This document shows, in pieces, positions 1 through 64,000 of a stretch of DNA of 64,000 bases. The translations under genes were made by a program, and so were the position numbers. The stretch lies in the NCBI GenBank assembly GCA_002205965.3, contig NADL03000053.1, forward strand, positions 372,001-436,000. Direction: 5' to 3'. The number at the start of each line of letters is the position of its first letter. Position 1 is the first letter of the stretch. The notes beneath the pieces were generated by a model, which saw nothing but the letters and a program-made list of their open reading frames with translations, was not told the origin of the DNA and searched no databases. Source of the stretch: Kappaphycus alvarezii. Lineage: Eukaryota > Rhodophyta > Florideophyceae > Gigartinales > Solieriaceae.

Positions 1-104
1 TCCTTATCTCTAGCATGATCGTCATAAGGATTAAGGACCTCCGTTTTCAGTACATTATCACTAGCCAGCCGAAAGAAATATCTTTAAGCTCATGTCTAGT
101 TCCG

Positions 105-374
105 CTACAAAGGAATAAAAAAGAAATCTCCGGTGAGATACGATTTCACTTGAGATACATTGAAGGGTTTTGCTGGGATATTAGCATCATCTCGCACATA
201 GACTAATTTCTTGTCGTAGTCCACGACCGAAACCTCAAATGGTCCAAGCCACTCACCAATGCGCCTAGATAAGATCTTCTCTCTCCTCAGAAATATCTTA
301 TCGCCGGGGTCAAACCTGCGGTCGGCGAAAGGTAGAACGGCGTTGGTAAGAGGGCGCTTGAGTTTGATAGCCAC
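105..374 (-). pseudogene. Copia-1 integrase C-terminal segment
   Basis: An open segment of 89 residues. It carries a DRRFDPGDKIFLRREK stretch followed by RIGEWLGPFEV and ends in PFNVSQVKSYL. This is the C-terminal part of a copia integrase, which in the intact polyprotein leads into RT. Copia-4 has the matching segment at 54162-54350 (IGDWLGPFTVESVEYNKKLVF). The segment joins the upstream integrase piece through a frame change near 370-400, and about 130 residues expected between the two are missing. Identification by family resemblance and by the internal homologue; confident for class, not for function. Confidence 0.75.
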
Positions 375-790
375 CTTTTTGAGATTCCATCTCAGTGTTG
401 GGCAGGCCAGTGTACACTGAGGCCCAGCTCTGGAGAAGCGGTTCTAAAACCGCATCCATAGAAACGCTTGGAAGAAATCTGGCTTCACTGAATTTGGTAC
501 CCTCATCTACAATTTGTAGCACGAGCTCATCGTCATGATACACGATGTCAAGCAGTATCCTCTCGTTAAACAGTAAAGATTCCGCGCCTAGCGTGACTCT
601 GAACCTTTTCGGGGCGTTTTGAATGAGTTGACAAGGATCAAAACGCCTCGAGAGGTCTTCTAGTGTCCGAATGGTCTCAGGTGTAGCGTGTTCTGGACGG
701 GAACTCTTGATTAAGTTCAAAAACTTCTCGGCACTTGGATGTAATAACTGCCGATCTAACGTTGCCAGCTGTGCCCTCGTGAATTACATT
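310..790 (-). pseudogene. Copia-1 integrase N-terminal zinc-binding and first catalytic segment
   Basis: From about 790 downward the minus strand reads a histidine-rich RQLLHPSAEKFLNLIK segment, typical of the pre-integrase zinc-binding region. Then come SRPEHATPETIRTLEDL and FNERILLDIVY, which holds the first catalytic Asp, then QIVDEGTKFSEARFL. It breaks off after WASVYTGLPN, where copia integrases normally run on to the second Asp and the Glu. Those two catalytic residues are absent here. The homologous Copia-4 segment at 53390-53700 shares the same order, including TPETLKVLEDI and FNERILLDVMY. Confidence 0.75.
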
Positions 791-852
791 TCGGTCGAAA
801 AGTATATTTCAGAGTACAGATGGTTTGTCGCTGAGAACATCATTGGGACATA

Positions 853-1220
853 TCACTCATCTAGGTGAACGGTATTCCAGTCTTGACTAGTATGAGAGAT
901 AATCTTAACGAGACGACTAGATACAATGCATGGTGTCATAGATTCTTTTTCGAAGACATCCATTCTAAAGAACGATGGTATTTTTGCATTAAATATATCC
1001 CAATTAACGCAAACACGCGCTATTGTAAGGATGTGCATATTTGAATAAAAACTCGGCCAGAGGAGTGGTAATTAGCCTCTACATACCTGAAAAAATTACA
1101 TGACGGAAGTATCTTCTTTTCTTGAATTCCAAGGGCGTTAAGAATCCAACTCAACTCCTTTAGACCTACGAAAGACTTAGAGGCGCCTGTATCACAGAGA
1201 AAGCCAGTTGAGCGTCTGGT
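853..1220 (-). pseudogene. Copia-1 aspartic protease remnant
   Basis: On the minus strand, bases 1193-1182 encode Asp-Thr-Gly-Ala, the retropepsin active-site motif, followed by SKSFVGLKELSWIL. This is the usual start of a retrotransposon protease. The downstream part to about 853 is open but shows frame changes. It lies between the gag zinc knuckle and the integrase, exactly where a copia protease belongs. The active-site motif itself is intact although the reading frame around it is not. Confidence 0.65.
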
Positions 1221-1396
1221 TTTACCTCAAATCTAATATTATGGACATGAACATCAGTCAAATAGACTTCTTGCGGCTCACCATCACAACGGATTTTCTC
1301 TTTTCATCCTATTGTTTTCCGGAGACGAGGTGGAAATTTGGAACGCCCTCGCCGCCTACCCGAAAGTACTGCTTAGCGCTAGTGGAGCCTTAATTG

Positions 1397-2994
1397 TTAA
1401 AAAGGGAGAAAGAAGCGATGTGAGTCCGAATTATGTCTTTTCGATAGACTCGATGGGACAAATTTTCTCCCCTCGCGCCGAAAAATGCGAATAGAAAGCG
1501 GCCAGTTCTTTTTCGTCACTATTACGCTCATTATCGTCGGACATGTTATCAAATTCTTTGGTCCTGCGCTTTTCAGCCTTGAAAAAATCGGTAATGATGT
1601 GAACTTAAGACTCTCCATCCTGCAAGAGGCTCCGAGTGTGTTTTCAATGTGTTCAGCTGGGCACTTGTGACGTGAACTCCAAGGAATACCGCATTTTAAA
1701 CACGCATTCTTTCGGCGGGCCTTCTCGATTGCCTTTGAATGGTAGCGGCCACAATAATCGCGTCCTTTACTATTGTAAGGACGATTGATCCCGCCATAAT
1801 GCATTATGCTGGTATCGAAATCTTCATCGTGCTGCAATACACCAGTTTTATTCGTCCACTTCGTCTCCTCGGTCAGAAGACGGATTTGGCGTAAGTTCTG
1901 AATAGACTCATGAAGAGTCGTGACAAAATTTTTGTACGAATAAGATTGTGAAGAAATGTCACGTATCGGAATGGTTGATCAGTTTTGAAATTCAGTTACA
2001 GCCTCGCAAATATATTCTATCTTATGCGAGTCCGAACGGAAGTCCGAGTAACACTGCGGGGATAGTTCATTGATGAGTTCGACCATTTCGTTAGTCCTTC
2101 AAATACGTTGATTATATTCCTTTCCTTCGTAAAATTGCGCAGCGAAGCTTCTCCAAAGTTCTTTGGATTTGCAGTTGCCTTGCGTCACTCACATACCCGG
2201 TGAACATTACATCTGTGATCATATTGAAGGACATGTAGTTGCGGCATTTATCTAAGAAAATTTCCTAGAGGCTCCATCGAGTACGTGAACAAAGTAAGCC
2301 CTTTAAGATGGTGAAAGACCATACTGACGAGCACATATCGCGTACAGTTTCACCGTTTCCATTACGTTCTTCTGAATCTTATCGGAGAATTTGAACTATT
2401 TGAACATGTACAGTACATGGGTTGGCTTACGTGAGTTTTCATGGTGATTGTGACCACCACCGACGGAAGGCGTAGTCGGGATTACGGGGTTGACGAAGTA
2501 ACATTTCCATTAAGACCATGTACTACCAGAAACTGTCGAATAGAGTCTTGAGAAGGCGGAACTGACGGTCTATTATATGTACCCGAGTAGACATCAACAT
2601 TTTAAACAGCTATATACCCGGCAGGGTTGTGTCGAGTCACTTCTACTGTGATCTAAGGGTTCGATAGTCTCAGCTGGTTTGAAGGTGCGGCTTCTTGGGT
2701 ACGTAAACCATTATTGCCATTTACAGGAATAACTCCAGGATTAAACTTCAGCTTTTCAATATTGAAGAACTGAGGAGTAAAAATGTGCGACGGCAAAAGA
2801 AGTAAGTACAACAGATATTCATGTATATATTCCCCACCGGGTAATACGAACGTAGTAGACTCAGTAGATGATCCATTTTGTGCCTCAGGCGTGAAGAATA
2901 GAACAGTAGCTTTGGCTTCGGAGAAGAGCAACACGGATAACACATCCTGTGAGTATGTTGTGCTGATCTTCTCCAGGATCAAGATCTTCTTCAT
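1397..2994 (-). pseudogene. Copia-1 gag region with CX2C...HXC zinc knuckle
   Basis: The knuckle lies at 1702-1661 and reads CLKCGIPWSSRHKC. Its spacing is the variant CX2CG...HXC type rather than the classical CX2CX4HX4C. Copia-4 has the counterpart CYKCGAPNWNPAYKC at 52585-52629, where the His has become Tyr. The gag body towards 2994 is broken by stops. One open piece covers 2653-2994 (113 residues) but could be fortuitous. Gag would form the particle and bind RNA through the knuckle. Confidence 0.6.
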
Positions 2995-3338
2995 GATCTT
3001 GTCAATCTGCCACTTAAACTACGAACGCGAGATCGGTATCTTGAGACAATGTCATGTGGTTCGAACCTTAGAGTTATCACGTATTGTCAAACAACTCAAA
3101 CGGGTCTCGAATTCGGATTAACGTGAAACCCGCTTTGTTGAGTCTTTCTTCTCCGTTTGTACAATCAAACTGAGGGATAAGAAAGAAATAGTTCGTAGGG
3201 TAGATAGCAGATTTTATTAAAAAGGGGCCAGCGCTGTCACGACGGCAGATTTTACGGACTCGAATGTCAGCGTAGTATGTCTTCTTAGTGGAATGGTGTA
3301 TCGCGGAGAAGGCGGGGTCCGGTTGGGGAGGATGGGTA

Positions 3339-3620
3339 AAGTACTGCACACAGTATTATACAGTAGTACAGTATTGTACAGTAGTGTACTATGACTTGAT
3401 GTACTGTACTGCACTACTGCACAGTATTGTACAGTAGTGTACTATGACTTGATGTCCTGATCCGATCGTATGTTCAGATCAGGGGGTTCAAATCCAGAGT
3501 ATAATATGCACTCTGTACTGCGCAATTGTACAGTACAGCACGCCGAGATTTTGACAAGGGGAACCTTTTATGTACAGTACAGTACTGTACAATACATATT
3601 ACCGTACAGTACATATTGTC
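3339..3620. repeat. GTACAGTA-rich tract with 53-bp tandem duplication
   Basis: The tract is dense in overlapping TACAGTA/TACTGTA words. A 34-bp block beginning CAGTATTGTACAG and ending ATGACTTGATGT occurs at 3369-3402 and again at 3422-3455, a period of 53 bp. The word GTACAGTAC and its complement GTACTGTAC recur at many other places in the window, so this is the densest node of a dispersed motif rather than an isolated microsatellite. Confidence 0.75.
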
Positions 3621-3649
3621 ACGATAACATCAAATAACTTTGTTCATTT

Positions 3650-4270
3650 TGTTTCTCTAGACAACTGCAACGTGCAGGGCCACCAATTAACCAGCTTTGG
3701 AGGGGGAGGCAAACATCTGCATGTTGCGGACTACGACCAATCACTGATGCTGCATACGTGTACAAAATGGCATAGCTCAGCCTTTGTTGTTGAAGCAGGA
3801 ATGACATCTTTGCCTTCGCGCTCCCGATACAGGCCGCGGCGACGGCCACCTAGTCGTCGCAGACGGGCATCCCAGGGAGTCAAAGGCTAGCGGCACAAAA
3901 TGCCATCCCAGTTTCGAGAGTCCAGGTAGAGCTTGGTCAGGAATGGCGGCGATTCCGTCGTTCCGCGGCATTTGAGGCGGCGCGCGCTTCCCGGGGCGGG
4001 CTCCCTTGGAACGAAAGCACTGTTGGAAAGGAGAGCAGACTGTGACGTCATCCGCTACTGGGGGAGGGGGCGTGGGGTTGTCCGCAGAGGTAGTCGGGTG
4101 GACAACGATGTCGGCGAATTTGTCGTCCAGTCCAGGAAGTAAATACGGGACTTCGTCGTGGACGCCGGCTCCATCTGTTCTGAATAGGTCCTTGTCGAGC
4201 ACTTTTGCCACAGCTTCGTGGCGGTTATTCCGACCGAGGCCTTTGTTCGAAAGGTAACGAGGTGGTCCAT
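3650..4270 (-). pseudogene. LINE (non-LTR) ORF2 C-terminal remnant, copy a
   Basis: Minus-strand frames read a former HHLVTC-type motif (DHLVTFRTK), then GLGRNNRHEAVAKVLDKD, YLLPGLDDKFADIVV, DDVTVCSPFQQ and FVPLAFDSLGCPSATT. In non-LTR retrotransposons this order follows the RT: a Cys/His motif, then a folded C-terminal region with a D..VTVCSP stretch. The open piece at 3777-4211 (144 residues) covers most of it, with a frame change near 4200. No RT domain is attached. Class is inferred from motif order; the clade is not determined. Confidence 0.6.
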
Positions 4271-4506
4271 GATAGTCCTTGATTCCGTGCAGTACGTAGT
4301 ACAGTATACTGTATAGTGAACTACACTAATTAAGGTTGTCTTCTCACTCGTCTCTCAAATCCCTTCTTGATTCCTCATGCAGGCCACACACGTCTTCAGT
4401 TTTATCCCGACTTTTTGCTCATGACTTGAAGTGCTGCAGTCGCCACAGACCACCACTTTCTCAAAGTTCATTCAGAAGCTGTAGTTTTGGATACAGCGTC
4501 CAACCC

Positions 4507-5885
4507 TCAGTGCTGCACCCCCTCCATCTGGTTCACAGTTCCATCTAGAGTTCCAGATTCGTCCCACTCGGATAACGTCAGCGAATTGCCGCGATCGTCC
4601 AACCCTTCGTACACCTGCACGGAGTAATCCACTCGCCTGTTGTTTTGAAGCATGCTATCGCATCGATTTATCCGCAGCGCATCCTTCAGAACTACCTCAA
4701 TCCCCAAATGAACGTCATTGTTTGTGAAGATTCGAATGATGATTCGAAGTGCTACTACCGCCAGCGAAGTGATACCCAATACTGCAAACGTTGCAAAACT
4801 CCTTCGACGAGTCAGAAACTCTAGATTGTCCCCTTTGAGTGACTCCTGCGTTTCCACATTGAGTAAGTTGAACTCTGTTGATTCGATAAGCGTGAACTTT
4901 TCATTTCAAAGTCCAAAAGATTCTGTATTCTTTCTCGTCGTAGATACAATAATGAAGGTCCAACTAAAGGACCTCGAACCCTCATCTCCCGGTTCCTCTG
5001 TTATATTCAAAGGTCCCTCTGCCAAACCACCCATGCCGCAAGCAGCGGCAACAGCTCTTGCTCCATTTTCGAATAATCTACGGGCGTAGGCCGTATTTAT
5101 CGATCTTTTCACGCGAAATACTCCGCTATTTGTTCTCACGTCTGAGAGCATAACCAGAAATGATTGACGGCTCCGCGTGAAACTCAACAAGAACAGCCTC
5201 TTGCGGTACTCGAAGCACTTGACTTGTAGCACTTTGTCCGTAACTCATGCGAAAGGTGCCATTTCTAACAAGGAGTCCAGAAGTTTCATTCTCCACGACA
5301 GAAGCTTCGGCGCATATGTAGAATTCCGCCTCCGGCGATTCCAGTCGGCTAAGCTTAGTATTGTATCTGACAAACCTCGATAGTTAGTCCAGTTACGGGT
5401 GTGGAAAGGTCTTCGTTAAGGCCGAAAGCAAGACCTCCAAAGCTAACGTCTCTAAACGTAACTGGAAAATCACGCTCAATGGTGATAAAAACTGCGAGGG
5501 TACTGGCAAAGGGAGCTGCGATTAGAAGTACAAAGAATTTGAAGAGGACTCGTGCTGGAATGCGGACACGTTGATGTTCCATTTGGGAATGGGCGTCTCT
5601 AGAGGACTTCAAGCCTAGGAACTTCCAGCGGGTAATAGTGCGTGATATGTTGAGACTTGCCATGATGGTGAGGAGGGAAGAATCCTCAGTGAGAACGAGG
5701 GTAGAGATATCTGACGCTGTGGCTTGCCCTGGTGATTTGAGGCCTAGAGCAATGTCAAAAATGATGGCGGCGAGTTGATACGTAAGAATGGTTGTCAGGA
5801 TAGCAACGAGAAAGGCATTGAGAATTTCATTCGGCGGTTGATAGTTGTTGATTGTCCTGTTGATGTTGGGATAAGTAATAATACC
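4507..5885 (-). pseudogene. Putative multi-pass membrane protein locus (host-like), broken or intron-containing
   Basis: This is the most host-like locus. On the minus strand an uninterrupted frame runs from about 5885 to 5355. It has a hydrophobic stretch AFLVAILTTILTYQLAAIIF and a second around FKFFVLLIAAPFASTLAVF, then a Gly/Phe-rich segment. Coding-like pieces continue in shifted frames: around 5340-5115 (FYICAEASVVENETSGLL), 5232-4906 (ACGMGGLAEGPLNITEEPG), and 4857-4507. The last has a third hydrophobic helix (FATFAVLGITSLAVVALRII) and a C-terminal tail with DALRINRCDSML. A TACTAAG branch-like site followed by TTAG at about 5352 suggests short introns. The phases I tried do not join cleanly, so I call it a probable pseudogene. 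Family not recognised. Confidence 0.45.
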
Positions 5886-6240
5886 GTCTCAATCATGGCG
5901 AGTCGGTGATGGGAACACGTTTGGGAAGAGAGGATGGAAGTAGCTAGGTCGGAGCCGTTCAAGATGATAACCAGAGAAAAGCTGCAGGGTGACCCGAGCT
6001 GAACGGAATGTGAACGTGTTGAGGGTGGCCGAGATCATTGGTGAAGGGGGGACGACAAAGCTGCGGAGGGTTGAGGGCTGAGATGATTAAGAACGCATTG
6101 TGTCGTTTTGACGTCACGGTTGCTGGTGACAAGGCATGTTTGTCGAAAGTCAGAACATTTAAGGGGTCATGTTTCCCCACGGATATTTACAGTGATAAGA
6201 GACACCGGCACTAAGTGTTTCGCCATCGATCAATGAATGA
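5886..6240 (-). other. Upstream part of membrane-protein locus, coding status unclear
   Basis: An open minus-strand segment at 6180-5959 (73 residues, starting MGKHDPLNV) precedes the membrane-protein pieces and could be a 5' exon or leader. It shows no domain. A stop lies just before the long open frame that begins near 5885, so a splice or a break would be needed to join them. Confidence 0.25.
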
Positions 6241-6254
6241 AATATCAACTATCA

Positions 6255-6365
6255 TTGATACTGTCCGTACAGTACGTACTGTACTGTATGCAATGTACTG
6301 CACTGTACTGTACAGTACAGTACAGTACAGCATGTACAGGATACTGTATGTGCATTACTGTAATA
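6255..6365. repeat. TACTGTAC/GTACAGTA tract
   Basis: The stretch alternates TACTGTAC and GTACAGTAC words with little else, ending near ACTGTATGTGCATTACTG. It produces long spurious frames on the minus strand rich in Tyr and Cys. It terminates the LINE remnant copy b on its 3' side. Confidence 0.7.
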
Positions 6366-6379
6366 GTTGATGGCGTAGA

Positions 6380-7040
6380 TATTCGTGCAGTTTGGGGGTG
6401 CATGATGATGCGAACTGGACTTTCTCTGGGTCGGCTGAGGAGTCTCATTGATAATGCTGATGGCTGCAGTGGTTTTTGCAGCAGAGAGCCACGAATGGCG
6501 GAGAAGCCTTGACATAGATCGTGGTGATCTCGACCGTAAGCGCCTGAAATGCGCACGCCAGCACGACGCGCAGAAAAGATAAGGAGAGGTGGAACTAGGC
6601 GGGAGGGGGTGTTGCAGCACAGTGATAACTCCAATTTCCTTACAGAGGCGGAGCAAAGCATCGCGAAGAACATTATGACCGCGGGTCTGGCCGTCCTCGT
6701 ACTTGCAAGTAAGAGCACACTTACTATCGGAGTCGAGAAGGGAGGCCACCTCATTAGATCGCTCAGAACAGACGGGAGAGCGTGTGTCGCCAGGAAAAAG
6801 AGGCATGCCGAGACGGAGGGATACGGCAACAATCCAAGCTTGGGACAGCGCAGTCAAACACGCCAACTTCCAGTCGGCGACGGATCATCATCCTCCACAT
6901 CGTATCATATGTTGGGCCTACTGCAGACGGATGTACGGTGAGGAAGGCTGCTGTAGGCATCTCCAAGTATGTTTGACGGTGGATCCTCCCCCGAATATCG
7001 GCTTCCGAGTCCAATTTGGGACCTGTAAACCTCACCCAAT
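6380..7040 (-). pseudogene. LINE ORF2 C-terminal remnant, copy b (Cys/His motif region)
   Basis: The minus-strand frame at 6866-6252 begins with LSQAWIVAVSLRLGMPLFPG. It continues through SKCALTCKYEDGQTRGHN and VLRDALLRLCKEIGVITV. The pattern (hydrophobic LRLG block, then C..., ALTC, GG/R.HN..RD) is the Cys/His region that follows RT in many non-LTR retrotransposons. An upstream piece in another frame (7035-6763) supplies TYLEMPTAAFL and may be the preceding linker. No RT motifs are attached. A second overlapping frame (6832-6245) is a shadow. Remnant only; stops interrupt it beyond 6500. Confidence 0.55.
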
Positions 7041-7103
7041 CGTCTTCTTCTTTCCCAAAGAGCTTTACTGCCGACTCGCACCAGGCTCAATACAAAACGC
7101 AGT

Positions 7104-7466
7104 GTGAATTATCGGGCTTTGAAGCAAGACTGGCCGCTGTCAGTGTTTCCGGAAGAACACCATGTCCGTTACGACGCTTGGGTGGAGTCGTCGGACAAAC
7201 TCAAGCAGGTGGCTATCGGCGTCCGCAATACTTTTCGCACGGTGCCTACCCCAGGGTCGCTGGGGCATCTCACCTGTTCAGAGGGGATAACTGGGGTGTT
7301 TTTAATCCATGAAAAATGTGGTCAGCTGTTCCTTGAGGGATGTCGTGATGTGGGTAAAGGTTTACAATGTGAAGGATTGGCGGGAAGCCTGTTCAGAGTC
7401 AATGATGCTTTCCGCATACCACGCAGAATTCAGCGTCGCCACGGGAGGAGCGGACGCAGGTATTGA
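7104..7466 (+). other. Open 120-codon segment overlapping a LINE 3' tail
   Basis: The plus strand is open for 120 codons (MNYRALKQDWPLSVFPEEHH...), with no recognised domain. Its second half (7287-7440) is a copy of the LINE 3' tail also found at 37555-37665, so at least that half is read through non-coding repeat. The first half may be part of an older LINE or chance. Confidence 0.25.
7287..7440 (-). repeat. LINE 3' tail copy (GGGGTGTTTTT type)
   Basis: From GGGGTGTTTTTAATC onward, through GTCAGCTGTTCCTTGAGGGA and GGATTGGCGGGAAGCC, this matches 37560-37660 almost base for base. At 37.5 kb the same block is the 3' untranslated tail of a minus-strand LINE ORF. The coding part is missing here, so this is a severely 5'-truncated insertion, as expected of LINE target-primed integration. 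Confidence 0.65.
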
Positions 7467-7489
7467 GGAGAATACCTGAATTTCATTGT

Positions 7490-8035
7490 GAACCCACAGG
7501 TGGCTAACGCCTCTCCAGCGCAATTCCAGCCCGCGCCTCGGTCGCCGCTTCGGTGCCGTCCTGGGCTCCCAGACACTCTGCGTCCGCCCTGTTAACGCGC
7601 CTGTCTTTCCTCCCCTCCCCGCTAATCTCATTCCTGCACCCTCCACAGGTCCCGTCTCGCCTGCTCTCCTCCCCATTGTGATCGCCGGGATCGGCCCCAT
7701 TTAGCCGCTTACCCCCTCACGGGACATCCGGACACCCTCCGCTTTCCCTCTGCTTCCTTGCCATCGCTCCATCTTCGGACCGTCCGCAGGCCTTCGATTT
7801 GCGTAAGACGGTACCGTCTCTCCTCCGCACGGTGCATCTCTCCCCCGCTGTCCCTCCCGCCCCACATCATCAACCCCAGCGTCAGTCGCTGCGCGGTGAT
7901 TTGCGTACCGGACGCCGATCATCGCGCCCTCGTTGCCGCCTTTGATGCCACCCGCCTGAACCGCGCCGCCCAGCAAGTGAGTACGACACTGCTTTGTCAG
8001 CTGAACACTGGTGTTCACATCAGCAGGGGAGAAAT
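7490..8035. other. GC- and CT-rich patch, no assignable gene
   Basis: Base composition changes sharply to GC-rich with CT runs (CCTCCCC, CTCTCC). Both strands are open for about 100 codons (plus 7758-8039, minus 8018-7701), which is a by-product of composition. A plus-strand reading gives CVPDADHRALVAAFDATRLN near its end, which looks coherent, but no family was recognised. The block ends where a LINE tail begins at about 8041. Confidence 0.3.
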
Positions 8036-8040
8036 GTAGG

Positions 8041-8490
8041 GTAAATGTGGGGTGATTTAATATCTGAAAGATATGGTCGGTTGTGGCCCGGAATATCCTG
8101 CAGGGGTGCCCAGTAATACCTCCTAAATTACCCTAAATAGCCGGCTTGTGTGGGGTGATTTAATATTTTAAAGATATGTGTTATACTGCCAACAGTGCGT
8201 ACAATATTCGGCCAAAATTTGGCTCCTGAGAGCCATGTACAGTATTGCACATGGCCTCAAATTTGGATCGCCCGAGCTATGTACAGTACAGGGGGAAAAT
8301 TGGGGTGGTTTAATGATTGAAAAATAGGTTAGCCTATGTTCCAAAACGCATCAAATAATTGGTACAAGTGGTCGGGATGGGGAGCCAAGAAACGGAATTA
8401 ATCCGGTTCAAAGTCGCTAAAAGGCTGACTCGAGGCCAGCCAGCAGGGAGGCCGCGTTGGACGTGGCAGCCATGTACAGTGCCTTGCACG
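8041..8490 (-). repeat. Stack of LINE 3' ends (copy c)
   Basis: GGGGTG(A/G)TTTAAT occurs at 8049, 8152 and 8302, each followed by a short degenerate tail and AAAGATATG-like words. Further right, the minus strand at about 8470-8395 encodes SNAASLLAGLESAF and a stop. This matches the C terminus SNAACLLAGLQTVF of the LINE at 37.7 kb. I read this as up to three 5'-truncated LINE insertions of one orientation stacked on one another. Confidence 0.55.
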
Positions 8491-8619
8491 GCTCTGGGTC
8501 ACATATTGTGAACATCGCACTAGAACACAGTGCGATAAGCACAACAACCGGGAGAAAAAGTTGTGTACATGCTAATTTGTGCTACTTTGTGACTGTATTC
8601 TAGGTTCAGCGCATTTGAC

Positions 8620-8700
8620 ATTTCTGAGTTGTCTATATAAAGACGGCTGAGGAGGGATTCGGACCAGACCCAGAGAGAAAAGCAACTACCCAACCCCAAC
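8620..8700 (+). promoter_or_regulatory. TATA-like promoter or LTR leader
   Basis: TCTATATAAAGACGG at about 8625 is followed about 30 bases on by a purine-rich start-like stretch and a C/A-rich leader (ACCCAACCCCAACACC). This resembles a class II promoter of an LTR element or gene. No matching second LTR was found in the window. Confidence 0.3.
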
Positions 8701-8790
8701 ACCAAACCATTCCAAATACTAACAAGATAAACACTACCACAATCACCACGTTGCCTTGTCCTGTCTGTTGTCCTCAATGCAGTGGCTTTT

Positions 8791-8912
8791 CTTGTCTCCT
8801 TGGACTTACAGTGCGCATACCGAAGTTTAAAGAGGCAATACCCATTATACTGCAGGTGTCCCTTGTCTCTTTGGACTTTCAGTGCTTAGGTCGAAGTTCA
8901 AGGGGCACTTCT
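8791..8912 (+). repeat. 71-bp imperfect tandem repeat
   Basis: CTTGTCTCCTTGGACTTACA at 8791 recurs as CTTGTCTCTTTGGACTTTCA at 8862. In both copies it is followed by CAGTGC and a (C/T)CGAAGTT(T/C)AA block. The repeat lies in the leader downstream of the TATA-like site at 8625. Confidence 0.6.
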
Positions 8913-9074
8913 CTCAACGAATGCTAGAATTCAAAAATTCCTTGCATTTATGGGGAAACGGGGTGGTAGAGGGCTTGCGAAACCACTACGGACGCACCAA
9001 GACCACTACGGCTACTAAGGGTTGAGTTAAAGGGAAAGATTGGCAGGTTTTATTGGTAGCGATAGGAAACAGAC

Positions 9075-9212
9075 GGAGATTGAACTGGTTATAAAACGAA
9101 AATAAACAAAATAAACAAAATAAAAAAAGGACAAAATAAAACAGAAACAAAGAAACAAAAAGAAAACAGAAAAAGAGAAACAAAATCAAAACAAAAATAT
9201 TAAAATAAGTGA
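9075..9212. repeat. A-rich low-complexity tract
   Basis: AAACAAAATAAAAAAAGG-type sequence; on the minus strand it reads as a Phe/Leu/Tyr-rich spurious frame (9231-8986). No gene. Confidence 0.75.
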
Positions 9213-9447
9213 CCCCTTCCAGTACCCTCACAGTCCGTTTCTTTTTTATGGTTGGTTTTGGCCGGGAATTTCCTACAGGTTGACTAGTATTATCTCCTAA
9301 ATATCCCGAAAAATCCAGCTGGAGGCCGCCTAGAAGACAAGCAGACGATTAGCAGGGTGTTAGTATATCTTTACAAGTTGTACAGTATGGCGCAGAAGCG
9401 TGCAGAAGATATTCAGAGAATATTAGGGTAGCGTTGCACTAATTTTC

Positions 9448-10005
9448 ATGACATTTATTAAAAATCCTAATGTAATCGCATTACAGTGGAAAAGTACTGC
9501 AAGTGGTGCTATTGTTTGGTGCCTTTCGAATATTCATTCTGCCAGGTGGCAATACTCTTGTGTCGTGCGCCTGTTAATATGGGGGGAGAAATTGGGGTGC
9601 TTTACAGTTTGGGGTATACGGTACAATAGGACAGTAATTTTCCGAAGACTAAGAGCAAGACTACCAGTGTTCTATTTCAACAAAACTACAGAGATTTTAG
9701 AAATGATCCAACTTTTGGGATCCTTATCAGGAACAAATTTCTATTTTGGGTCTCTAAATCAGCACAAAATCTCTTTTTCATTCCTATACCCACGCAATAT
9801 AAAAATGTATAAAGAAACAGATGTCCACAAATTTACAACTCTCTACATCTCTTTCTGTGCGGGACCGTCTGTTCCCGCCAAATACTTCCGCCGAGGAACA
9901 AAAATGCCTTTACACCCCCATGAAAGCTCCTACACCGCTACATCCTACCGAGATGTTGACGGGCTCCCGTTCAAACTGGCGGTTCACCCAGACCCACGAA
10001 CATGA
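9448..10005 (+). other. 185-codon open frame, unassigned
   Basis: This is one of the longest open frames in the window (starts MTFIKNPNVIALQ). It contains a LINE-tail word (GGGGTG at 9594) and TATA-like AATATAAAAATG at 9797, which argues against it being one true protein. An overlapping frame at 9821-10069 (MSTNLQLST...) starts just after the TATA-like word and could instead be the 5' part of a gag-like ORF. No domain was recognised in either. Confidence 0.2.
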
Positions 10006-10228
10006 GAATATTCACTCAGCAGCCTCTCATCTATCCATCCTGCAGCAGCTTTCGCTTTCGCTGATGTAGGCATCGGAGCTAGAAACACCCCCGCCATCTC
10101 CACACCCGCCACATTTCCTCCTCCCAATCGACAACAAACTAATTCTATATCTAAACTATACAAACGTTCTCCATATACACCTTCATAACTGGTACCACCA
10201 ACAAATCTTAAGGCAAACATGTTGGCAT

Positions 10229-10302
10229 CGGAACCACCTACGCAGCCACAATCCGGAACCACCTACGCAGCCACAATCCGGAACCACCTACGCAGCCACA
10301 AT
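10229..10302 (+). repeat. 25-bp tandem repeat, three units
   Basis: The unit CGGAACCACCTACGCAGCCA plus five bases is repeated three times head to tail with essentially no differences. On the plus strand it reads EPPTQPQS/GTTYAATIR in different frames. Because 25 is not a multiple of three, each unit shifts frame. Confidence 0.85.
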
Positions 10303-10456
10303 CTTCCTTCAATATCAATTCTTGCACTGCACGCTCTTCTCAAGATATCAATAGAAGGATAGGGAAAGTTGAGGGGAGACACCGGAGCGGAAAAGGATTT
10401 TCGGATAGTTAAATGCCTACCTTAGCCAAGTCATGGATTGAGCAGTCAGACAAAGG

Positions 10457-10717
10457 ATGCAACCAAAGCGAGAAGTCTATGTGGACTGTAATCGAAAGCA
10501 TTTTTGGCAAAAAAAATATAATGTGAAGCGCACTGCACCTTCTTCACCAAGCACGTGGCACCGCACAGCGCGAGAAGTCCAAAATTTCATTACTGCTCGT
10601 GCGATGGTGGGAGGTATGAAAATATCTGGAGTCAAAGATGAGATGATTGAAAACATAGTCCAGGGACACCACAGGAAAAGGTCTGGGAAGATGAATACGA
10701 ACGCGGCAGTTTCATAA
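10457..10717 (+). other. 86-codon open frame, unassigned
   Basis: Lys/Arg-rich open segment starting MQPKREVYVDCNRKHFW. No motif recognised. It lies in a run of coding-looking debris between 9.8 and 12.0 kb that probably belongs to an unrecognised element. Confidence 0.2.
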
Positions 10718-10995
10718 GCTCAACCGCTCCGATGGATATCTAGGGCAGATTTTCTCTCCAATCATGACAAAGTTGAGTACGAATACGGCAAGTACTCTTC
10801 CAGATTAACGCTTTCGAAGGATATCAGCAGCCTATTTGCTACAGAATCAGTTGAAAGTCTTAGTGTAATTTCACTTCTTTGCCTTTTTTCTGACAGCTGA
10901 CAACTCGCAAAGAGGCTTACAGGTATTACTGTACTTTACCGTTCAACCTAGAACTTGACCGTTAAGTTTATGCACTGTACAGTGCTGTAAGCATC

Positions 10996-11018
10996 AGCTG
11001 ATCTACTTCAGATCAGCT
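10996..11018. repeat. Short perfect hairpin
   Basis: AGCTGATC and GATCAGCT flank the 7-base loop TACTTCA: an 8-bp perfect stem. It lies about 100 bases upstream of a TATA-like site at 11117. Confidence 0.5.
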
Positions 11019-11109
11019 CAAGCAAATCTAGGGTTACACACTCACCCTCGTCTACATGTCTTCTGGAAACTTCCTTCGATCAACAGAAAGCATCAGTCGA
11101 CTCACCTTG

Positions 11110-11290
11110 AAGTCTATATAAGCCCCGGTCTCTACATCTTCTACCTGAGTAAAGTTCCTCACCACTTTCTCTCTCATCTCTCCTTCTCGGTCCCTCAATC
11201 TTTTTACCGTTCTATCTCTCTCCTGCTCTTCCGCTCTCTCTCTCACTCTCTGTCTGACTCCCTCGCTCCCTCTCTCTCGTTCCGTCCATC
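11110..11290 (+). promoter_or_regulatory. TATA-like site with CT-rich leader
   Basis: TCTATATAAGCCCCGG at about 11115 is followed by a long CT-rich tract (CTCTCTCTCACTCTCTG). This is the layout of a fungal promoter with a pyrimidine-rich transcript start. The downstream sequence carries coding-like remnants rather than a complete ORF. Confidence 0.3.
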
Positions 11291-11299
11291 AGAAAGGGG

Positions 11300-12025
11300 T
11301 ACATGACAAGAAAATAGAAATGATGAAGTGAATTTTGAGGTTGCTTCCTTCGATGATGGAAGGGAGATTGAGATATTTACAGTGGTTTGTCTGGCGAAAA
11401 ATCTGAATTTAGACCTAAAGGAATCAACAGGAGGGAAGCAGATGAGAAAATTAGACTTCAATACTTGAAAGTCTATGAGACTTTACAGAAAATGCAACAG
11501 AAATTAGCAGAAGGTAACTGAATCTTGGCCGGGGACTGGGAGAGGTGAAACAAACAAGCGGACGAAGCGCATGATTTTGAGATATTGAAAATGTTACATC
11601 CAGATTCTGAAATGTTCAAAAACTATCAAGGGGGAAGTAATTCAGCGAAGGCGTCACCGTTCATCATGCAGGGAAAGTGGAGGATCTCAAGGAGCATAAC
11701 AAGATTGCCTGGCTAAAGATCAGGGTCAGAAGTCACCTCATTTACCCCAAACTGGAAAACATAGTGAGGATGGCATCGGGGAGATTTAACGTCATGGTTC
11801 TGAGTTTAATGGAGAATATTTTGTATTAGTAAAGTACGAGCAAGATGAAGGTTTGCCCATGAGAGATCATTATTGACTTTCCCGTAGCATCACAATATGA
11901 AAAACTTGAATCCTCATATTCTCCATCTAACAACTTAAACATATGGAGTAGTAATACGGGCACAAATGACCGGAAACCCGTTCGCTAAACAGCTGCGGGG
12001 AGCCACCTTCATTACTGAAGTAATT
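11300..12025 (+). other. Decayed coding-like stretch, unassigned
   Basis: Plus-strand fragments such as FEVASFDDGREIEIFTVV and LNLDLKESTGGKQ near 11330-11450, and a later segment around 11650-11820, look like protein sequence with stops between. They follow a TATA-like site. A gag-like role is possible but there is no motif to support it. Confidence 0.25.
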
Positions 12026-12031
12026 AAAGTA

Positions 12032-13100
12032 TAAAATTGTGCACAGCTCCTAAGCGCTCTTGCTCTTTTAAGCTATCAATGAGATCGCTCAACACCGTTT
12101 GGTGATCTACACAAGACATCATAACGCTTTCGCGAATCTGGAACACTTCCGGATAAACCACGCCATCTGTCGTCCCCACATTATTATTTTCTTCCTCTTG
12201 GTGTTCTATTTACATCTACCGCTGTTGTTATAGTTGAAGCTCCTCCTCGTATAACTCAGTAACTAAGTTGACTATTGTTTTATCTTCTGAAATTTCCTCT
12301 TCAGAAGACCATTCCTGATTAAGTCTGACTAGCATATTGTTGAGAATCACGCATGTTTCGCTGACGTCTAGAACGTCCCTCTTAAAATATAAATAGGATT
12401 CCTTCCCCAGCACAAATAATCGAGTCTACAGAATGCCAAAAGCTCGCTCAATGCCTTTTCTTAATGTCTCCTGTATCTTTGTATACAACAGCTCTCCGTC
12501 ATCTGCAGGTTCATGTAGTAGACGTGCAAATATTTTCCATTATGGTTATATGCCATCTCCCAAAAATTAACCCATTATATGCGTTTAAGCGAGGCGATGC
12601 AGCTTGTAGTCAGTTTTTACATTGATTTTGTACGTGCACCTAAGTATCGAAGTAAACAATGGTGGGACCTCCAGTAGTGTTTTGTCATTGATCGTGCCAC
12701 ATCTGCCAGCGAGTCAGTGTATAATTTTCTGTCACAACATGTTCCAAAAGCATTTTTTGCACGCTTTACTTCCTCCAAATTGTTGTATTGCCCTTTTAAC
12801 GCTGCCGGAAAGTCCTTTTATTTAATTTTTCATCTATCTACGCAATAAAAAAAATCTTGAACCCGTGTTCGCCATACTGGTTAGAAATTTTTTCCTATTT
12901 GGCAACTGTATGTAGCCTGTTCAGGAACTGTTTCCCGTAAATAATCTTTATGTGACGACAAAACAATTTGAAATACTTCCAAACTTTGTCTGTATCCATT
13001 CTGCAGCCGTCACCCATATCGTCAAATGATCGGGCAGTGCAGAGAACCCAAAGTCAAGCCATAACTTTTATCTCCGCTCGAATCCCTTTCCACCCTGCCA
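12032..13100 (-). pseudogene. PIF-1: PIF/Harbinger-type transposase remnant
   Basis: Minus-strand reading gives, in order, FPAALKGQYNN, then GTINDKTLLEVPPLF, then LRKGIERAFGIL, VLGKESYLYFK and TCVILNNMLV. These match the core of PIF/Harbinger transposases (DDE_Tnp_4): the substrate-facing W.GQY block, the G..ND...L..SPLF block with the second acidic residue, and the terminal ERAFG.L..RF...HNM block. The frame 12413-12032 continues past three stops to ...EQERLGAVHNFIL. Upstream parts sit in two frames. No TIRs or 3-bp target duplications were identified. A coherent upstream frame at 13399-13139 might be the N terminus but shows no motif. Confidence 0.65.
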
Positions 13101-13138
13101 GGTTTTTTGCACTCCCCACACACTAGGGAAGACCAAAG

Positions 13139-13399
13139 TCATATCATTAAGAAGATTATATGACATACCTCGGGAGGGTCGAAATCGACGACGGAAACTT
13201 CGAATTTAGTATATAACAGACGGTCCAAGACAGTCTCGAATTCAAGTGCTTTCCTTTCGATCAGTATTATGACTTCCCATCGTTCTCCACATCTATTTAG
13301 CTTCTGCTTTTGGATCAAAGCAGCAAAAGCGTTAGCTCCCGCCATAGCTGCAGACCGATTTCGGAGAATGGTTGCTAATATGGTATCGGTATCACTCAT
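13139..13399 (-). other. 86-codon open frame upstream of PIF-1, unassigned
   Basis: Starts MSDTDTILATILRN and continues to EVSVVDFDPPEVC. It lies upstream of PIF-1 on the same strand, so it could be the transposase N terminus or the accessory Myb-like ORF of Harbinger elements. I see no helix-turn-helix pattern, so I leave it unassigned. Confidence 0.25.
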
Positions 13400-14200
13400 T
13401 GCTTCATCGGCGGGTGAAAGTAGAATTATATGAAGTACTTAGTCTGAATCTCATCGCCCCGCCAGCTAGAAAAGCGGTGCTCTTCAGCATTGTTGCCTGC
13501 TTTTCATATAAAATCCCGAGATTTCGAAAATAATGGATCGGAATGACTCTGAGGTACTGCCTCATAGTCACCCCAATGAGCCCAGTAGGCTCATACAACT
13601 GCTTGTACTCAATATAGCAACCAGCTGCTCTAGATGAAAAGGGGTTTGAAGCGCAATATTAAGTTCTATTTTACATTTTTCAGAAAAATTTTGCGCACCG
13701 GTAGTCTCAGGCTAAGGGGACAGGTCTGTGTATTAGTGGCAATCGACTACTGTATCTAATTTATAGCTACAGATTTCAAGCGGATATATACGGCAGTCCT
13801 CACTATCCGATCGGATCGAAAGGAGGGGATTTAGTTGGACTAATCCACTGTTTCAGGAGCTTACCCTTTAAAATTATTGAAATACGGGACTGCAACGGCA
13901 TCATGGGAGATATTTGTACCTGTTCGCTGTGTCTGCTCTTCCTCGCTCCCGTCGACACCGCATCTATGTCAGTTATTGTTCCATTTAGGTACTTCAATAA
14001 AGGTCTAGGTATGATGAATCCTCCGGTATTTGAGCCTGATCCAGACCTCCCGTCGTGGGAATAAAGGTTGCAATTTGGGTTGAATTAGTAGCAACAGCAG
14101 ACGAGAAGGGAAACACAAATTCTAGAATACGTTTATCCATCCATCCAATCGGGCGTCAACTGTTTTATCGAGGTCTTCTCCTAGATTAACAGAGTCTTCG
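13400..14200. other. No clear gene; possible Copia-2 leader
   Basis: Short fragments only. GGGGACAGGTCTGTGTATTAG at about 13718 resembles GGGGGCAGGTCTGGGTATTAG at 48766 within a LINE tail, suggesting another fragment of that LINE family. No LTR for Copia-2 was recognised. Confidence 0.3.
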
Positions 14201-14409
14201 AGATGAAGCACAAGAGCAAGTGAATGTAGGCCACAAAAAAGACGCCCAAGTCAAAGCTGTGCAAGATATCGTGGACTTCATCGCTCATGATTCTCCGATC
14301 TCCGTGGTTCCTCGCCCCATAGACTCTTCCGGTGGGGGACTTCTTGTAAGCGCAAAAAAAGTGAGGATCTGAACCGATATATGTCAATGTTGGGCGAACT
14401 TGCCGCCGA

Positions 14410-15150
14410 AAACTTGATGAAAGCAGGATCTACCAGTCAATGTCAAATCAGAGAAGTAGTCTCAACTACTGCGCTTCATAACGCCTCACTCTCTGAAGCG
14501 TCCTACCCAATGCCAAGCTCCGTCTTATCGGAATGACAGAGGAACGAGAAATGGGAACGATACGCTTCGAAAAACATTCAAGTTGACACTGGAAGAGGAA
14601 CAGAAGATATGTTTGAGTACCAGGAAGCTTTCTGTATCGATTGTGTGAGGATCAGTGTTTCAAGTCATAACGAAAAGCTCTCATTAAAGAAGGTCATAAA
14701 TCGCTTCAACACATGTGCCGGGACATGAAGCCTATCTTCGACAATATAAAGAAGGTAAGTGGTACTCAAGATGTAGCCAAATCAATTGCTTCCTCTGGTC
14801 GATGTTGCACTCTGAGTCTTGACGATGCCTTAAATTTACTTCGAGCTCTTTCTCGGACTACTAACAAAAATGAATCTCCTATCTCAAGTGGTCATTTTTA
14901 GATGTCGTCCGATCATAAGTTCAGAAGCTTATTCGGTAGTCTTAAGGCAGATTTAAGAGAGGAAAAGAACAGAAAATCATCCATTAGTCGCACTTTCAAC
15001 GGAAAGAAGCGGAAAAGTTATCGAGACGACGGCGAGAATCACAGATATAGTCAGGATGTTAAGAGGAAGAACTCAACAGCGCTGGTGGAACTCTTCGGAG
15101 AGTCTGTATGGATTTTAGAGAGGAGTATCTCCATCGCAGTGATGTGAAGT
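14410..15150 (+). pseudogene. Copia-2 gag-like segment
   Basis: Open pieces at 14713-14901 and 14902-15147 are consecutive and hydrophilic, Ser/Lys/Arg-rich (SISRTFNGKKRKSYRDDG). This fits the basic C-terminal part of a gag. No intact CCHC knuckle is visible. The assignment rests on position before the protease-like segment. Confidence 0.4.
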
Positions 15151-15449
15151 GCCAGCTCCCGAGCTTTTGCCTCTTTGAAGATCCTAAAATTCAGAAATAG
15201 TCGTGAAGAAGAATCAGAATGGAACTAAATACCCGAAAATTTCGACGGGTATTTTAGTCCGGGCTCCATGCATTCCAAGGGCAAAATATCCTAGTAAGAG
15301 GAATACTTAGCAATTCTGATATGATACCTATGTGTAAAGACCCCAATCATATACTGGACTGGGTTTGTCCTCAATCGGTTAGGGCATAAAGTCGGCAGTA
15401 GCGCTTGGCTTAGCGATGGGCTCCGAATTATAGTTGAAGATCTTAGATT

Positions 15450-15870
15450 ATGAGCCGTTCTGGCACGGTTAATGGTGATAAATGCAGCGATGTGAAGCGC
15501 AAATTCGGTGTATGGAGACTCCCTTTTGAAGACTTGAAAGGGAATAAAATCGTAATTCAGTTCTACGTGGGGGAGGAAGATGGTCCTCTTCTACTTAAAA
15601 AATGTACCTTGAATAAAATCATATGTGCTCAATTATCAGCTACCTCGTCTTTTTACAATAAAAATGGGAATTTTCGAAGGATTCGGACAGCAAACCGTGC
15701 TTCCAATCTACCTTCTTGAAGTTAGAGAAACTTTAACTCACCTTCATGTTGTCATGAGTCAAAAATACAAATTACAGAGGTATCTTGAGAAGCAGCGGGC
15801 TTTTCTTGGAACACAAGGAGATCGGGATGACTGCAGTATCAAAAAATCACGCTTCATGGGAAAATTATGA
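15450..15870 (+). pseudogene. Copia-2 protease C-terminal and pre-integrase segment
   Basis: The frame starting at 15450 reads VKRKFGVWRLPFEDLKG, then IVIQFYVGEEDGPLLLKKCTL. In copia proteases the corresponding stretch is a F/G...LPF..GG..I....V..DIPFLL...TL pattern that closes the protease fold. The active-site DTG lies upstream in decayed sequence and I could not place it. The overlapping next frame (15625-15870) reads TVLPIYLLEVRETLTHLHV, which may begin the pre-integrase region. Confidence 0.5.
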
Positions 15871-16281
15871 AAATAACTCGCTTCAACACCGCACCTGTAC
15901 TCGCACTTACCTCTGAGGGACATGAAGGATCTCTAAAAATGGGGCGGAGCTCTTTCGGAAGTCTGGAGCAAGCTCTCGAAGCTGTCAAGCAAAAGTGCTG
16001 TACCTGCAAGAAAATTTGAAGGTCACTCAATTTTCGCAAGTTATTATTGAGTAAGCCACCTCGAACCATTGACGAACCATTGAAAAGTAAGTGTAAAATT
16101 GATTTCTGGTATATGGTAAGCTAACTAGGTCCCCAATATTCTATATTGAATATTTGGCTTCATGATTTTGTAACGCTGTTGTTGTGTTCACCAAAGATAT
16201 GGAAGGAGCTTCAAGAGTCCTCGAAACGCACTGGATCGCAGTGAATGGAGCTCCAGCATCAATATATATCTATCAGGAAAA

Positions 16282-16890
16282 TTGTTACCGTTGATTTTGT
16301 CAAAATTTTGCAAAAGAATGGTATCAAAACAAGACCTCGACCGACAAGGAGGCGGATCAAAAATTGCTTCAGTGGTGAATGAAAGCTTCGCTCTGTGTCA
16401 GATTTCGGTGCGTATTTCCAAGGAAGAAATGCACGAAATAGACAAGAAATGTACTTCATTTACATATCAAAATATCGTTTCAGGAGAAGTCCTCGCTACA
16501 AACCTTCTCTGTGGAAAAAAATCGTTTCATTGTCATTGAGCTTCCCAGGGGATACACAACATTAACTCTTAGCATAAAACAGACTCCAGTGGATTCAGAA
16601 TTAATTGAAGCACATCATGAGAAAACTGCACGTCGTTTCTTTTTCAAGATGTCGGAATTTAGATCACCAAATATGATTCCGTCACATCTTCTCACGAAAG
16701 GAACTCTAGTAGATTTCTTTTGAGAAACGAACAAAAGAAGGTTTTTAAATTTTGGAACACGTCCAAAACGAATAGAACATTTTGTAGAGCTCACTCGGAG
16801 CAAATTCGAAAACGAAAAATGGCTGAAAACCGCATATGAGTACATAGGGCTGTATCCGTCTTCAGACCTTTGGCAAGAGTTGAATAGCAT
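16282..16890 (+). other. Copia-2 middle region, unassigned open pieces
   Basis: Open pieces at 16282-16539 and 16511-16723 overlap, and a third continues to about 16890 (ending LYPSSDLWQEL). By position this should be integrase, but the D, D and E motifs are not visible. It could be another insertion. Plain description only. Confidence 0.25.
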
Positions 16891-17109
16891 CTAATATTAG
16901 AACAAGGACAAGATCATCAGATGTCAGTGGATGACGGAGGTGAATAAAATGTTTTTGCACCCATTTTGTGTGCTTACTTGCCAATAACAAGACCAGAGAT
17001 AATAAGTTTTCATATTCACGCTTATCGATGAGAAATCAATATCTATACTGATCTCACGCCGGATAATTTATGTCGATAATATCCGGATAATCGCTGTAGA
17101 TTCAATTTG

Positions 17110-18125
17110 GTTCCTTTTGACGAAATCTCTAGCCATTCGGACTCTAGATAAAGACTATAGGGTTAAAATAAATAAAAATACTCCAACTTCTCGAACGAAT
17201 AACGATGTTGGGAGTACCCCCGTTGCGGGAGAGACGAAAATACTACAAGAGTTGAAGTCACGGAGGCAAGTAATAATTCAGAAAATTCGAAACGCTATTA
17301 TTAATGAAACTGTAATAGGAAGCAAAATAACTTCAATCGCACCGAGGTGGCTTGTTAACGAATCAATTGAGAAAGACAAGTCTAATTAAAAAGAAAAACG
17401 CTTATCGAGAATTTAATTTCAGAAACATACCAAAAGATACAAATCTTATATCGTCGCATTGTTTCTTCCGAGTCAAAATTAATGGAGAATCGGAAAAATT
17501 GAAATTGAAGTGAAGATTAGTTCCACTCAGTAATCGGGTTAACGACAAAACTTTCATCAAAAAGGACTCAACAAAGGCTCAATTTCTTGTTTTATAAGTG
17601 CTCTTCTCTCTGCTGCAGCGATACTTCAATTTTCCTTCGCAACGAAGGACATATCTGGAGCATTTGCTAAATCTGAACCGTTGAATCGCAACGTATATAA
17701 TCGCCTACCGAGAGGCTGAACTGGTAAAAGATTCTTCGTACAGAAGATACTCGTCCTGTATAGGGTTTCGTCGAATCAGGCCGGCTATGGTAACTCGCAA
17801 TCGTAGATTCGATGTTCGGAAATAGACTGGAATGCGCAAGGGGATGCCGAAAGTATTAATGAAACTACATGCATCTGGAAATTTCCTTCTTATTTTGCAA
17901 AATAGTGAAAGAATTCTTACTTGCAAGAGCCCAACAGGTAATCCAAGAATTACATTATGCACTTTAGACAAGATTCAAGGTCGGCAAACGCACCTATGAA
18001 TCCAATCTGGGTTTCAATAGAATTCATTCATCCCAAGACAGCAAATTAAACATCATTTTCTCTATGGAGGAATACATGGGCACCATTATCAAACTTCTAT
18101 CGGATCTCAATAGAAGAAAAGACCA
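17110..18125 (+). pseudogene. Copia-2 reverse transcriptase remnant
   Basis: At 17590-17712 the frame reads ISALLSAAAILQFSFATKDI, with SGAFAKSEPLNRNVYNRLPRG following: the copia RT segment with the first catalytic Asp. It continues in shifted frames with GFVESGRLW (usually YGLVESGRLW), KIVKEFLLA at the second catalytic site (normally a hydrophobic-V-DD pattern, here lacking both Asp residues), RFKVGKRTYESN and FSMEEYMGTI. The upstream open piece 17117-17389 is the RT entry region. The catalytic centre is destroyed, so it is not functional. Confidence 0.65.
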
Positions 18126-18359
18126 AGACGATTAATTCTCACTGCACTAAGTCAAACAATTCCATGCCTGCTGTAGACAATTCAATTAGCTCGGACAAGT
18201 CATAAGGTGTCCTGCAGCATTTGTAGCAATGAACCTCAGATATCAGAATACACCAGTTTAGTAAAGCTAGTCTTCCACTCCATGAGATTCGGAAACTTGA
18301 TCCCATTATAACATATAGAGTACCTTCCACTCAGGATTTAAACAGTAATATCACGGCTT

Positions 18360-18830
18360 AATTGGCATTCCTGGACACGAGCCAAGGTATATCGTCCTAC
18401 GGTAGAACTGGTTTCTTTCCGTAATCTTCTTTCCGAACTCTAAAATATCTATGCTATCGACTGGCACAGCTCCAAGCATGCGCAATTTACGTTTTGTTTC
18501 AATATTGCGGAGATAATTGCAGCGGAAGAGTTAGAAGATAGGGCTAGACTCATGACATACTTCTTATCAAAGATGTCGGTGGCTAATTGTTCCTTGCCAA
18601 TTGATTCTCATAGACTCAAATCGCCCATCATCACCCTTCACGAAGGTCGCGATTACAGCCTGCCTAAAACAGTCGAAAGGTTGAGATACTCTTTTGACTA
18701 AGGATGTATCGCCTTTATGCAGTGGATTAAAGGCAAGAAGAACATCTCTGGTGCATTGACCAAGATAACCTAAACACCTTTCGTAAACTCAGTCAAATTT
18801 GTCCACTTGGGCCCCTGAATTCGGATATAA
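18360..18830 (+). pseudogene. Copia-2 RNase H and C terminus
   Basis: Plus-strand frames read AIDWHSSKHAQFTF, NIAEIIAAEELEDRARLMTY, then ITLHEGRDYSLPKTVERLRY, and finally MQWIKGKKNISGALTK. In this copia lineage the RNase H carries DW.SSK.R....S..AE..A..EA.DR followed by TLHE.R.Y.L..TV.R.R..F and W..G..N.AD.LTK. The order and spacing fit. One stop and at least two frame changes are present. Confidence 0.65.
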
Positions 18831-18904
18831 TTAAGGAAATTGAGAGAGTAGGACCAGATTGAGGAGGAGTGGGAGACGGCAAAAGGAATCGCTAGTGTCT
18901 ATTG

Positions 18905-19310
18905 GGCCGTTGTCCTCATATGACGACAACTTTTAGCACTTCTTTTTCAATACAATTTTTTTTACCTCAGCGCATTTCTTGTCCCTCCGCATTAGTACAT
19001 GAGTGTAGATGGCCGATGAAAAAAACTCAAGATTGTTGAACTCGGTTAAGGCCAGGGCAGTTTTCCCTCACCAACGTCGGCTCTTAGCAAGAAGTTGTGA
19101 AAACGACTTCATTTTGGAAGGAAATATAGTTCGTATTATCATGGTGGGTTTCAGAAACGAATGATCGTATACAGTAAGAGTTACTGTACTGTACCTTAGT
19201 GTAAAAACCATTTTTACAGTTAAAATTTGGGCTTCCAAAAAATGTACCTTTCCAAAATGTAACGGAAACTGTCCTCATATGAGGACAAATTGTGCCTCGT
19301 ATGAGGACAG
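18905..19310. repeat. Cluster of TCCTCATATGAGGA palindromes
   Basis: TGTCCTCATATGAGGACA at 19270-19287 is a perfect 18-bp palindrome. A degenerate copy follows at 19297-19310 (CCTCGTATGAGGAC) and another lies at 18908-18929 (GTTGTCCTCATATGACGACA). The spacing between the first and second sites is ~360 bp. Confidence 0.6.
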
Positions 19311-20035
19311 TGCTATGACAGATAGACACTAGCCGAAACGTTTTTGGCCACCATAGACTCCCAGGGGTATTATTGTAATCCACCTTGATGTCTTCTTTTT
19401 TGGTTGCCAAATATCGCCAATGAACTGTAAGCATTCTTACAAAAGCCCTCAAATGCCTACATTGGTACCAAAATCGAACAATCTGCGCCGTATTCCTGCC
19501 AAATTGCAATCGTTGTTTTGGTTCCGCTTGATTTTCGATCTCAAGGCACCCTGAAAACCATCCCCAGTCAGTCTCCCAACCTTTTTTTTAATTGTTAATT
19601 GAATTTTAACCTCCATCTACCCCATCTTGTCCTCGTCGACCAACACGAGTGATATGTATTCCATTGACACGCGGACTCCTCCTCCACGTCATCATACGCT
19701 TCCACCGCCTCGTCTTCAACCAATGAGTGTCGGGAGAATTCAAGTCCCGAGAGTCTCGAAATGCTCTTTCGAGGATGGGGCGCTCGAAGATGGAGATGTT
19801 TGCTGTAAAATTTCCGCAATATGTCCGAGGGACCATTGATTATCTTGCGCTTCAAATCACAATCCAGCGAAGCTGAGAAAAGTTATTTCTGATGTTAACG
19901 GGTACTAGGGAAAGTTAAATCACGAGAAGATAAGCTTTTTTGCTCCAAGGTAGGCAAGAAGGGGGAGTTAAAAGAGCGAGCGCGGAGATTTATCAAGTCC
20001 AGATCATAAAAAGGGGATATTTTGTTGCTTGAAAT
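19311..20035. other. No assignable gene between Copia-2 and Gypsy-1
   Basis: Minus-strand open frames (19509-19084, 141 codons; 19855-19595, 86 codons) and plus 19627-19839 lack motifs and overlap one another. The 141-codon frame also runs through the palindrome cluster, so I treat it as probably fortuitous. Confidence 0.3.
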
Positions 20036-20054
20036 AGTTATTTTTGCAGATAGT

Positions 20055-20290
20055 GATATTGTCAACTTGGTGATTATGGCACATAGAAATTACTGTATAC
20101 CCGGTACAGTACTGTGCACCGTACTGTACTGTGCAGCCCCAGATTTGCGTCTGGAAACTTTCAGACGAATCTCCTATGTTGCACAGCTCAGTACATATAC
20201 TTTAGGGCAGTGCTGTGCCACGTTAGTGGAAAATATGTAGATGTCTCACTTGGCCCACGATAGAAAAATAACGGAGATCGTTACAAGCAT
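20055..20290 (+). repeat. Gypsy-1 5' LTR-like repeat
   Basis: Shares with 23880-24175 the blocks GCAGCCCCAGATT, GCGTCTGGAAACTT, AGCATCTCCCATGTTGC-like, GTACATATAC, GTGCCA...TTAGTGGAAAA and a last block ending TTACA(A/G)GCATAA. It includes GTACAGTACTGTGCACCGTA, a burst of the dispersed TACTGTAC word. The true LTR may extend to the TATA-like GTATTTAAGGG at 20558, but the second copy lacks that part. Confidence 0.65.
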
Positions 20291-20659
20291 AACATGCTAC
20301 GGCATCCAAGGTTTGAAAATAAGATAAAAAACAACGCCAAGCCCCATGCTTCCGCCCAACGCTTCCGTAGATGGATCCCCTTCGCCCGACGTTTCCCGTT
20401 TCATTTTCGCGTACGAAAAAGGTAGTCATGTGCGGCGGGAGCGGTGAAGAGGAAGAAATCTAGATCCTCTGTCATCTGGGTGGCACACATTTGATTGCTG
20501 CTACGAGGCGTTCCCACGAGAGAGATAAATGACACAAGAGGCGAAAAAATACGCAGTATTTAAGGGTGGGCTCCTCGGGGATTTTGGGAAGACGCCGAAA
20601 ACGCAAGAAGAATTGCAGAAGGCCATCAGTTAGGTTGGCCCCAAGGGAGGTATCGGGCT

Positions 20660-21660
20660 CTCTAGAGTAGTTTAATTCTTTACAGAAGGGTCGATCTCAA
20701 TGACACTGCATCGTTCCGAGTTCTTCGTAAAGCCGTAGTAGGTTATAAGGAAATTGTGCAGTTCGTCATGATCCGTGCGCCAAGCAATGACAAGGGTCTG
20801 AAAAGGCCATAGAATTTCGTGATTGGACAGAAGGCTTTCTTTATCAATCGTGAACAAGCTTAGCCGTACCTATGGCCCCAAAAAGATACTGAAGAGGCCG
20901 AACCAGCGTAGGAGAGGGCATGAGCAGTTGAAGAAAAAGTTTGACCAGCTACCTGCACAGTTTTTGGAGCTGTATAAGTTAGAGAAAGGAGGATCTGTGG
21001 CTACAGTTGATAACGACTTTAGTTGAAGTTTCTGTAGGAAAAGGAAGTACCGTGCTACTCAGTGCCTTCAGAACACCAACAGGTACACTGAATGCCCCAT
21101 ATGTGGAAGGGGAGGGGATTTGGAGGCAACGCACTGGTCCAGGGACCAGAGTGGCGGAGATAGATTGGTTAGAATCACTAGGGCAAGCGCTAACTCCGGA
21201 AGGGAACTTCGGCTTGAATAAAATGCATATGAAGAGCCAGTGGCTGTCGTACAGGAGTCCAGGAATGCCCATGTTGTAGCAGCTGCTAAGAGGAATGCAG
21301 AGTGTCAGGCCCTTCCGAAACAGAGGAAGGACAACGTCATAGGTATTGACACATTAATAGAAAATATCAAATATCCCCTCCACCAACAGTTGTACCCGCG
21401 GCCGGAAGGAAAAAGAATAGGAAAAGGAAGATGAGTCTGGGGGCTCCAAGAATACGTCTGAAAATCAAAACGATCGCGGAGCTTGCATTCGCTTCTTCTT
21501 GCATGAAACTTGGGCAGTTGATTCGCGGGGATGCAGAAGCAGCTAGGAAGCAGCTTAGGCAGTTGATTACGAAGAACGTTACTATGACGCAAGCCGCATA
21601 CTCTAGCACGGATCGAGGGCCACGTAGATTGAAGATAGTTGTCATGAAGTTATACGCCAC
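20660..21660 (+). pseudogene. Gypsy-1 gag with degenerate zinc knuckle
   Basis: Open pieces at 20823-21026, 21240-21434 and 21431-21660 are basic and Gln/Lys-rich, as in the gag C terminus. At 21093-21137 the frame reads CPICGRGGDLEATHW. The spacing CX2CX4-X-X4-X matches a CCHC knuckle, but the His is Asp and the final Cys is His. The segment KLGQLIRGDAEAARKQLRQL lies just before the protease. The knuckle would not bind zinc normally. Confidence 0.55.
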
Positions 21661-22160
21661 GGGGATTCATGCGTTATTGGATACTGGAGCCGTTCCTTAC
21701 TTGATATAATGGGTCTTTTTCCAGAAATTGGTGCTTTCGCCAATGGTTACGGATCACCATGTTACAATTGCTGATGGGACAGTTGCCCATGTTGTCGGTT
21801 CTGCAGAGGAAGTTACAGTCTCGTACTGCTCTAGTGACTCCTCTCGACTTCTTAGTGGTACGAAACGTCCCATTCGATTCTATTTCCAGTAGCACCACTT
21901 TAGAGTCTCCACAGGCCAATATCGACTACTATAGGCGCCAAAATGTCACGCTCGACGTCTGGGGAAAAGAAGTGCTTCTGGGGCTCCTTGGATATCTTCC
22001 CGTGGTTGACGGAGGTGGCACTGATAGTGACGATTTCACGTCCCCAGGAGAGACGCAGATCGAGAAACTCGCCGCATCCTTCACCTCTAAGTTCGGTAGC
22101 AGTGGACTTGGGTCCGATACCGGGCAGGAACTGGAATTGAAGATTCTGAACAAGGAACAG
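21640..22160 (+). pseudogene. Gypsy-1 aspartic protease
   Basis: YATGIHALLDTGAVPYLI places the retropepsin active-site Asp-Thr-Gly at 21680-21688, followed by a stop. The next frame continues FFQKLVLSPMVTDHHVTIAD and GSAEEVTV, and another gives VTPLDFLVVRNVPFDSI, the flap and closing strands of a gypsy protease. All expected blocks are present but spread over three frames. Confidence 0.65.
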
Positions 22161-22199
22161 TACGAACCCGATCTGTACCCACTTTAAGTGGAAGAGAGA

Positions 22200-22870
22200 A
22201 ATTCTGGGGAGCGCGAGGGAGCGTATTTTGCCGTGCTTCTCGCTTCTAAGATGAGAGCTCTAGACGAGAAGGGCCAAGAGGCCCTGGTAAAGGCATTTGC
22301 GGACACTGACGTCATCGCGAGGGATATTCACGACTGGAAGCAAGCTGATGTACTTGTTGCACACTCGTTAGAGCTGACTGACTAGACCCTATACAATCGA
22401 GGTCCCGCAGGAGGGCGCCGAGACATAATGCTGTAGTCAGGAAGGAACTCGACGAGATACTTCAAGCGGGGGTTATTACCCCAGCAAATTCACGTTGGTC
22501 CTTCCCTGTGGTCATTGCGACTAAAACGGGTGGAAGGCCTCGCATTTGCGTTGAATATTGTCAGCTCAGCAGTGATACGGAGCCTGATCGATGGGCGTCA
22601 CCAAAAATCGATAAAACCTTTTGTGATATTTCGGGGGCCAAGTTCTTTACGAAGCTTGACCATTATACAGGCTATTAGCAGGTACGAATTTCGAGGAATG
22701 CAAGCAAAAGACGACATTTTTATGCCTTTACGGGACGTACGAGTTTAAAGTGCTGCCCTTTGGACCAATGAACGCTCCTTCGAAGTTCCAGAGGATGATG
22801 GAAGATGTTTTGCAGAAATCACCCTTCGCAATGGTGTACGTGGATGACGTAGTGAAACACAATTGCTGGA
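22200..22870 (+). pseudogene. Gypsy-1 reverse transcriptase
   Basis: In one shifting frame: AFADTDVIARDIHDWKQAD (linker), LDEILQAGVITPANSRW, VVIATKTGGRPRICVEY (fingers), KFFTKLDHYTGY (first catalytic Asp), GTYEFKVLPFG, MNAPSKFQRMMEDVLQK, and YVDD at 22837-22848. These are the ordered RT blocks of Ty3/gypsy. The YVDD box is intact. Stops at several points and a run of nonsense after 22860 show that thumb and RNase H have decayed. Confidence 0.8.
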
Positions 22871-23119
22871 CATGGCTAGTTTGTCGGTGAGCAGTTACAG
22901 TAAACAGGCCCGAGAAAGAAGACCGCGCTTCGGCGCAACGCGTATAAGTTCATGCTGTGGTACGAAACTACTTTCCGCTGTGGGAAGGATTGATCGTCCC
23001 TTGGACAACGTGCTGAAATAATGGTTACTTTTCACGATGACATAGGCCACTAGGACGTTGAATCAACAAGAAATTTTGAAAGAGAGAGGTTTAGGTGGCC
23101 AGAAGTTTATCTTGAGGTG

Positions 23120-23630
23120 ACGGGCTACGTCAAATCGTAGTAAGGGAAAGCGTGCGAAGGTTGCCAGCACGCTCGACGACTATCACCTTATAAGACGAAC
23201 CTCATATACCCTGTCACGAAGTTGCTCGAGACTTTTTCGATCGACTTCGCGGGTCCCTTCAAGATATCAAAGACAGGACAAAGATTCAGTCTAATTGCGG
23301 TGGAACACATGATGGGTGCTAGGTGATTCAAGTAGGCGCCGGACAAGACAGAGAGGTCAAGAGAAGAGAATAATATTACGGGAATATTAGAAACGTTCGC
23401 AGTTGGGCAAGACGTCTTGTTTGTTTACAGCGCAGCGATCAATAAGAGCATGGGTTGGCCGGCTTTTGAGTCGTTCTACTACAGGCCTTGCGAGATCATT
23501 AAGGCCGAGAATCTATGCTAAAATCTTGTTTAGTCCAGCGGCAGGATCCTAGTAAGGCTAATAATGCGAAGAGACTAGCGCGTTATCACGTGCAGGTCAA
23601 CTTCGCTCCACGGGCAGCAGCACTCACCGC
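23120..23630 (+). pseudogene. Gypsy-1 integrase core and C terminus
   Basis: At about 23213-23325 the frame reads PVTKLLETFSIDFAGPFKIS, KTGQRFSLIAVEHMMG: the integrase core segment with the first catalytic Asp (usually W..DF.GP). At about 23403-23515 it reads VGQDVLFVYSAAINKSMGWP, then FESFYYRPCEIIKAE, the C-terminal GPY/F-like domain (YYRPCEI). The region with second Asp and Glu between them is mostly deleted. Confidence 0.65.
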
Positions 23631-23879
23631 AAGAACTCATCGCTTGCTTCCCCTGCGTACAAAGAGATACTATACTGCACAACGGCGCTTCTCTAGTGTC
23701 ACTATGTCACGTTCAAGCGCTTGTTCTGTCGCCACGCAGGACGGAGTCGGCAAACAGGCAGAGGCCGAAATTTTAGGTAAGGTTAGGAGCAGGGGCGATG
23801 CAGAGGGCAAGTCTGGGTATAGAAAGAGGCCGATGAGTCAGACAAGGTGATATTGTTGAAGGATAGGGAGGAAAGAGGT

Positions 23880-24175
23880 GACTTGGCATGACAAGAGGCC
23901 TTTCTCTCTTGTACAGCAATTGCCGGCGGCGTACACCCAGTAGTGGGCGTGCACCATACACAAACTACTGTATTTAATGCAAAAAGCTGCGCAGCCCCAG
24001 ATTCTCAGAGATGAGAGATGCGTCTGGAAACTTCCAGAAGCATCTCCCATGTTGCGTAGCACAGTACCGTACATATACAGTACTGTAGGGCCGTGCAGTG
24101 CCAATTTAGTGGAAAAAAAGGTGGAAATTCCGCTTGTCCGAATTACGGGGAAAAAATGAAGACAGTTACAGGCAT
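23880..24175 (+). repeat. Gypsy-1 3' LTR-like repeat
   Basis: Second copy of the repeat described at 20055. It is preceded by a purine run (GGATAGGGAGGAAAGAGG at about 23861-23878) suited to be the polypurine tract, so the LTR probably starts at TG 23879. Extra bases CTCAGAGATGAGAGAT separate GATT from GCGTCTGG here, an internal short duplication absent from the 5' copy. Confidence 0.65.
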
Positions 24176-24398
24176 AAAAGTGACGAAGAAGACACCTTCA
24201 TCTCTCGTGACCACCGTATCTTACGTAAAGAAACAGTATTTCGGTCGATAATCCACTATGTCTGTAATGCCATGGTCACGTGGCAGACTTTACTGTACAG
24301 CGAATACCGCAAACGTACAGATAATGCTGATGCCGTATTAAATTCGGCAAAATACTGTATATGGACCGTTTCGGCTCAATTGGAGGGCATTTTGTACA

Positions 24399-24455
24399 GT
24401 GCATACTATACAACCGGTCATGGAAATTCACCATGACCGGTTGTATAGTATGCAC
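24399..24455. repeat. Perfect 25-bp inverted repeat with 7-base loop
   Basis: Arm 24399-24423 (starts GTGCATACTATACAACC, ends GGTCATGG) and arm 24431-24455 are exact reverse complements, separated by AAATTCA. The similarity continues imperfectly for about 10 more bases outside (CATTTTGTACA against CTATTCAAAATTC read backwards). In a region where every element is heavily mutated, a perfect long hairpin is probably recent. Confidence 0.9.
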
Positions 24456-24489
24456 TATTCAAAATTCTGACTGTCGGTTAAAAAAAACG

Positions 24490-26000
24490 TTGTGAGGCTT
24501 TCGACCGTAATAGAAAGGAAGGTCTTGTTCCAACATTGTCAGAACTGGCACACTGGGCAAAGAACAAGTTCAAAATTCAATGTACACCGGAAAAATCCAC
24601 AGCTGACCGCGTTCAGAAACAGAATCAATCTCTACATAAAAAGAGAAAATCTATCCTTTAATGTTGTCGCAAAAAGATCGGGAAAATAATGACTTAGAAT
24701 TGGCCATTTTCGCTTGCGTTTGTACTCAAGCTCCCAGACGACGAAGTATCAGCTTGACGATTATTTTCGCGCAAGTATAGAAGCTTCTCTTGGAGTGAAT
24801 GAAAATCTCGCTGATGGTAAAATATATCTCTAAACTTCTCTGAAGGGTGCTTTTCGAGATTTAAAAATAGATGGGACTTCAAACTTTTAAATACCATGGT
24901 GAAGTAGGTGAGTTAGATACAGAGTTTTTGCAAAGTGGGCTTCCCAAGATTCGAGAACACTTGATGAGGTGCACTCCCAAAGATATCTTGAAATTCTGAT
25001 CAATTCCGACTGGTTTACAAGCTGGCTTTTGACACAACCATTGTAGTTAAAAGCATTTCTGGACGCCAGCGAATGATTGATAGATTAACTTTCCTTCTGT
25101 ACTTCAATTCTGATGGTAATGAATATATAAGGCTGATGGTGATCGGAAAGGTGGAAACCCAGGCCGTTAACAAGAAACACAGGATCGGAGTTAGGTCTAG
25201 ATTATCATGCAAATTCAAAGGCATGGATGGAGAGATTCAGCGCTAACGTCGCAAAGAACCCTATGGGGAAGGTTTATTTTTGATTGATAACTGCAGTACC
25301 CATGGTTCCGTGGAAAAACTTCCCGACTTCCCTAACGAGGAGATAATTTTTCTTAACCCTAGCACTACTTCGAAAGTACACTAGCTCGATGCAAGTTTCA
25401 TTAGGGCAATGAAGATCAGATATCGAAATATCAGATGGAACTTTCTTTGGATTTACAACATGAGAGCATCAGTGACATACAAAAGGTCGATGTTTTATGT
25501 GCTATGAAGGCATTTAGTCGGATGTGAGAATATTTACTGCCTCACTTATTCATTACTGCTGAAACCACACAGGGTTGCTTGGGGAGAATAGAGCGAAGAT
25601 CAGTATTTCTATTGAAAATATTTTCAACTCAGAATGTGATGTGCTTGAGAGTCAGGTTCAAGCTATGTCAGCAAAGGGAATATCAATCTGGATTGGAGAC
25701 CTACTCAACCTTGAAGGAGAAAACGAATGCACTGAACAAGTAAGCGACGAGTCACTTGTGCGTTCAGTCGTTCGGTCTCAAGGTACAGTTAATGGTGATG
25801 ATGACGCTGATGATTTGTCGCTTACTCGCACCTTAGAAATACTACGAGATTTGCCACTTGCCAAGCGGATCGCTGATTACCGCTGCCCTGCCAATGAGGA
25901 TTTCTTCAAAGGTTTGAAATACATTCAGCGCTCGCTGAAAGCTACCAAATGTGCCAGCAGTTGGCAAACGAAAATTGATTCATGCTGGAAGTTATCCTAA
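24490..26000 (+). pseudogene. Pogo-1: pogo/Tigger-type (CENP-B-like) DDE transposase
   Basis: The N-terminal segment at 24520-24610 reads TLSELAHWAKNKFKIQCTPE, a CENP-B/pogo helix-turn-helix pattern. Later come RLTFLLYFNSDGNEYIRLMV with IGK, then LIDNCSTHG with catalytic Asp at 25286-25288. Asp-Ala-Ser (LDASFIRAMK) follows at 25388-25390, in the same frame and 34 codons on, the spacing expected for the second and third acidic residues of pogo DDD transposases. The last piece, 25575-26000 (141 codons), has an acidic C-terminal half (DESLVRSVV...DDDADD). A few stops make it a pseudogene. No TIRs with TA target sites were identified. Confidence 0.75.
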
Positions 26001-27250
26001 GAATTATCTCATGGTTTATCACCAAGTGGTAGCACTAGAAGTAGGCAGTGTGGTACAGCATGCTGGTGGTCGGATCCTGGGAAACAGGAGTGCTTTTTTA
26101 TACATGTAACTATGATTTCTTCCCGGTATTTATTATTAAGTTGCCTTCAAACCACTCCCGAAGAATCAAATAAATTACAGTGGCGCCTCCGAAACTCCAC
26201 GCGACCACAAGAGGTTGACCTCTGGAGTATTTAACCATTACCTAGTAAACTACCTACAGTAGCCACCGGGAGGGGGGACAACGGAGTCAACCAACTAATC
26301 GAACCTCCCAGGGGTCCTTGTGCCCTTTCACCGTGCCTCGCTCAATAAAGACTACTCCCTACTGCGTGCGTGCTGTAGCGCGGACAACTATAGCTTCCGC
26401 ATCGTCTCTTTCCTCTCCATCCATCCCGCGCTCACCACAGTAGCCTTCTAGTGCTTAAGAATTGACGATGAGCCTGTGAGTCATATTCAAGCCATTTTAC
26501 CAAAAGCTATCCTTCCGTCCAGCAGATGGATGTTAATATTAATATTAGAACGCTATACTTTGTAGCCGTTTTCGCGCTTTTTCAATTAAACAAGTATTTT
26601 CGAGACTTATTACCTTGGTATATGACGTGTGTATGAACACAGTTCTGAAGTGAGACCCTCATTAAATGCCACGACTCCTTGAAACGCCCAGGTTGCAATT
26701 ATTTAGAGTCCACTATACTGTACAGTACAAATAGTACTTCTCCAGTGTCTTCAAACACGCTATGTTGGTCGCCCTTCTCATTTTATACATTCAAACCGAT
26801 AGGATAAGAGAGTTAAATCTTAGATTGATAGTTGACTTAATTAAAGATGTTCCAGCGCTGACCACGGCGTCGAATATACCATAGGCTCCGAGTCTGCGCA
26901 GTATGCTTTCTTCAAAAAATCGTCCCTCGGAGAAAAGCGCTGGGAGGCAGGAGGTTCCAGTTAAAATAAGTCGAAATACTGCGGCTTGATCAGATCTTTT
27001 GTTTAGATCGGATATTTCAAACTGTATCACGAGCTGTACGTTGCTACACATTTCAGTGCACTACTTGTCGTACAATGTGGGTAAGTTGATTGCTAGTGCC
27101 CATGGCGACCAGGGGGCCTTTAGTTGCATACTAGTGTTACTGCAGTACAGCATTATCAATAAGAGGTAATATTATTAAGATGCACGAAAATTACGTGCAG
27201 CATGTACTAACATTAACTAAGATTCTTTTTAAAATTGCAAGAAATAGAAA
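26001..27250. other. Intergenic; no clear gene
   Basis: Contains a GC-richer block at 26175-26460 with short inverted repeats (GAGGTTGACCTC near 26211) and an AATAAA word at 26344. A TACTGTACAGTA word lies at about 26716. A minus-strand open frame at 27051-26791 (86 codons) has no recognised motif. The last 120 bases (27150-27271) weakly resemble the 3' end of Copia-3's internal region. Confidence 0.4.
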
Positions 27251-27271
27251 GTGGTTTCATCAAGCAGAAAA

Positions 27272-27624
27272 TTTCAACCGACAGTAGTTCCAATTTATTG
27301 CGTAAGATGACTCTAATTGATACAATTTGGATTATTTTACTGTGCTTGATACAGTCAGTTTGGCTATACAACTGTACTGCATTTTTTAGCTAGTCTACAG
27401 TATACTCCTGACCTGTGCACCTCAGGAAGGGAAATCTACAGTATAAAGAGAGTGATGGTGTTGCATCCCGCACACTATCACCAACAACAACATCGTCAAA
27501 CAGTAGCAACCAAAACTACCCTGCAGAAACATTGCTCGTGTGCATCCCCCTGACTGTGTTAAGTACAGAAAAAAAGAATTGGCTGACATTCGGCTTTCGT
27601 TCCGCTCAACTACGGGGCGAAATA
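27272..27624 (+). repeat. Copia-3 5' LTR
   Basis: Aligns without large gaps to 33730-34082. Anchors include CCAATTTATTG, GATTATTTTACTGTGC, CTGTACTGCATTTT, TAGCTAGTCTACAGTATACT and CTGACCTGTGCACCTC. It begins TTTC where the 3' copy has TGTT, and ends GAAATA where the 3' copy has GAAACA, so terminal TG and CA have both decayed here. Its length, 353 bp, equals that of the 3' copy. Confidence 0.85.
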
Positions 27625-28590
27625 ACATTCCGGAATTCATGTTTCGCTCTCTCCCCCGCTTTGCAGTTTTAACCTCTCTTGTTTTCTCCCTGCTCTGAAT
27701 TGGTTTGTGTTTTGATATCTTATCTTAGTCGGTCTTGGTCGGTCTCTGGTTTCTTCCTTTCTGCCTTGTCGTCTTCTTAGTCTTCTGGTACTGGTCTTAT
27801 TGTTCTTGGTGTTTGGTGGCTTCCTATCTGCCTTTTAGTCTTTCATCTTGTCCTGTGCTCTTCTTCTGGTTCTTTGGCTGACCTTCTTTTGCTTCGTGCC
27901 TGTTTTGCTGGCCTGTTTTTGTTTGGGTTCGCTGATTGTGTTTGAGATTCGACTTTTTCTATTTTGTTGTGGAACGTTTGCTGCATTGCTTTACTCGTTT
28001 GTGCCTTTTTGTTTTAAAATCTAGCTTGCTTTGGTCACCCAGCTGTTCTAGGTATCACTGCAGCGTATCTTTTAACTAGTAAATTAACCTATAGCTATAC
28101 TGCAGGTAAACAAAAAGTATCTAATATGCTGACCAGTGGGTTCCTGGTGTCTACGCTGCGTGAGCTACGTGAACACTTGGAGGACATAATCGGTTCAAAG
28201 CTTGACTCTGACGAAGAACTGAACTCGGCCCTGCTCCCATTTCTCACAAGGCACTGAGGGCCGCGGAAGGAGTACCGGGGGAGACTCCTTTCTCTCCCGT
28301 AGTGACGTCACGTAAGAAATATCTTCGCTCCAGCAACAACGGTAGTAAAATTCGATACCGCCATTCAACCTGGTATTGCTGCTCCTTTTCCTTCTACTCC
28401 GCCCCTCCGCCCCACCCGCACGCACCGTTTCTTCTGCTACCTTTTCTCCTCCGCTGTATCGAACTCTTCGAATCTACCAGCTGCCCGCCCCTGTCGCGAC
28501 GCCTGTAGCTCCCAGAGGTAGTGCTTCTAGCTCTCGTCAGGTGAGGCCTATAGGAGAGGGGTTTTCGCATCAAATCTACCGCCTAGCTTA
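27625..28590 (+). other. Copia-3 leader
   Basis: T-rich, with no open gene to about 28100 (TTTTCTCCCTGCTC, TTGGTCGGTCTCTGG), then GC-richer. Plus-strand frames in 28120-28590 look faintly coding (MLTSGFLVSTLRELREHL with DIIGSKLDSDEEL following at 28124-28220), which may be the true N terminus of the element's first ORF. No primer-binding site was recognised. Confidence 0.4.
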
Positions 28591-28850
28591 TGATCGTATA
28601 CGGTAGAAGAAGAAAGGAAAATCAATTCAAGTCTCCTGGAATTCGTACGACCGCAAGTTTCTATTCCACCTGCAGCTCAACGTCCACAAGAAAGGTAAGG
28701 CCAACATGCAAGGTCTGGAAACTTGAAAATCAGAGGGTTATCCACTGCGAGTTGTGCAATATCACCATCCACAACAAGTCTGACGCAGATCGTCATATAA
28801 TCACCAAGAAGCACTTCGAGAACGAGCGAATCCGCTTAGGATTTCGTTAA
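28590..28850 (+). pseudogene. C2H2 (U1/matrin-like) zinc-finger ORF upstream of Copia-3 gag
   Basis: The 86-codon frame ends with a finger at 28746-28814: CELCNITIHNKSDADRH then IITKKH, giving C-X2-C-X12-H-X5-H. This spacing with a basic HI..KKH helix end is the U1/matrin-type RNA/DNA-binding finger, not the gag CCHC knuckle, which the element also has at 30150. The preceding part is basic and Ser/Thr-rich. The start Met may not be genuine, since the frame before it could belong to the coding debris from 28124. A second nucleic-acid-binding module at this place is unusual for copia elements. Confidence 0.6.
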
Positions 28851-28919
28851 ACAGTTCCAAGCCCCTGCTACCTCCTAAAGACTCAATTTTTGATATCACT
28901 CGGAACCTTTGAAGGGGGC

Positions 28920-30230
28920 GCCTCAAGATGGTCACTCTGGAATATATCAAGAAATTTCTTAAAGCCTATAAACAATTTCCCTGTCGAATTGCAACGTTAA
29001 AGTTGCTTTTTTCTTTACATCAATGCCCCGCAAACTTCACATGAAGATGCGATAATTGGACTTCCGGAAGATCCCCCTGTGTAACTACTTTACAACACAG
29101 AATTTCTTCCTGGCCCCGCGGTACTTTTCAGGCTTCTCCGCGACTACTCGCAACTACACGGGCTGGAGAACACTCAGCATCTAGAAAATTCGCGTATTTT
29201 CTGGGAATCCCATCAATGCTTTATCGGTTGGAACAGGATAAGGACGAAGCATTTGCCTTACTCGCTAGTGTAAAAAGCCATAATGAACTCCCTCCATTTT
29301 CAAGTTAATGAGGAAATCACTCTATGCAGATGATGCACGAGTTGCTAACAACCATGCAACCCGTTTCAAATACACGGAAAAATTTAATGGTAAACTTGCT
29401 GAGGATATCAATGAATACATATCCAACTACCTTGATGCTACCAAGGATTACGAACTTCCTAATGAAAAGAAGGTACGATACTTCCATAACGTTTTTGAAG
29501 GTGAAGCGAAAAGTTTTTATCGCGAGCATATCTGTGAGCGCTGTGAAACATTTCCAGCAGCTGTCTACAATACGGGAAGAGTTCAATGGCTGTACTCGTC
29601 ATAATAGCATTCGCAAACACTCGCAAAGCTTAAGGTTATCCTCTACAATCGAAGAGAAGCGTTGTACTGTGCCGAGGTCTTAGAAGAACTAAGGGAGATA
29701 ATCAACAAATTTGCTCCACAAGGTCCCCCCGCAGCACCAATCTGAGAAAGATAAATTCAAATACCTCTATAAAGCCGTAATTGGTGCACCATGGGCTAAA
29801 TAATCGATTTATAATGCGCTATCTGCAAGGCAGCAATGGATTTTTCTACAACTACATACTTCTTTGGATTCCAGTTGGCTGATAAATCAGGAAGAAAGAG
29901 AAAACAGCGGGATGCAAAAACTCCAGGTCGTTCAGAGCCTTCATTAAGACCGAACGCTCCTTCGACTATTCCGAATATTACTGGTCTTTACTTCAACTTT
30001 GGAACATACGGTAAACCTGGTAAACTGGGATCGCGGTCACCCGCTCCTGCTTCGTATCTAAGCCGTCATGAACGATCAAATCGTTTGAATGTATATCATA
30101 AAGATACCCCTTGTAAAATGGTGTTGACCGTTTCGGAAATATTCGTCTTTGTAACAATTGTGAAGACAAAAATCATTTTCTTCGAGACTGTCCTATGACT
30201 CGTAATGTCATGAATAACGTCAACAAAGCC
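28920..30230 (+). pseudogene. Copia-3 gag with intact CCHC knuckle
   Basis: The open piece 29308-29604 reads ATRFKYTEKFNGKLAEDINE, YISNYLDATKDYELP and KKVRYFHNVFEGEAKSFYRE. This resembles the helical capsid region of copia gag (a KF.G..AED...Y......Y.L....K..YF......A..F). Continuation lies in shifted frames. At 30150-30191 the sequence CNNCEDKNHFLRDC is a perfect CX2CX4HX4C knuckle. Gag would form the particle and package RNA. Confidence 0.75.
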
Positions 30231-30689
30231 TAAAACAGATATCCTGGCCGTGCAAAACAAATCCTCTTCGAACTATGTCAAGAAGTGGCAGGTGCTATGC
30301 TTAGTGACTACGAAAATACCCAGGATCCGTTTAGCAACACCGAAGAGAAAAAATAATGCTGTAATGACGATGAGGAAAATGCTGCCTTCAATGAGCAAGA
30401 AAACACGGTTACTGCTCAAAATTTTCACAATGTCATAATGAAGCCCGATACAGATCGCTTCGATGACTTCGATATTGCTGATTTTCTGTAAGGAACAGTA
30501 CATTAACTTCCCTTATGAAAGGATTATCATTCAGTACTGCCCTCCAAAAAGTATGTGTCCGTCTAATATCGATAGAAGGTCAAACTTCAGTCGACATAAC
30601 CGCTTTCATCGAAAAGGACACAGGCTTTTACTGTTTACCTGGCTGATGAATAAACGATTAATTTCCAAGAAAATTCAAGTCTGACAACA

Positions 30690-30990
30690 GAAACTGAATT
30701 GGAAAGCGCATAAATTGACTCTGGTGCACAAAGAAAAGTCACTGGGCTTCAACAAGCCCATGCTTATTGTCGTTTCATCGGTGCAAAATTCAGAATGAAG
30801 AACATAAGGAACCTATTTAAGTTCGGAAAACGTTGAGCGCGCTATCGGCTCGATTTGAAGTCAGATACCTCTGCCAACATCCTTTGTATCTCTCCAGGTT
30901 GATACAGTCGATTCATATGTACCATTCTCGTTCGGAATTGAAACACTTGATAAATTACAAGTATAATTCAACCACGTTGAAAATACTCTG
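30690..30990 (+). pseudogene. Copia-3 aspartic protease
   Basis: IDSGAQRKVTGLQQAHAYC begins at about 30714, with the active-site Asp codon at 30717-30719 (DSG variant of DTG). It is followed by RFIGAKFRMKN and NLFKFGK, then in other frames by a segment reading like VPFSFGIETLDKLQV at 30922-30962, the closing strand (..PFL.G...LD). All landmarks are in order with at least two frame changes. Confidence 0.7.
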
Positions 30991-31069
30991 TGCCATCCGA
31001 TCGTGAAATTGACAATACCCGTTTTTCGCAAAAATACCAATGCTTACATCTTATGGAATCACAATATGA

Positions 31070-32230
31070 TCAATTTTTCCCATAGAGAGCTGATAAAACT
31101 TCACCAGGTATTTCACCACCCGTCTACTGAAAAGCTACTGAGACTTCTCAAATGAACCCGCCCGACGGAATGTAATGACAACACGAAACAAATTCTCGAA
31201 ATATTTCTCGACATTGCGGCACATGTCAGCGTCTTGGCTCTGCCCCTTTTTTTTGAAGTAACCATACAGGAAAATTAACTAGTGTTCGGGGAAGAACTTG
31301 CTCTTGACCTAATGTTTCTCAACAATCATCCAGTTCTTCATGTTACCGCCACTCATTTTTTAGCGCTGTTTTCCTAGATCAAAACTCAGGATAAAATCAT
31401 GTTTCGAAGTAATTTGGCTTTTCTTGAGTCCTGGTGTCTAAAATACCCTGGATATCCCAATCAGATTCGTGCCGACGCAGGATCAGTCTTTATTATTCCC
31501 CAGCTGAAATATATCTAAATAGATGTGGTATCAAGCTTAGAATCTCTGGTATTGATGCTCAAAACTCTCTCGTATAGGGGAACGACTTCATGCTACGCTA
31601 CGTCTTATCTATCAAAAGGTACGTCGGACATATCCCCATATCAAAAAAGAGCTATTACTCGAGATGTACAACAAAGCTATGAATAGCACCATCGTAGAAA
31701 GTGGTCTATTCCCTTCATTTCTGGTATTGGGTATCCAATCTAGGTTCCCAATTCTAAACTCAAGACTACCTCAGCAAAGTGAGCTCATGAAATTTATTGG
31801 TGATGACATGACGGAAATGAAAACTGTCATTGCGGAAAGACGTATTGCAACTGCGTTAAGTAGTGATGTCACTTCTGCCTCAGACAGAGTTAACTACCCC
31901 GGTGAAGAAGTTCTTATCTTCAGAGAGAAAGAGAAGGAATGGATATGCTTTTATGCAGTTATCGATTTTCATGACAAAATGGTTCATGTTCAAAGAGGAA
32001 ATTAACCGATTCCACGTTTCAATACACAACAAGCGAAACCGTACTTTTGTGAAATTTGGGAGCAAATTGTCGAACCTACGTAATTCTTCCCTCTCTATGA
32101 ACTCTATAAAACTATGTTGAAACCATTCCGTTCTAGAAACCCCCTAGTCCTCTCTTCTCTACTCACCGTACAGAAATCATTCATCCCAAAGATCCGCACA
32201 CAGCTGAGTTCGGTCCAGCGAAACGAAAGT
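31070..32230 (+). pseudogene. Copia-3 integrase
   Basis: The pre-integrase segment FSHRELIKLHQVFHHPSTEK supplies the His pair. The catalytic triad can be followed. First Asp is at 31306-31308 (ELALDLMF). Second Asp is at 31474-31476 (IRADAGSVF), 56 codons later in frame. Glu is at 31580-31582 (GERLHATLR), one base out of frame and about 35 codons on. The C-terminal piece is 31664-32005, with GLFPSFLVLGIQSRFPI and NYPGEEVLIFREKEKEW. One integrase-like D-D-35-E array is thus recognisable despite stops. Confidence 0.75.
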
Positions 32231-32235
32231 GAATA

Positions 32236-32930
32236 ATGGGACTGATTGGCCGTGGCACATGGAAAGTAGTATGCAAGGATGAAGTACAACATAACACAAA
32301 TATTCTAGGTGTAATTTTAGTACTCGCTATCAAATGTTCTAGTACAAACCGTGAAGTGTGGAAAGCTAAATTCGTCGTACAAGGTCATAGGGATAAAATG
32401 AAAGAACTTCTTGTCCATGACAATAGCACTGCTCGTCAACATGAGATTAGAATACTAGTTGGACTTTCATTTATTTCCGGCTTCAAGCTCTTCTCAACAA
32501 ATGTTACACAAACTTACCTGCCAAGTGCCGAGAAACTCCTCAGATAGATCTATGTAAAACCGACAGGAGAGGTTGAGCTTGTTCCTGATGCAACGTTTAA
32601 GCTTCTTCCATTCTATGGACTCCCTGATTGTGGTGATTACTTATGGAGAACAATTTACGAACATCTAAGATCCGATCTTGGAAAGGAATCTACAGCTAAC
32701 GACGGATCATTATTCTTTAAGGTAATTGGTAAGAAGCGCTCTGGCCCTTGTGTAACCTATGTCGAAGATTTACTTCAAGCTAGAAATGAGCAGTTTGAAA
32801 AGTTCTCAAGGAAAACCGAAAATTGATTCAAGTGTAAATGTAAGGAGTACGATAACATCCAGTTCCTGGAGCCCAAATCGAAATAAATCCTTGAGCTTTG
32901 AAGTGCGTCAATTCAACTACATAAAAAGGC
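32236..32930 (+). pseudogene. Copia-3 reverse transcriptase
   Basis: The open piece 32236-32547 covers RGTWKVVCKDE, NILGVILVLAIK, EVWKAKFVVQGH and ILVGLSFISGFKLFSTNVTQ, with AYL changed to TYL. After one stop the frame continues IYVKPTGEVELVPDATFKLL, PFYGLPDCGDYLW and VTYVEDLLQARNEQF. The catalytic YVDD is YVED at 32758-32769, a substitution expected to abolish activity. Domain order and motifs are standard copia RT. Confidence 0.85.
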
Positions 32931-32934
32931 TCAA

Positions 32935-33665
32935 ATTACTTTACTCTGATGCTCATTCTAGTTTGTTTAAATACTATAAGGCTAAAATGGCTTGGATAGC
33001 GTACACTAGGCCTGACATCTCATTTCGGAATGCTCAAGCCGCTCAACTTACGGAAGATGTATTCAAAAGAGACCCGCAAAAGCATTTCAGAAGTATCAAT
33101 CTTGCCTTAATTTTCGTCAAAACGAAAACTCTATGCGATTTAAGTTTCCAAAATTCACTATACTTGCTTGTTTACTCCGATGCATCATATGCGACAAACA
33201 TCGACGGATCATCACGGGTTGGATACATTATTTTCTTGGCAAATGAAACTCACAGATGTCAACTACTTTACTGGCCATCTCAAAAATCAAGACGTGTCAC
33301 GAGGTCTCTACTTGCAGTGAAGATATGGGATTAGCTGATTCTTCGACATATGTTACGCCCTGGAACACGACTTGGAAAAATGCTATTACGACCTGTACGA
33401 TTATCACGTCTACAGATAGCTTGTCTCTTTTGAAGTTATTACAAAAGCTACTACAACTACTAAAAAGCGTCTTATGATAGATATTTTCACAGTAAGGCAT
33501 TCTTACAAATCGAAGGAATCAGATAATCAAATTTATCCACTCTGAATTTAACCCGCTGATGCATTGAATAAGTTCAAAAGTGACTCTTTTCTACATAACA
33601 TTATTAGAGATGGTCGCATTAGCCATCTAATTGAGCAATGGATTAATAGAGAAAGCTGAATTCTT
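32935..33665 (+). pseudogene. Copia-3 RNase H and polyprotein C terminus
   Basis: The open piece 32759-33334 continues from RT and includes WIAYTRPDISFRNAQAAQL, then YLLVYSDASYATNIDGSSRV (RNase H active-site Asp), YIIFLANETHRCQLLYWPSQ and KSRRVTRSLLAVKIWD. A shifted piece then gives LSLFKVITKATTTTKKR-like sequence near 33420-33475 and ends around 33655. Frame changes occur at about 33325 and 33470. Confidence 0.8.
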
Positions 33666-33729
33666 TTGACTCAAACGAACAGAGAAGGTAGAAATTTAGA
33701 ATTAAAAGATTCCTTCATCCAGCAGACAA

Positions 33730-34082
33730 TGTTAACCGGCAATGGTTCCAATTTATTGTGGACGATGATTCGAATTGATATATTTTAGATTATTTTACTG
33801 TGCCTTATACTGCCACTTTGGTTATACGACTGTACTGCATTTTGTTAGCTAGTCTACAGTATACTCCTGACCTGTGCACCTCGGGCAGGGGAATCTACAG
33901 TAAAAGGAGAGTAATGTTGTTGCACCCGCACACTATCACAAACAATAGCATCAACAAACAGCAACAACCAAAACTCCCCCGCAGCCTCATCGCTTGTGTG
34001 CCTCTCCCCTGACTGTGCATAGTACAGCACAAACGAATTGGCCGACATTCGCTCTCTTTTCGCTCAAATACGGGGCGAAACA
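33730..34082 (+). repeat. Copia-3 3' LTR
   Basis: Starts TGTTAACCGG and ends GGGGCGAAACA, so both TG and CA termini are intact here. It contains TACTGTGCC, CTGTACTGCAT and CTACAGTATACT, more of the dispersed TACTGTA words. The antisense strand of both LTRs is open for 62-72 codons (VVERNES/VFERKES), a shared by-product. Confidence 0.85.
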
Positions 34083-34869
34083 ATAAAAATACTGCAGTGC
34101 TGTCGACCTCTACAGGAGTAGGTCACTATATTTTCAAAGGTATTTTCCCTCTCTATTTCAATGTGTATAACTGATGCCTATCAATTAAACATTGCTGTAT
34201 ATATTGTTCAGTATTTAATAAATATTACTCTTTTATTTGAATATCAATAAAAGCCAATGCTCTTTGACATTAGGAAATGTGATAGAAAAGGCCCTCAAGA
34301 GACATTGTTCGCGAATTGCAGAACAAGTGAAGAGCGGGTCTTAACGAGTTGTTGATACTCGCTGGCGGAGGTTTCGCCGCGTTGGGCAGCAATGACTGAA
34401 TCGATTTTTAGAGTGCTCCACAGCCAGCTCACCTATGCCTCCATGGGTGTCGAAGACAAGAGGGAAGAATTTGGCCTGTATTGTGGCGAAAATTGCCGCC
34501 GTATCGAACCTTCCTCTCGGCCTGAATGTACAGGGCGACACCCACTGGGTTATTGCGTTATTTTGGGAGAGCACTCTATGTTTAAAGGCCTGCGAAGAAC
34601 ACTTTGATGGTACATGTTTGGGAGAGTACTAAGGGCTGTCTATCGCTTTGTACACCTTGCGGCGGTCCTGAAGCGGGAGATGGTTTTAGCAGGGAAAAGT
34701 GTACTCCAGCTTCCGATTGTTTCAAAAAAGGAGTTGAGACGACAAGACTGGCTGAGAGAGTTGTATCTTCAGCAGTACCCCAAGCAGTTCACCAGCACTT
34801 CTATTCTACTTTCATGATCGCCAATTTGGTCTTCTAAGAGTTCTACATCATGAAACTATTACATATGTT

Positions 34870-34990
34870 TCACAACGGACGTCCGCAACATCACAAAGTT
34901 TTTTTGTAACTGCGGACGTCCTGTTCAAAGTTGATCCGCAGTATCAGAAATTACTTCCCGTGACTGCGGATGTCCTAATCACAGTACACC
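34870..34990. repeat. GCGGACGTCC short repeats
   Basis: GCGGACGTCC or near copies occur at about 34876, 34912 and 34965 (the last GCGGATGTCC), the first inside the palindrome CGGACGTCCG. Each is followed within ~10 bases by AATCAC/AACATCAC-like or TTCAAAG words. Function unknown. Confidence 0.45.
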
Positions 34991-36499
34991 AATGACATGT
35001 AAGTAGTTCCAATTTCCAACGCACATATTCTCATAATTCAAGTAATCTAATGAAGGCACCATTTCATCCTCTTCACTTTATGCCTGGTGAGCACCTATTT
35101 CGACAGATTAAGATGGACGGAAGCTTGTAACATGAGAGAGAAGAGGTTTTTCAGTAAATTGTTATGGCTTCCTAATAATCACGCCCTCGAGGGTCTGTGT
35201 GGTACATGCCTCCCAAGAGAATCCAGGAGGAGCGGAGACCGCACTAGAGAGAAGTCAAATCTGAGGCACCTGAAATGGTTCCTGAACATGGCCACTGAAC
35301 ACGAGGCGGAGAGGCGGAAGAGGATCATTTAGGTGCAGGTCTCAGGGACGACACAAGTAGAGTTTCGAGAATATTTAAGCGCTTGAAATTCAGAGTTGGT
35401 AGAGCCGGTTAGACGGGCTCTGTTCCTTGCCGGACTTTTGCGGCAGTTTCTTGTAAGGGTTCAGGGTATAGGTAGCGTTGGAGTCGATTTTGGTTCATAG
35501 CTGAGTCAGTGGTAACTTAAGTGTAGTGTACTGGGCTGCCCGGGCGAAAAAGGACGATCAGGGCGGGAGATAGAGGTGTATGGGCAGTATTGGCAGTGGA
35601 TACTCGAGGAGGGAGTTTCGCGTAGTCTTGATTGGCAAGGGAATTTTTCGTCGTTGTTTCGCGTTATCAGCTCCTTGCCCGGCTGTAGGTGTTTTAGGAA
35701 TAGGGCCGAAGTGCGTGGCTGAAAATATGGATAAGGTAAGTGTAAAAGAATGTCCGCCGATAGGAATGGAAATATAGGGCAGAGCCAAGAGCTGCCTTGC
35801 AGATATGGGTGTATCCTTTAGAATGCACCTCGCAGTTCCATTTCAAAAGTTGTTGATTTAGAAAGGGTTATATGCAGCAGATATCTTCGTAGAGTTTTCA
35901 TTAGTTTCCATGCGCTTGCGCAGAGGTGGAGTAGGTAGGGAGCAGCTTGTGGTTCTCACAGTTCGGGTAGAGCTTTCAGATATATTTTGCGACCTGGATT
36001 CATTCTCATTGAAGCATGATACTGCCTTGAGTGTTGCTTATTGGTAACAAAAAGTTGTTGATAGCCCTGGTGTGGCGACCATGGAAATGGAAGGTGAGAG
36101 AAGTGGCCGTTTACGAACCACCAGGAATCTTTCTTCTGTATGTTGATGAAATTGCAGAAGCGGAGACCTTCCCTAGCAATGGTGTTTAGCTGGCTTGGGA
36201 TTTATCGGGAGGAAAGGTTGATTTTGCAGTCGTAAAAACATGGAATGCATTGCAGTGTGTTAGAAGAGCGGTACAGGTGGTGGAGGACCCGTAAATTTCG
36301 ATCCTTAAGAGGATTAATAACTAGGGATCACTCTAGTGTGTCCCAGTCGCATGTAAGAGTTGTAGGGTGCAAACTAGATATTTTAGGGGCTTCTATATAC
36401 AAAATGGACGAGGGCCGCGGCCTGTAGAGCGTGCTTGTAGATCGCCTTCATGAAGCTGTAGCGCTTTACATGGTTGTCTGCAAAACCATGGGATAGATC

Positions 36500-36793
36500 G
36501 GATATATCTTCCAAGAGTAAAATACCGAACCCCTTCCTCCTTTACAAGGTTAGTGGCGTTCGTGAGGTTAGGTTGGAGCATTATATTACCTTGAACCCTG
36601 CAGATTACGGTACTTACGTCAACCGGAGTGCGGTAATCAAACTTTCTACAGATTTTTGGAGCTTAAAGCGTGCTATGGTAGTCTAAGGTAGAAGGTAAGC
36701 TGAGTTTGGCTGCTCAGTCTGGCTCCGAGGAGTTTTCGTACGAATCCTCTATATGGGAAAGGTTTGGTTGTTTTACTCTTGGAAGATATATCC
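36500..36793. repeat. Inverted repeat, 23-bp perfect core
   Basis: GGATATATC...GAGTAAAA at 36500-36522 is the exact reverse complement of 36771-36793. Matching continues weakly inward (ACCGAACCCCTTCC against the complement of ATGGGAAAGGTTTGGTTG). Arms are about 250 bp apart. The same peptide, FTLGRYI, therefore appears on the minus strand at the left arm and on the plus strand at the right arm. Foldback or TIR-like unit; no transposase inside. Confidence 0.65.
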
Positions 36794-37130
36794 TCTATAT
36801 AGAACGCCAATTGCGATGGAGGGCAAGCGTGGGGGTCAGAGGGGCACTTCTTAATGGAAATCAAGTTTATCCCGGAGAAGTGGGGTTGTAGCAGATTGGG
36901 ATATCAGTACTTCATAATGCATGATCATTACGACAGTATGACTTCTGCACAATACAGTAGCTTGCAGCCCACTGTGCACTATTTTGGTACCTCGCGTCAG
37001 CACTGCATATCGGTGCGAGCTCTGGATATATACGCGGATAAAATACGGTAAATATATCACGACACACCTCGCCCTTCAGATTTGCAACCGCAGAGATATC
37101 AGACAAGTATATGCAACGTTATACATCTAA

Positions 37131-37540
37131 CCTTTATCATCCCTGAGGAGCGCCCCCGAGCCCTTCTCAGTAAAACATATCATTTATTTGTTTAACTCCG
37201 TATACCGACATCTTCGATTTACGCCGCCTAAGAAGTTTAGAGTTGGATCAAAGTCAGACAACAGTACTCTATGCACTTTCCGCTTACAACATATTACTGA
37301 AGATTGTGAAAGGCACATCGCGTTTCGGTTTTAGTGCCTTTCAATCATTGCAGTAGACAAATTCTATGGCGACTCAGCTGCGCAATATGTTCCTCTGCTC
37401 TCACCGCTTTGCTCACTTGCATGCTGTGTCTTGGAGAGGTTTTTCTCTAAACCCGACTGACCCGAAATCTCTCTCAGAGTTTGACATTCACTAGAGCGGC
37501 CAGCCCCGCTTTTTTCTGAAATACCTTAATTAATTACACT
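37131..37540. other. No gene seen
   Basis: AT-rich sequence without open frames of note or recognisable repeats. It ends at the LINE 3' boundary near 37550. Confidence 0.5.
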
Positions 37541-37549
37541 AATGGGCAA

Positions 37550-38119
37550 GGGGAAATTTGGGGTGTTTTTGATCTATGGAAAATGAGGTCAGCTGTGCCC
37601 TGAGGGATGTCGTGACATGGGTAAAGCTTACACTGTAAAGGATTGGCGGGAAGCCGTCAAACGCTAGAAAACTGTCTGGAGGCCAGCCAACAAGCACGCC
37701 GCATTGGACATCGCTGCCGCTACGGCATGACGCTGTGTTAAGACTTGTTTGACCTTTGCGTAGGTCTCCCTTGCCCTCGTAGCGACGTTGCGTGCGACGT
37801 CGGTTAACAACGCGAGGGCGTCCGGGTGCCATCCTCGAGGGTAGAGATAGAGGCGGGCACTAGCCTGCTTCTGGCGTAAGACGCGATGAAGGACTGGTAT
37901 CTTCTGTGTTTCGCCGTTCTTGCTGCGTTGAGCGGGGTAAGCAAGTTGAAACCTTACTCTCCTGTTCGAAGGCGCTAGGGGGTTGATAGCTCTGATAATG
38001 CCGTAATTTCTACTGTACCGCAAAGAGGAAAATTTTTCCTCTTTTCCCTCTGTTGTAACTTTGCTTGTTTCCATTTTGGCGAACAGTTTCCTTTCTTTTA
38101 AGTATTCCACTCGACTCAA
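37550..38119 (-). pseudogene. LINE ORF2 C terminus and 3' tail, copy d
   Basis: The minus-strand frame 38119-37664 (151 codons) ends LYLYPRGWHPDALALLTDVA, then RNVATRARETYAKVKQVLTQ and AACLLAGLQTVF. A W/FHPDAL..L motif near the C terminus is typical of the end of many non-LTR ORF2 proteins. The 3' tail (37665-37550) follows to GGGGTGTTTTT at 37560, shared with 7.29 kb. The N-terminal 60 residues of the open frame look unrelated and may be upstream insertion debris. No RT remains. Confidence 0.65.
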
Positions 38120-38620
38120 TCTAAATCAATATGGAATGAATTGCACGTTGATGCTATAGCTAAGCGAGCTTATTGTGGTGTTTTTCTCTACTCGGATTTG
38201 GCTCCAAGTCAAACCGTCGCGTTAATTCTATATCAAAAGCGTTACATTTTGTCCGCTACGCTGTTACGCTCTTCCTCAAAACTTCCCTCGTATTCCTTCC
38301 ACCTGCCTTGTATACTTATCCTTTTCAAAGACTGAAGAATGTTTTCCTCAAACAAGGCAACTGCGGTTCTTTCCATTCTTATTTCATCCCTTTCGATCAT
38401 GGATTACAAAACCCTCAATGCGACAGAGTAAGCTTATTTGACCTCTTTGAGTATCTCTGTGAAGTTGGTTTCGCTTTATTACAATTTTCCATGGGGGAGC
38501 CGTTAGAGTGAGCCTTTCCTGTTGGATAGGCCCTGCAAAAACCAAGCATGGGCCATGAAGTATTACATGGGAGTGAAATAAGTACGGGTACACGAGGGCG
38601 TCTCTTTTACATTTGTTAGA
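38120..38620 (-). other. Possible upstream LINE debris
   Basis: Both strands are open in pieces (plus 38173-38511, minus 38593-38384). The minus piece reads HVILHGPCLVFAGPIQQERL and lies upstream of the LINE C terminus on the same strand, so it could belong to the same insertion, but no motif confirms it. Confidence 0.25.
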
Positions 38621-39195
38621 TAAGCGGATGCCTCTGTATCAAGTCACTTTCTACAACAGAGTAACGACTATATTTTACCATCAAATCTAGCCTATCTCCA
38701 TTTTAATCTTATGATCATTCGGGGTGCACAGTTTTTTCCTTATTTATCCTACCCGAATTCTTTCGAGCAACAGTGCTAGAGTAGACGCAAAAGTAGGAAA
38801 CTACTGTTTATAATATCTCTTATAATTTTAACCAAAAAATTTTATTTCTAAAATGGAGGGGACATGAAACAAAGAGGGAGGCACCCGGGGCGCTGCTAAA
38901 GGAACAGTAGAGGCGATGGTAAAGGTTTCAGAAAGTTGGGGGCAAAGGGTGTTTGGAGTGTACCTGGATTCCCACAAGAATCTAGATGAGCCCCCCCTTT
39001 TATAGACAGTACAGTAGCTCTACTCTAGAAATTCTATACTTTGTAAGCTCAGTAGAAATTACTAGAAAGTAGAGGTGTAACTATGTAATTGTACTATCTA
39101 GAATATAACTACGTAAATAAAACGATGACGTCGGGCTCCACGTCAAATTAAAAACATTGAAGGAAAATCAAACTTCTAAAATCATTTAAGACGGT
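38621..39195. other. AT-rich, no gene seen
   Basis: No open frame or repeat that I can support apart from a polyC/T stretch at about 38990. Confidence 0.5.
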
Positions 39196-39201
39196 ACAGT
39201 T

Positions 39202-39281
39202 TCTCTGTTACACCACTGTGAAATAGAGAACTAGAATGGCGACAGCGAACAAGTCTCTATTACACAGTGGTGTAACAGAGA
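39202..39281. repeat. 28-bp inverted repeat with 24-base spacer (27 of 28 paired)
   Basis: Arm 39202-39229 (TCTCTGTTACACCACTGTG...) and arm 39254-39281 (TCTCTATTACACAGTGGTG...) are reverse complements except at one base. Directly outside, ACAGTTTCTCTGTTA and ACAGTTTCTGGTTA (about 39197 and 39299) form an imperfect direct pair. This could be a small foldback element, possibly with its own duplicated target. Confidence 0.8.
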
Positions 39282-39299
39282 CATTGTTACAGGACACTA

Positions 39300-40440
39300 C
39301 AGTTTCTGGTTAATTTAACCTTTGGAATCGCCTTTTTCTGAAGACAGCCTTCGATAAATTCACAGGGTTCGGACTTCTACGCCCAGGATTTGTCTCCACA
39401 AGGAGATACTGAAGTTATTATTATTCTCGAAGACTTGTTATTTAGCATGTATCGCCTAAGGTTTGAAGTACTTTCATTCCAATCGTCTGAAATTTAGTGA
39501 TATGCTAAATCGGGTGCCTTAATTTGCATCGGGTAATTTTTTAATTCGCCCGCATTCTCGATCTAAAATGATTAAAGAAAGATTGAAGCTTTAGTAGAAG
39601 ACAGATCCGAGTTGAAATCATTTTCAAGGAAGAAGCTGCATAAAGAAGGGTGGATCATCTAAAGCACCGCAGCGGAATAATTTGGTTTCCAATATTCTCA
39701 GTGCAACAGATTCAAAAATACGCTCCGAATTGCAAGAAGCCCCGTAAATTAATAGTCGTTGAGCACGGTGCTGCAAAATGGATGATTCATATCGACTGAA
39801 GAGAAGGTGGATATGCAATTGGGAATTTTGGAGGCGCCAAAGTGGATGTCAGAATAGTACTTTATCGAAGCCGCCTTTTCAGGAAAATCAGAAAATAGTC
39901 CCGTTCTGCACCTCTTATTTGGATAAAAATTGGGTTGCAAAGAACAGCTAAAGACATTTTTCGGAATATTCTCCGTGTATATTGTAAAGATGAGGGAAAA
40001 GGAAATAAATCGCGCGAATAGAAATACCAAGAATAAAAATAGAATCCTGGCAAATATAAAGTTCTCTCCGAGCTCTCAAACGCATATTTTGACGTTGAAG
40101 TGTGGTAACGAGTAAGTCATAAGTAATTGATCCCTTATTTGGAACGCAAATTAAAGCAATCGAGGAGAAGTTGCACGAGAAGGAATCAGTTGGAATCCTC
40201 AGCAATGATATTATTTCTAGTTCGAATTAACACTCGGATTTGACGGAGTCTTCAGTAGAAGGCAATAGGCGAAAATAAACAGGACCCAAATGCGTAGCAG
40301 AAAGCCGAAAAATGAGGGAAATATACCGAAGAAGAAAAGAAATAATAAATACATTACAAGTGTACTTTATTAGTTTATTAAGAGAAGTGGCGTAGAAGGA
40401 GATCAGTAACTCGCCTCACGACATTAGAACTGTCACTTGC
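39300..40440. other. AT-rich; no assignable gene
   Basis: Open pieces of about 60-90 codons on the minus strand (40030-39749, 40205-39948) are Phe/Tyr/Ile-rich and without motifs. Nothing else seen. Confidence 0.4.
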
Positions 40441-40454
40441 GCAATCAAAGAGCT

Positions 40455-41110
40455 CCAATTTTGCATCGAGCCTGATGTAGTACACTCCAAGAATGAGTTT
40501 CATATCTCATATATCTCTCAAGAGCCCACGAATTTTGCCCTCTAACGGCAAAAAACCCCTCAAAGCAATTAGTAAGATGTTAGATGCCGGAATAGTTACC
40601 ATTGCCTCACCCATATAGTCATTGTATATGACAGTTTTAACAATAAGGATGAATTTTCCGGTTTTTATACTGACTGTGGCACTGTGAATCTCATTGGGAA
40701 GGTCAATATACGTCCTTAGATTAAGATAGAGGTAGTCTTCGAGGATTTAAACAGTTACAAGTCTGAACTCAAGAATCAAGGCTGTTTTCTTCCTTAGAGG
40801 TGCTAAATTGGTATTCCACAGGTTTTAGTAATTCGTGACATGGTACGCCACGGGCACGGATGTAATTCTTCTGAATCAACTAACCGCACCTACGGGGCTT
40901 CTATAACTTTTGAAACTATTAAATATTCCCTATAGTTTCTTGGAAATATTTTTAAGACCGCTTTACACCTTTAAAAATTACGGTGGGACTCAATACAGGT
41001 GTATTTTACGATTGTTATAGCAGTAAAGAGCCGCCCTGTCATCCTTTGCTACCTGGATCGATATACGTCTCACACGTTTTCAGTGCTTTTTGACGCCAGA
41101 AATACGTTAC
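40455..41110 (+). pseudogene. Gypsy-2 RT fragment 1
   Basis: Frames read an SQEPTNFAL...RQKTPQS-like entry, then DEFSGFYTDCGTVNLIGKVN at about 40649, where gypsy RTs have the DG..RFC.DYR.LN pattern. VFEDLNSYK follows at about 40736, and CYLDRYTSHTFS at 41047-41082. The last corresponds to YLDD with the second Asp replaced by Arg. Assignment rests on block order; several stops intervene. Confidence 0.55.
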
Positions 41111-42535
41111 GGAAGCGGTTCTTACGGTAGCTTCCCAGCAGTTTCGCAGCAAAAATTTTGAATCCGCTGTTTTTACACTACATTTGCCTTCTGCATTTAG
41201 CTATGTATAGTTCTATATAAATCCTGTTATGGTGCAGTGGGCTCAAATAAGCCAGCCTGTATTGAATTTTCAACCAAAGCTCAACTCACATTTTAAGAGT
41301 TCCCTTAGCACCAGACGTTTTGATATTCTTGCAAGTACTTTTTGCTTCGTTTTCATCGTTCCGATTCATTAGCAAGACTTAGACATTTATTAGATTAACC
41401 TCAGATTCCCGATCGGACACAGACACTGACCTGGTATTCATTTACAAAACCTTACATGTTATTCTAAAGTTTCGTAAAAAAACAAATCAACTACAATTTC
41501 ACTGTTTCTGTCCGAATACAGTTGAAAATTTTCTCACTAAAAATCATACAGCCTCTCAAAAATTGCCTTTTTTACGTCTCAGAGGGTAGCCCAAGACTTT
41601 ATATTTTCCAAACACTCCCATTTTTACGCTTAGAGAACTTCTAATAAACAACCATGAAGAGCCCAAAACATTTTTTGCAGATCAACTTTACAACCAGTTG
41701 TTTGCCGATTTCTGTACCGGAGTTCAGTGCTCCTATCTTTATATCTGTCTAGGAACGCCGTGCTCCATTCTTTTGAGCTAAATAGCTCCACTGCTACGAG
41801 ATACATCTCTGTTGTCAAATGATGAACTGGTTCTAACCTATATTCTTAGCATGGTTCCAAAATAAGTTGGGCCGCCGCTAATACCAAGAGCTCTTCAGCG
41901 AATACTTATAGATCGACCATAGTCCGCTTTGTGTCCAATCGGAAGGGTGTTGAACCATCTAATTTGTAAGGCTAATATCTCGAAAAGCTGCTACTAAAAG
42001 GGATAGAATGTACCCTCTGTTTTATTCGCTTCATTTTTGAGTCTCCTGAAGCTACCTACGTAAGTATTACGAGCACCTCCATTCACGGCGAGAAATTCGA
42101 CGTAAGAACAAAATTGAGTTCAATTTTGGGATTAAAATCCATACTGGTCATTGCTCAGAAACTGTACTGGCATTAGAAAGGTATAAAGTATCGATTTATT
42201 GCTAGAGGCCTCAGGTCACCCTTCATTTTCCAATAAAATACCTTTTTGTTTATTAATAAAAAGGAATGTAGAGCTATTAGTTGCTTTCTCAAATGACTTC
42301 AATATTTTTTTCGTTCTTTCATTTGTTGTTACTGTACCTGTTTCTATTCCGTCTTAAGATAATTTTAGTACGAAATAGAATTGAAATAAAACTAATAAGA
42401 AGGACCATGTAGAGAAAACTGCCAAAAAAATCTCAACTAAATTTATTTAAAGTCCTTTCTCGGTTCTTAATTTTATTGAACCACAAAAAAGCTGAAATAC
42501 ATGAATAAAAACAAATATCATCACAGATCCGAAAA
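41111..42535. other. AT-rich, no clear gene
   Basis: Only short open frames; one minus-strand piece (41818-41630, MTTEMYLVAVELFSSKEW) is motif-free. Possibly the decayed continuation of Gypsy-2. Confidence 0.35.
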
Positions 42536-42694
42536 GAATGACCCTTTTTTTCATTACTCTGTACTATGCAAAGTTTACCGAAGCATTAATCTCTATCTTT
42601 GAGATAAGTAAAAAGTATCTCCTCATCATTGAACTAGTTATTGCGGTTTTGCCATCCAATAATATTATAGAATCAAGCGGTAAGCTTAAATTTT

Positions 42695-43190
42695 ATGGGT
42701 GTCATTTTTTTAAAAAGTTTACAAGTAGGGGCCAAAGATTCCGGAGAGCTCACTGAAACAGGCAATGGTGAAAGAAAAGTGTGTCAAGAAGTACTAAACG
42801 CTGTAAGTGTAAAGATTACTGCCTTAAACGAATCTCCGTGCTTTTGTGTAGCTCTATTGAAGCCTTACAGCGCAGTTATTGGAGAGCAGCAGTTTTTTGC
42901 TCATTTAAAGAAAATCATATGTTTAAATAAAGATATATTAATTCAATTTCAGGTAACCTTTTAAGTATTTAATGAGAATAATACCTTTTCTCTTATTCTT
43001 GAGAATTTCTTGGACAGAGTTAGCGACTTAAATATAAAGCACACATTTTCGCAGTTTTTACTTGAACCTCAAGATTCCGGCGATTCCAGAGCACTTTGAC
43101 GCCTTCCAGATTTTGAGAAGGTTCTAGAAAATATTCCTGATGAATTTAATGTGAAAACCGCAGAAAAGGTTCTCCCATCAAGTGAGTAGG
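42695..43190 (+). other. Unassigned ORF with continuation
   Basis: The 89-codon frame (GAKDSGELTETGNGERKVC, VSVKITALNESPCFCVALLK) continues past one stop in the same frame with LENFLDRVSDLNIKHTFSQF and ENIPDEFNVKTAEKVLP to about 43188. Composition is protein-like. No family recognised; it sits between the two Gypsy-2 RT segments. Confidence 0.35.
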
Positions 43191-43599
43191 AGTTAAAAAT
43201 AGACTAATGAAAGTATCAAAGAACATAATCAAGTACTTCACAGATTTTATGCCAAATAAATGCCAGACTTCCTTAAGCAGCTGCATAAATCATGAAATTA
43301 GACTTTATCAGACTATTTAAGCTCCACTAGTGATTTCCGTTCTATTCATGATTAGTAAGCATACTTTTAAACGATTATAGGTAAATTATAGAGCGTTATA
43401 TAGGCTTTTTGTGAAAAAGAATATTTATTTGCCACAGACTGAAGAAAATTTTGACTAGATTAATGGAAAAGGCCCTTAGAAAATTTGTATTAGATTTGTT
43501 ATTAAAATATAAGTCTAGACTTGTACTCAATCCGTTTTTCTTCCTCGATAACACGTTACTGGGGCTCCTATTTTTACTCGCACTATTTTATGACACAAA

Positions 43600-44060
43600 T
43601 GTCCCGCAAATTTTGTGACCCTGATGATGTTTTTGAGAAGCAGTTCGAATTATTTGTGGTGCTCTTCCTAGATTAAGTCTACTCTGAAGTAGGATTCCTG
43701 AGGATCAGTTAAATCATACCCAAGCTATACTAGAGGCCAACAGAAGAGAAAATTTGTTCAAAAAATTTCTTAAATGTGTAATTAGGGTAACAAAAGAATA
43801 GGTTCTAGAACGCAAATTATCCCAAAACGATATTCTATTTGATCCATATATGATAAAAGCGGACATATAATGGCCTATTCGAAAACAACGTGGTAACAGG
43901 TACAGTGTTTTCTTAATTTTGTCAATTACTATTGGAGATTTGTAACAGGCTGCCCAATGCTCTGTGAACATACAACACAATTGACTAAGTACATTAGCTA
44001 CCTATGTAGTAGTTCCCATCACGAAGAATTTCTAGTACTTGAGCAAAAACGCGTAACCAA
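43600..44060 (+). pseudogene. Gypsy-2 RT fragment 2 (thumb to RNase H connection)
   Basis: A DD box at 43618-43629 with VFEKQFELF is followed by FLKCVIRVTKE and FDPYMIKAD. Then comes QCFLNFVNYYWRFVTGC at 43900-43950. The last closely matches the Q.FLG.VNYYRRF block that joins RT to RNase H in Ty3/gypsy elements. Frame changes are frequent. The block is diagnostic even in isolation. Confidence 0.6.
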
Positions 44061-44985
44061 ACTGTATTTAATGTCTCGGTGCTGGCGTAAAACGAATTCG
44101 TTAAAGTAGTAAAATTTAATTTCACTGGAACAGTTACAATAGGGTTCCAGAGTGAAGATCTGACTTTCATCCGAAAATCGTAATGATTTCTTGGAAAACT
44201 ATGTAGTCAACGATAGGCAGCATTCTTCCACTGTGTACACCCTTAAATGATCGAAATACTACCTTTACGGTAATTTTCCCAAATATAACTTGGATCAGTA
44301 TTCCCTAAGATACTTATAGTAATAATGAAAGCTTTTTTTCTGAGAGAATCGAGATTTGTGTAACTTTAAATAGTTAAATTTAAAGGTTAATTATTTTAGA
44401 CTTCAAGATCATCCCTGTCTTTGAAAAATCAAAAAAACATTTGCCGATGTCTTGTCAAGACTATAGCAGAATGTTTCGTAATATGATCATCGAAATGAGT
44501 CTTTGCTTCGAAAATTCACTGTCATGAAGACTTTCAATAAAATTTCGATCACATCATTCTGGAGCACGAAAGGAATGGAAATCGAGAGATTATTGGTGGA
44601 ATCAGAACCTCAAACTTCAATAACACGAATCGGGAGCGACTTTTATGCATTGAGGGATGGTATTACTTCAAATTGGAAATAATCTAGCCGTTCTAAATAT
44701 GTACTTATATGAGAAGTTTTGGACTCATACCAGCAACGGCGTAGTCTGAGCACTACCTAGTTTTGAAAACTTCCCAACATTGGTCCCTTCTTATTGCCAA
44801 TCAAGATTCTTCCCACAGTTATTTTCCCTTTTCTGTAGGAGTGGGTGCACAGTTCCGCCACCACCTGGGGATAAGTTTTATTCTATTGCAGATCATATCC
44901 CTCATGTTGCAGGTTTATGAACATATTAAAATATTTCCGCCCGAAAATTTCTCTTCTTCTCCTTATTTTTTAAGGAATTTCTTCT
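44061..44985. other. No clear gene
   Basis: Fragments only. A plus-strand frame starting at 44763 (127 codons) runs into the LINE tail at about 44998, so its second half is repeat read-through. Confidence 0.35.
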
Positions 44986-44989
44986 TAAA

Positions 44990-45745
44990 CAAAAAAAGGG
45001 GAAACTATTGGGTTGGTTTACTGCCTGGGGAATTTAATGAAAATTCACATACTTGTGCAGTATGGCGACGGCAGAGAAATCATTACAGTGAGAATGGGCG
45101 CGCTATGAAATGGATACTAGAAAGTAGCTGCAAGCCCTGCCAGTAGACATGCTGCTTTCGAAGCAACCATTAACACAGAATGCCGCTATACGAGTGCATC
45201 CCTGAACTTGATGAATTGGTCCATTTCACGACTGGAGACCGAGCCTGCTATCTCCTCCACAAAGATAAAAGCTTCCGGGTTCCATCTGGCGAGAGTGAGG
45301 ATTGTGACGGCAAGCAGCCGATTTCTGTCCGGCAATCTAGCAATGAACTCCTATTGTTTCCGGATCTTTTTAACATAGGCGGCTTTCAAGCTGATGAGGG
45401 GGCTGACTTTCCTCATCCTTCTATGCGAGGTGCCAAGGGGTCGACAAATGTTACATCGAAATAATCAATGCCTCTGATGGCACCAATCGTCCTGATATCT
45501 GGTCTGGCTTTGTGTACCCTAGTGGTCTTGGCTCGACGGCTAGGTGCCTTCCAGCGAGAGCGAGGCCGCTGCCCAGAAACGATACTTGGTCATCGTGATC
45601 GGCAATTTTTTATCCGCCGTACCTGCAATTGATCAGATGGTCTCCATGTACGTCCATTGTCTCTCGGAAAGGCACTCTAGAGCAGGGGGTTCCTGGTGCA
45701 AACAGGGGTACCTGACAAAAGTAGTGGAGCCGATTTGAGAAGTTC
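44990..45745 (-). pseudogene. LINE ORF2 C-terminal remnant with 3' tail, copy e
   Basis: Minus-strand frames from 45745 read PLFAPGTPCSRVPFRETMDV, HGDHLINCRYGG and DQVSFLGSGLALAGRH. The C...C..H/HGDHL..C motif follows RT in many LINEs. RPDIRTIGAIRGIDYFDVTF (VDPLAP follows) and a terminal AFIFVEEIAGSVSSREMDQF ending SKAACLLAGLAATF complete it. The plus-strand frames here (45180-45464, 45544-45738) are shadows. The tail at about 44998 carries GGGTTGGTTTACTGCC. Homologous to the copy at 48.7-49.5 kb. Confidence 0.65.
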
Positions 45746-46126
45746 TGCATTCTAATGGTGGTTTTGAGACGGGATCAGAAAGCAGTAACCATATAGATTC
45801 TTTTGTTCCTTAACAAATTTAATCTTGAAATATAGTTAAAAGTACATTGTAGTGAGTATGGTTGTACTTTACAGTATTTATAGTGCTGAAAAACTCAGTT
45901 GGTCAATTCTTTGGTGATGCATTGATTGAAAACCTATGATTCCGCAGGAGCGGGGTTCCATGTAAGCATTCAGACCATCGCATGTTTTCTTGCGGCCAAG
46001 TGAAGTAATATCTCGGTGTCAGGGGAAAATCAACGGCTCCAAGCGTCTCATCTGTTTAGTAGTTAGGGGTTAAATATGTTTGATTGGTTTACTCCAAGTG
46101 ATGCAAAGGATAGGACTCTCATCATG
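45746..46126. other. No gene seen
   Basis: AT-rich with a TGTACTTTACAGTA word near 45864. Nothing else supported. Confidence 0.45.
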
Positions 46127-46157
46127 GGGTCACGGTAATAATGGCGTCAACGGGAAA
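46127..46157 (+). repeat. 30-bp direct repeat flanking MDQ-1, left copy
   Basis: GGGTCACGGTAATAATGGCG and the following ACGGGAAA match 47676-47706 (GGGTCAGGGTAAAATTGGCG, then TCAACGGGAAA) at all but about four positions. The two copies bracket MDQ-1, with the right copy starting exactly at its CA end. Confidence 0.7.
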
Positions 46158-46622
46158 CGTAGTCGTTACAAAAACGGTCCGTTCTGTAGGAGAGGGGTCT
46201 TCTCTACAAATTTCTGTCTTCTTCTTCCCTGTGAGTTTTCAAAAACAACTCTTCCCATCAATTTTTTTTACGAACAAAATTATGAAACGAATTTTTCCCC
46301 ATGACTCCAAACTCACTGTGCAACTCCATTTCCATTTTGTCTTTAAGCATTTCGGTCCTCCTTTTTCAAAAGAGAAATCTTTCGACTCGTGATCCGCTTC
46401 GTCCTCCAAATTCAGTTCCGATATTTTATCAAGCAGATTTTTAGTTATTGTCCTAATCGCCTTGCAAATTCAAAGCTGTGGCATTGCCTCACATTTTTTA
46501 TTTCTTCCAAGGCCGTGAAACTTTTCGAAGACGTCACCCTATTTAAAGTTCGAAATCGACGTCGTTAAGAAAAACCCCTCCATCAGCTACCCCATCGGAT
46601 CACCGTTTTTTTCCTCCTCAAC

Positions 46623-47230
46623 ATGACCAACCTCCGCCCGTCCCTCACCATCGCCGAGTCATCCCAAGGCCGCCGTCCCCTCAGCGCGCTGGCCGTGATG
46701 GCAATGGACCAACCGAGTATGATGATTACTGTAGAAAAATGGACCGGGAACGCGTTCGGGAGTGAGTCTGCCGTAACTGCTTGAGCAGGCAGAAGAGGCA
46801 GAGGAGGAGGAAGAGGAGGTAGAGGAAGAGGAGGAAGAGGAGGAAGAGGAAAATGAAGAGGAGGACTGGGTGGACCGTGGAAGCCACTAGTTTTCAACGG
46901 TGTGGGAGCTGCTGTGGAGAACGAAGGGGAGACTGAAGGCGTAATCGTGATCTCTGACTCCTCATACAAGGATGAAGAGGAGGATGAATAGGAGGAGGAC
47001 GAGAAGGATGAAGCTGAGGAGACATGGGAAGTGTTGGAATGGTGGAGAGGGGGCCGGACAGTATGGACCAGGTGGTCCTGACTCTGGAACCTGGAGGGAG
47101 CTTCTTCAGTGGTCTAGATATTTCCCAGGAAGAAATGGAGAATTATAAGCTGTTCGCGGATATTTGTGGAGACTGCTTGGGTGGAATGGATATTTTGGGA
47201 GAATTTTTCGGCTTTGATCTAGAGGACTGA
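46623..47230 (+). pseudogene. MDQ-1 ORF (acidic protein), frameshifted
   Basis: Begins MTNLRPSLTIAESSQGRRPL. An out-of-frame PTEYDDYCRKMDRERVRE corresponds to PTDADDYLRRQAKKKIIEFV of MDQ-2. Then comes a Glu-rich tract (EEAEEEEEEVEEEEEEE), and from 47024 an intact C-terminal frame containing PDSMDQVVLTLEPGGSFFSG, DISQEEMENYKLFADICGDC and GMDILGEFFGFDLED. The last ~60 residues are best conserved among copies. Acidic/hydrophobic alternation there resembles a transcription activation or protein-docking segment; no known family recognised. Confidence 0.6.
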
Positions 47231-47389
47231 GATATTAAGGAATAAATGTAGATATTTATCCTGATAGTATCTGCTGTTAGTTTTCTCGTTCACACGATTC
47301 CATTTGATGCATTTTATTGTTATATGTATGTTTATTTGAGACTTTAGGGTTAGCCAAAAAGTCTATATAGGCTGAGTAAACTGCTTCCT

Positions 47390-47470
47390 CTTGTAGAGGT
47401 CAAACAAGTTGGCAGACAACTTCAAGCCAAGTCCCGAGTAGTAGGAAGTTGAGAGTCAACTTCAGACTCA
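47390..47470. repeat. MDQ-1 3' inverted-repeat block
   Basis: AAGTTGGCAGACAACTT at 47406-47422 and AAGTTGAGAGTCAACTT at 47446-47462 are each perfect 6- to 7-bp stems around 3-5 bases. The preceding GTCTATATAGGCTGAGTAAA and CCTCTTGTAGAGG (another small stem) are also conserved in MDQ-2 and MDQ-3. Confidence 0.75.
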
Positions 47471-47675
47471 AGAACCATTTTTCTTACGCAGGTCACAGAG
47501 CATCAGTGGTAGACTTTGCCCCTTTATACTTACTTTTAGCCCTCTCAACTGTCGTCCTTAAAAAACCCTTTTCATTCGTTCAACTATACCACGGTAGCAC
47601 TTTTGTCGCTTGCAAAACCTCTTGCTTGGATAATTGGTTCTGAGTATCTCCTCTCCGGACGATTTACCCCTATCA

Positions 47676-48690
47676 GGGTCAGGGTAAAATTGGCGTCAAC
47701 GGGAAAATGAATTGCTATCTATCAGAGATAAGAGTTGGTCAAGCGAATAAAGTGTACAGTAGACGATAACGGACGAGGGCGAGGAGTGGTACTGAAAGAA
47801 AAGTTATTGCTCTAGTAACCGACTCCAAAGTGGCAGACGGTATCACCTCGATTAGGTTTAGACAGCTGGTCGAAGGTTTTTGGTTCAAACCTGACACCCA
47901 ACTTGCCTTCTATCTCCTGACGGAAGCTGTTCATTCAGCTTAAATAGGCTTTTTACAAACTAAATTCTGGATAAAACTACTAAAAGCACCAGAAAAGGCA
48001 GGGAAACACTTTATGTGTACTCGGCTAATTTGACAGAACAATACTTGACAGACAACAAAAAATCTACTCCTCACAACCTCTTCCTCTAGATCAGAACATA
48101 CTACCTCCCTTCAGACATCATAAGTACCCATTAAGTCCCACGCATACCCTTGATTGGGTCAACAAAGCGTACCTCTTTCTGCAACAAATCCGGCTCACCT
48201 AATGGTCCTCCAACCGGATCCATGGCCGGGACAACCTCATTCATCCAATTCAGTCCCTCCTCTCACATGTGACCCAGTTCGACATCCCACTCTTCATCCC
48301 TGGTATCCTCCACCTCCTCTCCTTCATCCTTTCGCTTGTTCTAGCCCAATGTATTTCTATTCAAACCATGTTCCAGGATCCACAAAGCAAACAATAAATG
48401 AGCTATTCTGCCAGCTAAAAAGAAGTCTGTAGCTGAGTACGTTACGGTCTCAGTTACCATTCGTTTCAATGTTATTTCTAGTAGTGGCTTTGGTCGTCTA
48501 TAGCATAGATGATTATTTGCGTCAACGCGAATTTCCCATTCCAAAGAATTTCATTCCTCCCTCCGAGGGTTCATAAACGTTCCTCCCCCATTACTATGTA
48601 GGCACACCCTTTTGAGTCTATTACGATTGTCTGGAAAACGTTAGGATAGATCAAATATATTTTTCAACAGTGAAAACACCTAAAACTCCC
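47676..48690. other. No clear gene after MDQ-1
   Basis: Begins with the right copy of the 30-bp direct repeat (47676-47706). A TGGCAGACGG...GGTTCAAACC pair at 47831 and 47880 looks like pol III A and B boxes 50 bases apart, but no cloverleaf forms. A Pro/Ser-rich plus frame at 48154-48432 (92 codons) has no motif. The LINE tail begins at about 48695. Confidence 0.4.
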
Positions 48691-48694
48691 TAAT

Positions 48695-49460
48695 CAGTTG
48701 ACAGGGGGAGTATTGGGGGTGTTTTGCTGATAAGATATGAAGGGCAGCTATTTTTCAAGACTAGGGGGCAGGTCTGGGTATTAGAGAGTCTCAAAAGGAT
48801 GTAGACTCATGCGGTACGATCTCACAAGACTGGCTTGAGGCAAGCCGTATGACACGCTTTGATTGATGAAACCGTCGCCCCAGCATGTCTTTGCATAAGG
48901 AAAGATCTTACCCGCCCGAAGGTCTCCATGACTCGCACGGTGACATGCCTGGGTATGTCTTTCAGCACCGCGAATGCGTCCGGGTGCCACCAGTAAAGAG
49001 TAGATATCGGTGTTGTATCGTTCGGGACCTACCATAAAGTCTTGAGACAGATTCTCTCCAACCCCGTTTAGATCCCCCAGCTAGGAGACGAAGCAAATTA
49101 CCCCTTCATTTACCTCCTTGATAGATCCTGTACTTTGACGCTTTCTTGGCATGGAGAGATTTCAAGATGTTGAAAATCGGGCCCGTTTTTATGAGGGAGC
49201 AAGTGGATTGACGAATGTAACATCGACAACGTCTGTCCCTCTGGTGCTCCCTATCGGCCTGATGTCTGGCCTCGTGTGGTGTTGGCCATTGGGACGGGGC
49301 CCTATGACCGTATGCCGGGCTGCCTTTGCTGAGTCTGAAGTGAGGACTGTAACCTGGTGGTCGTGACGATCAATTCGCTCTCGGCTCAGCACGCAATGCA
49401 TGAGGTGGTTACCGAAGAATTCCAGATTTTCCTGGCAGCTGCTCCTGGGGCACTGGTTGT
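48695..49460 (-). pseudogene. LINE ORF2 C-terminal remnant with 3' tail, copy f
   Basis: From 49401 the minus strand reads MHCVLSRERIDRHDHQVTVL, then RPNGQHHTRPDIRPIGSTRG and TDVVDVTFVNPLAPS. This is the same set of blocks as copy e (HDDQV, RPDIRTIG, FDVTFVDPLAP). After a gap, frames at 49030-48830 give YWWHPDAFAVLKDIPRHVTV, METFGRVRSFLMQRHAGATV and a decayed end. This parallels the HPDALALLTDVA...LTQRHAVAAA end of copy d. The tail reaches GGGGGTGTTTTGC at about 48716. Confidence 0.7.
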
Positions 49461-50620
49461 TGGACCGTAGTATTGGAACCAGACGTATTAAACAAATAAG
49501 AGAGCAATGTGTGTCCTAAGGCCCGGGCATAATGCCCAATATACCCATTGTTTAACGCCAAGGAGGCCCATCGACAAGCGAAACGCTTGCCTCCTGCTGT
49601 CGCTAGCTGCTATGCGTTCTTAAGCCGCTTCGTGATTGCATCAGTCAGCTTCTTTTGCGAGGGTGGGATGTTAGAGCGAAAGGCACTGAACGTAACTATC
49701 CTCAACGATGTACAATAGGTAGACCACACCCTCTAGACGTCGACTGTGAAAATTTTAAAAAAAATTTTTTTTACAAGTTTTGGAAAACTGTTTAATTCTT
49801 TGTCCATATCAAATGCAGTGACGAAAAATTGTTGAACAATTTTTTTTCAGAAGCCAACAATTTTTATTTATCGTCTTAAAAAACTCCTGTATAGAGTGTT
49901 TCCTAGAATATCCTAACTGCGAGCGCACGAGAGCTCAAGTCGTTCTTTTTGGGAACACGGATTGACAGAGGACGTTAACTACGATTACTCGCACAGGAGA
50001 ATATCACCAAAGCCGCGAAACTGCGAACTGTGTTTATTGATTTCGTCCTATCAAGAGGGGACGGGCAATAGAACCGGAACGAGGCTGATTATCAACGTAA
50101 CAGCACGCGAACTACCGTTTTTCACTGATAGTGGAGGGCGGGAGCTTGGCGACTGCTCGCATCACTGCACTAAACCAGAACTAAGAGCCACGACCTTTGG
50201 AATCCCTATGTTTCTATAGAAGTTACCCTTCCGCCCTTTTGTCCTTTGATCCATTCTAATTCAGGCAAACGAATAAATTCGTGATAGGGTCTGGAACCTC
50301 AGTAATGTTGAAATACTTTACAGCACACCGCGAGCGTGTTCCTTCTTGACATATTGTGAATCATCGAAAACTAATTTTATCTATTTTCACTAGCCATTCG
50401 TTATAATGTATTATACGTGAAGCAATTTTATGTATTCCAGTTGGTTTCTAAATTCTACAGTTATAATTACAGGAATTATATTACCAGCAAATTATTATTT
50501 GGATTAATAATCCCCTGAAGAATTATTCTTTAGTTGTCACCAAGCATGAATTTGGTTTACAATAATTACTATTTTGCTATTGGAATCATCTTTTTGGCTT
50601 TTCGATTCTGATCCTGGCGC
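49461..50620. other. No assignable gene; AT-rich
   Basis: Holds an A/T run (AATTTTAAAAAAAATTTTTT at about 49750). One plus open frame lies at 49962-50219 (85 codons, MTEDVNYDYSHRRISPK) with four Cys and a Cys-Ser-His-His group but no recognised domain. Confidence 0.4.
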
Positions 50621-50627
50621 TTTACAG

Positions 50628-50913
50628 TGAAAATTTGTTAAAGCTACAAAGAGTGTAACCCACTGTAGTGCCGTCGCACAGTATTAAGAGCACAAGCCAG
50701 CTTGACTATTCTTCCGCCCCCCCGCGACCTATCGACAGAACCCAAGAGAGAATTATTTGCTGCGTAGACTTTTTTGTTCGTAGCTCTTCCATGGTCCTCA
50801 ACCCCGGCCCTTCTCGGGAGTAAACTAGGTTGTTCGCCAACGAAGAGGTTATTGATTCAGTACTTTGATCGCCAAAGTAACAGTAGTCGTGCAGCAAAGC
50901 GGATCCCACGACA
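50628..50913 (+). repeat. Copia-4 5' LTR
   Basis: Matches 57351-57635 over its length. Anchors: TTGTTAAAGCTACAAAGAGT, GTCGCACAGTATTAA, CGACAGAACCCAAGAGAGAA, TTGTTCGTAGCTCT, CAGTACTTTGATCGCCAAAG and AGTCGTGCAGCAAAGCGG. A shared CTTTACAG precedes both copies, so the true start may lie several bases upstream of TG 50628. Confidence 0.85.
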
Positions 50914-50989
50914 ATCCGAACTCAGGACTCAATATTTTCACACCATTTTTATTTTCCACCTTAAGATCGATCGTTCACAGAAAGCACGG

Positions 50990-52660
50990 AAACCTTTCTA
51001 TCTAATCACACAAAAGATGACACCGCTGTCCCGACCACAGTTCAAAGCCAAGGTCAAAGGGATTTTGCTGAAGAAATCTACTTCGAGGTTCGAAGAAAGA
51101 ATGGCCAAGTATCTGCTGGATGTTGCCAGGACTTCGATGAATTTTTATCTCGCCACAAGTTGCTGCCGGCTCATCAGGTTCAGAACTCTCTATGGTTCTT
51201 TCTCGACAATTAAGAAGTATCCGAATATCTCAAAGACATCCTACCGCGGTCAGTCGTTGCTTACAGCGAAGAATACTTTGCTCTACCGACGTTTCCTACG
51301 AAAGTTCTTTAATAAGTTGCAGATGTATATGCTATTACTGAAGCATCTGTCCAATTTACGAATGAATTGAGCATCTTTCCCACAGAGAAGAATGAAAAGA
51401 GAATCAAGACCCACATCTGGTTATGCTTTTTCATGAAGGAAAGTGTTGACACATGCAGAATGGTTCTGCAGAAGCATAAGAACGCCCGCAGGTCACCCAA
51501 TCCGTTTCTCATGGGCAATGTTAACCTCCCATCCCCGGAATTCTTCACATGATTCTCTACCATTCAGTATCACGCCAGGCCGCCTAGCATATTCACCGCC
51601 CAAGACCCAATAAGCCATGGACTACAAGATGCAGACCCCCTGTTGGAAGCTCTCCGACAGGAAAGCATTCAAAAAATGCTTCGGCTTACCACCAAGAGGA
51701 TAATCAAACTGCCAACATTCGCTTACCAAGAGTATCGCAATTTCCGCTACGATTTGATAGCGAAAATGGAAGGCATAGGCGTGAATCGCTGTACAGCTCG
51801 AATATTAATCGAGATGACTCCCGGAAAGCAAGCCCGGTTAAGCATTTGTTTAAAGATTGAAATTTCAATGGAGATATTCACCAGGACATACTTGAGACTC
51901 TCAGGATTTACGGCATTTGCGCTCGCCAGCATCACCTATCCGCCTCTCAAAAGGTCGGATTTTAGTTCATGTCTTGGATAGCGCCGATGATAAGTTTTCT
52001 TATTTGAAAAATGCAACGAAGAAATGACGTACGGAGGAAATGGCCAAGGCTATGACCAAAAAATACGTGAGGGATGCCCGTCAACTGCAAGTGAAAAGAC
52101 CTATCGAGACCCTCCGCTTGCGTTCTTTCATGGAGACGCAGAACGTCAAGGATATTTCTGAAGGGCTTAAAAAATAGTGTAACACATGAACGAGTTGACC
52201 CCGCAGTGTCCAAAAGATTTTCGGACTTATTCGCATAAGATCTGCTATCTGCGAAAAGCTGTGACGTAGTTTTAAAAATTGTCTATGATACCGATTCAAA
52301 ACATTACCTCGCAAGGCTACTCGTATAAAAAATTCGTCACCATATTGCACGAGTCCATTCAGAATCCATGTCAACTTCGAATGTTTACTAGGGATCCCAT
52401 TCGAGCGCTTGAGGTAGGAGTCATTTCACACGATGGCGATGGAATTGAAAAAAATATGATGAAGTGTGGAGGAAATCCCCGTCAATCCTGTGGCCAGTTA
52501 AAGAACAGAAAACAAACCCCGCATGTATTTTCACCAGGCAGATATATACCATCAAGTTCCTCTAGACTCAAGCGAGGAAATGAGTGTTACAAGTGTGGTG
52601 CTCCGAACTGGAATCCGGCCTATAAATGTGCACCTTGTGCCGTGGAGGCCTAAGCACGCC
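50990..52660 (+). pseudogene. Copia-4 gag with zinc knuckle
   Basis: Open pieces 50774-51370, 51367-51552, 51643-51981 and 52279-52653 succeed one another. The likely N terminus is at 51016 (MTPLSRPQFKAKVKGIL). The last piece ends with RGNECYKCGAPNWNPAYKCA. The knuckle at 52585-52629 has Cys, Cys and Cys in place, but Tyr where Copia-1 keeps His. This is the same unusual spacing as Copia-1, which confirms the lineage. Confidence 0.65.
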
Positions 52661-52779
52661 GCAAGGTTTCATGTGGTGAATCTTCGGTTCTCATATTGGC
52701 CTACTTCATCAAAGCTGAACAAGTGGTGGGAACTGCACATTAACAGGAACAACATCACCAGGATGAAACCTAACAGGTA

Positions 52780-53390
52780 AATGTCGAATTGGCTTACTTT
52801 ATTTCACATTTTGCTGACCCACACGTGCAGGAGCCCCCCGACTCGTTTCTCGCAGATGCTGAGCGCCAGGATGAACCCATAGAGGCAGCTGAAAAGGACA
52901 TCATCCTCAGTCACATATCGTCGTCTGTCGGTACCCTTCATCATCGTTATCAGCAGGATTTTCGCCTACGCGACGGGTGGAGCTCGGTCAAACCTCACGC
53001 CGCCAGAAGGAACAAAAAACAGCACGTCTGCGGAAATGAACAGGTCCCCTGGTTACCTCGATCGATTCACCAACATACACATGGGAGATATTTACACTGC
53101 CATTCTGACTACTAAGTTGAAAACTGCAAGACCTTTGGATTCCTCTGTGATATTTGTGCTCCGAAGTCAGTTGTCGGCGGACACATCGGCGCCTCTGGGA
53201 CTAGACATACTAGACCTTGAATTTTTTCCTCCCTGTACTGTTTATAATCGCGTAGTGGAGCGCATCAGAAACCCCAAGCTGTATGGGACTCACAATTATG
53301 TCGACGAATGGTTCATACAACTGAAAAGGTCAGCCAAAAGCCACTTTTATGCCTCAATGCATATTCTCACTCCTATTTACTTCAGTAAGA
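52780..53390 (+). pseudogene. Copia-4 protease region
   Basis: Overlapping frames at 52789-53115 and 53036-53536 cover it. The second reads TAILTTKLKTARPLDSSVIF, LSADTSAPLGLDILDLEFFP and NPKLYGTHNYVDEWFIQLKR. Copia proteases close with a V..D.P.L.GLD.LD stretch followed by a linker to the integrase zinc region; SADTSAPLGLDILDLE fits this. The active-site DTG is not visible upstream, so it has decayed. Confidence 0.55.
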
Positions 53391-54360
53391 TGCAACTTCC
53401 TCGCCTGCACCGTCAGTTCTTTTTCCTGTCCGCATCGAAGCAGTTCAACTTTATTAAGCGTTCCCGAACAGTAGAAGCAATGCCAGAGACGTTGAAAGTC
53501 TTGGAAGATATATCAATAATATTGGGCCACTATTAACGAATTCAACTAGCCCATAATATATTTCGTGTCACACTTGGCACCGAACATGTCCAATTCAATG
53601 AGCGCATATTGCTGGACGTTATGTACATTGAAGATGACCCAGTTTTGCACATCATTGGCTAGGGTACAAGATTCAATGCCGCTCGTTCCTTCCGAGTGTA
53701 TCAACTGAAGATATCTGAAAGTATTTAGTCGAATTCTGGGCCTTAGTATACACCCGCATGCCAAAGCGTATACTTACATATCAGGGCTCTCAATTGGGGC
53801 AACATTTTATTCATCTCGCGCGTGTATCTGATGAAAAGTCAACCGGACGGTAATCGAAGACCATTTGAGGCTCGGACCGGGCGAACGTTATCATGAACCC
53901 CTTCAGTCTACCTTCCGTTAGATAATTTCTGCGCATCCTGGTACCTATAAGCACCTTTCTCTTGCATGTCCCATCGATTTTATGAATTATTCGGTAGGAC
54001 GTGAAGGCTTAGTTCCCTCCGCTCTCGTTTCGGGGGAGTTCTCACAGATTTGAACAATATCCGAGACAAGATCGACCCTAAAGACTTTGGTTGAAAGGGC
54101 TAAAACTGCTTCAATAGCCGGGAAGAAACGACATGTCAGATGGAACGCTTACGGTTGAATCGTGCTCTCCACCATGCTCTTCTCCCTGCATGTGATCGCA
54201 CCTACCAGTCGGGAGACAAAGTTCTCGTTTGGAGAGAAGATTTTGTCAAATCACATCGGTGATTGGCTAGGTCCCTTCACTGTTGAAAGCGTTGAATACA
54301 ACAAGAAACTCGTATTCAATCGAGATACTGAGCAAGAAGCTGCCCTCCCGTTCAATGTGT
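53390..54360 (+). pseudogene. Copia-4 integrase
   Basis: RLHRQFFFLSASKQFNFIKR with SRTVEAMPETLKVLEDI supplies the pre-integrase zone. FNERILLDVMYIEDDPVLHI at about 53597 carries the first catalytic Asp. YQGSQFGQHF at about 53780 stands where the second Asp belongs (D replaced). HHLRLGPGERYHEPLQSTF-like sequence near 53860 retains the Glu region. The C-terminal piece 54162-54350 includes SNHIGDWLGPFTVESVEYNK. Unlike Copia-1, the middle of the integrase is still present. Confidence 0.7.
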
Positions 54361-54389
54361 TACTGGCCTTAGCCTGTAACACATTGCAT

Positions 54390-55230
54390 ATTTGGCCCCC
54401 AAGTTCCTGTCTCACTCATTGATCCTTGACCTAGACGAAGGTCTTAGCAAATTTAAGTCTGCTAACATGGACTTAATTTTTGCCACAGAAGTACTGGGTC
54501 CAGGTGACGAACGTGCGTTATCAAGAGATATAAATGAAGCCGAGAAGAACGAAATCAGATCTCTGATCAAAAGAGGCACACCAAAGGTCATCCTTCGAGA
54601 AGATGTCCAGCCGGACGCCAACGTTTTGCCAGGAAGATTTTTCTTGCTATCAAGTCGACGATGGACGAAAGACCGAAGTAGGAGGCCCGCTACGTCATCT
54701 TTGGTTACAATTTTATGCTTTAAATTCTCTTGATACACAGTGCCTCAACCTTACAGCCGGCCTTAGTCCGTCTTCTTCTAGCTCTTGCAAGCATGTTTGG
54801 ATTTCAAGTTTAGACCGCCGATATTCGTCAAGCGTGTCTGCAGTCATCGATTCCGCTCGCACGCGGTATTTTCATAGAGAATTCTGTGCCCGAATTCGAT
54901 TTTAATCCTGAGCAATGCTTGAAACTACTACGGCCTCTTTACGGACTATTCGATGCTGGAGATTTATGGCATGAGACACTTGATAAGCACCATCGAAAGG
55001 ATCTAGGCATGAAAAAGATCCGAATACACTCAGCTATTTACCGTCTAATAGTAGACTGTGTTCTGAAATTTTGAAGTGCGTAGACGATCTATTACGGGTC
55101 GGTGATGAGGATTTTCGCAAGGATGCACTGCTTCCCGATAAAACTTTCGAAGTTGGGGAGTAATCTTCTCTACCGTGTGAGTTTATTGGATTTGTTCTGA
55201 ATCGCGGCGAGAAAGCGGATTTCCACATCG
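54390..55230 (+). pseudogene. Copia-4 reverse transcriptase
   Basis: The frame 54392-54733 covers LSRDINEAEKNEIRSLIKRG, TPKVILREDVQPDANVLPGR and a following DGRKTE block. Later frames give LLLALASMFGFQV, TADIRQACLQSSIPLARGIF, ECPEFDFNPEQCLKLL-like sequence, RPLYGLFDAGDLWHETLDKH and KCVDDLLRVGDEDF at about 55075. CVDD replaces YVDD. The order of blocks is standard copia RT (E.EI..L...GT...V, DI.QA..QS, PLYGL.D.GD.W, VDD). Confidence 0.8.
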
Positions 55231-55259
55231 AACAAAACTACTACCTGAGAAAGCTGGAA

Positions 55260-55997
55260 TTCTTGCCACTTGATGCTTCCTTCACGTCCTTCCAATTTGA
55301 GAATGCGACTCGCCTCGCTATCGAACGCTCGTCCAAATTAAATGTTCGAGATATCGAAACTTGCTCAGGTGACGGAACAAATGTTCAACGAGAATCCAGC
55401 TTCGATCATACGACGCATGAACAAGTCTGTGAAGAGTGCAGTGAATAATCTTTTCAGGCTTAAGACTAAGAAGTTGGACAAGGAATCCATAAGGTTTATT
55501 GTGTTTTCCGATTCCTCTTTTGCAAACCACTACGAATTTTAGTCTCAGCTCGGGCACGTCATCTTTCTGGAAGATTCGAGTCACTCAATTGTCCCCGTCT
55601 ACTTGAAATCCTAAAAGCTAGTAGGATAAGCATATCTGTCATCAGTGGAGAATAGATTGCTTTTAACAACATTTTTGACGCTGCCATCGCTTTTTCAAAA
55701 GAGCTCTCTACTTTACTGAGTAATCATGTCCTAACACAGTTATTAACTGATATTAAAAGCTTGTTCGATGTCATATAAAAAGGATCTCGCACCTTCGGGA
55801 AGAGGACAATGTTTGACATCGCTTTTACTCGCGAGGGATTCCGTGACAGGCTAATATCGGACACTGGTTTTATTCGCAGTACCAAAAACATCGCAGAAGG
55901 GCTAACCAAGTCTATGAACCAAGCTATGCTACATGATTTTATCTCTTCTGATAGTTTATCTATCGAGCCGGACCAATGGATCATTCGATCCGCCTAG
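55260..55997 (+). pseudogene. Copia-4 RNase H and polyprotein end
   Basis: Pieces read FEISKLAQVTEQMFNENPAS, IRFIVFSDSSFANHYEF (RNase H Asp), SQLGHVIFLEDSSHS, and the final open frame 55809-55997. The last reads MFDIAFTREGFRDRLISDTG, FIRSTKNIAEGLTKSM and SIEPDQWIIRSA. IAEGLTK corresponds to the (A)DGLTK end motif of copia polyproteins. Confidence 0.75.
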
Positions 55998-56015
55998 ATC
56001 TTCCGAATTTGTAGT

Positions 56016-57150
56016 TTAATTAATGTAGAGCTCGAACACCTCTGCAATGTATGGAGTTTGGGATTTCGGACCAGCGCACATCTTCCATGACAGGCCAGTC
56101 AGCTCAATGGGATGTTTCTCTTCTGATTCCAGATTTGAAGTGGAAGCTGCATCGACGTATACACAATGTTCAACAGAAGAATCGGAGGTGCTCACAATTC
56201 TGACTACCAAGAACCCATTTTCGGACTTTCCGATCATCTCGAAGGTACTATCAAAACGTTGTGGGTGAATCAAGGATCTGTTCGAACGTTTTCGAAAGTT
56301 GAACCGCATTTTCAAGCCTCGGAAAACCGGCCCAGCACGCTTCTGGTTCACGAAATGAAAGGCAAAATCCTGGAGCTTTTTCATTTCCGATTTAGCCGGT
56401 TAATTGCCCAGAAGAACCTTCACGCTGTTGCCTGTTGCAACGGAAACACAGTAAATTGATTCGATTCTCACTAATGGTCCGGATTCATTTTCTTTGGTGT
56501 ACTTGGAAAACGATTTTTGATCTGCAAAGTGCTCCAGCACCTCCGGTTTATACTGCTACACAAGGATAATCGCTGCAGAATTTCTTCAACTCTTCAAGTG
56601 CCATTGAGATCCTTTTTCCTCATGTTCATAGTCCAAGGTCAAGCGGGCAGTAAACTAGCATACGTACAATACGATATTTGCCGCCTATGATGATGGTTGG
56701 GAAGTAAACAGCACCTCGTGCGATGACCGGTGCGGTCAATGAACTTTCATCTAGACGGTGGTAGCCAGGCGCACCATTGAAATTACCAGCGCTCGCATAC
56801 AGACAATCAGCCTTTAACTTGAAGTCGCTGACTTCTAATCTATCAGTATACATCAAGGCGTCAATTATCCACTCGCCTTCTTCGGCTTCTTGACAGCCCT
56901 AGATGCACTGCCAAAATTTTTCGGTGGTCCCTTCCGACCGTGCCGATTTAATCTTTTGTTGCTCATTTTCAAGCGCCAGGGACCGTCTGTTTGAGTGTAA
57001 GAGTAATGTGGAATGGTTGGACGCAGGTGGTTGGTCATCCCTCGGAATGAAAACGCCTGCTCTCAAAGGGTTTGTGAATGATGAAGGGTTTGGATTCTGT
57101 AATGGTCGAGTGGGATGCGGGGTGCACCGAGAATTGAGCGGGCACAAATT
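56016..57150 (-). other. Antisense open frames between Copia-4 RNase H and 3' LTR
   Basis: Reading from 57147 the minus strand has MCPLNSRCTPHPTRPLQNPN (82 codons). A frame through 56895-56626 gives EAEEGEWIIDALMYTDRLEV, SDFKLKADCLYASAGNFNGA and YFPTIIIGGKYRIVRMLVY. A 122-codon frame at 56384-56016 contains FRGLKMRFNFRKRS and PIELTGLSWKMCAGP. Composition is protein-like and the frames converge on RNase H tail to tail. It may be a captured gene or an element-specific antisense ORF. No family recognised; alternative explanation is chance. Confidence 0.4.
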
Positions 57151-57350
57151 CTTATATAGAATTTTGGCAACCTCTCACACTCTGTTAGACAGAATTTCGC
57201 GCATTGGCTTGTAATTCTTTTGCGAATTTTGCCTGGAAGGATTCGCAGTGAGTACAATGAGTCTTATTTTATCCATTCATTTTTTTCTTATCAGACACTG
57301 AGGACTGATCGTGCTCCGTCTTTGACAACAGGGGGATTATTTCTTTACAG

Positions 57351-57635
57351 TGTAACTTTGTTAAAGCTACAAAGAGTGGAACCTAATGTAGCGCAGTCGC
57401 ACAGTATTAATAGCACAAGCCAGCCTTACCATTCTGCCACCCCCCCCCCGACCGATCGACAGAACCCAAGAGAGAATTATTTGCTGTATAGACTTATTTG
57501 TTCGTAGCTCTGCCGTGGTCCTCAACCCGGCCCCTCTCGGAGTAAACTGAATTTTCTGCCAACAAAGAGGCTACTGATTCAGTACTTTGATCGCCAAAGT
57601 AACAGTAGTCGTGCAGCAAAGCGGGTCCCACCACA
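57351..57635 (+). repeat. Copia-4 3' LTR
   Basis: Counterpart of 50628-50913, ending CCCACCACA. A purine run ACAGGGGGA at 57328-57336 lies ~15 bases upstream and could be the polypurine tract, which would place the LTR start slightly left of TG 57351. Confidence 0.85.
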
Positions 57636-57960
57636 GATCTAAATTGTAAATAGTCTTAGGCTGTTAGATAATTTTAGCAAGCCTCGGACATCGAACTATC
57701 CCAGTTGATCAGCTATCAATAAATATTGTTTTTCTTTTTATTATTATTCTCAGTCCTATTTAGGTAATTTTTATATTCATTTATTTGGAATTATCTAATT
57801 TGGATCTACGCATTTCATTTAATTTTTGCATCGACTGCATCGTTGTATGTGCTGAGCTCTTGTCCTGAAGATGCTAAAATGGAGCGGTCGATGGTATCAG
57901 CAACAGCGCAAGAGGCGAGGAAAGTGGCGGTCGGTTGACTAGGTATCAGCCAGCTTATCT
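57636..57960. other. AT-rich gap, no gene seen
   Basis: Right flank of Copia-4. AAATT just after the LTR (57641) echoes AAATT at 50631-50635, but the positions do not fit a clean target duplication. Confidence 0.4.
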
Positions 57961-58313
57961 GTTACAGTAAATCCCTCCGAGGGAAAAACGGAAGTTTTGC
58001 GTCGTCTTTAATTTGCAAAGGTAAATCTGCACGTTCGTTCGTTCATACAATTTGCCTCATCAGCTCGGGTAGATGTGAAGCAGGGTATCGATGCCATCAT
58101 TCACTTCGAGAGTCGTCTTTCCCAGCGCCTCAAGTTCCACGACCACGTGCTGGTTCAGATTAACGCCCACAACGCATTCAATCGCATTTATCGTCAGCGC
58201 TTTCTTGAAGCGGTACAAACCTACGCCCCAAGTCTTGCAGTTTGGGTGCACTATTATTACGGTGCCTCTCCAGAGCTTGCTTTCTGCCCTTACTATGTCT
58301 GTAGTGTCGAAGG
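57960..58313 (+). pseudogene. LINE reverse transcriptase fragment, copy g, cut by hAT-1
   Basis: At 58072-58313 the frame reads VKQGIDAIIHFESRLSQRLK, HVLVQINAHNAFNRIYRQRF, LEAVQTYAPSLAVWVHYYYG and CSVEG. This is the non-LTR RT segment with (D.)KNAFN..R..FL......P.L..WV..YY, which runs to GV.QGDPLGP. The first catalytic Asp is Asn here (INAHNAFN). The frame ends exactly at the hAT-1 left TIR. This is the only RT piece of the LINE class in the window and the only one on the plus strand. Confidence 0.7.
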
Positions 58314-58390
58314 CAGGGATGTGTCCAGTATATTGGTATTGTAGTATATTGCAATACGCAATACCAGTACTATACTGAAGCCACGCTGCA

Positions 58391-58480
58391 GTATTACAAT
58401 TTGTATTGGAGATCCTCTATGTATTGCAATACGTATTGGAAACCCTCCACGTATTGCAATACGTATTGCAAGCTTGCCTG
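58391..58480. repeat. hAT-1 left subterminal array, 30-bp period
   Basis: The perfect palindrome GTATTGCAATAC occurs at 58421-58432 and 58451-58462, preceded by a degenerate unit at 58391. Each is followed by a (T/G)TATTGGA(A/G)A/ATCCTC-like half. Period is exactly 30 bp. Such arrays are the usual transposase-binding sites of hAT elements. Confidence 0.85.
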
Positions 58481-58899
58481 CACAACGACTAAGAATAAGC
58501 GATCTACCGACAATATAAAAAGATTATATTACTACAGTACGTCCATGTTGTCGATAGAGCAATGGCCTCTATCAAGGAAGTTAGCTTCAATTGGATTTAT
58601 TAACGACGTCATAATGACGTCGCCGTTGCCAATTTTTAGTAGAAATGACGAGATCAAGTCAGTACAAGTTTGGTAATATCCTCAGGTGATCGTCATTGCT
58701 GAACTGGTACTGAAATGAGACGTCGATAAGCAGTACAGTAGCAGATGAAAGCACGGAAGATAATCGTTAATACCGTCATCTAGCTTAGCCATTACACAAT
58801 CAAACGCTGTCAGAAGAAATGATCAGCAGGTTTCCGCAGAGAATCGTAAAAGCACAATCTCAATGACTCATCCCAATTCACATCCAAAGGGATGAGGCA

Positions 58900-60093
58900 T
58901 TGAAGATGATAACTGTTTTTCGTATAATTTTCGTATATGAGTCACTGCGTACAAAAGGAGTGTTTTGTACAGCTCTTGACTTTAACCACCTCATAATTAA
59001 GCCCTTGTTCTCTCTGCCATCGTTTCTCAGTCGCGTAGCCCAGTATGACTTCCAGCAATATCTCCCTTCCGACCGCAAGGATATTGTAGTGTCGCTTATG
59101 CGTTCGTTGGGAAAGAGAAAAAACAACTTTCAACCGGACACCGCTAAAGAAGTCCCAAAAGAATATCTCATGTACCAGTGTCCGAAACCGGAATGCACCT
59201 CTCCAACCGTGTCATTCTTGGACAAAACAGGATTCAATAACCCGTATAAACACCTGCGAAGTTTCTATAGCAAGGGAAAGACATCAAAACGCAAGATGGA
59301 TACTGGTCCATCTCTATGAGGAACAAACAACCATAGAGACTTGGGACCATCCACTCTCACTTTGAGATCAAAACTCTGTTAGAGTATGAAAGGCAATGTA
59401 TGGTTATATTCAGCTTATTGTGGCGAAAAACCTTCCCTTTTACTATGTTGCTGATCCAGATCTGAGCAAATTCTCGCGATATGATGTCAAGATTGGGAAG
59501 AAGAAACTGGTCGAGGTTCTGTTTAAGCTTGTGGAGATGGTGGAGCAGCGTATTGCAGTAGAAATGAAGGGAACAAAAGAGCACTGCTTCGATGGATGGT
59601 CGTGCAACAATATGCATTACGTAGCAGCGATTGCTTTGTACTGCAACTCTATGCAGACAACAGAAAATATTGCATCTGCAAGAGATATTGTTCCTAGGCT
59701 AACACTTCTTGCTCTGTCCCAGATGGGACATGTTGCGGGAGAGTGTGATGAGAATAACTCTTGCAGATGAAACAGCAAATTTCAATGCCGAAGCTTACGT
59801 TCAGTTCTTTAATGAAATCTTTCCATTTTTCGGTCAGCGGTTCTCTAATTGGTGTTTTTGTATTATTGGAGATAATTCCAGTACAAATATGAAGATAGCA
59901 TCGTTGACGAATAAGCAATATGTCGGATTTAACAGCCACAAGCTAAATCTGGAAGTGAACAACATGATTAACATGCACCTACACCTCAAGAAAACAATTG
60001 AAAGTGTGCACTAAACGATGAAAAAGGCGCGAAAACTGAAAAATGCCGCTTTTCTCCGGAATCTTACAGACCTTAAGCCTATCATACACAATC
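58900..60093 (+). pseudogene. hAT-1 transposase, N-terminal part
   Basis: The frame 58900-59319 holds a BED-like finger from Cys 59179 (MYQCPKPECTSPTVSF ... NPYKHLRSFYSKGK). The true start is probably nearer to the finger than Met 58900. The next frame, 59396-59770, reads MYGYIQLIVAKNLPFYYVAD, FSRYDVKIGKKKLVEVLFKL and FDGWSCNNMHYVAAIALYC; the Asp at 59591-59593 is the expected first catalytic residue. The frame 59709-60093 gives FCIIGDNSSTNMKIASL (second Asp at 59871-59873), SHKLNLEVNNMI and KKARKLKNAAFLRNLTDLKP. A TAA at 60012 is the only stop in this last frame. MDQ-2 interrupts it after the HN codons. Confidence 0.8.
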
Positions 60094-60399
60094 TGTTAGC
60101 AGAAAGTCGGCGTAAGAGAGATATCCAACGCCCACTATCCAAAACGGAAGTGTTGCGAGCGACAAGATGCTGTGCTAAGGTATTTGTGGGAACAAAAAGT
60201 GCTGTATACGAACGAGAAATCTGTGGCAACCGACTATGTCCGAAAGGGGCAGGCTGCACCTTCGCCTTGCGAATGACAGATCTGCTTTCGGGTACGTCGC
60301 AAGGCAAATGCAATGGGCTGAAATGGAAGAGGGCTCAGTGGATCATCCAACAATACTAAGGGGCAGGCCCTTCCACCTGGCTTCGAGGCTTGAGAGCCG

Positions 60400-60520
60400 T
60401 TTATAAATTTTGGGCCTGAAGATGACTACCAACTTCGTTACTACTGGAGAATCTCTTTCGAAGTTGTCTGCCAACTTGCTTTCCCTCTACAAGAGGAAGC
60501 ATTTACTCAGCTTATATAGA
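60400..60520. repeat. MDQ-2 inverted-repeat block and TATA-like word
   Basis: AAGTTGTCTGCCAACTT at 60461-60477 and CCTCTACAAGAGG at about 60484 are stems conserved in MDQ-1 and MDQ-3. CAGCTTATATAGACTTTTT follows at about 60508. On the other strand the same TATATAAG could serve as a TATA box. Confidence 0.7.
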
Positions 60521-60663
60521 CTTTTTGACTTTTTGGCTAACCGTAGTCTCAAAGGAACATACTAAGACCATAAAATGTATCAAATGGAATCGTTGAACGA
60601 GAAAGACTAACAGCAGATACTATTAGGATAATTTCTAGATTCCTTCCTTAATATCTTAGTCCT

Positions 60664-61180
60664 TTAGATCAGAGCCAAACAGTTCCCCAAAATATCCATT
60701 CCACCCAAGCAGCCACAAATATCCGCGAACGGCTTAGAATTCTCCATTGCCTCCGCGAAATATCTAGACACTGAAGATGCCCCCATCCGGTTCCAGAGTC
60801 GGGACCACCTGGTCCATATTATTCAGCCCGAGCCCCACCTCACTGACTTCTTCTGCCTCATCTTCTTCACTCTCCTCCCCATCCTCCTCATCATCCTCGT
60901 TTCGTCCATGTCATCGTCCTCGCCACACTCGTAAACTAAATCCGGGGCCACCCACGCCTCAAACGACTTGCCGAGCTCATCCTCTTCCTTCTCCGCCTCA
61001 CCCTCACTGACTTCTTGCATCACCTTCGACGAAGAGTTCGCGGACGAACTCTATGATCTTCTTCTTCGCCTGGCGTCGCAGGTAGTCGTCTGCGTCCGTC
61101 GGGATACGCAGCGTGCAAGGCTGTTCAAGGGCGAGAGGGGCGATTTTTGTGATGTAAGCGGAGCGGCGAAGGTTGTTCAT
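60664..61180 (-). pseudogene. MDQ-2 ORF (acidic protein), frameshifted
   Basis: Starts at 61180 on the minus strand: MNNLRRSAYITKIAPLALEQ, then PTDADDYLRRQAKKKIIEFV and RELFVEGDARSQ before a stop. Alignment to MDQ-3 indicates a one-base loss just there. The correct sequence resumes in the next frame (61023-60823) with MQEVSEGEAEKEEDELGKSF, EAWVAPDLVYECGEDDDMDE. A third frame supplies ENSKPFADICG and GMDILGN near 60740-60680. Basic helix, acidic middle and conserved C-terminal motif are in the same order as in the other copies. Confidence 0.65.
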
Positions 61181-61584
61181 TTTGGTTGTAAATGGAGTGG
61201 GGCGATTGTGGATGGAGGATAGGGGTGTGAGAGGGAGGTTAGTGTGTGTAGAGGTTGGTGGATCTCAAAAAAGCTGGGTAAAATGGGTAAGGTAACCTTA
61301 GAGACGGATTGGAGTCGGTACTAAAAAGGTAAAATCGAAATTGCAGTAGCGTATTTGCTGAAATTTCTACATTAGGAGTGAATTTGATGAAAGGTAGATA
61401 TAAAAAGACGTAAACGTTGATTTGGAGTAGATTTGGAGGAGAGGATACAGTATTAAAATATCTAGGGGGGATGGTAGACAAATTTGGAAAGGACGGTAAG
61501 CGGATTCAGAAGCGGAATCGTTAAATTTTTTTTGTAAGTTGCAGATCCCTTTGAGAGGACCATTTCCTGTATTACAACAATCCT

Positions 61585-62340
61585 ACACGTTGGTCTGGCA
61601 AATTAAATATGCTTAAAAGGTTTGTTCAGATACGAGATGAGTTGATCAAAGTCCGAAACGCACCAGAGGGAGACCTTATAGTTGAGACAAGTGCAAAATT
61701 GGCTTCCAGGGTACAAAAATTTGAGAAGATGTTGGCCGAAAGTGATGTAGTAACAAAGTCACTGCAAATTTGTGGTCGTACGTTAGCTGAATGCCGAGAA
61801 GATCTCGACGTTTTGGTGGAGACTGTTATTGAGGAAAAGGATCTTCCTGGTTCCTCACTTTATCAATGCAAGCTTGATATGAAATATATTTCTCCGGACG
61901 CAAATATAGTTCTACACCTTGCATTTGAAACTGGGGTCGTGAAAATACAGAGAGGTTTGCACTTGGATCTATCTGAAGACGAGAAAAAGGCAGTTATGTG
62001 CTTAAAGAAGGACACAAATGGTGCAGTTGAAAATGAACCTTTCGAAAGTACTATCTCAAGCGCCCTAATTATGGCACAGCGATTATCAAGCGAAGGAAGA
62101 AGGATGAGACGGAGAGCGCATATATTAATTGTGACTTTATTTTGGGTCAGTTGCAGAGTTTGAACGTTTATGGAGCATTTCTAAGTACGTGCTAACTGCA
62201 ATCGACGGTCTATGACCCCCCAGCAATTGTATTCCTGAAGGTGAATGAAAGATTCTGGGACGCGCAACTTTTAAGCCAAGCCACTAATGGAACGCGTTGT
62301 GATAGGGCCGGAGCCAGTATGGAAACTCACGAGGCTCATC
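61585..62340 (+). pseudogene. hAT-1 transposase, C-terminal part with dimerisation region
   Basis: Resumes at 61582 with PTRWSGKLNMLKRFVQIRD (hAT proteins have a T.TRW.S...M..R). It runs open to 62163 through FEKMLAESDVVTKSLQICGR and DANIVLHLAFETGVVKIQRG. After a frame change come AEFERLWSISKYVL near 62153-62194, RRSMTPQ, and VFLKVNERFWDAQLLSQA at about 62230-62283. These last blocks match the C-terminal hAT dimerisation domain (E..FS....I...R..L......FLK.N..FW). Two frame changes inactivate it. Confidence 0.8.
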
Positions 62341-62440
62341 AAGAGCTCGACAGCAACGCTAGTGCTTAAGATTTATCGCAGCTCTTATACTTGTTTGGAT
62401 TGTAGTAAATATATTACCAGTAGTATTTCAATCTAAACGA

Positions 62441-62560
62441 GCATTGCAACAAGTATTGATACCCTGTGGCGTATTGCAATACTTATTACTGGCTTGAGGC
62501 GTATTGCAATACATATTGAATCCGTTATTTGTATTGCAATACCTATTGCTATTGTTCTGG
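62441..62560. repeat. hAT-1 right subterminal array, 30-bp period
   Basis: GTATTGCAATAC at 62471-62482, 62501-62512 and 62531-62542, each 30 bp apart, with a degenerate unit at 62441 (GCATTGCAACAAGTATTGAT). Mirrors the array at the left end. Confidence 0.85.
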
Positions 62561-62849
62561 AACGGAAATACGTATTGCATATTGCATATTTGGAAGCAAT
62601 ATATTGCAATAATATTGGACACAGCCCTGGTCGAGGGGTCTGATAGGGGTAAATCGTCGGGAGAAGAGATATTAGAACCAACTACCCCAAGACGGAGGTG
62701 TTGCGAGCGACAAAAGTGCTACCGTGGTATAGTTGAACAAATAAAAAGGAGTGTATATGGGAGAGTTGAAGGGCTACAAGCAAGTATAAAAGGGGCAGGG
62801 TCTACCACTGATGCTCTGCGACCAGCTTAGGAAAAAGTTTTCTAGGGTC

Positions 62850-62940
62850 TGAAGTTGACTCTCAACTTCCTACTACTCGGACTTGACTGAAGTTGTCTGC
62901 CAACTTGCTTGACCTCTCCATGAGGAAGCGGTTTACTCAG
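62850..62940. repeat. MDQ-3 inverted-repeat block
   Basis: AAGTTGACTCTCAACTT at 62852-62868 and AAGTTGTCTGCCAACTT at 62890-62906, then CCTCTCCATGAGG, GGTTTACTCAGC and TTATATAGAC. Same order and spacing as in MDQ-1 (read on the other strand). Confidence 0.75.
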
Positions 62941-63076
62941 CTTATATAGACTTTTGGCTACCCCTAAAGTCCGAACAAAACTACAGAAGGTACCAGGAAA
63001 TGCATACAAACAATTTGTGTGGATGATATACTCTAAACAAAAGATACTTAAGAAACTAACAATCAATGAGGTCCTC

Positions 63077-63685
63077 TTATTTCCCATTCTCTAAATCAGA
63101 TCCAAACAACTCCTCTAAAATATCCATGCTGTCCAAGCAGTCCCCACAAATATCTGCGAATGGCTCACAGCTCTCTATTCCCTCCTGGGAGATATCTAAA
63201 CTACTAAAGATATCTCCATCCGGTTCCAGCGTCGGCACCACTTGATCCATACTCTCCAGTCCAGGCCCCACCAGTAAAACACTTTCCATGCCCCCATTTC
63301 CCTCCTCCAACTCGTCCTCCTCTCCTCCTCTTCCCCTCTTCCTCCTCATTCCCCCTCATCCTCCTCTTCCTCTCTTCCTCCCTCATCCTCCTCTTCCTCA
63401 TTCCTCTTCCTCCTTCCCCTGAGTCTCGTACACTAGCTCAGGGGCTAACCATTCCTCGAAGGACTCCCCGCTCTCCTCCTCGACTTTCTCAGTCTCATCC
63501 TCACTTACCTCCCTCGCCTCTTCTTCTATGAAGAGGCGGCGAACGAACTCGATGATTTTCTTCTTTGTTTGACGCCGGATGTAGTCGTCGGCATCGGTTG
63601 GCCCGTAGGCGGCGAGACGAAGGCCATTGATGGGACGGGAAGGGCGGTTTTTGGAGATAGGGACAGAGGGGCGATTTGACGTCAT
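63077..63685 (-). pseudogene. MDQ-3 ORF (acidic protein), three in-frame stops in GA-rich tract
   Basis: The protein begins MTSNRPSVPISKNRPSRPIN, continues YGPTDADDYIRRQTKKKIIE and FVRRLFIEEEAREVSEDETE, then KVEEESGESFEEWLAPELVY. In the following GA-rich stretch (63400-63350) the same frame has three TGA codons. It reopens to SMDQVVPTLEPDGDIFSSLD, ISQEGIESCEPFADICGDCL and DSMDILEELFGSDLENGK. Total would be about 203 residues. The stops may come from slippage in the GA tract. GAGGTAAGTGAG at about 63512 resembles a 5' splice site, so splicing is another possibility. Unknown family; likely nuclear or regulatory by composition only. Confidence 0.65.
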
Positions 63686-64000
63686 GTTTCTGTAAAAGGG
63701 GTGAGCGGGGTGTGTAGGGGGACAGGAGTGCTGAGCAAAATGATCGGGAGCGTTTAAGACTTGGAATAAAGGTGTTTAAATAGGCTCCCGGGGCAGGTTC
63801 TATAGATTAGAAATAGGTAAAATAAATCTGCAAGGGATTTTTGTAGTAGTGCATTTGCGCCCTTTGTCTCAAAAAAAAGATTTTGGAGGAGGAGGTAAGC
63901 AAAAAGGGAAAAAGAACTTAATTCGGGATCGATTCAGAGGGGTGGATACAGTGTAAAAATATCTAGATAAAATGGAAGTAAATTTGGAGAGGACCGCGGT

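Follow-up and report, generated by a model that had tools for sequence, protein, structure and literature searches.

Background

Spumaviruses carry in tas/bel a small transcription regulator that is located near the 3' LTR and has an internal promoter. To our knowledge, the LTRs of Ty3/gypsy elements are taken as non-coding. Retroviral LTRs are called ordinarily non-coding in the available sections of PMC4667437, where the sag gene of MMTV is placed mostly in U3, most sag-containing contigs are solo LTRs and purifying selection is reported. Other open reading frames (ORFs) of orthoretroviral LTRs are the primate lentiviral nef and the LTR ORFs of HML2, HML3, HML4 and HML8, as covered in the accessible part of PMC2664473.

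We analysed a stretch of 64,000 nucleotides of the Kappaphycus alvarezii genome (the window), which holds several copies of a repeat called MDQ. The repeat serves as the LTR in a family of Ty3/gypsy retrotransposons, and it carries a conserved protein gene.

MDQ copies in the window

Three copies, MDQ-1, MDQ-2 and MDQ-3, showed the following parts.

60094..61576, minus strand: MDQ-2, solo LTR of subfamily B with TG...CA ends, 1,483 bp, ORF broken (from its ends, genome copies and duplication)
60088..60093, no strand: left copy (ACAATC) of the MDQ-2 target site duplication (the frame continues without the LTR and one copy)
61577..61582, no strand: right copy (ACAATC) of the MDQ-2 target site duplication
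60667..61180, minus strand: remnant of the MDQ-2 ORF, spread over several frames (tblastn pieces; ATG position)
60512..60518, minus strand: TATATAA box of MDQ-2, 3' of the ORF, putative genomic-RNA promoter (motif)
60461..60477, minus strand: inverted repeat AAGTTG-N5-CAACTT of MDQ-2, past the TATATAA box
46158..47675, plus strand: MDQ-1, decayed LTR copy with the A-type 3' end CCCCTATCA (start arbitrary, 5' end approximate)
46540..46546, plus strand: TATTTAA box of MDQ-1, 5' of the MDQ ATG at 46623 (motif)
47364..47370, plus strand: TATATAG box of MDQ-1, 3' of the ORF (motif)
62641..64000, minus strand: MDQ-3, 3' LTR of a long Ty3/gypsy element, the LTR continuing past the window edge
about C53:443573, beyond the window: far end of the MDQ-3 element
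63398..63685, minus strand: N-terminal part of the MDQ-3 ORF, frame broken in the acidic run
63077..63349, minus strand: C-terminal part of the MDQ-3 ORF

An earlier sequence-only reading had described MDQ-2 as a unit with TG...CA ends and a flanking duplication, containing no gag or pol. This description held: the ends read TG...CA on either strand, ACAATC stands at both flanks, and the unit is a single LTR with no internal region. The same reading had stated that the three copies share their ends, an ORF and a 3' block. What MDQ-2 does share with MDQ-1 and MDQ-3 is the ORF, together with the TATATAA block and some of the remaining sequence, but its 3' end (CTGCTAACA) differs from that of the other two (CCCCTATCA). 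The 5' end of MDQ-3 falls beyond the window.

A fourth, strongly decayed copy adjoins MDQ-1 on the minus strand (window about 47887-48270), with an LTR match of 73% over 123 bases and what is left of an MDQVVP motif. MDQ-1 itself was bracketed by a 31-bp direct repeat (90%; 46127-46157 and 47676-47706), which well exceeds the length of a 5-bp target duplication. Two other kinds of repeat were observed in the window. A direct repeat of about 300 bp, unrelated to MDQ, was found at 50620-50913 and 57343-57635 (88-91% identical, 6.7 kb apart), and arrays with a 30-bp period and GTATTGCAATAC palindromes were present in two places (58391-58476 and 62413-62556). Scanning the window for Rfam families and for tRNAs gave no match.

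Paired copies and the Ty3/gypsy element

The C-terminal piece of MDQ-3 was used as the query in a genome search (336 Mb, 884 contigs), where 150 of 6,692 candidates were scored, all with E ≤7.3e-42. Among the 150 matches listed, 55 places formed 29 same-strand pairs, 7,498-7,674 bp apart, on 26 contigs, and there was one opposite-strand pair within 20 kb. The first option of the sequence-only reading was that MDQ-2 is a solo copy of an ORF-bearing LTR from an unseen retrotransposon, and it had proposed a look for direct-orientation MDQ pairs bracketing pol. Such pairs around gag-pol were found in the genome and, together with the target duplication of MDQ-2, they bear this option out.

We examined six 10-kb stretches around such LTR pairs, four of which start inside the first repeat. 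In all six, the direct repeats were 97.3-99.9% identical and the MDQ ORF was in sense relative to the pol ORFs. Each also showed a PBS-like sequence (TTTGGTAC or TTTGGTACTCTTGTGGAGGG) directly 3' of a 5' LTR, and a G-run (PPT) just 5' of the next LTR. Type-A repeats start with TGTTAGG(C/T)GCAG and end with CCCCTATCA or nearly so. Pfam matches of the one stretch scanned (L041) were an aspartyl protease, RVT_1, RNase H, Integrase_H2C2 and rve, in Ty3/gypsy order; domain order and Pfam matches together point to the Ty3/gypsy assignment. Gag families were absent from the Pfam matches of L041, and the label "gag-like" reflects the place and a CCHC-type motif. An ORF precedes the protease, and L042, which is a tandem array, contains CSYCHKPGHFANRC, which we take to be a CCHC zinc-knuckle-like motif. 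Gag-like or pol sequence adjoined 23 of the 30 loci from the C-block search.

The element to which MDQ-3 belongs was followed for 10 kb past the window on the minus strand. By likeness to L041 it showed sequences for integrase, RNase H, RT and protease, a gag-like part and, beyond these, a 5' LTR. Its two LTRs were 94.4% identical; the flanks examined did not match, and no target duplication was seen there. An exact 5-bp duplication was observed in one of the two full-length elements with both outer ends covered. Another gypsy gag-pol remnant lies in the window on the plus strand (21027-23572), and its pieces were 21-61% identical to the MDQ element proteins.

MDQ might still be thought a normal multi-copy host gene with accidentally shared ends, and a host homolog is possible in that 150 of 6,692 candidates were scored in this search and 150 of 9,315 in the search with the L002 protein given below. 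The ends of the copies, however, are LTR termini accompanied by a PBS, a PPT or target duplications, and MDQ-2 precisely interrupts another reading frame. An ordinary host gene without conserved ends, which the sequence-only reading had named as its own refuter, is thus close to refuted for the copies seen, and we find it scarcely credible.

Solo LTRs and subfamily B

MDQ-2 was compared with seven other genome copies. At one end, six of the seven matches ended at most 3 bases apart; at the other end, five of seven stopped at the identical base, L003 being 7 bases longer and L004 44 short. For most matches, the ends of MDQ-2 recur elsewhere in the genome at near-identical bases. From the 40 best B/C places, 18 copies (MDQ-2 included) were examined. 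Both ends were recognised in 17 of them, with an exact 5-bp duplication in 11, a 6-bp one in MDQ-2 and none in five, where L007 and L008 represent one duplicated site within an inverted duplication. Gag-like or pol sequence was seen at the LTR end in none of the 18 B/C copies (A-type proteins as queries, flanks of about 0.6-1.5 kb). The single such match among the B/C flanks, in L003, follows an adjacent A-type LTR piece. Same-strand pairs less than 20 kb apart were absent among the 40 best B/C places.

The four type-A solo LTRs (both ends found, no adjoining PBS or PPT) all had exact 5-bp duplications. Three of these (L030, L036 and L038) retained an intact 215-residue ORF, so the intact copies that the sequence-only reading had suggested looking for do exist. 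MDQ-2 lacks an internal region and is flanked by a target duplication; we read it as a solo LTR, and it is a dead one. The ends of subfamily B are unlike those of type A, and the subfamily as a whole looks like an extinct family that survives as solo LTRs. On contig C75 (119.5-131.3 kb; L007, L008 and L046), two inverted B LTRs with their flanks were observed about 8 kb apart; they were 99% identical over 3.5 kb, which marks a young inverted duplication.

A different account would make subfamily B a pol-free unit that relied on the integrase of related elements for movement in trans and kept its gene. It would agree with the lack of gag-like or pol sequence and of close same-strand pairs just described, and with the 5- or 6-bp duplication directly at a single LTR in 12 of the 17 two-ended B/C copies. 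However, identical duplications persist in solo LTRs that arise from LTR–LTR recombination, and the young type-A solo LTRs look alike. Stops in 22 of the 25 listed B/C ORFs are also what is expected for an old extinct family. We know of no route by which a unit without PBS and PPT would reach reverse transcription, and we regard this account as improbable. The second option of the sequence-only reading, a pol-free self-mobile element, is needless given the LTR pairs and stays weakly open for the MDQ-2 subfamily alone.

The solo LTR MDQ-2 lies inside a reading frame: once it is removed along with one duplication copy, an open frame spans the junction (LTDLKPIIHNPTRWSGKLNMLKRFVQIRDEL). This frame presumably resembles hAT transposases, among them hAT proteins of oomycetes; a Pfam scan of its pieces gave no match. 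Its halves are located at 59709-60093 and 61583-62163 of the window, and the upstream frame itself also contains one or more stops.

The MDQ protein and selection on it

Intact type 1 and type 2 copies encode MDQ proteins of 205 to 227 residues, and the L002 protein has 176 residues with an altered end. The protein consists of a basic N-terminal helix, an acidic run of variable length and a conserved acidic-hydrophobic C-terminus. In the L030 protein, these parts gave pI values of 11.3 (residues 1-52), 4.05 (53-146) and 4.05 (147-215), respectively. For the 95 N-terminal residues of MDQ-3, a structure model made from the single sequence predicted a helix at residues 29-57, with confidence limited to about 31-50, and the structure model of the MDQ-3 C-terminal piece had low confidence. 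The helix and the C-terminal motifs that the sequence-only reading had assigned to MDQ-2 were found, but the ORF of MDQ-2 itself is broken. In the L010 ORF, the acidic run is translated in another frame (RMRM repeats), and both ends are normal.

In the 87-codon N region, type 1 (L030) and L002 showed a pS of 0.70 and a pN of 0.17, with 13/14/49 differences at the three codon positions (p = 6e-8). The corresponding values were 20/15/43 (p = 2e-4) for type 1 against type 2 and 25/18/44 (p = 2e-3) for type 1 against type 3. Between L002 and L008, both from the B/C group, the codon-position bias was absent (6/8/10, p = 0.61), as for dead copies. In the C block, dN/dS was 0.07 between A and MDQ-1 and 0.16-0.19 between A and each of three B/C copies. 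These were chosen representatives with blocks picked up through protein similarity, a procedure that favours conserved blocks. Comparisons within the decayed set of B/C copies and MDQ-1 gave values of 0.28-1.10, as expected for dead copies.

Identity along the LTR was also uneven. Between A and L002 or the B copy L057, the noncoding LTR before TATATAA was 47-58% identical, the ORF halves 69-77%, and the block from TATATAA to the inverted repeat 75-90%. For MDQ-1 the ORF halves gave 51% (N) and 74% (C). The genome search with the L002 protein gave 150 listed matches of 168, from 9,315 candidates. Among the matches listed, 100 of 125 outside the B/C places were stop-free, compared with 3 of 25 at the B/C places. 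Almost all of those outside were 58-71% identical to L002, which means that many diverged copies retain an open ORF.

An ORF without protein function could in principle stay open through copy recency and biased composition, as GAGGAT-type runs are open in more than one frame and L010 uses another frame there. Outside the run, however, third codon positions differ about 2-6 times as often as first or second positions in the old lineages, and the ORF aligns better than the surrounding noncoding LTR. We hold such a functionless ORF to be very improbable. Judged from the codon-level comparisons, which include the dN/dS check proposed by the sequence-only reading, the MDQ protein is under purifying selection between subfamilies. 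It is highly probable that this Ty3/gypsy family keeps its LTR-encoded protein under selection, a grade that leaves aside the guess on an activator role discussed below.

Homology searches gave little. Two MDQ proteins matched no Pfam family at E 0.01; DUF1360 reached E 0.068 against the MDQ-3 N piece, below its cut-off. A PDB search gave five weak matches (E 0.008-0.056) over residues 81-145, i.e., the acidic run, and a PHROGs search gave one weak match (E 0.0077) over residues 32-138, across the same run. No relative was found in the viral contigs scanned.

Promoter motifs and N-terminal modules

TATTTAA was observed 83-117 nt 5' of the ATG in A, A2, MDQ-1, L002, L022 and L024. The exact motif was missing from all five B copies tested, and the aligned B copy L057 has TACTTAA. 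TATATAA or TATATAG was present 3' of the ORF in all 11 sequences tested, and L057, from a separate alignment, has TATATGA. If the TATATAA motif marks the start of the genomic RNA, the ORF sits upstream of it and is probably located in U3. Past this motif, nine of the 11 sequences showed one or two inverted repeats AAGTTG-N5-CAACTT. RNA hairpins at these repeats were considered and set aside, with no clear excess in L039 (z −1.24), MDQ-1 (z −1.60) or MDQ-2 (z −1.47).

We aligned 33 LTRs with both type-A ends to one of them; 31 are distinct, L015 and L033 being the LTRs of L041. In 60-base bins, the first 300 bases were 86-100% identical, as were bases 841 to 1260; the loci were mostly chosen by C-block likeness, so that the C-block sameness is partly sampling, but this does not affect how the N half contrasts with the U3 preceding it. 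The bins from 421 to 720 (N half) split into types, with 24 rows of type 1 and the other nine at 41-78%. By protein motif, eight of these nine belong to type 2 (L014 among them with the type 3 bin pattern) and L024 to type 3. The LTR part past the inverted repeats also has at least two types. Recombination would be the natural reading of different N-terminal halves on LTRs that are otherwise much alike, and it has also been proposed for crapaud (PMC10787394).

Proposed mechanism

Each LTR of about 1.5 kb holds a sense MDQ gene upstream of a putative genomic-RNA promoter. Going by the motifs, TATTTAA may serve every LTR, whether paired or solo, as promoter of an MDQ mRNA, and TATATAA may drive the genomic RNA. 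N-terminal modules would be swapped by recombination, and LTR–LTR recombination would leave solo LTRs such as MDQ-2. The basic part might hold DNA or RNA and the acidic tail might recruit machinery, so that the element's own LTRs are switched on.

This guess comes from the basic helix and the acidic-hydrophobic tail beside the putative promoter of the element. Composition and helix suggest that MDQ may be a small transcription activator of its own LTRs, a role that we offer tentatively and give less than an even chance. Carried further, the LTR would be a self-contained regulatory gene with promoter, activator gene and target sites; solo LTRs would stay trans-acting, and interchangeable N modules would set the LTR that is recognised. 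We consider this extended scheme unlikely as a whole.

MDQ may instead be an accessory protein that acts after transcription or on the host, for example in copy-number control, RNA export or packaging, or anti-silencing. The protein is acidic, and its models have low confidence outside one helix; the variation of N-terminal modules on a much alike backbone could reflect self-recognition or evasion. No specific evidence runs counter to an accessory role and no domain was matched, and we give it close to an even chance. The reading with most support is a protein gene inside the LTR that the lineage of elements has retained and that is presumably expressed from that LTR.

Comparison with known systems

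MDQ elements have in common with Ty3/gypsy elements in general the PR-RT-RH-IN order, the PBS, the PPT and the 5-bp target duplications. Spumavirus tas/bel differs from MDQ in that it belongs to a retrovirus and its ORF lies between env and the LTR. Pfam presumably includes a Sag model, and the search of two MDQ proteins at E 0.01, which matched no family, thus gave no sign of Sag homology.

Long ORFs within LTRs or reaching into them are shared by MDQ, nef and the HML ORFs. As described in the available part of PMC2664473, nef merely reaches into U3, the HML ORFs are mostly antisense, without a start methionine and with no known protein, and all of them are retroviral. The crapaud element of Podospora, a chromodomain LTR retrotransposon, has a common backbone on which its subfamilies vary mainly in U3, with recombinants; unlike MDQ, its LTRs measure 339-443 bp and only GAG and POL ORFs are described in the accessible sections (PMC10787394). 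Retrosat2, RIRE3 and RIRE8 resemble MDQ in that their LTRs are long and that they carry an additional ORF, ORF0, whose function is unproven. In the part of PMC3485330 at hand, ORF0 is placed upstream of the gag-pol ORF and not in the LTR, a description that sets it apart from MDQ.

A protein-coding LTR outside retroviruses was not recognised in the open-access literature, as far as its available parts go, which is weak evidence of absence. A protein-coding retrotransposon LTR is not described in the available sections of PMC1560396, PMC13195028, PMC5348765, PMC12037069, PMC4016481, PMC5408686, PMC11117352 and PMC7472051. Since LTRs are normally treated as non-coding, a gene inside an LTR is easily masked as repeat and missed.

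In layout, MDQ resembles MMTV sag and related betaretroviral sags, the best-known case of an LTR-borne ORF; in MDQ this ORF is in sense in all six stretches. MMTV sag belongs to a vertebrate retrovirus, whereas MDQ sits in a Ty3/gypsy element. A conserved gene in the LTR makes each solo LTR a potential standing copy of that gene, which alters how the element may be regulated and how host genes may be seeded. MDQ would be a counterpart of MMTV sag outside retroviruses, and it offers a concrete protein to test.
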